37,696 nt of DNA, from NCBI GenBank assembly GCA_004144865.1, contig SEAY01000087.1, positions 1 through 37,696 of the forward strand, read 5' to 3'. A program made the position numbers and the translations under genes. The notes under the pieces were generated by a model, which was given only the letters and a program-made list of their open reading frames with translations, was not told where the DNA came from and searched no databases. Shown here piece after piece: positions 1 to 37,696 of this stretch (its first letter is position 1; every line of letters begins with the position of its first letter). The stretch is from Comamonadaceae bacterium (GTDB lineage: Bacteria; Pseudomonadota; Gammaproteobacteria; Burkholderiales; Burkholderiaceae_C).

Positions 1-91
1 CCGCGACGCGCAAGGCCATGCCGGCGGCGCCGCTGCGGTCCGCGGCCGCGCGGATCTCGCGCGCCGCGGCGGAAGTGACCTGGAAGCTCAT
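1..91 (-). CDS. dsrR: DsrR, A-type (IscA-like) protein, N-terminal part only
   Basis: Only the first 30 residues lie in the window; the gene runs off the left edge. The visible N-terminus begins MSFQVTSAAAREIRAAA and continues through SGAAGMALRVA, the opening strand and helix of HesB/IscA-family proteins. Known family role: DsrR of Allochromatium is an IscA-like protein that lacks the cluster-binding cysteines and affects dsr expression after transcription; those positions cannot be seen here. The start is supported by AAAGGAG about 5 bases upstream. It follows dsrN and a dsrC-like gene, matching the dsrN-dsrR order of purple sulfur bacteria apart from the inserted gene. Identification rests on a short stretch plus position. 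Confidence 0.72.
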   Translation of the reverse strand, partial: MSFQVTSAAAREIRAAADRSGAAGMALRVA

Positions 92-101
92 GACGCTCCT
101 T

Positions 102-467
102 TCAATGTTCGCCCTTGGTTCGCAGCAGCCCGGCCAGCCGGTTGCCTTGCTTCTGCGGCCCGCCGATCGGGAACAGCTCGTGCAGGGCATGGTTGCTGCC
201 GCCCTGGGCGCCCCAGCGCTGCGTGAAGTGGCGCACCATCACGCGCACCTGCGCCTGCACGCCATGCTCCTGGTAGTACGCGCGCAGGAAGCGGATCACC
301 TCCCAGTGTTCGGGCGTGAGCACCAGTCCCTCCTGCAGCGCGAGCGCCCGCGCGAAGTCTTCGGACCAGTCGCGCAGGTCGCGCAGGTAGCCCTCGGAAT
401 CGGTGGCGATGTCGCGCTCGCCCACGCGCACCGTGCGCTGCAAGCCGGGTTGGAGGCGCGCGTTCAT
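102..467 (-). CDS. DsrC/TusE-superfamily protein lacking both redox cysteines
   Basis: A 121-residue DsrC/TusE-fold protein. The core is well conserved (DSEGYLRDL near 23-31, the HWEVIRFLRAYY helix near 54-65, HELFPIGGPQKQ near 96-107). In canonical DsrC the C-terminal arm carries two cysteines that form the trisulfide; here the equivalent positions are Asn109 and Glu120 (the tail ends TKGEH). It therefore cannot act as the sulfur-carrying DsrC. Cys-less members are called RspA-type in the DsrC literature and are thought to be regulatory or protein-binding. The start ATG overlaps the dsrN stop as ATGA, so it is translationally coupled to dsrN and sits before dsrR. The A. vinosum operon has no gene here. 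Function unknown. Confidence 0.88.
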   Translation of the reverse strand: MNARLQPGLQRTVRVGERDIATDSEGYLRDLRDWSEDFARALALQEGLVLTPEHWEVIRFLRAYYQEHGVQAQVRVMVRHFTQRWGAQGGSNHALHELFPIGGPQKQGNRLAGLLRTKGEH

Positions 468-1879
468 GCCTCCTCCGCCAGCAGCAGGGGGGCCGCGGTC
501 GCTGCGGCCACACGGCGCGCGCGGCAGGCCCGCACGAAAGCCACGAAGCGCGGCGCCCAGTTCGAGCCCGCTCCACTGCGCAGGTGCGCATACGAAGCCA
601 CCAGGTTGTGCAGGCGCAGTCCGTCTCGCTCGCCGTCTATGCCCTGCCCGCGCTCGACCTGCCAGGCGTAGGCCAGGCCCGGAGCCAGGTTCTCCAGCCG
701 GGAATGGTGGAACTCGTGGCCACGCACGCCCACGCCGGCGGAGCCGCCCGGCCACGGCATCGAGGCCGTCTCGCGCAGGTGCACGTAGCCGCGGCCGACG
801 GGGCGCGCCTGCATCACGGCGTCGCCCGGGATCACGCCGGCCATGCGCGCGCTGCGGCCCTGCCACCGGATGCTGCGCGCCAGGTACATCAGGCCGCCAC
901 ACTCCGCATAAGCCGGCAGGCCGCCTTCGATCGCCTCGCGCACCGCGGCCCGCATGGGAGCGTTGGCCTCGAGTTCGGCCATGCAGGTCTCGGGAAAGCC
1001 GCCGCCGATGAACAGGCCGTCGACGTCCGGCAGCCGGGTGTCGTGCAGCGTGTCGAATGGCACCAGCTTCGCGCCGGCGGCCTCGAGGGCGGCCAGGTCG
1101 TCGGCGTAGTAGAAGCTGAAGGCGCGATCGCGCGCGATGGCTATGCGCACGTCGGCGCTGGTGTGCGCGAGCGCCGGCGCCGGGTCGAAATCCGGCGCGG
1201 CGGTGGCCGCCACGGCGCGCACCGCATCGAGGTCCACGCCGGCGCCGACGATGCGCCCGATCTCGCGGATCCGCGCATCGGCGTCGCCCAGCTCGGGGCA
1301 GGACACCAGCCCCAGGTGGCGCTCGTCCATCGCCAGCCGTGCATCCTCGCCGACGGCGCCCAGCACCGGCACGTCGGTGTAGTGCTCCAGCGCGGCACGC
1401 AGCTTGCCCTCGTGGCGGCTGCCGCCGACGCGGTTGAGGATCACGCCGCCGATGCGGATCAGCGGCTCGAAGGCCTGGAAGCCGAGCACCAGCGGCGCGA
1501 TCCCGCGCGTCATGCCGCGCGCGTCGATCACCAGCACCACGGGCAGGCCGAGCCGGCGCGCCAGCGCGGCGTTGCTGTTGCTGCCGTCCAGCGCCATGCC
1601 GTCGTGCAGCCCCTTGTTGCCTTCGACGATGGCGATGTCCGCGCCCAGCAGGCCCTGGCGGAAGCAGCGCACCATCTGCGCGGGGTCCATCAGGTACGGG
1701 TCGAGGTTGAAGCAGGGCCGGCCGGCCGCGCGCGCCAGCCACATCGGGTCGATGTAGTCGGGCCCCTTCTTGAACGGCTGCACCTGCAGGCCCCGCTGCG
1801 CCAGCGCGGCGCACAGGCCGAGCGTGACCGTGGTCTTGCCCGAGGACTTGTGCGGCGCCGAGACGAGCAGGCTGTCCAT
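464..1879 (-). CDS. dsrN: DsrN, cobyrinic acid a,c-diamide synthase-like sirohaem amidase
   Basis: A 471-residue CobB/CbiA-family amidotransferase. The N-terminal half is a dethiobiotin synthetase-like P-loop domain (SAPHKSSGKTTV at 7-18; IVEGNKGLHDG near 84-94). The C-terminal half is a class I glutaminase-like domain with GLFIGGGFPE near 288-297, nucleophile Cys327 in AYAECGGLMYLA and a histidine-rich GHEFHHSR segment near 400. Known role: glutamine- and ATP-dependent amidation of sirohaem to the sirohaem amide used by DsrAB. A cobalamin role is the alternative, but no other cob gene is visible and the position after dsrP matches dsrN. One base separates it from the dsrP stop; its own stop overlaps the next start. 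Confidence 0.92.
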   Translation of the reverse strand: MDSLLVSAPHKSSGKTTVTLGLCAALAQRGLQVQPFKKGPDYIDPMWLARAAGRPCFNLDPYLMDPAQMVRCFRQGLLGADIAIVEGNKGLHDGMALDGSNSNAALARRLGLPVVLVIDARGMTRGIAPLVLGFQAFEPLIRIGGVILNRVGGSRHEGKLRAALEHYTDVPVLGAVGEDARLAMDERHLGLVSCPELGDADARIREIGRIVGAGVDLDAVRAVAATAAPDFDPAPALAHTSADVRIAIARDRAFSFYYADDLAALEAAGAKLVPFDTLHDTRLPDVDGLFIGGGFPETCMAELEANAPMRAAVREAIEGGLPAYAECGGLMYLARSIRWQGRSARMAGVIPGDAVMQARPVGRGYVHLRETASMPWPGGSAGVGVRGHEFHHSRLENLAPGLAYAWQVERGQGIDGERDGLRLHNLVASYAHLRSGAGSNWAPRFVAFVRACRARRVAAATAAPLLLAEEA

Positions 1880-1880
1880 C

Positions 1881-3065
1881 TCAGGCCCTGGCCGCAGCCG
1901 GTTGGGGGTCGCGCGGCACCATGTCGAACAGGTGCAGGCCGACGGCGGTGACGAGGAAGGCCGCGCCGAAGCCGCCGATGCCCAGCAGGATCTCCGGCAG
2001 GCTGGGGACGTAGCGCGCCGTCGCGCCGTCGGCGAAGCTGCTGCGCACCTCGTGGCCGGGGAAGATCTCCAGCGGCCAGGCCTGCCCGCCGACGATGAAG
2101 GCGTAGAGCCAGGCGAAGGCGCCCAGGACGACCAGCGCCGACGCCGCCGTCACGCACCGCGGGCCGCGCAGCTTCGGATGGAACACCAGCAGCATGGGCA
2201 GCAGGGACCCGAGCAGCACGTAGCCGGCCCAGAACAGCAGCGCGTAGACCGCCCCGCCGTCGCGTCCGAGCAGCAGGAAGGCCTCGAAGCCGCCGCGCCG
2301 CGCCTCGTACAGGTGCGTCATGTGCTGCACCGCCACCAGGTACAGCGAGGCCGCGGCGAACAGGCCGAGCAGCCGGGCCATCCGCACGCGCACCTCGTCG
2401 GGCACGACGATGCGGTGGCGGGCGTTCAGCACCGCCTGCACCAGCAGGAACAAGGCGAGTCCCCAGCCCAGCGAGAACAGGATGAACATCGGCGCGAGCA
2501 GGGCCGATTGGTAGGCCGGCCGCGCGACCAGGAAGCCGAAGATGGAGCCGGTGCCGGTGGTCAGCACGAAGCGCCACGCCAGCGCCGCGATGCCCGCGGG
2601 CTTGGACCACGGCGCCAGCCCCGGCTGCAGCATGGTCCAGAGGTAGACCACCACGATCGCCGCCATGCCGGAATAGAGGAACACGTTCCAGGCGAAGACG
2701 GAGCGGAAGTTGTAGTGCGTGGCCGCGACCACCACGCGGTCCGGCCGGCCCAGGTCCAGCATCAGCACCATCAGGCCGCCGGCCAGCAGCGCCAGCGACA
2801 GCAGGCCCGACAGGCGCGCGCGCGCCTTGTACGCGGGCTGGCCGAACACCGAGCCGACCGAGGCCATGTTCAGCACGCCGGACGCCGCCACGATCATGAA
2901 GATGGCGAACACGTGCGGCATGCCCCACACGACCTCGTTGCCCATGCCGGTGACGATGTGGCCGTGCGTCTCCATGTAGTGGGAAGCGCCCAGGCCGATG
3001 GCCGTGACGGCGGCGCCCAGCACCGCGAGCAGCCAGAAGGAGCGGGGGGAACGCGTGGTGTCCAT
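1881..3065 (-). CDS. dsrP: DsrP, NrfD-like integral membrane subunit of DsrMKJOP
   Basis: A 394-residue very hydrophobic protein of the NrfD/PsrC family with about ten predicted membrane helices spaced along its length. NrfD-type features include the HVFAIFMIVAASG helix near the N-terminus and charged loop motifs such as DLGRPDR. Known role: quinone-interacting membrane anchor of the DsrMKJOP complex, working with the periplasmic iron-sulfur protein DsrO. It starts 2 bases after the dsrO stop, and dsrN follows almost directly. The start at MDTTRSPRSFW gives the expected short cytoplasmic N-terminus; an upstream extension would only read through dsrO in another frame. Confidence 0.94.
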   Translation of the reverse strand: MDTTRSPRSFWLLAVLGAAVTAIGLGASHYMETHGHIVTGMGNEVVWGMPHVFAIFMIVAASGVLNMASVGSVFGQPAYKARARLSGLLSLALLAGGLMVLMLDLGRPDRVVVAATHYNFRSVFAWNVFLYSGMAAIVVVYLWTMLQPGLAPWSKPAGIAALAWRFVLTTGTGSIFGFLVARPAYQSALLAPMFILFSLGWGLALFLLVQAVLNARHRIVVPDEVRVRMARLLGLFAAASLYLVAVQHMTHLYEARRGGFEAFLLLGRDGGAVYALLFWAGYVLLGSLLPMLLVFHPKLRGPRCVTAASALVVLGAFAWLYAFIVGGQAWPLEIFPGHEVRSSFADGATARYVPSLPEILLGIGGFGAAFLVTAVGLHLFDMVPRDPQPAAARA

Positions 3066-3067
3066 GG

Positions 3068-3790
3068 TCACAATCCCCGGTAGCGCACGCCCGGATCGAG
3101 GTGCAGGTCGGCGCGCAGCTGGGTGGTCTGCCACTCGCGCACGCGGCGCGCGATCTCGCTGTCCGGATCGTTCAGGTCGCCGAAGACGATCGCGTTGTGC
3201 CCCGCCTTCGCGCAGGCTTCGGCGCACGCGGTCACCGCGTTGCCGGCGTCCAGCCGGTGCACGCACAGCGTGCAGCCTTCCACGCAGCCCTTGCCGCGCG
3301 GCACGTCCGGCCGCTGTTCGGTCACCGTCTCGTGCACGAACGAGCGTGCCTTGTACGGGCAGGCCATCACGCAGTAGCGGCAACCGATGCAGGTGTGGCG
3401 GTCCACCAGCACGATGCCGTCGGCGCGCTTGAAGGATGCGCCGGTGGGACACACGTCCACGCAGGGCGGCTCGGCGCAGTGCTGGCACATGACCGGCGCC
3501 GAGGCGGTGCGGCCGGTGCGCACCTCCTTGATCTCGATCTTGCGCACCCACTGCGCATCGGTCGGCTTCGGGTCCTGCGGCAGGCCGTTCTCGGTGCGGC
3601 AGGCCGTCACGCAGTCGTCGCAGCCCGGCGCGCATTTCGTGGTGTCGATCAGCATGCCCCAGCGAACGCCGGGCTTCACGCCCGCCTGCGGCGCGGCGGC
3701 CTGCGCGATCTCGATCAAACGCACGCCGGGTGCCAGCACGATGCCGGCCAGGCCGGCGGCGGCGACGCCGAGGAAGCCGCGGCGGCTCAT
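3068..3790 (-). CDS. dsrO: DsrO, Tat-exported periplasmic ferredoxin subunit
   Basis: A 240-residue iron-sulfur protein. It opens with a twin-arginine signal (MSRRGFLGVAAAGLAG) followed by a hydrophobic stretch and AQAAAP, so the mature protein is periplasmic. Four groups of cysteines follow in ferredoxin order: CAPGCDDCVTAC, CQHCAEPPCVDVCP, CIGCRYCVMACP and CVEGCTLCVHRL with a later CAEAC. These are the ligands of a DmsB/NrfC-type four-cluster ferredoxin. Known role: electron transfer between DsrJ/DsrP in the DsrMKJOP complex. The ATG overlaps the dsrJ stop by four bases (ATGA), which fixes the start and places the RR motif at the N-terminus. Confidence 0.95.
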   Translation of the reverse strand: MSRRGFLGVAAAGLAGIVLAPGVRLIEIAQAAAPQAGVKPGVRWGMLIDTTKCAPGCDDCVTACRTENGLPQDPKPTDAQWVRKIEIKEVRTGRTASAPVMCQHCAEPPCVDVCPTGASFKRADGIVLVDRHTCIGCRYCVMACPYKARSFVHETVTEQRPDVPRGKGCVEGCTLCVHRLDAGNAVTACAEACAKAGHNAIVFGDLNDPDSEIARRVREWQTTQLRADLHLDPGVRYRGL

Positions 3791-4248
3791 TTCACCACCC
3801 CTTCCCTGGCAAGCTGGCGCACCTGCGCGGACAGGCGCATGGCGCCGGCGGCGCCGGGGCCGGCCGGGATCACCGGATGGAAGGCCGTGCCCTGCGCCTG
3901 CGGCTTCGATGCATGGCACTCGAAGCAGTCGATCTTCACCGCCGCATAGCTGTGGCAGCTGACGCAGAAATTCGTCTCGGCCTGGACCACGCTCTGCGTC
4001 TGCTGGCTGGCGTGGCACTGGATGCAGGCCTTCAGGCTGAACTGGCCGGCGCGGTCGCCGGTGCGCACCGTGCCGTCACGCTGGTGCCTGAGCACCTCCA
4101 TGTGGTTGCGCCGCATGAAGTCCGCATCGGCCACGCACTTCGTGCCTTTCGCGGCCGGTTCGATCACCGGCCGTGGCGTGCGGGCTGGCTCCGCCTGCAC
4201 CGCGAACGACGCGGCGAGCAACAGGGCAGGCCAGGCGCGGCGCAGCAC
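3787..4248 (-). CDS. dsrJ: DsrJ, periplasmic triheme cytochrome c
   Basis: Read from a GTG, this is a 153-residue cytochrome with a signal-type N-terminus (MLRRAWPALLLAASFAVQA). Three CxxCH haem sites are present: CIQCH (75-79), CVSCH (95-99) and CFECH (108-112). Cys38 in GTKCVADADFMRRNHM is at the position of the cysteine that ligates one haem in A. vinosum DsrJ. Known role: periplasmic haem subunit of DsrMKJOP. I prefer the GTG because GGGGGAG lies about 7 bases upstream and it begins 4 bases after the dsrL stop. An ATG at 4296 would add 16 residues in front of the signal peptide and overlap dsrL by 44 bases. Confidence 0.92.
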   Translation of the reverse strand: MLRRAWPALLLAASFAVQAEPARTPRPVIEPAAKGTKCVADADFMRRNHMEVLRHQRDGTVRTGDRAGQFSLKACIQCHASQQTQSVVQAETNFCVSCHSYAAVKIDCFECHASKPQAQGTAFHPVIPAGPGAAGAMRLSAQVRQLAREGVVK

Positions 4249-4252
4249 GGCC

Positions 4253-6211
4253 CTACTCCCCCAGCCCCATCTGGATGTAGCCCGTGGGGCAGACATCCTT
4301 GCAGATGTGGCAACCGATGCACTTGTCGTAGTCGGTGTCCACGTAGCGGCCGGTCGTGGCCTTGGCCTTGGGCACCTTGAACACCGCCGTCTGCGGGCAA
4401 TACACGACGCAGTTGTCGCATTCGAAGCACTGGCCGCAGCTCATGCAGCGCTTGGCCTCGGCCTGGGCCTGCTGCTCCAGCAAGGGCAGCATGCGCTCCT
4501 CGAAGTTGGACAGCGCCTCTTCCTTGGAGAGCGTCAGGATCTGCCGCTTGTTGCGCGGCGTGTAGGGGAAGTGCCCGAGGAACAGCTCCGTGTGGGGGAT
4601 CACGTAGCGGTCGGAGCGGTTCTCGTAGTTGTGGATGGCGCCCACGTTCTTGTCGGTGCCGTGCAGCGGCGCGGTGATGGTGTCCGTGGGGAGGCCCTTC
4701 TCCACCATCTTGCGCATCAGGTCGAAGCCGTGCACGTCGATCTTGGGCCGCTTGTCCAGGGGTTCGCTGCGCAGGTGGCGGTCGATGCCCTCGGCGGCGA
4801 TGGCGCCGTGGCCGATGGCGGTGGTCAGCAGGTGCGGACGCACCACGTCGCCGCCGACGAACATGCCTTCCTGGCCGGCCACCTGGTAGTTCTTGTCGGC
4901 GGCGATGCCGCCCTTGCCGTTGTTCAGGCTCTCCAGCCCGGTGAAGTCCACCGCCTGCCCGATGGCCGAGACGATCAGGTCGGCTTCTATGTCTTCCTCG
5001 GTGCCTTCGATCGGCTTGACCTCCAGCCGGCCGCCCACCAGCTTGGCCTCGCAGCGCGCCACGCGCAACGCGGTGGCCCGGCCGGTCGCGTCGCGCACCA
5101 CCGCCACCGGCACCAGGCCGCCGCGAATGGCGATGCCTTCGGCCACCGCCTGCTCGATCTCGTGCTTGTTGGCCTGCATCTTCTCGATGGCGAACACCGA
5201 AGTCAGCGTCACCTCCGCGCCCTGGCGCGCCGAGATGGAGGCGGCGTCGTGCGCGGCATGGCCGGCGATCACCCGCTCGGGCAGGTCGCTCTCGTGCACG
5301 TGGTCGATGTGGCCCAGGCGGCGCGCTACCGTGGCGACGTCGATCGAGGTGTCGCCGCCGCCCACCACCACCACCCGCTTGCCGACGTGGCGCATGCGGC
5401 CGTCGTTGAAGGCCTTGAGGAAGGCAGTCGCCGTGACGCAGTTGGGCGCCTGCGCGCCCTCCACCGCCAGCGGCCGGCCGGCCTGCGCGCCCAGGCCCAG
5501 GAACACGGCGTCGTAGTCGCTGCGCAGCTGCTCCAGCGTGACGTCGCTGCCGATGCGGCAGTTCATGCGGGCCTGAACGCCGAGGTCCAGGATGCGCTGG
5601 ATCTCGGCGTCGAGCACGTCGCGCGGCGTGCGAAAGCCCGGGATGCCGTAGCGCATCATCCCGCCCAGGTGTTCGCGCTCGTCGAAGATGGTGACCGAGT
5701 GCCCCTTGCGCGCCAGCTGGTAGGCCACCGACAGGCCGGCCGGGCCGCCGCCCACCACAGCCACCTTCTTGCCGGTGAGCTTCTGCGGCCTGGGGAAGGC
5801 CAGCTTGTTCTGGATGGCCCACTCGCCCAAGAAGTGCTCGACCGAGTTGATGCCGACGAAGTCCTCGACCTCGTTGCGGTTGCAGCCCGATTCGCACGGC
5901 GCCGGGCACACGCGGCCCATCACCGAGGGCAGCGGGTTGGCCTCGGTCAGCCGCCGCCAGGCGTACTCCTGCCAGGCCATGCCGGCCGGCGGCTTCTCGA
6001 TGCCGCGCACGATGTTGAGGTAGCCGCGGATGTCCTCGCCCGAGGGGCAGCTGCCCTGGCAGGGCGGCGTGCTCTGCACGTAGGTCGGGCACTTGTGCGA
6101 GTGGTCGGCGTCGAAGATCTCCTGCTGCCAGGCGAGCGGCTTGCTGTCGCCGTCCTTGTAGCGGCGGAAGGTCAGCGGCCGGGGCTGCACGTGGTCGAGG
6201 TTGGCGGACAT
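4253..6211 (-). CDS. dsrL: DsrL, NAD(P)H:acceptor iron-sulfur flavoprotein
   Basis: A 652-residue protein of the GltD-like family. N-terminal cysteines (C41, C51, C55, then CPAPCESGC near 102-110) match the glutamate-synthase small-subunit cluster domain. The FAD site VAVVGGGPAGLS starts near 150, and a second dinucleotide site, VVVGGGDTSID, lies near 280. The C-terminus is a two-cluster ferredoxin (CMSCGQCFECDNC, then CIGCHICKDVCP). Known role in sulfur oxidisers: DsrL transfers electrons from DsrAB to NAD+, and it co-purifies with reverse-type DsrAB. Length equals the A. vinosum protein, and no frame break is seen. Its presence argues for the oxidative direction, together with dsrEFH. Confidence 0.95.
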   Translation of the reverse strand: MSANLDHVQPRPLTFRRYKDGDSKPLAWQQEIFDADHSHKCPTYVQSTPPCQGSCPSGEDIRGYLNIVRGIEKPPAGMAWQEYAWRRLTEANPLPSVMGRVCPAPCESGCNRNEVEDFVGINSVEHFLGEWAIQNKLAFPRPQKLTGKKVAVVGGGPAGLSVAYQLARKGHSVTIFDEREHLGGMMRYGIPGFRTPRDVLDAEIQRILDLGVQARMNCRIGSDVTLEQLRSDYDAVFLGLGAQAGRPLAVEGAQAPNCVTATAFLKAFNDGRMRHVGKRVVVVGGGDTSIDVATVARRLGHIDHVHESDLPERVIAGHAAHDAASISARQGAEVTLTSVFAIEKMQANKHEIEQAVAEGIAIRGGLVPVAVVRDATGRATALRVARCEAKLVGGRLEVKPIEGTEEDIEADLIVSAIGQAVDFTGLESLNNGKGGIAADKNYQVAGQEGMFVGGDVVRPHLLTTAIGHGAIAAEGIDRHLRSEPLDKRPKIDVHGFDLMRKMVEKGLPTDTITAPLHGTDKNVGAIHNYENRSDRYVIPHTELFLGHFPYTPRNKRQILTLSKEEALSNFEERMLPLLEQQAQAEAKRCMSCGQCFECDNCVVYCPQTAVFKVPKAKATTGRYVDTDYDKCIGCHICKDVCPTGYIQMGLGE

Positions 6212-6233
6212 CGGGAGTCTCCTGGAAACGTTG

Positions 6234-7730
6234 TCAGTGCGGCTCGCCCAGGCGGATCGCCCGGCTCACCAGCTGGTGCACGCCGCCGACCATGCTCATG
6301 TCGAAGCCGTAGTACGGCAGCACCTTGCTGAACTGCGCCTTGCAGATCGCGCAGATCGTGGCCATGAAGTTCACGCCGTGGCCGTCCACCACGTTCTTCA
6401 GCGCCTCCATCCGCGGCAGCGCGCCCTTGACGCGCAGCTCCAGCAGGTCGTCGGTGAGCAACCCGCCGCCCCCGCCGCAGCAGAAGGTGGATTCGTGGAT
6501 GGTGTCCGGCGCCATGTCGTGGAAGTTGTTGGCCACCGCCTTGATGATTTCGCGCGGGATCACGAACTGGCCGCCCGGCATGTCGCCCATGCGCGAGGCG
6601 CGCGCGACGTTGCACGAGTCGTGGAAGGTGATGACGCGGTCGTCGTTCTTCTCCTTGTCGAAGGAGAGCGTGCCGCGCTGGATCAGGTCCCAGGTGAACT
6701 CGCAGATGTGCTGCGGCACCGGGTAGCGCTGGTCGAGCCAGTCGAACGGGCCCATCAGCGTGTTCCAGTAGCTGTAGGCGACGCGCCAGGCGTGGCCGCA
6801 CTCGCCGACGACGATGCGCCTGACGCCCAGCTCCTGCGCGGCTTCCTTCACGCGCAGCGAGATGTTGCGCATCTGCTCGTAGTTGCCGATGAACAGGCCG
6901 AAGTTGCCGGCCTCGCTCGCCTTGGAGCTCAGGGTCCAGGAGATGCCGGCGGCGTGGAACACCTTGGCGTAGCCGATCAGGCTTTCGACGTGCGGCTCGG
7001 AGAAGAAGTCGGCCGAGGGCGTGACCAGCAGCACCTCCGCGCCAGCCACGTCGAGCGGAAACTTGACGTCGAGGCCGGTCTCTTCCTTGGTGTCCTCCTC
7101 CAGCCCGGCAAGCGTATCCGCCAGCGCCGGCTCCGGGATGCCCAGGTTGTTGCCGATGCGGTGGACCTTGCCGATGATCTCGTTGGCGTACTTCTGGCCC
7201 AGGCCGATCGAGTCCATGATCTCGCGCGCCGCCATCGTCACTTCGGCGGTGTCGATGCCGTAGGGGCAGAACACCGAGCAGCGCCGGCACTCGGAGCACT
7301 GGTTGTAGTAGCTCCACCACTGGTCCAGCACGTCCTTCGTCAGGTCGGTCGCGCCCACCAGCTTCGGGAAGTGCTTGCCGGCGAAGGTGAAGTAGCGCCG
7401 GTATACCGCGCGCATCAGGTCCTGGCGCGCCACCGGCATGTTCTTCGGGTCGCCCGTGCCCAGGTAGTAGTGGCACTTGTCGGAGCAGGCGCCGCAGTGC
7501 ACGCAGGCGTCCATGTAGACGCGCAGGCTGCGGTACTTGTCCAGCAGTTCGCCCATCTTCGCGATGGCGCGCTGCTCCCAGCCTTCGGCCAGCTCGCCGG
7601 GAAAGCCGATCGCGGACTGGATGGCGGGAGAAGCCACGAAGGGCTTGCTGTGCGCCATCGCGCCCACGGCGACCAGCGGGATCACCGGGTACGGCTTGAG
7701 CCTGGGGGTCTCGAAGGTGGCGGCGGCCAA
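6234..7730 (-). CDS. dsrK: DsrK, HdrD-like catalytic iron-sulfur subunit
   Basis: A 498-residue cytoplasmic subunit resembling heterodisulfide reductase HdrD. It has two [4Fe-4S] ferredoxin motifs (C76, C79, C82, C86 and C145, C148, C151, C155). Downstream are CCG-domain cysteines, including HDSCN, CCGGGGG (near 424-430) and CAICKAQF, which bind the noncubane catalytic cluster. Known role: oxidation or reduction of the DsrC cysteines or trisulfide at the membrane, with DsrM. The start is a TTG, supported by GAGGA seven bases upstream and only 13 bases after the dsrM stop. The next in-frame ATG would remove 24 residues (MAHSKPF). It is 22 bases upstream of dsrL. Confidence 0.95.
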   Translation of the reverse strand: MAAATFETPRLKPYPVIPLVAVGAMAHSKPFVASPAIQSAIGFPGELAEGWEQRAIAKMGELLDKYRSLRVYMDACVHCGACSDKCHYYLGTGDPKNMPVARQDLMRAVYRRYFTFAGKHFPKLVGATDLTKDVLDQWWSYYNQCSECRRCSVFCPYGIDTAEVTMAAREIMDSIGLGQKYANEIIGKVHRIGNNLGIPEPALADTLAGLEEDTKEETGLDVKFPLDVAGAEVLLVTPSADFFSEPHVESLIGYAKVFHAAGISWTLSSKASEAGNFGLFIGNYEQMRNISLRVKEAAQELGVRRIVVGECGHAWRVAYSYWNTLMGPFDWLDQRYPVPQHICEFTWDLIQRGTLSFDKEKNDDRVITFHDSCNVARASRMGDMPGGQFVIPREIIKAVANNFHDMAPDTIHESTFCCGGGGGLLTDDLLELRVKGALPRMEALKNVVDGHGVNFMATICAICKAQFSKVLPYYGFDMSMVGGVHQLVSRAIRLGEPH

Positions 7731-7743
7731 GGGGCGGTCCTCG

Positions 7744-8478
7744 TCAGGTACGGCGTTCCAGGCCGGCGGCCCACGGCGCCAGGTGGCGCTTTTCGCGGGC
7801 GTTGTCGGCCTGGTTGCGGGTGGGGCTGAAGAACAGTCCGGGCGCGTGCATCAGCTTGCTGATGGGGAAGATCGCCATCAGCAGCGCGACCAGCGCCAGG
7901 TGGATCAGCAGCGGCCCGTCCAGCGGCAGCGGATTCAGTTCCAGGCGCAGCAGCCCCAGCGTGAAGGTCTTCACCGCCACGATGTCGGTGTGGTTGAAGA
8001 AGCGCATCGCCAGGCCGCTCGCGCCTATGGCCAGCAGGAGGACCAGGTGCAGGTGGTCCGAGGGGGTGGAGATGTAGCGCACCCGGTCCACCAGCCAGCG
8101 CCGCGCCCACAGGCCCGCCAGCCCCGCGACCATCGCGAAGCCGGCGTAAGCGCCCACGGCTTGCACCATCACCACCGGTTCCCACACCGGCTGCTGGAAG
8201 TAGCGCACGTGGCGCAGGAGCACGACGAACAGGGCCGCGTGGAAGGTCCACCCGAACAGCCAGGTCCACTTGCTGGAGCGGAACAGGCTCTCGAAGAACA
8301 CCACCTCGCGCGCCATGCGCAGCGCCACGCCGCGGCGCGTCTTCGGCGCCGGCGTGGTGGGGATCTTCAGCGGCGCCGGCGTGCGCAGGTACAGCCGGAT
8401 CTTCAGCGCCACGCCGATCACGAGCATGGCCGCCGAGAAGATCAGCAGGGCGGCATAGGCCAGGGCGACTGCGGACAT
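7744..8478 (-). CDS. dsrM: DsrM, membrane b-type cytochrome subunit
   Basis: A 244-residue NarI-like membrane protein with about five helices. Candidate haem b histidines lie in the helices around WTFHAALFVVLLRHVRY and in HLALVALLMAIFPISKLMHAPG near the C-terminus; the latter is a hallmark of the DsrM/HdrE/NarI group. Known role: quinone-linked haem b subunit that pairs with DsrK in the DsrMKJOP complex. It lies between dsrC and dsrK in the usual order, 25 bases after the dsrC stop. The C-terminal tail (FFSPTRNQADNAR) is cytoplasmic, as in homologues. Confidence 0.94.
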   Translation of the reverse strand: MSAVALAYAALLIFSAAMLVIGVALKIRLYLRTPAPLKIPTTPAPKTRRGVALRMAREVVFFESLFRSSKWTWLFGWTFHAALFVVLLRHVRYFQQPVWEPVVMVQAVGAYAGFAMVAGLAGLWARRWLVDRVRYISTPSDHLHLVLLLAIGASGLAMRFFNHTDIVAVKTFTLGLLRLELNPLPLDGPLLIHLALVALLMAIFPISKLMHAPGLFFSPTRNQADNAREKRHLAPWAAGLERRT

Positions 8479-8503
8479 GGCGTGCCGGCTCGCTGGTGAA
8501 GGC

Positions 8504-8836
8504 TCAGACGCAGCCGGTCGGCTTGGGCAGCCCGGCGATCTTGCAGGCCTGCTTGGCCGGTCCGTAGGGGAACAGCTCGTACAGGTACTTGCTGTTGCCC
8601 TTGTCGGGGCCGAGCTGCTTGCCGATGGCCTTGGTCAGCACGCGCACCGCCGGCGCGATCTGGTATTCGTTGTAGTAGTCGCGCAGGAAGTTCACGACCT
8701 CCCAGTGGCTGGCCGTCATGTCCACGTTCTCGGTCTTCGCGATCAGGTTCGCGAGGTCCTCGTTCCATTCGGACAGGTTGACGAGGTAGCCCTCCTCGTC
8801 GGTTTCGTAGGTGGTGCCGTTGATCTCGATGCCCAT
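8504..8836 (-). CDS. dsrC: DsrC, sulfur-carrier protein with both redox cysteines
   Basis: A 110-residue protein that is canonical throughout. It has TDEEGYLVNLSEWNEDLA near the N-terminus, the SHWEVVNFLRDYYNEY helix, and a flexible C-terminal arm, GPAKQACKIAGLPKPTGCV, with Cys98 and Cys109. These are the two cysteines that carry sulfane sulfur and form the DsrC trisulfide. Known role: accepts sulfur from DsrEFH and TusA, is the substrate and product partner of DsrAB, and is recycled by DsrMKJOP. It is the only one of the three DsrC-fold proteins in this window able to do that chemistry. AGGAG-type ribosome binding sequence precedes the ATG. Confidence 0.97.
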   Translation of the reverse strand: MGIEINGTTYETDEEGYLVNLSEWNEDLANLIAKTENVDMTASHWEVVNFLRDYYNEYQIAPAVRVLTKAIGKQLGPDKGNSKYLYELFPYGPAKQACKIAGLPKPTGCV

Positions 8837-8859
8837 GGGGTACTCCTCCGGAGAAAAAA

Positions 8860-9159
8860 TCAGAGCCAGGATTGCTGCGTGGGATGGCCCGCGACGAGGT
8901 CCACGAAGCCGGGATAGTCGACCGGCTCGACGCCGTCGATGCGGCGCGCCGCCATGCCGCGCGCTTCCAGGTCCGGCAGCAGCACGTAGACCTTCAGCCG
9001 CTTGAGCGCCTGGTCCAGCCCGCAGGCCATGGCGCCGGCGGCGGTGGCCGCGTAGACGCCGTCCTCGATCAGGAGCAGGGTTTCGCCGTCCTGCGCTATG
9101 CGCAGGCAGCTGCGCAGCGCATGGGCCTGCCCGGGAGACTTGTTGACGATGTGCAGCAT
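8860..9159 (-). CDS. dsrH: DsrH, TusB-like subunit of the DsrEFH sulfurtransferase
   Basis: A 99-residue DsrH/TusB-family protein beginning MLHIVNKSPGQAHALRSCLR, with LLLIEDGVYAA in the middle, both typical. Cys18 is present at the position conserved in many DsrH proteins. Known role: third subunit of the cytoplasmic DsrE2F2H2 hexamer that hands sulfur to DsrC. It starts 7 bases after the dsrF stop and precedes dsrC. Length is close to the family norm (about 95-102), and no damage is visible. Confidence 0.94.
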   Translation of the reverse strand: MLHIVNKSPGQAHALRSCLRIAQDGETLLLIEDGVYAATAAGAMACGLDQALKRLKVYVLLPDLEARGMAARRIDGVEPVDYPGFVDLVAGHPTQQSWL

Positions 9160-9166
9160 GGATGCC

Positions 9167-9523
9167 TCAGAAGGAAAGAACCACGTCCTGCGACGCCATG
9201 AGTTCGCCGAGCTCCGCCGCGGGAAGCACGGCGACCGGGACCATCAGGTCGTCTTCCGTCAAGCCGCGCGCCACGAGCGACTCGCGCTCCACGTACAGCT
9301 TGTTGATGTCGTAGTCGTCCAGCGCCCGGTACGTCGGCGAGAAATTCTTCAGGCCGATGGCCTTGGTGTTCTGGCCCTTGGCCAGCTGGTACACGCCGTC
9401 GTCGACGAACACCAGGCTGCAGTCCTGGTCGAAGGTGGCCGCGATCAGCACCACCTCCAGGCTCTCCAGCGCGTAGATCGTCCCGTAGGGCGCCTTGCGG
9501 TTGACGAACATGAACTTCTTCAT
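9167..9523 (-). CDS. dsrF: DsrF, TusC-like subunit of the DsrEFH sulfurtransferase
   Basis: A 118-residue DsrF/TusC protein. Family motifs are the N-terminal KFMFVNRKAPYGTIYALESLEVVLIAATF, given here in pieces as KFMFVNRKAPYGT (3-15) and LEVVLIAATF (22-31), then Cys35, VFVDDGVYQL, and the C-terminal QDVVLSF. Known role: forms the hexamer with DsrE and DsrH. It is about 15-18 residues shorter than the A. vinosum protein as I recall it, the difference lying after DDLMVPVAV; this is in frame and may be natural. The ATG at 9523 is preceded closely by the dsrE stop. Longer readings upstream are out of frame with DsrE. Confidence 0.93.
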   Translation of the reverse strand: MKKFMFVNRKAPYGTIYALESLEVVLIAATFDQDCSLVFVDDGVYQLAKGQNTKAIGLKNFSPTYRALDDYDINKLYVERESLVARGLTEDDLMVPVAVLPAAELGELMASQDVVLSF

Positions 9524-9525
9524 CG

Positions 9526-9778
9526 TCAGTCTCCGAACGTCACGAGGCGATCCGACTTGATGCCTGCGTCGACCAGCTGGCCCAAGCCCGAGATGCGGAA
9601 GCCGGGCGCCAGCACCTCGTCCTTGATGCCGCGGCGCAGCGCCGCGGCCACGCACACCACCAGGTCCACCTGGTGGTCCGCATGCAGCTTCGACCACCGG
9701 TCGACGATGTGCCGGTCGTCTTGCGGCGGCTCGGTGAGCTTCGTCGCGTTGTAGACGCCGTCGTGGGGAAAACTTCAT
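9526..9778 (-). pseudogene. dsrE: dsrE, internally deleted and frameshifted as read
   Basis: The C-terminal 79 residues are clear DsrE: HDGVYNATKLTEPPQDDRH, then the active-site cysteine in DLVVCVAAALRRG, then GFRISGLGQLVDAG and RLVTFGD at the stop (9526-9528). Upstream, the DsrE start ATGAAGTTT at 9778 is present, but it runs into HDGVY in another frame after only 13 bases. DsrE normally has about 40 residues before HDGV, so roughly 105 bases are missing near 9765. A further 13-14 residues seem absent between GIKDE and LAPGF, in frame. As read, no functional DsrE is made. DsrE carries the sulfur-binding cysteine of DsrEFH, so loss would be serious; an assembly or sequencing error is a likely explanation. 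Confidence 0.85.
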
Positions 9779-9796
9779 GGTCTGTCCCACAAGGTC

Positions 9797-10748
9797 TCAG
9801 AAGCGGATGTGCGCCGAGGCGTTGAGGTTGGCGCGCGAGCCGCGCCAGTCGTCGATCAGGTACTTGGTGAAGGGCAGGTCGCACTTCTCGAAGAAGCGCG
9901 GCCAGCCGATGCGCTCGACCCAGTCGGACAGGCGTTCCCAGGACCGCGCGTCTTCCTTGTAGGTGTAGAGGATCTTCTTCACCATGGCCGACACCTCCGG
10001 CCAGCGCGGCGGGTTGTTCGGCAGGCCCGAGGCCACCATCTTCATGAAGGTGGGCTTGCCGCGGGCGTTGGAGTTCTTGCCGCCCACCCAGATCGCGAGC
10101 TTGGAATGCTCGGGATCGTTGATCTGCATCGGCGGGCACGGCGGGTAGCAGGCGCCGCAGCAGATGCACTTCTTCTCGTCCACTGGTGTGCTGCACGATG
10201 ATGGCGATGTCGGCCTGGCCGCCGCAATTGATCTCGCAGCACGACGTCGACAGGTGCACCCGGTTGGGCATCTCCTCGCGGATGAACTCGGTATAGAGCT
10301 CGTCCATCAGCGCCTTCACCGCGCCCGAGGCATCGGTGCCGGGAATGTCGCAGTGCAGCCAGCCCTGCGTGTGCGCGATCATCGACACCGAGTTGCCGGT
10401 GCCGCCCACGGGGAACCCGCTTTCGGTCAGCGCGCTGACCAGCGGCGCGACCTTGTTCGGGTCGCTCACCATGAACTCGATGTTGGAGCGGATGGTGAAG
10501 CGCACGTGGCCGTCGGCGTAGGTGTCGGCGATGTCGCACAGCTTGCGGATGGTGTGCACGTCCATCTGCCGCTGGGTGCCGGCGCGCACGCTCCACACCT
10601 CGTCGCCGGTGTGGGAGACGTGGTGCAGCACGCCCGGGCGCGGCCGGTCGTGGTACTTCCAGTTGCCGTAGTTCTTCACCAGCGTGGGGTGCAGGAACGG
10701 GCGGTTGTCGGGGCAGCCGCTCTCGATGGGGGTGCGGTGCTGTGCCAT
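9797..10748 (-). pseudogene. dsrB: dsrB, sulfite reductase beta subunit, internally deleted and frameshifted as read
   Basis: Codons 1-188 (10748 to 10185) are excellent DsrB, ending with the cluster-ligand region STSCCEINCGGQADIAI and then IVQHT. From 10183 to 9797 the reading continues one base out of phase as VDEKKCICCGACYPPCP, the ferredoxin domain, ending NASAHIRF. Known DsrB has roughly 40 residues between these points, including a conserved cysteine-proline segment (VARCP in homologues). About 120 bases are therefore missing at 10183/10184. The gene totals 952 bases, not a multiple of three. DsrB carries catalytic sirohaem with DsrA. The dsrA stop is one base before this start. All flanking dsr genes but dsrE look intact, so an assembly deletion is suspected. 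Confidence 0.9.
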
Positions 10749-10749
10749 G

Positions 10750-12042
10750 TCAGGCCGCCTTCTTCGCGTTGATGCGCGCGACTTCCTCGTCCCAGCCGTC
10801 GGTGCGGACGTAGGGATTGGTGCGCGGGGTGGAAACCATGTGGGCGTCGATCTCCACGCCCACGCCCTCGAGGAAGTTCACCAGGCCGATGCGCTCGATC
10901 ATCTCGCCGGTGCGCTCGTGCTCCAGCGCGTTCTCGGCGAAGAAATCGATCACCCGCTGGCCGAGGTCGACCAGCGCCTCGTAGTCCTCGTCGTTCTTCA
11001 GCGGCAGGAACGGCACCACCACCGTTCCCATCAGGTCGCCGATCTTCAGCGTGCGCTTGCCGCCCACCAGGATGGTGGCGCCGGTGTCGGTGCCGTGCGC
11101 CAGCGCGCCGGTCATCACGTTGATGCAGTGCATGCAGCGCACGCAGTCGCCGTTGTCGATCTCCAGCGCGTGCGTTTCGTTCACCCGCACGCTGGAGATC
11201 TTCGGCCCGGTGCGCACGTCCTTGACTTCCTTGAGCATGATCGCCTTCGTCGGGCAGCGGGTCACGACGTCGTTGACCAGCTCGTTCATGCCGTGCTTGG
11301 CGAACCACTTGCGCGCCATCTCCTCGTCGGTGCGGATGTTGTCGCGCCAGGTGCCGATCACGGCCATGTCGGCGCGCTGGATCGAGTTCATGCAATCGTT
11401 CGGGCAGCCCGAGAACTTGAACTTGAACTTGTAGGGCAGCGCCGGCCGGTGGATGTCGTCGGTGAAGGTGTTGATCACCGTGCGGTGGGCCCGCGCCTCG
11501 TCGTAGCAGCTCTGTTCGCAGCGTGCCGCGCCGACGCAGCTCATGGAGGTGCGCACCGCCGGGCCCGCGCCGCCGAGGTCGAAGCCCAGTTCGTTCAGCT
11601 CGTCGAAGGCGTCCTGCACCTTGTCGCTCTTGGCGCCCTGGAACATGATGTCGCCCGACTGGCCGTGGAAGGCGATCAGGCCGGAGCCGTGCCGCTCCCA
11701 GATGTCGCACATCTTGCGCAGCACGTCGGAGTTGTAGTGCATGCCGGGCGGCGGCTGCACGCGCAGGGTGTGGAACTCCGCCGCATCCGGGAAGACCGGC
11801 TTGTCGTTCTCGTCCTTCAGCTCGGTGAAGCGCGGGATCACGCCGCCGCCGTAGCCGAACACGCCGACGGTGCCGCCCTTCCAGTACCCTTTCTTGGTGC
11901 GGTAGGAGGTTTCGAGCGTGCCCAGCACGTCGTTGACGTAGTCCTTCTCGCGCGCCAGCCGCTTGAGCCCCGTGACGAAACTGGGCCACGGTCCGGACTC
12001 GAGCTCGTCGAGCATCGGCGTTTCGTGCATCTTCCTGGCCAT
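10750..12042 (-). CDS. dsrA: DsrA, reverse-type dissimilatory sulfite reductase alpha subunit
   Basis: A 430-residue, full-length DsrA. The sirohaem-[4Fe-4S] ligands are present as Cx5C (C169 and C175 in SMSCVGAARCEQSCYD) and Cx3C (C213 and C217 in SGCPNDC). The inserted ferredoxin domain has C263 (TRCPTKA) and CVRCMHCINVM (300-310). KRTLKIGDLMGTVVVPF is also typical. Known role: with DsrB, six-electron oxidation of DsrC-bound or reduced sulfur to sulfite in the cytoplasm. The start at 12042 is supported by CAGGAG about 8 bases upstream. It is the first gene of the operon and diverges from the plus-strand cluster at 12229. The accompanying dsrEFH and dsrL indicate the oxidative type. Confidence 0.96.
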   Translation of the reverse strand: MARKMHETPMLDELESGPWPSFVTGLKRLAREKDYVNDVLGTLETSYRTKKGYWKGGTVGVFGYGGGVIPRFTELKDENDKPVFPDAAEFHTLRVQPPPGMHYNSDVLRKMCDIWERHGSGLIAFHGQSGDIMFQGAKSDKVQDAFDELNELGFDLGGAGPAVRTSMSCVGAARCEQSCYDEARAHRTVINTFTDDIHRPALPYKFKFKFSGCPNDCMNSIQRADMAVIGTWRDNIRTDEEMARKWFAKHGMNELVNDVVTRCPTKAIMLKEVKDVRTGPKISSVRVNETHALEIDNGDCVRCMHCINVMTGALAHGTDTGATILVGGKRTLKIGDLMGTVVVPFLPLKNDEDYEALVDLGQRVIDFFAENALEHERTGEMIERIGLVNFLEGVGVEIDAHMVSTPRTNPYVRTDGWDEEVARINAKKAA

Positions 12043-12228
12043 GTGCTTGTCTCCTGCGGAGGTGCGTCCGCTGGGGTGAATACTCGGCGCGCGGCGGCCG
12101 GCGCGCCATCCCTCCGAGCGGCAGGCAGCCATTACCCGGATGGCGTACCCGCCGCTCACCCGCCGCGGGTATGGACGCCCGGCCAGGGCGGCGCGCTCAA
12201 TGCGGGCTACGTTCCGCCATCCCCTGCC
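12043..12228. promoter_or_regulatory. Divergent intergenic region between dsrA and the plus-strand accessory operon
   Basis: This 186-base region must hold the promoters of both divergent operons. On the minus strand, GGTAATGG (plus positions 12129-12136) lies about 87 bases upstream of the dsrA ATG. An inverted repeat, ACCCGC-G-GCGGGT, lies 34 bases further upstream of it (plus positions about 12158-12170). The same pair, TACCCGC followed 32 bases later by GGTAATGG, occurs 83 bases upstream of tusA. I see no convincing -35/-10 pair for either side. A regulatory role is inference from the repeated arrangement. Confidence 0.5.
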
Positions 12229-12444
12229 ATGACGCGCCTGAAGTCCCTCTCGAAACTCCGTGTCCCCTTGGGCGGGCAGGAAATCGAACTGCAGCAGGTC
12301 GACTTCGAGGCCGGCGGCATGAGCCTGCTGCGCACGCGCATCCGCGAGCAGGCGCGCTTCACCATCTTCGACATCGACCCCGCGACGGCGCGCGCCTGGG
12401 GCGAGGCGCTGCTGCAGTGGGCGCAGGCGCAGCCGGCGGAGTGA
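12229..12444 (+). CDS. Small conserved protein, first gene of the dsr-divergent operon
   Basis: A 71-residue protein beginning MTRLKSLSKLRVPLGGQEIE and containing EAGGMSLLRTRIREQ and FDIDPATARAWGEALL. There are no cysteines, membrane segments or signal peptide, so it should be cytoplasmic. I recognise the pattern as a small family seen beside dsr genes in sulfur oxidisers but know of no function. The ATG at 12229 is the first in frame after the divergent promoter region. The next gene starts 9 bases after its stop, indicating one transcript with the Cas6-like gene. Confidence 0.75.
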   Translation: MTRLKSLSKLRVPLGGQEIELQQVDFEAGGMSLLRTRIREQARFTIFDIDPATARAWGEALLQWAQAQPAE

Positions 12445-12453
12445 GGGGGCGCG

Positions 12454-13056
12454 ATGGAAGCCGGCATGATCGACGTCGCCTTCGCGCTGGAAGGCCATGC
12501 CGTGCCGCAGGAGCACCGCTACGCGCTGGCCGAGGCGCTGCTGGGCACGCTGCCCTGGCTGGCCGACGAGCCGGACGCCGGGGTGCACCGGCTGAAGCTC
12601 GTGGCCGGCGGCGGCGGCGAGTCCCTGCTGTCGCCGCGCACGCGGCTCACGCTGCGCGTGCCGCGCGGCCGCGGCGACGCCGCCTGCGCATTGGCCGGCA
12701 CCGAGTTGCGGCTGGGCCCGCACCGGCTGCGCGCAGGCCGGCCGCAGCAGCGCGAACTGCTGCCGCACGGCACGCTCTACGCCCACCTCGTGGCCGCGGA
12801 GGATGCCGACGAAGCGGCCTTCGTCGAGCGCATGCGCGCCGAGCTCGCCGCGCTGGGGGTGGCCGCGCAGCCGGTCTGCGGCCGCTGGCAATCCACCGAG
12901 GCGGGGCGCCTGGTCGGCTGCAGCCTGATGCTTTCGGGGCTGGACGCCGCGCAATCGCTGCGGGTGCTGCAGCAGGGGTTGGGCGGCCACCGCCGGCTCG
13001 GCTGCGGCCTGTTCGTCCCGCACAAGTCGGCGGCGGCGGTGGGCGCGCCGGCCTGA
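12454..13056 (+). CDS. Cas6/Cmx6-like RAMP-superfamily protein, orphan
   Basis: A 200-residue protein resembling the Cas6/Cmx6 family of type I-MYXAN CRISPR systems. The tell-tale is the glycine-rich loop near the C-terminus, QGLGGHRRLGCGLFVPHKS (about 174-192), after GCSLMLSGLDAAQSLRVL; RLTLRVPRGR near 64-73 fits the first ferredoxin-like fold. His45 (GVHRLKL) could be a catalytic-type residue, but this is uncertain. Known relatives cleave CRISPR repeats. There is no CRISPR array, cas1, cas2, cas3 or interference gene in the window, and the gene sits in an operon beside dsrA. A non-CRISPR RNA-binding or RNA-processing role is possible but unproven. GAGGGGG precedes the ATG; MIDVAF at 12466 is an alternative start. 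Confidence 0.8.
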   Translation: MEAGMIDVAFALEGHAVPQEHRYALAEALLGTLPWLADEPDAGVHRLKLVAGGGGESLLSPRTRLTLRVPRGRGDAACALAGTELRLGPHRLRAGRPQQRELLPHGTLYAHLVAAEDADEAAFVERMRAELAALGVAAQPVCGRWQSTEAGRLVGCSLMLSGLDAAQSLRVLQQGLGGHRRLGCGLFVPHKSAAAVGAPA

Positions 13057-13089
13057 TCACGTTCCAACCCCACAAGGAGACCAGACCCC

Positions 13090-13419
13090 ATGGCCTACGT
13101 CGTCAACGGCGAAGAACTCGAAACCGACGCACAGGGATTCCTGCTGGCGGCGGACTACCGCGACGAGGTGGTCCACGCGATCGCGCAGGCCGAAGGCATC
13201 ACCCTGACCGAACCCCACTGGACGGTGGTGCGCTACCTGCGCGACGAATACCGCGAACACGGCCACACGCCCAACTTCCGCAACATGCTCAAGGGCCTCG
13301 GCGACGTGCTGGCCGGCTGCGACAGCAAGGCGCTCTACGACCTGTTCCCGGTCGGCCCGGCCAAGCAGGGCGCCAAGGTCGCCGGCCTGCCGCAGCCCTT
13401 GGGCAAGGGCGGCTACTGA
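13090..13419 (+). CDS. DsrC/TusE-like protein without the C-terminal redox cysteines
   Basis: A 109-residue DsrC-fold protein: NGEELETDAQGFLL at the N-terminus, EPHWTVVRYLRDEYREHG in the DNA-binding-like helix region, and a C-terminal arm GPAKQGAKVAGLPQPLGKGGY, here quoted as GPAKQGAKVAGLP (89-101) and ending GKGGY. The two DsrC cysteines are replaced by Ala95 and Lys106. One cysteine lies elsewhere, in VLAGCDSKAL. It cannot form the DsrC trisulfide. It fits the Cys-less, RspA-type group, presumed regulatory. AAGGAGA lies about 10 bases before the ATG. It follows the Cas6-like gene and precedes a helical protein by 7 bases. Confidence 0.92.
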   Translation: MAYVVNGEELETDAQGFLLAADYRDEVVHAIAQAEGITLTEPHWTVVRYLRDEYREHGHTPNFRNMLKGLGDVLAGCDSKALYDLFPVGPAKQGAKVAGLPQPLGKGGY

Positions 13420-13426
13420 GCACCGC

Positions 13427-14077
13427 ATGGCCCTGCCCACCCCGCCCGCGCCGCGCCTGAAGACGCACTGGTTCCGTCACGGCAACAGCCGCGGCGCGGA
13501 CCAGCAGGCGAGCGCCGCGGCCTTCATCGTGTGGCGCATCGCGCGCCATGCGCTGGACCGCACCCGCCACGCGGGCTTCGACGTCGACATCGGCGCGCCC
13601 TACTTCCGCTTCCTGCGCGAGATGCTGGCCTTCCTGGTGGCCATCGCCGACCGCATCGCGCACGCTCGGCTGGCGCCGCCGCAGCGCGTGGAGTTCACCG
13701 GCGCCATGGTGCACCATCTCGCGCGCATCCTGCAGGACAGCGAGGACGACCTGGTCGGACCGGCGCCTGCGGGCGCACCTTCGAACGGCGACAGCTTCAT
13801 CGACCTGGTGAACGAGCTCGCCACGCATTACGGCGAATTCGGCGCCGACCCCAAGCTGCCCGCCGTGCCGGGCGGCTTCGAACCCGACTTCGCATTCCTG
13901 CGCTACCTCGGCCACCGGCTGGAGGCCACGGTGCCACCCAAGGACCAGCGCTGGGTGCAGGACCAGACGATCGCCGTCGAGGCGCCGGAAGCCGTCGCGA
14001 TGCTGCAGCGCTCGCTGCGCGACCTGTTCGAACCGCCGGTGCGGGCACGCCGGAGTGCTGGCGTCAGCGGGGACTGA
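13427..14077 (+). CDS. Helical protein of unknown function in the dsr-divergent operon
   Basis: A 216-residue soluble protein that I do not recognise as a named family. It is rich in predicted helix (FIVWRIARHALDRTRHAG near 32-50, FRFLREMLAFLVAIADRIAHAR near 60-81, VHHLARILQDSEDDL). Notable conserved-looking motifs are WFRHGNSRGADQQAS at the N-terminus and FLRYLGHRLEATVP with WVQDQT in the second half. There are no cysteines, so it is not a metal-cluster protein. It starts 7 bases after the DsrC-like gene and ends 4 bases before the TauD-like gene, so it is part of the same transcript. A chaperone or partner role is possible but nothing in the sequence shows it. Confidence 0.78.
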   Translation: MALPTPPAPRLKTHWFRHGNSRGADQQASAAAFIVWRIARHALDRTRHAGFDVDIGAPYFRFLREMLAFLVAIADRIAHARLAPPQRVEFTGAMVHHLARILQDSEDDLVGPAPAGAPSNGDSFIDLVNELATHYGEFGADPKLPAVPGGFEPDFAFLRYLGHRLEATVPPKDQRWVQDQTIAVEAPEAVAMLQRSLRDLFEPPVRARRSAGVSGD

Positions 14078-14081
14078 AGCC

Positions 14082-14999
14082 ATGAGCGCGATGCCGTCCT
14101 CCCTTCCCGCCCTGGCCGGTCCGTTCGCGCCAGGCAACGAGGGCGCCTACCGCCGCTGGCGCGCCGCGAAGCTGGTGAACCGGCCGCGTTCCATCGAGGA
14201 ACTGGTGGTGCCGGTGGCGGATGCCGGCGCGTTGTCGCCGGCGGAGCGCAGCGCGCTGCTGCGCGCCATCGCGCGGGCCGGTTTCGCCATCTACCGTTCT
14301 GGGGTCGGCGCCGAGGACGGCACGCTGCCGCGCCGGCTGGGCGCGCAGCTGGGCCTGCGCCGGCTCGACGCGAACTGGCTGGCCGGCGAGGACGGCGTGT
14401 CGCGCATCGCGGTCTCCGGCGGCTGCGACGACCACGCCGGCTTCATCCCCTACACCGACCGCGCGATCGGCTGGCACACCGACGGCTACTACCATCCGCA
14501 GCAGCGGCGCATCCGCGGCATGGTGCTGCACTGCGTGCGGCCGGCGCGCGAGGGCGGCGAGAACCGCCTGCTCGATCCGGAGCTGGCCTACATCGCGGTG
14601 CGCGACCGCTCGGCTCTGCTCGCGCAGGCGCTGATGCAGCCCGACGCGATGACCATCCCCGAGCGCACCGACGAAAGCGGCGTCGGGCGCGCGGCGCAGT
14701 CCGGCCCGGTGTTCTCGGTCGACGAGGACGGCTGCCTGCACATGCGCTACACGGCGCGCACCCGCTCCATCGCCTGGAAGGACGATGCGGCCACGCGCCA
14801 GGCCGCCGCCCTGCTGCAGGACGTGCTGGCCACCTCGCCGGACGTCTGGCGCATCCGCACCGAAGCGGGCATGGGCCTGGTGGGCCAGAACGTGCTGCAC
14901 GACCGCAGCGCCTTCATCGACGACCCGCGGCAGCCGCGGCTGGTGCTGCGGGCGCGCTTCCTCGACCGCCCCGCGGAGGGCCCATGTCGCAATGGGTGA
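14082..14999 (+). CDS. TauD/TfdA-family Fe(II)/2-oxoglutarate dioxygenase-like protein
   Basis: A 305-residue protein with a TauD-like jelly-roll signature. The iron-binding HxD is His132 and Asp134 in IGWHTDGYYHP, and the distal histidine is His273 in GQNVLHDRSAFID. RLVLRARFLDRP at the C-terminus could supply the 2-oxoglutarate arginine. Relatives oxidise taurine, alkyl sulfates, carnitine precursors and many other substrates, so the substrate cannot be read from the sequence. The context, an operon with DsrC-like and ferredoxin-reductase proteins beside dsr, suggests a sulfur-linked or protein-modifying task, but this is inference. The ATG at 14082 is four bases after the previous stop; its 3' end overlaps the next gene by 16 bases. 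Confidence 0.83.
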   Translation: MSAMPSSLPALAGPFAPGNEGAYRRWRAAKLVNRPRSIEELVVPVADAGALSPAERSALLRAIARAGFAIYRSGVGAEDGTLPRRLGAQLGLRRLDANWLAGEDGVSRIAVSGGCDDHAGFIPYTDRAIGWHTDGYYHPQQRRIRGMVLHCVRPAREGGENRLLDPELAYIAVRDRSALLAQALMQPDAMTIPERTDESGVGRAAQSGPVFSVDEDGCLHMRYTARTRSIAWKDDAATRQAAALLQDVLATSPDVWRIRTEAGMGLVGQNVLHDRSAFIDDPRQPRLVLRARFLDRPAEGPCRNG

Positions 15000-16459
15000 G
15001 CATCTGGCGCGCGGCGCAACTGGCTGGCGTGCCGCGCGCGGTGCTGCAGCAGCAAGTGCGCGCCGGCGAGATCGAGGAGAACGACGGCATGGTGTCCACG
15101 GCATCGCTGCTGGCGCTGTACCCGCAGCTGCAGCTGGAAGCCGCGGGGCTGGCGGAGCGGGTGGCGCGCATCCGCGACGAGTCCTTCGGCAAGCGGGTGC
15201 GCGAACGGCTTCTGCCCAGCCAGGAAGTGCTGGCGCAGCGCCTGTTCCAGCAAAGCCAGGAACTGGCCGACGTGCAGCGGCACCTGCAGCGCTACCACGC
15301 GCTGGTGGTGGACCTGCGCGAACAGATCCGGCAGAAGAACCGCGAGGTGGGCGGCGATGACCCGCGCCTGGCGGCCCTGGAACGCGCGCTGGCCGGCGGG
15401 CTGGCCCGCGTGCTGGCGACGGAACCGGTGGATGCCCTGCACGTGATGGACGACATGCTGAAGGTGATGTCGGCGCAGGTGACGCTGCGCCCGAGCGGCC
15501 ACCAGTTCACCGTCGAGGGCCGCGACAGCCTGCTGCAGGCCGGCCTGCGCGCCGGCCTGAACCTCAACTACGGCTGCGGCAACGGGAGCTGCGGCATGTG
15601 CAAGGTGCGCGTCACCGACGGCCAGGTGGCGCGCTGCGCGGCCAGCGACTACCCGCTGTCGGAAACCGAGAAGGCCCAGGGCTACGTGCTGGCCTGCGCG
15701 CACACCGCGGCCAGCAGCGAGCTCACGCTGGAGACGCTGGAGGCCGCCGGCCCCGCCGACATCCCCGAGCAGCAGATCGCCGTCACGGTACGCGCGCTGC
15801 GCCCGCTTGCGCCCGATACGCTCCTGTTGCACGTGCAGACCCCGCGCACGCACCGCCTGCGCTTCCTGGCCGGCCAGTCCGTCACGCTGGCGGCCGCCGA
15901 CGGCGACGGCGCCCAGGCGCGGCATCCGGTGGCGAGCTGTCCGTGCGACGACCGCAACCTGCATTTCTTCATCCCGCGCGACCCCGGGGATCCGCTGGCG
16001 GTGCGACTGTTCGCGGGCGGCGTGCGCCCCGGCGATGCGCTCACGCTGTGGGGGCCGTACGGCAGCTTCACGCTGGCGCAGGCCACGCAGCCGCTGGTGT
16101 TCGTCGCCTGCGACGTCGGCTTCGCGCCGGTCAAGAGCCTGGTCGAGCACGCACTGTCGCTCGACGCCGCGCCCTCGCTCACGCTGTTCTGGCTGGCCAC
16201 GCGCGGCGACGGGCATTTCCTGGCCAACCAGTGCCGGGCGTGGTCGGAGGCGCTCGATCCCTTCGAGTACAGCCTCTTCACCGATACCGACCCCGCGGCC
16301 GGCGCGCTGCAGGTCGCCCGCGCGATGCGCGCCGACCTGTTCGAGGTCGACTGCGCCTTCTACCTCGCCGGCCCCGAGGCTTTCGTGGCGACGGTCACCG
16401 CGCAACTCGCGCAGGCCGGAGTGCCGGCCGCGCAGATCCACCAGGAGGTGTTGCCATGA
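14984..16459 (+). CDS. HTH, coiled-coil, [2Fe-2S] ferredoxin and FAD/NAD reductase fusion
   Basis: A 491-residue multidomain protein. Residues 5-47 look like a MerR/excisionase-type helix-turn-helix (SIWRAAQLAGVPRAVLQQQV). Residues 50-125 are heptad-rich and probably coiled coil. Residues 165-253 are a plant-type ferredoxin with C198, C203, C206 and C238 (Cx4Cx2C and a distal cysteine). Residues 262-491 are a ferredoxin-NADP reductase-like module, with RHPVAS near 313-318 in place of RxYS, GPYGSF at 357-362, and VFVACDVGFAPVKSLVEH at the nucleotide-binding site. Phenol hydroxylase or CDP-glucoseen reductases share the last two modules but not the N-terminal ones. It could supply electrons to the upstream oxygenase or sense redox state while bound to DNA. 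Both ideas are inference. Confidence 0.87.
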   Translation: MSQWVSIWRAAQLAGVPRAVLQQQVRAGEIEENDGMVSTASLLALYPQLQLEAAGLAERVARIRDESFGKRVRERLLPSQEVLAQRLFQQSQELADVQRHLQRYHALVVDLREQIRQKNREVGGDDPRLAALERALAGGLARVLATEPVDALHVMDDMLKVMSAQVTLRPSGHQFTVEGRDSLLQAGLRAGLNLNYGCGNGSCGMCKVRVTDGQVARCAASDYPLSETEKAQGYVLACAHTAASSELTLETLEAAGPADIPEQQIAVTVRALRPLAPDTLLLHVQTPRTHRLRFLAGQSVTLAAADGDGAQARHPVASCPCDDRNLHFFIPRDPGDPLAVRLFAGGVRPGDALTLWGPYGSFTLAQATQPLVFVACDVGFAPVKSLVEHALSLDAAPSLTLFWLATRGDGHFLANQCRAWSEALDPFEYSLFTDTDPAAGALQVARAMRADLFEVDCAFYLAGPEAFVATVTAQLAQAGVPAAQIHQEVLP

Positions 16460-16833
16460 GCTGCCAAGGCGCGAGCTGCCAGTGCCAGGGCGCCCCCGCG
16501 CCGCAGGAGGATCCCGGCTGCAGCGGCGGCGAATCCTTCGCGCTGCGCGTGCTGGGCGAGGACATGCTGCCCGAGTTCCGCGAGGGAGACATCATCATCG
16601 TGGAGCCCGATGGCGCGCTCAAGGACGGCTGCTTCGTGCTGGCCTGTCCCGGCGGCGACTGGATGCTGCGCCAGCTGGTCAAGTGCGGCGCCGGCTGGTC
16701 GCTGCGCGTGCTCAACCCCGCCGCCTGCAGCACCGTGCCCGAGCTCGAGGTGGCCGACCTGTCCGTCGTGCGCGGGCTGGTGATCCAGAAAGCCGTGCCG
16801 GGACGCCGCAAACTCACCCGGAGCTATCTCTGA
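16456..16833 (+). CDS. LexA/S24-like protein lacking the catalytic dyad
   Basis: A 125-residue protein with a LexA/UmuD-type C-terminal fold: ALRVLGEDMLPEFREGDIIIVEP (start near 29), then LKDGCFVLACPGGDWMLRQL and a closing strand. In active S24 peptidases the motif is GxSM and a lysine follows in VKR; here these are Asp36 (GEDM) and Arg72 (LRQL). Self-cleavage therefore seems impossible. The first 22 residues are cysteine-rich (C3, C8, C10, C22), and C59, C64 and C77 follow in the domain. A redox- or metal-sensing role can be imagined, but no DNA-binding domain is present; the upstream fusion protein carries one. The ATG overlaps the upstream stop as ATGA. Confidence 0.8.
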   Translation: MSCQGASCQCQGAPAPQEDPGCSGGESFALRVLGEDMLPEFREGDIIIVEPDGALKDGCFVLACPGGDWMLRQLVKCGAGWSLRVLNPAACSTVPELEVADLSVVRGLVIQKAVPGRRKLTRSYL

Positions 16834-17054
16834 TGCCCTACTTCCTCTATCGCGTGCAGCCGTTCGCGCAGCTGCAGCCGCTCGGCGAGTACGCCTCCTT
16901 CCCCGAAGCCTCGCGCGAGGCCAAGGCCGTGCGCGCGGCCGCTCCGGCGCAGGAGAGGCGGCGCGTGCGCGTGATCTTCGCCGACAACGCGCTGGCCGCC
17001 GAGGACCTGCTGCTGCAGGTGCGCGAACCGCAGCCGGGCGGCGACGACGACTGA
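16833..17054 (+). CDS. Small protein of unknown function
   Basis: A 73-residue protein, MPYFLYRVQPFAQLQPL at the start, FPEASREAKAVRAA in the middle and VIFADNALAAEDLLLQVREP near the end. The pattern resembles small conserved proteins in sulfur-oxidiser gene clusters, but I cannot name a family. There are no cysteines or membrane segments. Its start shares a base with the stop of the S24-like gene (TGATG), so the two are translationally coupled. Confidence 0.75.
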   Translation: MPYFLYRVQPFAQLQPLGEYASFPEASREAKAVRAAAPAQERRRVRVIFADNALAAEDLLLQVREPQPGGDDD

Positions 17055-17063
17055 CGCACGGCG

Positions 17064-17489
17064 ATGAGCTCTGCGCCGCCCGCCGGCTGTTGCGAAGCAG
17101 CGCACGACTGCGTCTTCGCCAAGGCCGTGCTGGCACGATCGGCCGCCTGCGAGCTGGCGCGGCGCCACCTGGTGGGCGAGCGCGAGCTCCTGGCCTGCGG
17201 CTCGCCGATCGCGCGCATGAACTGCGCCACCCTCGCCGCCCTGCTGCACGAACGCGCCCGCTTCGCGCTGCGGCTGCCCGCGCCGGGGCGGCCGCTGATG
17301 CACATGCAGGCATTGCGCCTGCAATGCGGCGGCCTGGACGCGCTGCGTGGCTGGTTGCGGGCCGGCGAGGCCGACGTGCACCTCATGGTGCGGCAGGCGC
17401 AGCAGGCACGCGGCAGCCTCGCCGAGCTGCCGTGGGACCAGCTGGTGCCCTCGCTGGTCGCCTGGCAGCCGGCGCGCCGCCGCCGCTGA
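17064..17489 (+). CDS. Cysteine-containing protein of unknown function, last gene of the operon
   Basis: A 141-residue protein with several cysteines: CC at 9-10, C16, C29, C45, C54 and C88. The motif MNCATLAALLHERARFALRLP and the following PGRPLMHMQALRLQCGG look conserved-type but match no family I can name. The cysteines are not spaced as a standard ferredoxin or zinc finger. It is 9 bases after the previous stop and closes the nine-gene plus-strand operon. It meets the convergent HPP gene one base later, with no room for a terminator between them. Confidence 0.75.
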   Translation: MSSAPPAGCCEAAHDCVFAKAVLARSAACELARRHLVGERELLACGSPIARMNCATLAALLHERARFALRLPAPGRPLMHMQALRLQCGGLDALRGWLRAGEADVHLMVRQAQQARGSLAELPWDQLVPSLVAWQPARRRR

Positions 17490-17490
17490 A

Positions 17491-18660
17491 TCAGGCCGAC
17501 TGCGGCGCCCGCCTCCGCGCCGACGCGCCCGTCGGCCCACGAACGGAAGCCGGCACCCCGCCCGCCGCCGGGGGCGCATGGAACAGGCCCGCCACCAGGT
17601 CCGACTGCGTGATCATCCCCAGCACGCGGTCGTCGGCGTCGAGCACGGGCATGTGGTGCAGCCCGCCGTCCGAGAAGGCCTCGACCAGGTCCACCAGCAG
17701 GCCCTCGGGCCGCGCGACGCGCACGCTGCGCGTCATGATGTCGCCCACGCGCGCTGCCGTGCGCGGCTGCGGCAGCCTCGCGGCGGAGGCCAGGAAGAAA
17801 TCGTGCAGCGACACGATGCCCACCAGCCGCCGTGCGCCGTCCACGACCGGCAGCGCCTGCACCGCGTGCCGGCGCAGCAGCGCCCAGGCCGCCTCCAGCG
17901 AAGTGCCCGGCGCCACGGTGACCACGTCGCGGGCCATCACGTCGCGGCAGCGCACCTCGCCCCAGCGACGCCGCCCCGCATGCAGCTGCGCCCGCACCAG
18001 GATCTCCTCCAGGTCGTCCACTCCCACGTCGAGCACTTCGCCGTAGGAAGCCATCGCGGCGTCGAAGTCCTCCTTGGCCAGCAGCCGCGCGCTGGGCAGC
18101 GGGTCGGCAGTGGCATGCGGGTGGGGCCGGGCCGCGCCCCGGTGCGGATAGCGGCGGCCCGCCAGGTTGTTGAACACGTACGCCGCCAGCAGCAGCGATG
18201 CGGCACCCGCGGGAACCAGCCACGCGGCGAAGCCGAACCCGAGCTGCTGGATCGCCGGCCCGCCGAGCACCGCGGTCATGGCGACCGCGCCGGCCGGCGG
18301 ATGCAGGCAGCGCAGCGCGAACATCGCGCCGGTCGCGGCCGCGCCGGCGACCGCCGCCACGGCGGGCGTGGCCCCCAGCCAATGGCAGCAGGCCACGCCG
18401 ATCGCGGCCGACATCACACTGCCCCCGAACACCGGCCAGGGCTGCGCGAGCGGACTGGCGGGCAGCCCGAACAGCAGCACGGCGGTCGCGCCCAGCGGCG
18501 CGATGAACCAGGAACTGGACTCGCCGAGCAGCTGGCGGCCGAGCCACTCGGTCAGCAACAGCGCGGCGCCTGCGCCCAGCGTGCCGAGCCAGGCGTCACG
18601 ACCGCCGGCCGCCAGCTGCGCAGGCGCGAGCGCGCGCAGCCAGGCCAGGAACATGCGCAC
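17491..18660 (-). CDS. HPP-family membrane protein with C-terminal CBS domain pair
   Basis: A 389-residue protein. The N-terminal half has about five membrane helices and the HPP signature FALRCLHPPAGAVAMTA with the HPP at 120-122. The C-terminal half is a pair of CBS domains (about 236-290 and 310-365: RDVMARDVVTV..., VGDIMTRSVRVARP, LHHMPVLDADDRVLGMITQSDLV), which usually bind adenine nucleotides and gate activity. Plant and cyanobacterial HPP proteins have been linked to nitrite transport; the substrate here is unknown. GTG at 18660 has GGAAG nine bases upstream; ATG at 18654 is an alternative. It is 30 bases after the YeeE-like gene and probably in its operon. Confidence 0.9.
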   Translation of the reverse strand: MRMFLAWLRALAPAQLAAGGRDAWLGTLGAGAALLLTEWLGRQLLGESSSWFIAPLGATAVLLFGLPASPLAQPWPVFGGSVMSAAIGVACCHWLGATPAVAAVAGAAATGAMFALRCLHPPAGAVAMTAVLGGPAIQQLGFGFAAWLVPAGAASLLLAAYVFNNLAGRRYPHRGAARPHPHATADPLPSARLLAKEDFDAAMASYGEVLDVGVDDLEEILVRAQLHAGRRRWGEVRCRDVMARDVVTVAPGTSLEAAWALLRRHAVQALPVVDGARRLVGIVSLHDFFLASAARLPQPRTAARVGDIMTRSVRVARPEGLLVDLVEAFSDGGLHHMPVLDADDRVLGMITQSDLVAGLFHAPPAAGGVPASVRGPTGASARRRAPQSA

Positions 18661-18690
18661 CGGCGGGGACTTCCGGAAGGAGGCAGGCGG

Positions 18691-19845
18691 TCAGGCAGCG
18701 CCCGCGCCGCTCGCGGCACCGAGCTCCGGCTCGCGTTCGGCCTGCCACGCGATCACCTTCAGCATCGCCACGCTGCCCAGCGCGATGCCGGCCACGGCGA
18801 TGAACGAGCCGAGGGCCAGCGTGGAGAGGCCGGACAGCCCCTGGCCGATCGTGCAGCCGGCGGCCGTGACGCCGCCCGCGCCCATCAGGACCGCGCCGAC
18901 CAGCTGGTTGCGCAGGTCGGCCAGCGAGGCGAAGCCTTCCCAGCGGAAGGTGCGCGTGGACAGGGCGTAGGCCGCGGAGCCGGCGATGGTGCCCAGCACC
19001 GCCGCGATGCCGAAGGTCAGGCGCAGCGACTTGTCGGTCCACAGCATCAGCATCTCCAGCGAGTAGGCGAGCGGGGCGACGAAGCTGAGGGACTCCAGCG
19101 TGCGGCTGTTGGTGGCGAAGTACACCGTCTCCAGCGTGTCGGGGTTCTCGCCGTAGCCCAGGTGCCCGGTGAGGTACCAGCCGGCGGCGATCACGGCGCC
19201 CATCACGACGGCGGCGCTCACCTGCCGGCCGTTGCCGCGGAAGCGCCGGTCCTTGAAGACGAACACCAGCAGGGCCGCCGCCACCACCGCCACCGTGAGT
19301 GGCAGGGCGAGCCGGGGCGCCATCCCCGTGAGCTTCGCGACGGCCGTGGCCAGGCTGCCGTCGGTCCAGCCGTAGGCCGCGAGGTCGACACGCACTGGGT
19401 CCAGCCAGCTGCTGCGCCACTGCGCGAACAGGCCCTTGAGGGTCATGTACGAGGCGATCGCCAGGAAGGTCAGCACCACCAGCGAGCGCACGCTGCCGCC
19501 GCCGACGCGCACCAGGTTGCGGTTGGCGCAGCCGCCGGCGATGGTCATGCCGATGCCGAACAGCACGCCCCCCATCAGCAGCGACAGCCAGGGCAGCAGC
19601 GGGCGCTGCGCGATCGACTTCGCCAGGTCGACCTGCCCGCTGTACGAGAGGAAAGCGGTGCCGAGCATTGCCACCGCCACCGCGAGCATCCAGGTGCGCA
19701 TGCGCGTCCACGAGCCCATGTTGACGATGTCGGAGAGCGCGCCCATCGTGCAGAAGTTGCTGCGCGCCGCCATGAGGCCGAAGACGAAAGCGAGGAGGAA
19801 GCCGCCGGTGACGACGGCCATCCCCAGGTTAGCGTTGCTGCCCAT
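18691..19845 (-). CDS. YeeE/YedE (TsuA-like) sulfur-compound transporter
   Basis: A 384-residue membrane protein with about ten helices and two pseudo-repeats, as in TsuA. The cysteines that line the thiosulfate path in this family are here: C32 in SNFCTMGAL, the GGCANRNLVRVGGG cysteine near 105 and AAGCTIGQGLSG near 331. Known relatives import thiosulfate or related sulfur species; the exact substrate of this group is not established. In sulfur oxidisers these genes commonly sit with tusA and dsrE2, as here. GGGAG lies upstream of the ATG. It begins 24 bases after the dsrE2 stop. Confidence 0.92.
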   Translation of the reverse strand: MGSNANLGMAVVTGGFLLAFVFGLMAARSNFCTMGALSDIVNMGSWTRMRTWMLAVAVAMLGTAFLSYSGQVDLAKSIAQRPLLPWLSLLMGGVLFGIGMTIAGGCANRNLVRVGGGSVRSLVVLTFLAIASYMTLKGLFAQWRSSWLDPVRVDLAAYGWTDGSLATAVAKLTGMAPRLALPLTVAVVAAALLVFVFKDRRFRGNGRQVSAAVVMGAVIAAGWYLTGHLGYGENPDTLETVYFATNSRTLESLSFVAPLAYSLEMLMLWTDKSLRLTFGIAAVLGTIAGSAAYALSTRTFRWEGFASLADLRNQLVGAVLMGAGGVTAAGCTIGQGLSGLSTLALGSFIAVAGIALGSVAMLKVIAWQAEREPELGAASGAGAA

Positions 19846-19869
19846 GCGATGCTCCCGCGGCCGGCGGCC

Positions 19870-20337
19870 TCAGATGAAAAGACAGACGTCGGTGTCGCCG
19901 GCGAACTTCAGGAAGGTGGCGGCGCCGCCGTACTCGATGCCTTCGATGAACTCGTCGCGCTTGAACTCGAACAGGTCGACGGTCATCTGGCAGGCGATGA
20001 AGCCGACCTCGGCTTCCTGGCAGGCCGTGCGCAGTTCCTCGAGTGAGGCCACGCCCTTCTTCTTCATCTTGGACTTCATCATGCTGGTGGCCATCGCCTC
20101 CATGCCGGGGAGCATGGAGACCACCACCGGCATGGGCATGGGCATCGGCATCGCCGGATTCGCCAGCGGGCTGATGGCAATGTCGTCGAGGTTGCGGCGC
20201 AGCAGCTGCAGGCCGTAGAAGGTGAAGAAGATCTTGACGTCCCAGCCGAGGGAAGCGGCGGTGGAAGCGAGGATCAGCGGCGGGTACGCCATGTCGAGCG
20301 CACCCTTGGTGGCGATGATCGCCATCTTCTTGGCCAT
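19870..20337 (-). CDS. dsrE2: DsrE2, DsrE/DsrF-like sulfurtransferase-type protein
   Basis: A 155-residue protein of the DsrE2 subfamily: KMAIIATKGALDMAYPPLILAST at the N-terminus, then FFTFYGLQLL, a methionine- and proline-rich segment (NPAMPMPMPMP near 61-71 and further methionines to about 92), and EVGFIACQMTVDLF with a conserved-type cysteine. DsrE2 proteins are membrane-associated partners of TusA and rhodanese in sulfane sulfur transfer to Dsr or sHdr pathways. The gene is 4 bases after the tusA stop. The Met-Pro run is typical of the subfamily and not a sequencing fault. Confidence 0.93.
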   Translation of the reverse strand: MAKKMAIIATKGALDMAYPPLILASTAASLGWDVKIFFTFYGLQLLRRNLDDIAISPLANPAMPMPMPMPVVVSMLPGMEAMATSMMKSKMKKKGVASLEELRTACQEAEVGFIACQMTVDLFEFKRDEFIEGIEYGGAATFLKFAGDTDVCLFI

Positions 20338-20341
20338 GGCG

Positions 20342-20569
20342 TCAGCCCTTGCGCAGGAAGAACACGTAGTGCCGGCTTTCCTCCGCGGTCGCCAGCAGCG
20401 GATTGCCGGTCTCCTCGGCGAACGCAGCCATGTCGCAGACCGAGCCGGGATCGGTGGCGATCACCCGCAGCACCTGGCCGGACGTCATGCCGGACAGCGC
20501 CTTCTTGGTCTTGACGATGGGCATCGGGCAGCTCAGGCCCGAGGCGTCGAATTCCTTGTCGAAATGCAT
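20342..20569 (-). CDS. tusA: TusA, sulfur carrier protein
   Basis: A 75-residue SirA/TusA protein with the family signature DASGLSCPMPIVKTKKAL, where Cys14 is the persulfide-bearing residue of the CPxP motif. VIATDPGSVCDMAAF follows, as in most family members. Known role in Dsr-type sulfur oxidisers: it carries sulfane sulfur from rhodanese and DsrE2 to DsrEFH. GAGGAG upstream of the ATG supports this start; a longer in-frame reading upstream has no such site. It is the first gene of the tusA-dsrE2-yeeE-HPP group. Confidence 0.95.
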   Translation of the reverse strand: MHFDKEFDASGLSCPMPIVKTKKALSGMTSGQVLRVIATDPGSVCDMAAFAEETGNPLLATAEESRHYVFFLRKG

Positions 20570-20714
20570 GGAGGTCTCCTCGCGGGGCCGCGCCGAAACC
20601 ACTGCCGGCGTGCCTCAGGGGACCAATGAAACGGCAACGGACGAGGCGCGTCCATTACCGTGAAGGGGAGTCGGGCATCCCCCATGCGGGTAGTGCGGGC
20701 ATCCGCCACGCACC
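20570..20714 (-). promoter_or_regulatory. Upstream region of the tusA operon with a motif shared with the dsrA promoter region
   Basis: On the minus strand, GGTAATGG (plus positions 20652-20659) lies 83 bases upstream of the tusA ATG, and TACCCGC lies 32 bases further upstream. The dsrA upstream region has the same two elements in the same order, at 87 and 34 bases. This suggests common regulation of two sulfur operons. It is a pattern seen by eye in only two sites, and no -35/-10 pair is certain. Confidence 0.4.
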
Positions 20715-20741
20715 GTGCACCGCGCTGCATGCGCGGTGCAC
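20715..20741 (-). terminator. Strong hairpin after the DUF2846 lipoprotein gene
   Basis: A perfect 11-base-pair inverted repeat, GTGCACCGCGC and GCGCGGTGCAC around a 5-base loop (TGCAT). It begins 8 bases after the lipoprotein stop codon on the minus strand. There is no T-tract after it, so it may be an attenuating or mRNA-protecting hairpin rather than a complete intrinsic terminator. Confidence 0.5.
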
Positions 20742-20748
20742 GCCCACA

Positions 20749-21204
20749 TCACTTCGAAGCGACGGGCTTGCCGATGTAGCTGAGCGACGCCAGCTCGGAC
20801 CTTCCCTGGGCGGGCGGAACCACTTCCAGGTTCATGCGGCCGGAAAACACGCCCATGGTGACGTACATGCGCACGTACTTGGTCTCGCCCGGGGCCAGGC
20901 TGAAGGTCAGGGTCTTCTCCGTCTCGGTCGTGCTGGTCGCCACGTAGCTGCCGGCGGGGCGGTCCACGTAGAAGAAGCCGCCGGTCCTCGCGTGGCCGAC
21001 CACGTCCTTGTTCAACTTGACGTCCGGCGCCAGGGCGGCGCCCCCCATCGTCGACTGCCGGTAGAAATAGATGCGGCCCTCGCCTGCCTTCAGGCTGGGG
21101 ATGCTGCCCGCCATTTCCTGGTGCTTGGCACCGGTCGCCGCGCAGCCCGCGACCAACAGCACGGCGCCGGTGGCCGCAACGATCTTCAGGAAACTCCGTC
21201 TCAT
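20749..21204 (-). CDS. DUF2846-type lipoprotein
   Basis: A 151-residue protein with a lipoprotein signal (MRRSFLKIVAATG, lipobox VAGC with Cys21). The mature part includes GRIYFYRQSTMGGAA near 43-57 and GGFFYVDRPAGSYVATS, the pattern of DUF2846 proteins, with a beta-rich body. Function unknown; the family is outer-membrane or periplasmic. Its ATG overlaps the stop of the upstream lipoprotein gene (ATGA), so the two are one operon. Nothing ties it to sulfur metabolism apart from being next to tusA. Confidence 0.85.
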   Translation of the reverse strand: MRRSFLKIVAATGAVLLVAGCAATGAKHQEMAGSIPSLKAGEGRIYFYRQSTMGGAALAPDVKLNKDVVGHARTGGFFYVDRPAGSYVATSTTETEKTLTFSLAPGETKYVRMYVTMGVFSGRMNLEVVPPAQGRSELASLSYIGKPVASK

Positions 21205-21599
21205 GGGTTCGCTCCTTGGGCGAGTGGAAGGGAAAGCGGTGCCGCGAGCGGAGAGTAGTTGCTCTCCCCTGGCAGGTAGAAGCCTTGCAGCGCCGTGCCC
21301 TGCACGACGAGATAGGCTTCGTGGACGTTGCGGCCGACGATGGTGAACACGGTGTCCACGGGCTGGTAGACCACCCCTTGCGGCACCCTGCCGACGGCGC
21401 GCCAGATGCTGCCGTGGGGCAGCGCCCGTGCACGGCCGGTCGGCAGGTCGACGCGCACCCGCGCGGGCATGACCAGGTCGGGATGGGGCCGGTCCAGGCG
21501 GGCCAGCGTGGCGGGGGCGACGGGAACGGGCGCGGCGCAGGCCGCGAGCAGCAATGCGGTCGCAAGCACGCCGGCGGCCGGCAGCCTGGCAAGCACCAT
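21201..21599 (-). CDS. Predicted lipoprotein of unknown function
   Basis: Read from the ATG at 21599 it has 132 residues with a clear lipoprotein signal (MVLARLPAAGVLATALLLAAC, Cys21). GAGGGGGGA lies about 5 bases upstream. An ATG at 21650 would add 17 charged residues before the signal, so I reject it. The mature part has HGSIWRAVGRVPQGVVYQPVDTVF, given here as GSIWRA near 61 and VVYQPVDTVFTI near 74, and ends LPGESNYSP. It looks like a small envelope protein; I do not recognise the family. It is coupled to the DUF2846 gene. Confidence 0.75.
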   Translation of the reverse strand: MVLARLPAAGVLATALLLAACAAPVPVAPATLARLDRPHPDLVMPARVRVDLPTGRARALPHGSIWRAVGRVPQGVVYQPVDTVFTIVGRNVHEAYLVVQGTALQGFYLPGESNYSPLAAPLSLPLAQGANP

Positions 21600-21718
21600 G
21601 GGATCCCCCCTCGTCGTTTCTGTTCGGCGCCCGGGTGGACGCCCGCGCATGGTGCAGAAACGAGGGAGGAAATCCAGTGACTAATGCACCGCGACCGCCA
21701 GGCGGCGGCCCATGACCG

Positions 21719-22626
21719 CTAGACGTTGAACAGGAAGTTCATCACGTCGCCATCCTTGACGACGTATTCCTTGCCTTCGCTGCGCATCTTGCCCGCGTCC
21801 TTGGCGCCCTGCTCGCCCTTGAAGGCGATGAAGTCGTCGAATGGCCGATCTCGGCCAGGAACATCTTCTTGTCCTCTTCGCCCATGTCGGCGATCTCGGA
21901 CTCGATCTTGGCGCAGATCGCCACCACGGGCGCGTTCTGCGTCGCCGCATAGGCGCGCAGCTTCTCCAGGTGCGGGTTGTTCTCGAAGCCGCCCTCGTCC
22001 ACGTTGCCCACGAACATCGCCGGCTTGGCGGTGATCAGGAACAGCGGCTTGAGCAGCGCCTTCTCTTCGTCGGTGAGCTGCAGCGTGCGCACGGGGCGGC
22101 CTTCGTTCAGCGCAGCCTGCACCTTGGGCAGCACCTGCATCATCTTGGCGGCTTCCTTGTCGTTGCCGGACCGCGCCGCCTTGCCGTAGCGGTGGATCGT
22201 CTTTTCCACCGTGCCCAGGTCGGCCAGGCACAGCTCGGTCTGGATCACCTCGATGTCGGACACCGGGTCCACCCGGCCGGCCACGTGGATCACGTTGGCG
22301 TCCTCGAAGCAGCGCACCACGTTGACCACCGCGTCGGTCTCGCGGATGTGGGCCAGGAACTGGTTGCCCAGGCCTTCGCCCTTGCTCGCCCCGGCCACCA
22401 GCCCGGCAATATCGACAAACTCGACAATGGCTGGCACGATGCGTTCGGGCTTGACGATGTCGGCCAGGGCGTCCAGCCGCGGATCCGGCAGCTCCACGAT
22501 GCCGACGTTCGGCTCGATGGTGCAGAAAGGATAGTTTTCGGCGGCGATTCCGGCCTTGGTCAAGGCATTGAACAAGGTGGACTTGCCGACGTTCGGCAGA
22601 CCCACGATCCCGCACTTCAAACTCAT
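21719..22626 (-). pseudogene. ychF: ychF, Obg-family ATPase, internally deleted and frameshifted as read
   Basis: The first part is typical Ych[23 protein letters not shown] with the P-loop, [20 protein letters not shown], and NVDEGG. It stays in frame to MFLAEIG near 21850. The last part, [18 protein letters not shown] to the stop after NFLFNV, is the YchF C-terminal TGS region but one frame away. YchF is normally about 363 residues (1092 bases); this gene is 908 bases, so about 185 bases are missing near 21841-21850, covering the end of the helical region and most of the TGS domain. YchF is nearly universal, so an assembly deletion is more likely than real loss. The start diverges from the gene at 22658. 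Confidence 0.9.
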
Positions 22627-22657
22627 GTCAGTACCCGTTAGAGAAGCCGGGAAGTGT

Positions 22658-24457
22658 ATGCGATGGCCCACGGCCGGGTCGCTGGCGCGCCTTGCGCTGG
22701 CGTGGCTGTGCGCCTGTACCGCGGCCTGGGCCCAGCCGGGCGAGGTCGTGCCGCTCACGGACCGGCAACCGCAGCTCGAGGCTGCCCCGCTGGCGCGCGC
22801 CTGGGTCGACCCGCGGGGCGACGCCGGCATCGAACAGGTCACGCGGGGCGCCATCGCACGCTCCTTCCAGCCCGTCCCCCCCGGCACCGTGTGGAAGCTG
22901 CCGCCCGAAGGCGCGCTGTGGCTGCACCTGCGCCTGCAGCGCACCGCGGGCGCGCGGCATGACTGGCTGTTGAAGCTCCCCATGCCCGTCCTCGACCGGG
23001 TGACCGTGTACCAGCAGGACGCCTTCGACTGGCGCGCCGACACCGCCGGCGACACCCTGCCCGTGCAGCAATGGCCCGAGCGGGGGCGCTACCCGATCTT
23101 CCGCCTCGACTTGCCGGCCGGCGAGGCGCGCGACGTGTACGTGCGCATCCAGCATGCGACGCCCGCGCGGTTCCCGGTGGAGCTGGTCACCGCCGCGCAC
23201 CACAGCCAGTGGCTGCAGGTGGAGTACCTCGGCCTGGGCGCGGCCTTCGGGGCGCTGCTGCTGCTGATCGCCGGCTGCCTGGCCAAGGGCTGGGTGTACC
23301 GCGACCGCGAATTCGCCTGGTATGCGCTCTACGCGGGCGTCACCAGCCTGGCGGTCGCCAGCTTCACCGGCGTCGCCGCCCACTTGCTGTGGCCCGGCTT
23401 CGGCGGCCTGGCGGATGCGCCGACCCCGATGCTCGCCTGCGCCGCCGTCGGGGCGGCCATGCTCTTCGTGCGCAACACCCTCGGCCTGCGCCGCCGGCTG
23501 CCGCTGCAGGACCGGCTGGTGCTCGGCCTGGGGATCGCCGGCCTGGTCATCGCATGGCTGCCGGCCTTCACGTCCAAGGCGTTCCACCTGCCGGTGGTCG
23601 GCCTGTACGTCACCATCGGCACCCTGACGGCCGTGCTGGTGTCCACGCTCGCGTGGCGCCGGGGCGACGCCGTCGGCGGCTGGATCTTCGCCGCCCAGCT
23701 GCCCATGGTCGTGTCCGTGATCGCCACGGTGTTCCGGGTGCTGGGCTGGGCCGACTTCCCCTTCGTCTCGCAAACCCTGGTGGTGCTGGCGCTCACCATC
23801 GAGGTGCCGCTGCTGCTGGTGGCCCTCTTCATGCGCTCGCGCGACCGCCACAGCGCGGAAGTGCGGGAGCAGGCGCTGACCACGCACGACGCGCTGACCG
23901 GCCTGCTGGCGCCGCACCTGTTCCACGACCGCCTGTGCCAGGTGGTGGCGCGATTCCGCCGCGAACAGCAGAACGCCGCGGTGATGTACATCGACCTGGT
24001 GAACCACCCGCGCATCCGCGACGTGTACGGCAGCGCGGTGGCGGAGCAGAGCCTGCTGCGCAGCGTGATCAAGCTGCGCCGCCTGCTGCGCGACGTGGAC
24101 ACGGTCAGCCGCGTGGGCGAAGCGCGCTTCGGCGTGATCCTGGAAGGCGCCACCTCCCGCACCTCGGTGATGGAGCGCGCGACGCGGCTGATCGCCGCCG
24201 GCCTGATGCCCCTGCCCGGGTTGAAGCCGGACGTGACGCTGCAGTTCCACGTGGCCGCGCTGCTCCTGGGCGAGCGGCCGATGGAGGCCGAGGAGGTGCA
24301 GCAAGCGCTGGCCGCGCAGCTGGCGAAGATGTCGCCGCGCACGCGCCGGCCGATCCGCTTCCTGCAGGCGGAACAGCCGGCCGCCTCGGAGCCCGGCGAA
24401 TCGGCCTTCCCCGTCGACCTCGACGTGGGCGGCGCCGAGTCCGAACTCCCGGCCTAG
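22658..24457 (+). CDS. 7TM-DISM membrane protein with degenerate GGDEF domain
   Basis: A 599-residue signalling-type protein. It has a signal peptide (about 1-25, ending AAWAQ), a periplasmic sensor region (25-190) of the 7TMR-DISM extracellular type, seven membrane helices (about 195-400), and a cytoplasmic GGDEF-like domain (410-560: LTTHDALTGLLAPHLFHDRL, then MYIDLVNHPRIRD). The catalytic GGDEF signature is replaced by RVGEARFGVI, so diguanylate cyclase activity is unlikely; a c-di-GMP-binding or purely scaffolding role is possible. A low-complexity tail follows. The ATG at 22658 leaves 31 bases to the divergent ychF start; an earlier in-frame ATG overlaps ychF. Confidence 0.87.
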   Translation: MRWPTAGSLARLALAWLCACTAAWAQPGEVVPLTDRQPQLEAAPLARAWVDPRGDAGIEQVTRGAIARSFQPVPPGTVWKLPPEGALWLHLRLQRTAGARHDWLLKLPMPVLDRVTVYQQDAFDWRADTAGDTLPVQQWPERGRYPIFRLDLPAGEARDVYVRIQHATPARFPVELVTAAHHSQWLQVEYLGLGAAFGALLLLIAGCLAKGWVYRDREFAWYALYAGVTSLAVASFTGVAAHLLWPGFGGLADAPTPMLACAAVGAAMLFVRNTLGLRRRLPLQDRLVLGLGIAGLVIAWLPAFTSKAFHLPVVGLYVTIGTLTAVLVSTLAWRRGDAVGGWIFAAQLPMVVSVIATVFRVLGWADFPFVSQTLVVLALTIEVPLLLVALFMRSRDRHSAEVREQALTTHDALTGLLAPHLFHDRLCQVVARFRREQQNAAVMYIDLVNHPRIRDVYGSAVAEQSLLRSVIKLRRLLRDVDTVSRVGEARFGVILEGATSRTSVMERATRLIAAGLMPLPGLKPDVTLQFHVAALLLGERPMEAEEVQQALAAQLAKMSPRTRRPIRFLQAEQPAASEPGESAFPVDLDVGGAESELPA

Positions 24458-25308
24458 TCGAACTTCCAGTCGGCGCTGACCGGCTGGCCCACGCGCAGCG
24501 TGTGCCCGTCGCCTTCCACCACGATGGCGTTCATCGCGAAGGTCACGCCGCGGTCGCCGCGCCGGTAGCCCTGCAGCGTGTCGGTGACGACGGGATCCAC
24601 CTCGCCGGTGGCGGGATCCACGTTGGGGATGGGGCAGCGGGCGCAGGGCTTCACGGCGCGCAGCTGCGCCTCGCCATCGCCCGTCGCGATGCGCATGAGG
24701 CCAAGGCGGTCCTCGTCGTGCGCCTCGATGCCGGAGAGCACGATGTTGGGCCGGAAGCGCTCGATGCCGACGGGTTCGCGGCCGGCGGCGCGCAGCTTGT
24801 CATTGAGCAGGTCCAGCGAGGCGGTGCTCGCCACCAGCACCGGGTAGCCATCGCTGAACTGGTTGGGCGCCTCGGCGCCGCCGGTCCATTTCCGGTCCGA
24901 CAGGCGGCGGTAGTCCGGGTCGAAGCGCACCAGGCGCAGCTTGCGGCCCAGGAAGTCGGAGAACCATTGCGCCGCCACGTTGCCCATGTCGAAGGCGGGC
25001 ACCTCGTCGTCCCACAGGCGCACCTTCACCGCCTCTTCCACGGTATCGATCGAGAGGTGCAGGGCCAGCATGCCGGGGGCGCGCAGCACCACCTCGGTGA
25101 GCTTCAGCTGCGGCCGCACCAGGGCCATGCGGGGCAGTTCGCGCTGCGTGACGAAGGTGCCCTGCTCGTCCACCACCATCCAGGCGCGGTCCAGGTCCAG
25201 GCCGGTCTCGGTGAGCAGGGCCTCCTTCAGCTCGATCCCCGCGCAGGACTTCACGGGATAGACGAAAAGGCGCTCGATGCGGGCGGTGACGTCGGGTGCG
25301 TTGCTCAT
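24454..25308 (-). CDS. MOSC-domain protein (YcbX-like)
   Basis: A 284-residue protein with an N-terminal beta-barrel domain (RIERLFVYPVKSCAGIEL near 10-27) and a C-terminal MOSC domain with RFRPNIVLSG and the conserved cysteine in VKPCARCPIPNVDP (near 218-231). Relatives include E. coli YcbX, which works with a reductase on N-hydroxylated compounds and binds molybdenum cofactor. The 3' end overlaps the convergent gene stop by 4 bases. No partner gene is visible next to it. Confidence 0.92.
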   Translation of the reverse strand: MSNAPDVTARIERLFVYPVKSCAGIELKEALLTETGLDLDRAWMVVDEQGTFVTQRELPRMALVRPQLKLTEVVLRAPGMLALHLSIDTVEEAVKVRLWDDEVPAFDMGNVAAQWFSDFLGRKLRLVRFDPDYRRLSDRKWTGGAEAPNQFSDGYPVLVASTASLDLLNDKLRAAGREPVGIERFRPNIVLSGIEAHDEDRLGLMRIATGDGEAQLRAVKPCARCPIPNVDPATGEVDPVVTDTLQGYRRGDRGVTFAMNAIVVEGDGHTLRVGQPVSADWKFD

Positions 25309-25374
25309 GGAAGGTGGGAAGGGTCGCGAACAGGGTGCCACCCGGGATTGTGCCCGGCTCCTACAATGCCCCTC

Positions 25375-26508
25375 ATGGCCGCCCCCCTCGACGTTTGTAT
25401 CCGCGGCGCAGGCATCGTCGGCCGCACGCTGGCGCTGCTGCTGGCGCGTGACCGCCTTCGCGTCGGGCTCGTGGACACCCAGCCGGTCCCCGGCTCCGGC
25501 CACTCCGACGTGCGCGCCTACGCCCTGAACGCCGCTTCGCGCGAGCTGCTGCTGCGCCTGCGCGCCTGGCCCGAGGACAGTCACTCCACCCCCGTGCTGG
25601 GCATGGAGGTCCACGGCGACGAGGGCGGGCAGGTGCACTTCTCCGCCGGCGCGGAGAAGGTGCCGGCGCTGGCCTGGATCGTGGAAGTCGAGCCCCTGCA
25701 GGCGCGGCTGGCCGAGGCGGTGCGCTACCAGCCGCAGGTCGAAGTGCTCTCCGAGCCCCGCCCGGCGGAACTGACCATCGTGTGCGAAGGCCGCGCGAGC
25801 GCCACCCGGGCGGAGTTCGGCGTGCAGTTCGAGGTGGCTTCCTATCCCCAACGCGGCATCGCCGCGCGGCTGCAGTGTGAGAAACCGCACGGTGCGATCG
25901 CCCGCCAGTGGTTCGAGGACGGCAACATCCTCGCCCTGCTGCCTTTGGGCGGGAGCACGGGGAACTCCGTGGCCTTGGTGTGGTCCGTCCAGGAGCCGCG
26001 CGCCGAAGAGCTGCTGGGCCTTCCGGCCGAGGAATTCCAGGCGCGGCTGCAGCAGGCCTGCGGCCATGCCCTCGGGCGCATGACGCTCCTCACGGACCGG
26101 CAGGCCTGGCCGCTGCAGCGGGCCCAGGCCGACCGCTGGTGCGGCGCGGGCTGGGTGCTGGCCGGCGACGCGGCCCACAACGTGCACCCGCTGGCGGGAC
26201 AGGGGCTGAACCTGGGGCTGGCGGACGCGGAGGAACTGGCGCGCGTCCTGCACGAGCGCGAGTACTGGCGGCCGCTGGGGGACGAGAAGCTGCTGCGCCG
26301 CTACGAGCGCGCGCGCAAGGGCGACGTCCTCGCCATGGCGTGGACGACCGACGGCCTGCAGCAGCTGTTCGCGCAGCCGGCGGAGCCCTGGGCCCTGCTG
26401 CGCAACTGGGGCATGCGCGGTTTCGACCGCAGCGGGCCGGTGAAGCGTTGGGTGGTGCGGCAGGCCATGGGGCATGCACGCAATCTCTTGAGAACGGGAA
26501 GAACATGA
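25375..26508 (+). CDS. UbiH/VisC-family FAD-dependent monooxygenase
   Basis: A 377-residue flavoprotein. The FAD dinucleotide motif is GAGIVGRTLALLLARD (11-26), and the GD motif is VLAGDAAHNVHPLAGQGLNLG, given as LAGDAAHNVHP and AGQGLNLGLADAEEL. These place it in the ubiquinone-biosynthesis hydroxylase group (UbiH, UbiI, UbiF, UbiM and VisC); the position on the ring cannot be told from sequence alone. An ATG 9 bases earlier (25366) is an alternative start. Its stop overlaps the dsbC start (ATGA), a common gene pair in Burkholderiales. Confidence 0.88.
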   Translation: MAAPLDVCIRGAGIVGRTLALLLARDRLRVGLVDTQPVPGSGHSDVRAYALNAASRELLLRLRAWPEDSHSTPVLGMEVHGDEGGQVHFSAGAEKVPALAWIVEVEPLQARLAEAVRYQPQVEVLSEPRPAELTIVCEGRASATRAEFGVQFEVASYPQRGIAARLQCEKPHGAIARQWFEDGNILALLPLGGSTGNSVALVWSVQEPRAEELLGLPAEEFQARLQQACGHALGRMTLLTDRQAWPLQRAQADRWCGAGWVLAGDAAHNVHPLAGQGLNLGLADAEELARVLHEREYWRPLGDEKLLRRYERARKGDVLAMAWTTDGLQQLFAQPAEPWALLRNWGMRGFDRSGPVKRWVVRQAMGHARNLLRTGRT

Positions 26509-27284
26509 AATCGAATGCCATCCGCAGCGCGCTGGCCGGCAGCCTGATGGCGCTGGGCCTGGTGTCCGGTGCGGCCTCCGACAACAAGGCGCCGACGGCG
26601 GCCAACGCGGCCGCGCAGGTGCCGGCGGCGGTGGAAAGCACGCTGCGCAAGGTGCTGCCCGAGCGCATCCCGCAGCTGGGCGCGCTGGACGAGGTGCGCC
26701 GCGCCCCGGTGCCCGGCCTGTACGAGGTGCGCGTCGGCTCCGACATCTTCTACACCGACGCCGAGGGCAACTTCCTGGTCAACGGCGAGATCATCGATAC
26801 GCGCGCGCGGCGCAACCTCACCGAGGAACGGGTCGAGAAGCTGCTGGCCGTCGATTTCGCCAAGCTGCCGCTGAAGGACGCGTTCGTCATGGTGCGCGGC
26901 GACGGCAAGCGCAAGCTGGCGGTGTTCGAGGATCCCAACTGCGGCTACTGCAAGCGCTTCGAGCGCGACCTGCAGAGCGTGGACCACGTCACCGTCTACA
27001 CCTTCCTCTACCCGATCCTCGGGCCGGACTCCAACGACAAGTCGCGCAACATCTGGTGCGCGAAGGACAAGGGCAAGTCCTGGCTCGACTGGATGCTGCG
27101 CAACCAGACGCCGGCGCGCGCCGATGCGTCCTGCGACACCGGGGCCCTGATGCGCAACGTCGAATTCGGCAAGCGCCACAAGATCACGGGCACGCCCACG
27201 CTGATCTTCGCCGACGGCTCCCGCGTTCCCGGCGCGATTCCCGCGGCCGAGATCGAGAAGCTGCTGGCGAACGGCGGCAAGTGA
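26505..27284 (+). CDS. dsbC: DsbC-family periplasmic thiol:disulfide isomerase
   Basis: A 259-residue protein. After a signal-like N-terminus (ALAGSLMALGLVSGAAS), the N-terminal dimerisation domain includes VPGLYEVRVGSDIFYTDAEG. The thioredoxin domain has the active site NCGYCKRF (C146, C149), a second cysteine pair (C183 and C211, approximate) as in DsbC, and the cis-proline loop ITGTPTLIFADG. Known role: isomerises wrong disulfides in the periplasm, kept reduced by DsbD. It is coupled to the upstream hydroxylase and to the downstream peptidase by four-base overlaps. Confidence 0.92.
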   Translation: MKSNAIRSALAGSLMALGLVSGAASDNKAPTAANAAAQVPAAVESTLRKVLPERIPQLGALDEVRRAPVPGLYEVRVGSDIFYTDAEGNFLVNGEIIDTRARRNLTEERVEKLLAVDFAKLPLKDAFVMVRGDGKRKLAVFEDPNCGYCKRFERDLQSVDHVTVYTFLYPILGPDSNDKSRNIWCAKDKGKSWLDWMLRNQTPARADASCDTGALMRNVEFGKRHKITGTPTLIFADGSRVPGAIPAAEIEKLLANGGK

Positions 27285-29035
27285 TCGCGGCGCGTCCAGC
27301 CGGCCCGCACTACCGGGTCGAGGCGGCGGATCCCGCCGCGCACCTGTTCCAGGTCACGCTCACCGTGACGCAGCCGCAGGCCGGGCAGCGCGTTTCGCTG
27401 CCCGCGTGGATCCCCGGCAGCTACCTGGTGCGCGAATTCGCCCGGCACCTGCAGAGGCTCACCGCGCGGCAGGACGGCCGCCCGGTCGCCATCCAGCAGG
27501 TCGACAAGGCCACCTGGCAGGTGGAGTGCGTGCCGTCGAGCCCGCTGGTGCTGTCGTACGAGGTCTATGCCTTCGACAACTCGGTGCGCACCGCGTGGCT
27601 GGACAGCCAGCGCGGTTTTTTCAACGGCACCAGCCTGTGCCTGCGCGTGCACGGCCAGGCGCAGGAGCCGCACGAGCTGGAACTGGTCGCGCCGCGCGCG
27701 TACCCGCACTGGGAAGCGGCCACCGGGCTGGAGCCGCTGAAGACCGGCAAGCGCGGCTTCGGTACCTACGTGGCCGGGGACTACGACGAACTGGTCGACT
27801 GCCCGGTGGAGCTCGGTGCCTTCCACAGCGCCGAGTTTCGCGCCGGCGGCGTGCCGCACCGGCTGGTGGTGGCGGGCGCGACGGCCGGCTTCGACGCCGA
27901 CCGGTTCGCCGCCGACGTGCAGCGCATCTGCGAGCACCAGATCCGCTTCTGGCACGAACGCAGGCGGCCGCCCTTCAAGTCCTACCTGTTCATGCTGAAC
28001 GCCGTGGACGACGGGTACGGCGGGCTCGAGCACCGCAACTCCACCGCGCTGATCTGTTCGCGCCGCGACCTGCCGCGCGTGGGCGAAGCGCGCCTCTCCG
28101 ACGGCTACGTGACGCTGATGGGCCTGATCAGCCACGAGTACTTCCACACCTGGAACGTCAAGCGGTTGCGGCCGGCGGAATTCGCGCACTACGAATACGC
28201 CGGCGAGAACTACACGCAGCTGCTCTGGTTCTTCGAGGGCTTCACCAGCTACTACGACGACCTGCTGCTCAAGCGCGCCGGCCTGATCGACGAAGCCACC
28301 TACCTGAAGCTGCTCACCAAGACCTGCAACCAGGTGCTGCAGACGCCGGGGCGCGAAGTGCAGTCGGTGGCGCAGGCGAGCTTCGATGCCTGGGTGAAGT
28401 ACTACCGGCAGGACGAGAACACCGCCAACGCCACCGTGAGCTACTACACAAAGGGCGCGCTGGTTGCGCTGTGCTTCGACCTCACGCTGCGGCAGGAAGG
28501 GCGCACCAACCTCGACGAGGTGATGCGCGCGCTGTGGGCGCGCTGCAAGGGCGGCCCGATGGCCGAGGCGGATTTCGCCGCCGTGCTCAAGGAGCTGGGC
28601 GGCCGCGCGTTCACGCGCGAGCTGGCCGCGTGGGTGCACGGCACGCGCGAACTGCCGCTGAAGGAGCTGCTGGAACAGCACGGCGTGCAGGTGATGGAAG
28701 AGCCGGCGCAGCTGCAGCAGCGCCTGGGCGTGCGCGTGACCGAGACGCAGGGCATCGTGCTCAAGAACGTGCTGCGCGGCGGCGCGGCCGAACAGGCCGG
28801 CTTCGCCGCCAACGACGAATGGGTGGGCGTGGAGGTCGCGGGCGCGGCCTGGCGCCTCACCAAGCTCGACGACCTCATGCTCTACGCGGGCAGCCACCGC
28901 AAGGTGACGGCGCTGGTCGCCCGCGACCGCAGGCTGCTGCGGCTGGACCTTTCCATCCCCGCTTCCGTCACCACCTGGCGGCTCGTGCTGCGCGATGCCG
29001 CGCGCGTGCAGCAGTGGCTCGCCGCACCCCACTGA
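27281..29035 (+). CDS. M61-family metallopeptidase with PDZ domain
   Basis: A 584-residue protein of the M61 glycyl aminopeptidase family. The zinc site is HEYFH in LISHEYFHTWNVKRLRP, near residue 286-290, with the third ligand glutamate downstream in the LLWFFEGFTSYYDD stretch. The C-terminal part (about 490-565) resembles a PDZ domain (GVRVTETQGIVLKNVLRGGAAEQAG). The start is GTG overlapping the dsbC stop as GTGA; this reading removes 75 out-of-context residues of a longer open frame. There is no signal peptide, so it is likely cytoplasmic. Confidence 0.9.
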   Translation: MIAARPAGPHYRVEAADPAAHLFQVTLTVTQPQAGQRVSLPAWIPGSYLVREFARHLQRLTARQDGRPVAIQQVDKATWQVECVPSSPLVLSYEVYAFDNSVRTAWLDSQRGFFNGTSLCLRVHGQAQEPHELELVAPRAYPHWEAATGLEPLKTGKRGFGTYVAGDYDELVDCPVELGAFHSAEFRAGGVPHRLVVAGATAGFDADRFAADVQRICEHQIRFWHERRRPPFKSYLFMLNAVDDGYGGLEHRNSTALICSRRDLPRVGEARLSDGYVTLMGLISHEYFHTWNVKRLRPAEFAHYEYAGENYTQLLWFFEGFTSYYDDLLLKRAGLIDEATYLKLLTKTCNQVLQTPGREVQSVAQASFDAWVKYYRQDENTANATVSYYTKGALVALCFDLTLRQEGRTNLDEVMRALWARCKGGPMAEADFAAVLKELGGRAFTRELAAWVHGTRELPLKELLEQHGVQVMEEPAQLQQRLGVRVTETQGIVLKNVLRGGAAEQAGFAANDEWVGVEVAGAAWRLTKLDDLMLYAGSHRKVTALVARDRRLLRLDLSIPASVTTWRLVLRDAARVQQWLAAPH

Positions 29036-30087
29036 AGCTGGCGCTGCTCGCGGCGCTGGTGCTGCTGGTCCACCTGCTCGCGCTGGAATGGCTGGGCCGG
29101 CAGGCCGATGCGATCTCGGGCCTGCGCGACATGGCGCCGGTGTTCTTCACCCGCATGCTCCAGCCGCAGGCGCCGCCGCCGGTGGTGGCGCAGGCACCTG
29201 CGCCACCGCCCGCGCGGCCGAAGCCGCGCGCGGCGCCCCGGCCCAGGCCCAAGGCGTCGGAGCCGCAGCAGGCCGAGCCGGCTCCCACCCCGCCGCCGGT
29301 GACCGTGGCCGAGGCGCCCCCCGAACCGCCGGTGGTGCCACCCGAGCCGCCCCCGCAGCTGACGGTCCCGCCGGCGGAGCCTCCTGTCGCCAGCCCCCCG
29401 GCCGGCGCCGCGTCTGCCCCGGCGCTGGCTGCTCACGAACGCCCGCTGGACACCTGGCCCACGGACACCCGCCTCACCTACCGCCTCACCGGCCACTGGC
29501 GCGGCCCGCTGTTCGGCGACGCGCGCGTGCTGTGGCAGCGCGAGGGCGAGCAGTACCAGGTGCGGCTGGACGTGAAAGTGCAACCGCTCTTCACCCAGGT
29601 GTTCACCAGCCAGGGCGAGGTGAGTCCGGCGGGACTGGTGCCGCGCATCTACGAGGAGCTGCGGCCCGGCAAGCGGCGCTACGCCCACCTGGGCGACGAA
29701 GTGGTGCTGCTGGAGAAAGGCAGGACGGCGAAGCGCCCCGCGGGCGTGCAGGACACCGCCAGCCAGTTCGTGGAGCTGACGCATCGCTTCGCCACCGGGC
29801 GCGACGTGCTGGAGGTGGGCCGCACCGTGACGATCTGGCTGGCGCGCCCCGGCAACGTGGATCGCTGGACCTACGACGTCGTGGCGCTGGAGACGCTGCA
29901 GACGCCGCTGATGGGCGACGTGCAGGCCTACCACCTCAAGCCGCGCCCGATCGCCAACCCGCGCGGCAACATCACCGCGGAGATGTGGTTCGCCCCCAGC
30001 CTGCAGTACCTGCCGGTGCGCATCAAGGTGGTGATGGGCGACGAGGCGCACCTCGACCTGGTGGTGGATCAGATCGAGCAGCGCTAG
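29014..30087 (+). CDS. DUF3108 protein with N-terminal anchor and proline-rich linker
   Basis: A 357-residue protein. It has one N-terminal membrane anchor (LKLALLAALVLLVHLLALEW), a proline- and alanine-rich linker (about 45-130), and a C-terminal DUF3108 domain (LTYRLTGHWRGPLFGDARV onward, with YDVVALETLQTPLMGDVQAYHL). This arrangement resembles TonB-like periplasmic proteins, and I see no enzyme motif. The start is uncertain: GTG at 29014 overlaps the upstream gene by 22 bases, and a CTG at 29032 is possible. It follows the M61 gene in the same operon. Confidence 0.82.
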   Translation: MARRTPLKLALLAALVLLVHLLALEWLGRQADAISGLRDMAPVFFTRMLQPQAPPPVVAQAPAPPPARPKPRAAPRPRPKASEPQQAEPAPTPPPVTVAEAPPEPPVVPPEPPPQLTVPPAEPPVASPPAGAASAPALAAHERPLDTWPTDTRLTYRLTGHWRGPLFGDARVLWQREGEQYQVRLDVKVQPLFTQVFTSQGEVSPAGLVPRIYEELRPGKRRYAHLGDEVVLLEKGRTAKRPAGVQDTASQFVELTHRFATGRDVLEVGRTVTIWLARPGNVDRWTYDVVALETLQTPLMGDVQAYHLKPRPIANPRGNITAEMWFAPSLQYLPVRIKVVMGDEAHLDLVVDQIEQR

Positions 30088-30102
30088 GCACCGGACCCTG
30101 TC

Positions 30103-30177
30103 ATTGCGGGTTCGACCCGCAATCCATGCAAGGCTTGCACATCCACCGCGGCATGGATCCCGGGTCGAGCCCGGGAT
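30103..30177. terminator. Two inverted repeats between convergent genes
   Basis: The first, 30103-30123, has arms ATTGCGGGT and ACCCGCAAT around a 3-base loop. The second, 30157-30177, has arms ATCCCGGG and CCCGGGAT around a 5-base loop. They lie 15 and 69 bases past the DUF3108 stop, between two converging genes, and may act as terminators in either direction. No long T-run is present. The second belongs to a palindrome type common between genes in proteobacteria. Confidence 0.5.
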
Positions 30178-30258
30178 GACAACCCTTTACTGGGATGACG
30201 ACCCTTTGCCCGGGATGACAACCCTTTACTGGGATGACGACCCTTTGCCCGGGATGAC
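30170..30258. repeat. Tandem 39-base repeat, about 2.3 copies
   Basis: A 39-base unit (30170-30208 and 30209-30247) is repeated exactly, followed by the first 11 bases of a third copy. Each unit is itself two near-repeats of the form GGGATGAC(A/G)ACCCTTT(A/G)C. It adjoins the palindrome at 30157-30177 and ends 7 bases before the paaK stop. It looks like a small slippage-expanded intergenic repeat, without spacers and therefore not a CRISPR. Confidence 0.85.
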
Positions 30259-30264
30259 AGCGTC

Positions 30265-31560
30265 TCAGAGCTTCCTCTGGTCCACCACCCGCTTCGCCTT
30301 GCCCAGGCTGCGCTCTATGCCGCCGCAGGGCCGCAGGTCGATGTGAGCGGTGGTTCCGATGTAGACCTTGATCTCGTGCGCGAGGCGTTCGGCCGCGTTC
30401 ACCACGTCGTGGTGCCCGGGGTGCAGCCCCATGCCGCACTCCACCGCCACCGTGAGCGCGTCGAGCGGCCCCTCGCGCGTGAGGATGCACTGGTAGTGCG
30501 GCGAGAGCACTTCCTGCTTGAGGATCAGCTCCTCGATCTGCGTGGGAAACACGTTCACGCCGCGCACGATCATCATGTCGTCGCTGCGCCCCGTGATCTT
30601 CTCCATGCGCCGCATGGTGCGCGCGGTGCCGGGCAGCAGGCGCGTGAGGTCGCGCGTGCGGTAGCGGATCACCGGCAGCGCCTCCTTGGTGAGGCTGGTG
30701 AAGACCAGTTCGCCCAGCTCGCCGTCAGCCACGGGTTCGCCGGTTTCGGGATCGACAATCTCGGGATAGAAGTGGTCCTCCCAGATCGTCGGCCCGTCCT
30801 TCGTCTCCACGCACTCGTTGGCCACGCCCGGGCCCATCACCTCGGACAATCCGTAGATGTCCACCGCATCGATGCCCATGCGCTGCTCGATCTTGGCGCG
30901 CATGTCGTTGGTCCAGGGCTCGGCGCCGAAGATGCCCAGGCGCAGGCCGGACTCGCGCGGATCCAGCCCCTGGCGCTCGAATTCGTCGGCGATCGCCAGC
31001 ATGTAGCTGGGGGTCACCATGATGATGTCGGGCCGGAAGTCGTGGATCAACTGCACCTGGCGCTCGGTCTGGCCGCCGCCGAAAGGCACCACGGTGAGCC
31101 CCAGCTTCTCGGCGCCGTAGTGCGCGCCCAGGCCGCCGGTGAAGAGGCCATAGCCGTAGCTCACGTGCACCATGTCGCCGGGACGCGCGCCCGCCGCGCG
31201 GATGCTGCGCGCCATCACGAGCGACCAGGTGTCGATGTCGTTCTTCGTGTACGCCACCACCGTGGGCTTGCCGGTGGTGCCGCTGGAGGCGTGGATGCGC
31301 ACGCACTGCTCGCGCGGCACGGCCAGCATGCCGAAGGGATAGCCCTCGCGCAGGTCGGCCTTGCTGGTGAAGGGAAACTTGCGCAGGTCCGCCAGCGTGC
31401 GCAGGTCCTCCGGATGCAGGCCGTGCTGGTCGAACTTGCGGCGGTAGGCCGGCGAGTGCGCGTAGGCGTGCTGCAGCGTCTGCTTCAGGCGCTTGAGCTG
31501 CAGCGCGCGCAGCTCGTCGATGCCCGCCCGCTCGATGGGCTCCAGTGGAAAGGCGCTCAT
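30265..31560 (-). CDS. paaK: Phenylacetate-CoA ligase
   Basis: A 431-residue member of the PaaK branch of AMP-forming acyl-CoA ligases. The phosphate loop is ASSGTTGKPTVVAYT (near 98-112), followed by the YGYGLFTGGLGAHYG signature, VDIYGLSEVMGPG, and MIVRGVNVFPTQIEE, with the C-terminal catalytic lysine in LGKAKRV. Known role: makes phenylacetyl-CoA, the first step of the paa pathway. Length matches the family. It overlaps the upstream paaI stop by four bases. The paaABCDE oxygenase genes are not in the window. Confidence 0.95.
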   Translation of the reverse strand: MSAFPLEPIERAGIDELRALQLKRLKQTLQHAYAHSPAYRRKFDQHGLHPEDLRTLADLRKFPFTSKADLREGYPFGMLAVPREQCVRIHASSGTTGKPTVVAYTKNDIDTWSLVMARSIRAAGARPGDMVHVSYGYGLFTGGLGAHYGAEKLGLTVVPFGGGQTERQVQLIHDFRPDIIMVTPSYMLAIADEFERQGLDPRESGLRLGIFGAEPWTNDMRAKIEQRMGIDAVDIYGLSEVMGPGVANECVETKDGPTIWEDHFYPEIVDPETGEPVADGELGELVFTSLTKEALPVIRYRTRDLTRLLPGTARTMRRMEKITGRSDDMMIVRGVNVFPTQIEELILKQEVLSPHYQCILTREGPLDALTVAVECGMGLHPGHHDVVNAAERLAHEIKVYIGTTAHIDLRPCGGIERSLGKAKRVVDQRKL

Positions 31561-32000
31561 GATTCCTCCGGGATCACGGTGCCGGGGATGGTGGCGCTCT
31601 TGCCGCGGAACATGGCAACCACCTCGCCGCGCTGGTTGCTCACCTTCATGTCGTAGATGCCGTGGCGCCCCTGCAGGACCTGCTCGACGCCCTCGCAGGT
31701 GAGCACGTCGTCCAGGTGCGCCGGCTTCAGGAACTCGATGCTGCAGCCCGCGGCCACCGTCACCTTGTTGCGGCTGTTGCAGGCGAACGCGAAAGTGGAA
31801 TCGGCCAGCGTGAAGATCAGGCCGCCGTGGCAGATCTTGTGGCCGTTGAGCATGGGCTCGCGCACCTTCATGCGCATCACGGCGCGGCCGGGTTCGCACG
31901 CCAGCAACTCCATCTGCATGAAGTCCTTGCTGGCCGCATCGACCGCGAACATCGCTTCGCCCACCCGGGCGGCCAGGACATCGGGCGACAGCGCCATCAT
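31557..32000 (-). CDS. paaI: PaaI-type hydroxyphenylacetyl-CoA thioesterase
   Basis: A 147-residue hotdog-fold thioesterase. The motif NGHKICHGGLIFTLADSTFAFA is typical of PaaI, with the catalytic aspartate in LADSTFA and HGG preceding it. SIEFLKPAHLDDVLTCEG follows. Known role: hydrolyses stalled ring-hydroxylated or epoxide CoA esters to free CoA. The first of two adjacent ATGs (32000) overlaps the paaG stop as ATGA. It is co-transcribed with paaG and paaK. Confidence 0.94.
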   Translation of the reverse strand: MMALSPDVLAARVGEAMFAVDAASKDFMQMELLACEPGRAVMRMKVREPMLNGHKICHGGLIFTLADSTFAFACNSRNKVTVAAGCSIEFLKPAHLDDVLTCEGVEQVLQGRHGIYDMKVSNQRGEVVAMFRGKSATIPGTVIPEES

Positions 32001-32800
32001 TCCCCCTTGAAGCGCGCGGGGCGCTTCTCGCGGAAGGCCATCACGCCCTCGATGTAGTCGTGCGTCCTGCCCAGCGCCGACTGCGTGTCGCGCTCCAGGT
32101 CCAGCTGCGGGTCCAGGTCGTTCGAGGCGGCCGCGCGCAGCAGCTTGCGCGTCTGCACCAGTGCGGCGGTGGGCAGCGTGGCCAGGCGCTCGGCCACCTT
32201 CAGCGCGGCCTGCACGCAGTCCTCGCCCTCGGGCGCCACGTCCCAGATCATTCCCCACTCCTTGGCCTCCTGCGCGCCCAGCTTGTCGCCGAGCATCGCG
32301 CAGCCCATGGCGCGCGCGAGTCCCAGCTTCTTGACCAGGAACCACGAGCCGCCGGCATCCGGGATCAGGCCGATGCGGCTGAAGGCCTGGATGAAGCTCG
32401 CGCCCGGCGCGGCGATGGCCAGGTCGCAGGCCATGGCGAACGACGCTCCCGCGCCCGCAGCCACGCCGTTCACCGCGGCCACCGTGGGCACGCGCAGGTC
32501 CATCAGCTTGCGGATGCTGGGATTGAAGGCCTGCTCGATCACGGGACCCGGGTCGGCGCGCTGCACGAGGTCGGGCCCGGGCTCGAAGTCGAACTCCGCG
32601 AGGTCCGCGCCGGCGCAGAAGCCGCGGCCGGCCCCGGTGAGCACCGCCACGCGGATGGCCTTGTCGGCGTCGATGCGATCGAGCACGGCCCACAGCTCGC
32701 GGTGCATCTGCCGGGTGAAGCTGTTGAGCGCCTGCGGCCGGTTCAGCGTGACCAGGGCCACGCTGCCGCGCGCTTCGTAGAGGACGGTGGGGTCGCTCAT
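31997..32800 (-). CDS. paaG: PaaG-like enoyl-CoA hydratase/isomerase
   Basis: A 267-residue crotonase-family protein. [20 protein letters not shown] is at the N-terminus, the oxyanion loop is [13 protein letters not shown], and [21 protein letters not shown] lies in the middle, a pattern characteristic of PaaG. Known role: isomerises 1,2-epoxyphenylacetyl-CoA to the oxepin. The ATG at 32800 has AAGGAG seven bases upstream; an earlier ATG adds ten residues without such support. It is first in the paaG-paaI-paaK group. Confidence 0.92.
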
Positions 32801-32895
32801 GTTCTGTCTCCTTGGAGCGGAATCTAGCATCGGGCGCGCGCGCGGACGCTGGGCGCTTTCCCTTGGTTATAGTCGCCGCATTCCAGGAGACCGGC

Positions 32896-33675
32896 ATGGC
32901 CTACGAACTCATCGACGTGCGCACCGAAGCGGGCAAGGTCGGCGTGATCACGCTGAACCGCCCCAAGCAGTTGAACGCCCTGAACAACCAGCTGATGGAC
33001 GAGCTCGGCGCCGCGCTGAAGGCGTTCGACGCCGACGAAGCCATCGGCTGCATGGTGGTCACCGGCAGCGAGAAGGCGTTCGCGGCCGGCGCGGACATCG
33101 GCGCGATGGCCACGTACACCTTCGCCGACGTGTACAAGGGCGACTACATCACGCGCAACTGGGAGACGATCCGCTCGATCCGCAAGCCCGTGATCGCCGC
33201 GGTGAGCGGCTTCGCGCTGGGCGGCGGATGCGAGCTGGCGATGATGTGCGACCTCATCATCGCGGCCGACAACGCGAAGTTCGGCCAGCCGGAGATCAAG
33301 CTGGGCATCATCCCCGGCGCGGGCGGCACGCAGCGCCTGCCGCGTGCCGTGGGCAAGGCCAAGGCCATGGACCTCGCGCTCACCGGCCGCATGATGGACG
33401 CCGCCGAAGCCGAGCGCGCCGGCCTCGTGAGCCGGGTCGTGGCGCTGGACAAGCTGATGGACGAGGCGCTGGGCGCCGCGCTCATGATCTGCGACTACTC
33501 GCAGATCGCCGTGATCGCGGCCAAGGAATCGATCAACCGCGCCTTCGAGAGCGGGCTGTCCGATGGCGTGATGTTCGAGCGCCGGCTGTTCCACGCGCTG
33601 TTCGCCACGCAGGACCAGAAGGAAGGCATGGACGCCTTCGTGAACAAGCGCAAGGCGCAGTTCAAGCACCAGTGA
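32896..33675 (+). CDS. Enoyl-CoA hydratase (short-chain, PaaF/crotonase type)
   Basis: A 259-residue crotonase with both catalytic glutamates in place: [16 protein letters not shown] and [22 protein letters not shown]. These are the hallmarks of true enoyl-CoA hydratases. It may act as PaaF in the phenylacetate pathway or in general beta-oxidation. CAGGAGA lies eight bases before the ATG. A TATAGT hexamer at 32868-32873 could be its -10, but no -35 match is visible. It diverges from paaG with 95 bases between. Confidence 0.93.
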
Positions 33676-33694
33676 CGCCGCCGCCGCCCCGTAG

Positions 33695-33724
33695 GTCGGG
33701 GTGAGCGCGCAGCCGAACCCCGAC
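33695..33724. terminator. Inverted repeat between convergent genes
   Basis: Arms GTCGGGGT (33695-33702) and ACCCCGAC (33717-33724) enclose a 14-base loop rich in GC. It lies 20 bases after the hydratase stop and 18 bases before the convergent anti-sigma-like gene end. The element is of a type seen often between genes in Burkholderiales. It probably acts as a bidirectional terminator; there is no T-tract. Confidence 0.5.
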
Positions 33725-33741
33725 GCGAGCGCCCGACGCGC

Positions 33742-34752
33742 CTAGCGCCCCAGCAACCGCCCGGCCTCTTCATCCAGCGCCGCCGCCAGTTCCGGCTCCG
33801 GCCGCAGCCAGCGCGCCTGGTGTCCCTCGCGCACGGGCGTCCAGCGCCAGCGTTCACCGACCCGTTCCAGCACGCCCGCAGCCTCGTCGCCCTGGCCCAG
33901 TTCCAGCCGCAGCGACCCGGCTCCCCCGGCCTCGGCATCGTCGGAAGGCGCGGCGAGCAGGCTCGTGACCAGGGCGGGCATCCGCCCGGCTTGCGCCCGC
34001 GGAACCACCACGGCACGCCCGCCGGATTCGATGCGCACCTGCGACCAGGGCAGGGCCGTTGGCGCCGCGCGCAGCGCAGCCGGCGGCGCGGCGGGAGCCA
34101 CCTGGCGTTGGGCAGTGGTCGCGGCAGGCGCGCCCGCAGGCGCTGGTGGCGGCGACGCCGCAGGTGCCTGCGCCGCGGCCACGACGGGCGCTTCGGGAGC
34201 CGCCATTTCCGCACGCTGCTGCTTGTGCGCCGCGTCCGCCCTGCGGGCCAGCGCCTCGGCGGCGGCCGGCGCCTCATCGGCGAGCACGGGCGGCGGTGGC
34301 GCGGCCGCCCTCTCCGCGCGCGCCTCGCGCTCGGGCCGCGGAGCGGGCTGGGCGCGCGCGGCGGGTGCGGGCGCCTGCGCCCCCGTGGCAGCAGGCGGCG
34401 GCGCATCAGGCTGCGCGGGCACCTGCGGCGCCGGCGGCGGCGAGGCGGGTGGCAACGGCGCTGGCGCCGGTGCCGGGGCGTGGGCCACGATGTCCGCCTC
34501 CGGCCGCGCGCCCGGCACCTCGCGGCCTTCCCACAGGACCACGACCAGGGTGGCAACCAGGAACGTGGCGAACGCGGCCGCCCAACGTGGGCCCGCCCCG
34601 CCGCCGCGCGGCCACCAGCGCTTCCACGCGGGCTGCGCCGCGCCGTGCGCCGCCGCGCGGATCGCCTCGCGCGTGCGCGGCTGTGGCTGCAACTGCGCAT
34701 CCGGCGCCGCGTCCAGGGCCTTGCGCAGGCGCGCATCGCGCAGCTCGGTCAT
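33742..34752 (-). CDS. Single-pass membrane protein, presumed anti-sigma partner
   Basis: A 336-residue protein with a short cytoplasmic N-terminus (about 1-57: TELRDARLRKALDAAPDA), a single membrane helix near 58-73 (AAAFATFLVATLVVVLW), then a long low-complexity segment of proline and alanine (about 88-225) and a folded periplasmic end (SQVRIESGGRAVVVPRAQAG onward). Its ATG overlaps the ECF sigma gene stop, the usual arrangement for an anti-sigma factor. No ZAS zinc motif (HxxxCxxC) is present, so anti-sigma function rests on context and topology alone. Confidence 0.75.
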   Translation of the reverse strand: MTELRDARLRKALDAAPDAQLQPQPRTREAIRAAAHGAAQPAWKRWWPRGGGAGPRWAAAFATFLVATLVVVLWEGREVPGARPEADIVAHAPAPAPAPLPPASPPPAPQVPAQPDAPPPAATGAQAPAPAARAQPAPRPEREARAERAAAPPPPVLADEAPAAAEALARRADAAHKQQRAEMAAPEAPVVAAAQAPAASPPPAPAGAPAATTAQRQVAPAAPPAALRAAPTALPWSQVRIESGGRAVVVPRAQAGRMPALVTSLLAAPSDDAEAGGAGSLRLELGQGDEAAGVLERVGERWRWTPVREGHQARWLRPEPELAAALDEEAGRLLGR

Positions 34753-35354
34753 CGCGCGGGCTCCAGGGCGGCGAGGTAGCTGCCCATGCAGCCACGCAAC
34801 TTCTTCAGCGCGTAGCGCAGGCGGCTCTTGGCCGTCTCGAAGGGCAGCGCGAGGCGCTCGGCGAGGTCCTCGACGCTGGCGCCGTCCTCGTGGTGCAGCA
34901 GGAAGGCGGCGCGCTGCGCATCGGGCAGGCCCTCCAGGCAGTGCAGCAGTTGCGCGCCCGCGGCACGCCAGAAGGCCTGGTCCTCGCTGGAGGGTGCCAC
35001 CTGGTCCAGCCGCGCCATCAGCCAGTCCAGCGGTTCTTCGCCATCCTCGTCGCCCGCCAGCGAGACCTCGCGGCCCGCCACCCGCAGGCGGTCCATCGCC
35101 GCGTTGTGCGCGATGGTGAAGGCCCACGTGCGCCACGCCGCGCCCTGCGGACGGAAACTCGTGCGCGCGGCGACGATGCGCAGCCAGGCGTCCTGGAACA
35201 CCTCGTCGGCCTGCGCCGCCAGCCCGCCCCCGAGCAGGCGCCGCACGAAGCGGTACAGCCCCGCCTCGTGCCGCGCGTACAGCGCGTCGAAAGCGGCGGC
35301 ATCGCCTTGGGCATAGGCCAGCATCAGGTCCTCGTCCGGCAGGTCGCGGGGCAT
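34749..35354 (-). CDS. ECF-type RNA polymerase sigma factor
   Basis: A 201-residue sigma-70 family protein with region 2 (DEDLMLAYAQGDAAAFDALYARHEAGLYRFVRRLL, quoted as DLMLAYAQGDAAAFDALY near 9-26, and ADEVFQDAWLRIVAAR near 49-64) and region 4 (LPDAQRAAFLLHHEDGASVEDLAERL, with FETAKSRLRYALKKLR as recognition helix). There is no region 1.1 or 3, as in ECF sigma factors. It is co-transcribed with the membrane protein at 33742 and diverges from the VWA gene at 35478. The signal and regulon are unknown. Confidence 0.92.
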   Translation of the reverse strand: MPRDLPDEDLMLAYAQGDAAAFDALYARHEAGLYRFVRRLLGGGLAAQADEVFQDAWLRIVAARTSFRPQGAAWRTWAFTIAHNAAMDRLRVAGREVSLAGDEDGEEPLDWLMARLDQVAPSSEDQAFWRAAGAQLLHCLEGLPDAQRAAFLLHHEDGASVEDLAERLALPFETAKSRLRYALKKLRGCMGSYLAALEPAR

Positions 35355-35477
35355 GGGCAGATTCTCACACCACGTTCTACGGCCGCCGCGACGCTTCGGG
35401 GTTAAACACGATGCGGCGACTTGACCCCGCATGCGCCCGCCGCCCGTTTCAACCGCCATTCCAACACCGGAGTGGCC

Positions 35478-36953
35478 ATGAAGAAGCTTCCCTCGTCCCG
35501 GCGCATCGTCGCCCTGCTTTGCGCCCAGCTCGTGCTCGCCGGCTGCGCGCAGGCGCAGCCCCCGTTGCGATGGCCGGAACCGCGCCCCATCGAGCCGGTT
35601 TCCGCCTTCCCGCGCACCCGGCCGAACTTCCAGGCGCCGTCGTCCACGCACTGCGCGCGGCCCGTGGGCACGCGCGAGGTTCCCGGCTACCCCGAGGGGC
35701 AGCAGCAGGCCCGCGCGGGAATGCGCGAGGAGCTCGCGGCCGCGGCGCCTGCTTCGAAGGCCGAACGCCGCGCCTACGCGGAAGCGCCGATCGCGGAATC
35801 GGCCACAGGCAGCAGCCCCACGCCACCACCCATGCCCGCGCCGGCCGCCTCCCCGCAACTGCGCGACGGCCGTGGCGCGCACGATGGCATTCCCCAAAGG
35901 CAATGGCAGGCCCCGCCGCTGGTCACGGCCGGCGTCGTGGACGACAACGCGGACTTCAGCGCGTATCTCGCCTTCCGGAACCGCACGCGCGCAGACCACC
36001 GGCAGCGCGACGTGCACGCCCGCCACCTGCTGCAGGTGCGCGACCCGCGCGGACGCCCCGTCGGCGACGCCGAAGTGGCCGTGCTGGGCGCGAGCGGCCA
36101 CGCGATGTGGGCGCGCACCGATGCCGGCGGCCGCGTGTGGCTGCATCCGGACGCCTTCGACCCCGGCCGCTCGCAGCACTACGAGGTGGCGGTCCGCAAG
36201 GACGGCGCGCCGGCATCCGCCCGACTCACGCGCGGGCAGAAGAGCGCCGTGGAGGTGGTGCTGGACGCCGCGCCGGCACCGGCTCGCGCGCGCCTCGACC
36301 TGGTGTTCCTGGTGGATGCCACCGGCTCCATGGGCGACGAGATCGACAAGCTCAAGGCTTCGCTGCGCGCGATCACGGCCGAAGTGGCGTCGCTGCCGAG
36401 CCGGCCGGACATCTGCCTGGGCCTGGTCGCCTATCGCGACCGCGGCGACGCCTTCCTGCTGCGCAGCCACGACTTCACCAACGACGTCGGAGCGTTCCTG
36501 GAGCAGGCGCTCTACCCGCTGCAGGCGGGCGGGGGCGGCGACTATCCCGAGGCCATGAACGAGGCGCTGCACGAGACCGTCCACCAGCTCAGCTGGCGCG
36601 GCGACGGCGCCACGCGGCTGGTGATCCTGCTGGCCGACGCGCCGCCGCACCTCGACTACGGCGCCCCGCACTACGACGAGGACATGCTGGCCGCGCTCGG
36701 CAAGGGCATCAAGCTGTTCGGGGTGGGTGCGAGCGGGCTCAACCGGCAGGGCGAGTTCATCCAGCGGCAGATGGCGCAGTACACCGGTGGCAAGTTCGTG
36801 TTCCTGACCTACGCCGATGCGCACCGGCCCGGCAGCGGACCCGGCCGGGAGACCGTGCACGACGTGAAGAATTACTCGGTGGACACGCTGGACCGGCTGA
36901 TCGTGCGGCTGGTGACCGAAGAACTCGCGCTGTCCGGCCGCCGTCCGAACTGA
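35478..36953 (+). CDS. VWA-domain lipoprotein
   Basis: A 491-residue protein. The N-terminus carries a lipobox (LVLAGCAQA, Cys22 approximately). After a proline-rich stretch (30-160), residues 270-460 form a von Willebrand factor A domain with the metal site motif VFLVDATGSMGDEIDKL, followed by ICLGLVAYRDRGD and VILLADAPPHLDYG. The metal-binding DxSxS is DATGS here, a variant seen in bacterial VWA proteins. It diverges from the sigma factor gene with 123 bases between, which suggests shared regulation. The ATG at 35478 has GGAG nine bases upstream; a longer open reading upstream lacks the signal peptide. Confidence 0.87.
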   Translation: MKKLPSSRRIVALLCAQLVLAGCAQAQPPLRWPEPRPIEPVSAFPRTRPNFQAPSSTHCARPVGTREVPGYPEGQQQARAGMREELAAAAPASKAERRAYAEAPIAESATGSSPTPPPMPAPAASPQLRDGRGAHDGIPQRQWQAPPLVTAGVVDDNADFSAYLAFRNRTRADHRQRDVHARHLLQVRDPRGRPVGDAEVAVLGASGHAMWARTDAGGRVWLHPDAFDPGRSQHYEVAVRKDGAPASARLTRGQKSAVEVVLDAAPAPARARLDLVFLVDATGSMGDEIDKLKASLRAITAEVASLPSRPDICLGLVAYRDRGDAFLLRSHDFTNDVGAFLEQALYPLQAGGGGDYPEAMNEALHETVHQLSWRGDGATRLVILLADAPPHLDYGAPHYDEDMLAALGKGIKLFGVGASGLNRQGEFIQRQMAQYTGGKFVFLTYADAHRPGSGPGRETVHDVKNYSVDTLDRLIVRLVTEELALSGRRPN

Positions 36954-36969
36954 GGCCGCGAAGCTTCGC

Positions 36970-36975
36970 TATAAT
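36970..36975 (+). promoter_or_regulatory. -10 element of the tRNA-Met promoter
   Basis: A perfect TATAAT lies 9 bases before the mature tRNA 5' end. The expected -35 position holds no clear TTGACA. Position and perfect match support a strong stable-RNA promoter; transcription would start near 36982. Confidence 0.6.
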
Positions 36976-36984
36976 GGCGGGCTT

Positions 36985-37061
36985 GGCGCTTTAGCTCAGT
37001 TGGTTAGAGCGATGGAATCATAATCCACAGGTCCGGGGTTCGAGTCCCTGAAGCGCCACCA
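36985..37061 (+). tRNA. tRNA-Met (CAU), 77 bases with encoded CCA
   Basis: All arms can be drawn: acceptor GGCGCTT with AAGCGCC, D-stem GCTC/GAGC, anticodon loop ATCATAA with anticodon CAT, T-arm CGGGG-TTCGAGT-CCCTG, discriminator A and encoded CCA. The anticodon stem has four of five pairs (the outermost is A-C). The G1-C72 pair excludes the initiator. Elongator methionine is most likely; isoleucine-2 with lysidine at the anticodon is the alternative and is less likely from the stem sequence. Confidence 0.92.
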
Positions 37062-37069
37062 GACAGCCG

Positions 37070-37107
37070 AATGCCTTGCAGGTCAACGACTTGCAAGGCA
37101 TTTTCTT
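37070..37107 (+). terminator. Rho-independent terminator after tRNA-Met
   Basis: An 11-base-pair stem, AATGCCTTGCA (37070-37080) and TGCAAGGCATT (37092-37102), encloses an 11-base loop and is followed by TTCTTTT. It starts 9 bases after the tRNA CCA. This is a convincing intrinsic terminator on the plus strand. Confidence 0.85.
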
Positions 37108-37147
37108 TTGGCGCGGCGGGCTCGCCCGCCGCATCCGGACGCCCTGG

Positions 37148-37167
37148 GTTCCCGCCTGCGCGGGAAC
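37148..37167. repeat. Short palindromic intergenic repeat
   Basis: Arms GTTCCCGC (37148-37155) and GCGGGAAC (37160-37167) with a 4-base loop. It is of a palindrome type that recurs between genes in many proteobacteria. It is 11 bases after the 3' end of the minus-strand nitrite reductase gene and may also act as its terminator. Confidence 0.6.
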
Positions 37168-37177
37168 GACGGTTGCG

Positions 37178-37696
37178 TCAGTGGGCCATGTCGCCATGGC
37201 TGGGGTGGCTGGCCTTGTACACCTTGTCGTCGGCCTTGCCCTTGACCTCCAGCACGCCCGCCAGCCCCTTGCCGGCCCGCGACAGCGCATGGTCGACCAG
37301 GATGTACTTGCCGGGGTGCTGCACCTTGAAGTCCACGATGGTCGCGCCGCCTGCAGGCACCAGCGTCGTCTGCACGTTCTCCTTGACGGTGTTGGTGGAG
37401 CCTTCGCTGTACACCTTGTCGAAGATCTCGCCGATCACGTGGAACGAGGACACCTTGTTGGGGCCGCCTACGCCGAAGTACACGCGCACCGTCTCGCCCA
37501 CGTTGACCTCCATCTTGTGCTCCTTGCCCAGCGCGCCGACGGAGCCGTTGAAGGTGTAGTAGCTGGGCAGCTCGTCGCCGGCCTTGTCGTGGCTGTACTC
37601 GTGGTGGCCCTTGGTGCCGAACTTGTGGTTGGTGTACAGGTCGCCCTGCATCACGTAGAACTCCTTGTCCACCTTGGGCAGGCCGGCCTTGGGCTC
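37178..37696 (-). CDS. nirK: Copper nitrite reductase (AniA/NirK type), C-terminal part
   Basis: The C-terminal 172 residues of a cupredoxin-fold nitrite reductase; the N-terminal part with the type 1 copper ligands lies outside the window. Visible are EFYVMQGDLYT, MEVNVGETVRVYFGVGGPN, the SSFHVIGEIFDKVY segment with the type 2 copper histidine, and TLVPAGGATIVDFKVQHPGKYILVDHALSRAGKGLAG, given here in pieces as VPAGGATIVDF and PGKYILVDHAL. These match the AniA (class II) group more than the Alcaligenes NirK group. Known role: reduces nitrite to nitric oxide in the periplasm. The tail is His-rich (SHPSHGDMAH). Confidence 0.92.
   Translation of the reverse strand, partial: EPKAGLPKVDKEFYVMQGDLYTNHKFGTKGHHEYSHDKAGDELPSYYTFNGSVGALGKEHKMEVNVGETVRVYFGVGGPNKVSSFHVIGEIFDKVYSEGSTNTVKENVQTTLVPAGGATIVDFKVQHPGKYILVDHALSRAGKGLAGVLEVKGKADDKVYKASHPSHGDMAH

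Follow-up and report, generated by a model that had tools for sequence, protein, structure and literature searches.

The question raised by this locus is whether a nine-gene operon that diverges from dsr belongs functionally to the Dsr pathway and, if so, in what capacity. In the window, i.e. the whole 37,696-nucleotide stretch of DNA that was analysed, nine open reading frames on the plus strand (12229-17489) form a real operon, with gaps of 9, 33, 7, 4, −16, −4, −1 and 9 bp between successive genes and third-position GC of 0.91-0.94 across all nine, in agreement with the tight operon described in the first-pass annotation. The intergenic region shared with dsrA was likewise confirmed: dsrA, which heads the divergent dsr operon (10750-12042, minus strand; TIGR02064, 512 bits), starts at 12042, which leaves 186 bp between it and gene 1, and the two are transcribed in opposite directions. 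The same neighbourhood includes a canonical dsrC, in which the alignment shows both redox cysteines (8504-8836, minus strand), and dsrE2 (19870-20337) beside tusA (start at 20569). The arrangement of the operon is more than chance, given that scores of genomes show the same order of genes. Clustering of reading frames 3' of gene 5 was too noisy for use, and DUF6866 had no match in the window's own genome, where a control profile matched nowhere either.

The claim that this combination of genes is known from no described system was not supported, because the cluster has already been noticed and named. Passages of PMC4643136 use the name rDAGC (rDsr-associated gene cluster) and cite a proposed role in dsr regulation; the operon of the window is alike in lying upstream of and divergent from dsr, as those passages have it for betaproteobacterial sulfur and iron oxidisers. 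That paper includes the genome of Ferriphaselus sp. R-1, which corresponds to our locus L122, where genes 1-5 and a tandem TusA gene stand beside dsrA and where genes 6-9 were not found. Compared with this representative of rDAGC, the cluster of the window has no TusA or rhodanese gene and additionally carries genes 6-9. A TauD-like gene divergent from dsr is named dsrQ in a passage of PMC7596348, which also speculates on sulfonate breakdown. Gene 5 matches dsrQ by family and orientation; however, it is the fifth gene in the window and does not adjoin dsrA, whereas 11 of 15 dsrA-containing regions from gammaproteobacteria have it next to dsrA, with genes 5, 2 and 3 again divergent.

The distribution of the operon follows that of dsrA. 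Among 61 relatives, gene 4 was found in 7 and dsrA in 6, all within those 7; the seventh genome is 69% complete, and its 3.4-kb contig stops roughly 300 bp short of gene 1. In the order sample, DUF6967 (gene 1) occurs in 46 of 260 genomes and dsrA in 54, and all 46 fall inside the 54, at a distance between the two profile matches of 195-552 bp in 45 genomes and 4.7 kb in one. Of the eight order genomes with dsrA and no DUF6967, six were fetched, five of which have genes 2, 3 and 5 beside dsrA. In the class sample, gene 4 is present in 101 of 108 dsrA-positive genomes compared to 6 of 214 others, and DUF6967 occurs without dsrA in 2 of 322 genomes. Across 80 named loci, gene 3 was the query and is accordingly present in all 80, followed by gene 2 (78), gene 4 (77), gene 1 (75), dsrA (73) and gene 5 (72); in the seven loci without dsrA, the contig stops on the dsrA side. 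Divergence from DsrA runs in parallel as well (Spearman 0.61-0.83 for genes 1-5, compared to 0.78 for DsrK). The association is not without exceptions among dsr genomes: one lacks genes 2, 3 and 5 (G437), another genes 2 and 3 (G556), a third has none of the cluster genes on those contigs that were read (G491), and a fourth has none near either of its two dsrA copies (G357). The first-pass annotation held that absence of the cluster from other dsr genomes, or a common occurrence in genomes lacking sulfur oxidation genes, would argue against a Dsr-linked role; the link survived this test on the counts for DUF6967 and gene 4. An operator-like element common to the operon and other sulfur genes also supports the link, and the association of the operon with oxidative Dsr is strong. 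We also observed that, in loci with a gap of 250-1500 bp between genes 3 and 4, the gap holds a tandem TusA gene in 31 of 34 cases, a rhodanese gene in two and another gene in one; such carrier genes within the cluster of sister clades are new here.

The common element is a double palindrome, ACCC-N4/5-GGGT, located between dsrA and gene 1 (12132-12172). It is found in 58 of 78 gaps between dsrA and the operon, compared to 0.1 in shuffled sequences, and again upstream of tusA-dsrE2 in 24 of 41 loci, compared to 0.55 in shuffled sequences and 3.8 in pieces drawn at random from these loci. Both placements are new here. In the window, a diverged copy before tusA and dsrE2 (20652-20694, minus strand) was seen by eye and was missed by the strict scan, and the element in the dsrA gap is the sole site in its own genome for a looser pattern with at most three mismatches. 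The element was absent from all 45 gammaproteobacterial upstream regions tested and present in 8 of 18 further regions of the order (1 of the 5 that lack gene 1 and 7 of the other 13); thus, it explains only part of the beta clades. By-eye reading makes RNA hairpins a less likely interpretation than DNA sites, because the orientation of the element to gene 1 is opposite in Gallionella-type and Burkholderia-type loci and because a stem pair is often disrupted in the second palindrome upstream of tusA.

Among the operon products, gene 3 (13090-13419, plus strand; PF04358, 109 bits) belongs to the DsrC family and ends in GKGGY. The KGGY end is present in 86 of 88 aligned rows, comprising beta and gamma copies, the other two being ordinary DsrC from loci L051 and L052; both redox cysteines are missing in 78 of the 86 copies, and 8 have a cysteine at the first redox position. 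Its description as a Cys-less DsrC-like protein is right with respect to the redox cysteines, but the alignment shows a single other cysteine, C77. We liken it to what we take to be RspA-type proteins, i.e. DsrC homologues without the redox cysteines, a name that reportedly goes back to Venceslau 2014; gene 3 is alike in missing both, and regulation by such proteins is a proposal only. Gene 4 (13427-14077, plus strand), the helical companion of dsrA in the class sample, has no known family: despite an AF2 model of pLDDT 89.7, Foldseek gave no match better than E 0.36, and the PDB sequence search gave nothing at E ≤ 1. Gene 5, dsrQ (14082-14999, plus strand; PF02668, 57.5 bits), is a TauD-type Fe(II)/2-oxoglutarate oxygenase as first annotated, with the HxD...H metal triad and the 2OG-binding arginine intact (H132, D134, H273 and R290 in 74/74); a PDB sequence search returned nothing at E ≤ 0.01.

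Genes 6-9 are a separable part, because in 12 other dsr genomes genes 8-9 lie outside the divergent cluster, joined by gene 7 in four and by gene 6 in three. Gene 6 (14984-16459, plus strand) fuses a 2Fe-2S ferredoxin (Fer2, 58.9 bits) to a flavin-type reductase behind an N-terminal extension, and C198, C203, C206 and C238 are kept in 35/35 copies. The BenC match (125 bits) is under the equivalog cut-off of 430, and the NAD_binding_1 and DmmA-like_N matches are below their respective cut-offs only; the Fer2 and BenC matches agree with the annotated fusion, but its helix-turn-helix had no Pfam match and is a by-eye reading only. Gene 7 (16456-16833, plus strand; Peptidase_S24, PF00717, 44.5 bits) has an S24-like fold without the conserved catalytic pair and an invariant Cys22. 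What we take to be its Lys site is Phe, Leu or Met in all 33 copies, and its Ser site is Asp in the window (Ser in 18 copies and Asp in 11), which fits the annotation as a dead S24-like protein, although the serine survives in 18 of 33. A protease or SOS-type role was rejected because the Ser-Lys pair is not conserved. Gene 8 (16833-17054, plus strand) is a small conserved protein without a family that is full-length in 31 of the 88 loci searched and adjoins gene 9 in all 12 gene-9 contexts fetched. Gene 9 (17064-17489, plus strand), also without a family, has five conserved cysteines (C16, C29, C45 and C54 in 26/26, C88 in 25/26) and is present in 44 of the 260 genomes of the order sample, all of these 44 with dsrA. 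Of four proteins annotated as lacking a recognised family, genes 4, 8 and 9 have no convincing one, whereas gene 1 is DUF6967.

Gene 1 (12229-12444, plus strand; PF22295, 106.5 bits) encodes 71 amino acids with a predicted topology of four strands and one helix (AF2, pLDDT 92.5) that agrees with a Pur-alpha repeat. Pur-alpha repeats are among the top Foldseek matches at E 0.3-1, which is not significant, and the match to 5fgo_A (TM 0.68/0.77 at E 0.92) is equalled by EagT6 and others; a Pur-alpha-like fold, new here, is weakly suggested by the model. Genes 1 and 2 share one fused frame in locus L010. Gene 2 (12454-13056, plus strand; PF09559, 177 bits) scores 141.9 bits with TIGR02807, the curated Cas6/Cmx6 model, above its cut-off of 98.85, and its profile matches the Cas6 structure PDB 8fcj_B at E 1.2e-29. 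It resembles Cas6/Cmx6 of CRISPR systems such as 8fcj_B in sequence family and in the Gly-rich loop, and R62, R68 and E120 are kept in 83/83 copies. It differs from them in having no CRISPR context and no conserved candidate catalytic histidine: at the position that may be the catalytic one, His is found in 35 of 83 copies and Tyr in 41, so that RNA cleavage cannot be assumed. No match was found on plasmids, and a search of the window's genome for another Cas6 family, PF01881, was negative.

The score of gene 2 could be taken to mark the remnant of a CRISPR or defence system, with an orphan Cas6 at its centre. That it is Cas6-like and orphan was borne out, but the remnant is extremely improbable and was rejected: PADLOC matches gene 2 alone, no CRISPR array or further cas gene was found beside it, a search of the window's genome (93% complete) found no cas1, which was found in 15 of the 41 genomes that carry gene 2, and a repeat scan flagged two of 294 sequences, both with equal spacing of 81 or 84 bp and read as ordinary tandem repeats. 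Gene 2 is, moreover, conserved beside dsrA, and there is no sign of it working in CRISPR here.

A second possibility, which we regard as doubtful, is a sulfur-trafficking module that supplies DsrEFH/DsrC with persulfide sulfur or diverts it from tRNA thiolation, with TusA or rhodanese as carriers, the DsrC-like protein for docking and the Cas6-like protein as a tRNA binder. The tandem TusA or rhodanese genes in sister clades and the operator common to the cluster and tusA-dsrE2 are consistent with it, as is a passage of PMC3397948 in which TusA, TusBCD and TusE, which are related to the Dsr carriers, work in tRNA thiolation; however, the window's own cluster lacks a carrier gene, and the DsrC-like protein mostly lacks both redox cysteines (78/86). 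Organosulfonate breakdown, in which DsrQ would free sulfite from sulfonates with the rest of the operon in support, draws on the intact metal ligands of this TauD family member and on the idea reported in a passage of PMC7596348, but in NCBIfam gene 5 scores best with trimethyllysine dioxygenase, at far less than the cut-off of that model, and genes 1-4 are left unexplained; we consider it improbable.

The reading we prefer, and consider probable from the sequence comparisons, is that the operon represents rDAGC as it occurs in Burkholderiaceae, accessory to oxidative Dsr and switched on with it. The accessory role is, in itself, almost certain, as genes 1-5 keep their divergent orientation to dsrA in most of the genomes read, follow its presence and diverge in step with it. 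A shared regulon is very likely: the double palindrome in the dsrA gap and before tusA-dsrE2 indicates that one regulator probably serves dsr, the operon and the sulfur-carrier genes in beta clades. The operon products would catalyse no main step. Tentatively, the mechanism would combine nucleic acids with DsrC mimicry: the Cas6-like protein and its Pur-alpha-like partner may be a nucleic-acid-binding pair, gene 3 may stand in for DsrC, binding its partners or DNA without carrying sulfur, and the products of genes 1-3, together with gene 4, would tune DsrAB expression or sulfur flow into DsrAB. DsrQ may add an oxygen- and iron-dependent step, and genes 6-9 would contribute an electron-transfer, cysteine-rich part in the window's clade. 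Against this reading, a conserved oxygenase fits poorly with a pure regulator. An unlikely but broader version is that a Cas6-type RNA-binding protein was domesticated from CRISPR immunity into sulfur energy metabolism and, with the Pur-alpha-like partner, the DsrC without redox cysteines and the gene-4 protein, makes up a control point, RNA-guided or RNA-sensing, at which TusA/DsrC sulfur is split between DsrAB and tRNA thiolation in most Dsr-oxidising gammaproteobacteria (in the GTDB sense).

Oxidative Dsr is well studied, yet gene 4, present in nearly all dsrA genomes of the class sample (101/108), has no family in the libraries searched, and automatic annotation would label gene 2, which exceeds the cut-off of the CRISPR model, as a CRISPR protein beside dsrA. 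The common operator-like element offers a handle for finding a regulator of betaproteobacterial dsr genes.

Nine plus-strand open reading frames lie at 12229–17489, as tightly spaced as the first-pass annotation had described (gaps of −16 to +33 bp; third-position GC of 0.91–0.94), and have in common with dsrA (minus strand, start at 12042) an intergenic region of 186 bp. Family scans assigned gene 1 to DUF6967, gene 2 to Cas6/Cmx6, gene 3 to DsrC, gene 5 to TauD, gene 6 to Fer2 with a weaker reductase match, and gene 7 to S24; of the four proteins previously thought to belong to no recognised family, genes 4, 8 and 9 indeed yielded none in these scans, whereas gene 1 did. Cas6 was the sole match when PADLOC was run on the window. 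The same annotation knew of no described system with this combination; however, an rDsr-associated gene cluster (rDAGC) is reported upstream of dsr in PMC4643136, and the operon is classed here as a variant of this known cluster. That paper also cites others for the rDAGC in betaproteobacteria and for a possible role in dsr regulation. PMC7596348 names the divergent tauD-like gene dsrQ, with speculation on sulfonates, and PMC6018796 lists DsrQ and DsrU as being of unknown function; the name DsrU may already be borne by one of genes 2–4.

On the other side of the intergenic region, a third DsrC-family protein, with zero cysteines (about 102–467, minus strand), ends the dsr operon after dsrN. 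The dsrB and dsrE genes are about 120 and 124 nt shorter, respectively, than those of the related locus L008 (10184–10185; about 9771–9799), in a stretch that is otherwise 83–94% identical. Because the missing pieces are near-equal in size, an assembly fault is suggested, real loss being the alternative.

Co-occurrence with dsrA, proposed earlier as a check, was borne out at each level of sampling. Among 61 relatives, gene 4 was present in seven and dsrA in six, all six among the seven; the seventh genome (G017) is 69% complete, and its 3.4-kb contig stops about 300 bp short of gene 1. The order 1-2-3-4-5 is conserved in the relatives read, save L012, where gene 5 was not found, and L009, where gene 2 is broken over two frames; genes 6–9 come next in L008 and L009. 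In the order sample (260 genomes; dsrA called at E ≤ 1 × 10−40), dsrA was detected in 54 genomes (52 above the curated cut-off) and DUF6967 in 46, all of them among the 54, with the two profile matches separated by 195–552 bp in 45 genomes and by 4.7 kb in one. Eight dsrA genomes had no DUF6967 match, six of which were fetched (G484, G516, G574, G579, G606 and G491; G546 and G601 were left out): genes 2, 3 and 5 adjoin dsrA in five, and the two G491 contigs that were read, one stopping in dsrA, show no cluster gene. Thirteen further regions from 12 order-sample genomes carry cluster genes in all cases but L174, a second dsrA copy; L179 is without genes 2, 3 and 5, L185 without 2 and 3, and L175 without 5.

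In the class sample (322 genomes; dsrA threshold of E ≤ 1 × 10−40, chosen to keep fragments), gene 4 was found in 107 genomes and dsrA in 108 (103 above the curated cut-off): 101 had both, seven dsrA alone, six gene 4 alone and 208 neither (Fisher p = 9 × 10−67, uncorrected for kinship). Of the seven with dsrA alone, two carry genes 5, 2 and 3: G236, whose contig stops soon afterwards, and G228, where the 8 kb that remain contain no gene 4. A 5.8-kb contig of G091 holds genes 1, 2 and 5, and in G258 some 2 kb separate gene 5 from a fragment of dsrA. The contigs of G204 and G254 stop at dsrA, and in G357 there is no cluster gene near either of two dsrA copies. In the gene-4-only genomes, DUF6866 lies beside gene 4 in all six and a second oxygenase in five; in one (G177), the contig stops inside gene 5, where dsrA would come next. 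DUF6967 occurs in only seven class genomes, beside dsrA in four, with dsrA on another contig in one and without dsrA in two; at the three loci away from dsrA, gene 1 alone was found, among apparently unrelated neighbours.

The 80 named loci, the best 80 of at least 499 confirmed matches in a scan with the gene 3 alignment, were picked by gene 3 and so show order, not frequency. Profile matches numbered 80 for gene 3, 78 for gene 2, 77 for gene 4, 75 for gene 1, 73 for dsrA, 72 for gene 5, and 32, 30, 29 and 24 for genes 6, 7, 8 and 9, respectively; in all seven loci without dsrA, the contig stops on the dsrA side. The organisms include Rubrivivax, Hydrogenophaga, Rhodoferax, Gallionella and Ferriphaselus. 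In L111 and L120, gene 3 is detached and inverted relative to the remaining cluster.

Twenty gammaproteobacterial regions were fetched around gene 4; 15 of them take in dsrA, and a further one, L275, takes in the gene 5-2-3 block where its contig stops. In 11 of the 15 dsrA regions, genes 5, 2 and 3 are divergent from dsrA. The most complete order, read outward from dsrA, namely gene 5, 2, 3, a 67-aa protein, a PKHD-type oxygenase, a 107-aa protein, a second 2OG oxygenase, DUF6866 and gene 4, was seen in 9 of these 16 regions, some members being on the opposite strand. L266 and L276 are without gene 5, L272 is without genes 5 and 3, and some middle genes are missing from L268, L269 and L277, the last two coming from 1.1-Mb genomes that retain genes 5, 2, 3 and 4. 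In L273, gene 4 lies beyond dsr on the far side, the fetched stretch excluding the divergent side; in L270, L271, L274 and L278, the fetched stretch has gene 4 and no dsrA. Three distinct 2-oxoglutarate oxygenases (dsrQ, the PKHD-type and another) and DUF6866 stand beside dsr in L259–L265, L267 and L275.

Genes 6–9 can be separated from the rest. Gene 9 was found in 44 of the 260 order genomes, every one dsrA-positive, and in 12 of 12 fetched contexts it lies outside the divergent cluster (about 8 kb beyond dsrL in L248), accompanied by gene 8 in all 12, gene 7 in four and gene 6 in three. By reading of the sequence, a MoxR-like ATPase and a second large, conserved protein were identified near genes 8–9 in L250, L253 and L257 (and L249 and L251); DUF6866 adjoins gene 9 in L249, L250, L251 and L253.

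A candidate operator, two ACCC-N4/5-GGGT palindromes 22–25 bp apart with at most one mismatch each, was present in 58 of 78 dsrA–gene 1 gaps compared to 0.1 in shuffled gaps; related loci are non-independent, and because the motif came from these same sequences, the shuffles check composition only. Separately, upstream of the sulfur-carrier genes tusA-dsrE2, the operator was found in 24 of 41 loci, against 0.55 for shuffled sequence and 3.8 for pieces drawn at random from those loci. When all 3.14 Mb of fetched sequence was scanned with a total of one mismatch allowed, 68 of the 189 loci that have a dsrA start showed a match within 900 bp of it; the other 26 rows represent 10 loci, seven with the match upstream of tusA-dsrE2 and three in which the dsrA gap is long or cut. 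With up to two mismatches allowed, the operator occurs in 59 of the 73 beta regions from named loci, in 7 of 13 and 1 of 5 regions in two further sets from the order sample, and in none of 29 and 16 gammaproteobacterial regions. The window's copy (12132–12172) is the sole site that a looser pattern picked up in the whole genome; a diverged copy upstream of tusA was spotted by eye, and in L096 (about 16618–17196) the copy before tusA-dsrE2 also faces a soxY-like gene on its other side. A literature search aimed at an operator turned up no description of one; because most subscription papers were outside its reach, and because gene 4 has no name to search by, novelty is not proven for the operator or gene 4.

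Sulfur-carrier genes also occur inside the cluster. In 34 loci with 250–1500 bp between genes 3 and 4, reading identified a two-domain TusA-like protein in 31, a two-domain rhodanese in two and another content in one; ten more loci, L268 included, have a rhodanese match there. The window's own gene 3–4 gap holds no TusA or rhodanese gene, and its tusA-dsrE2 lies at 19870–20569.

The best solved relative of gene 2 is a type I-B CRISPR Cas6 (8fcj_B). R62, R68 and E120 are kept in 83 of 83 copies and the glycine loop in 82–83, and where the window's copy has its N-terminal His, 35 copies have His and 41 Tyr. Of 41 genomes with gene 2, 15 have cas1; the search of the window's assembly (243 contigs, 93% complete) did not find it. 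In G056 (locus L010) and G496, genes 1 and 2 are naturally fused in a single open frame (DUF6967-Cas6), the DUF6967 match lying within frames of 322 and 324 aa. Gene 1 is predicted, at pLDDT 92.5, to fold into four strands and a helix, its top Foldseek entries being mostly Pur-alpha repeats at non-significant E values (0.3–1), with EagT6 and others close; the predicted structure of gene 4 has six helices (pLDDT 89.7) and gave no match in the structural search. The DsrC-like protein, earlier called Cys-less, in fact has a single Cys, outside the redox positions; a KGGY C-terminus ends 86 of 88 aligned gene 3 rows (eight of these with Cys at the first redox position) and the cluster copies read for the gammaproteobacterial comparison (16 gamma and 5 beta). 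In gene 5, the metal and 2OG residues are intact in 74 of 74 copies, and H(T/S)DGY is kept in 20 of 20 copies from that comparison. Residues 317–325 of gene 6 read ASCPCDDRN, a stretch with two cysteines that is kept in 34–35 of 35 relatives; such a stretch is unusual for this type of reductase. Pairwise distances of genes 1–5 track those of DsrA (Spearman 0.78, 0.77, 0.61, 0.83 and 0.72; DsrK, 0.78), as is expected from shared inheritance.

Comparison of these genome sequences could hardly tie the cluster more firmly to oxidative Dsr, and a regulon shared with dsr is likely for a large part of the beta clades.
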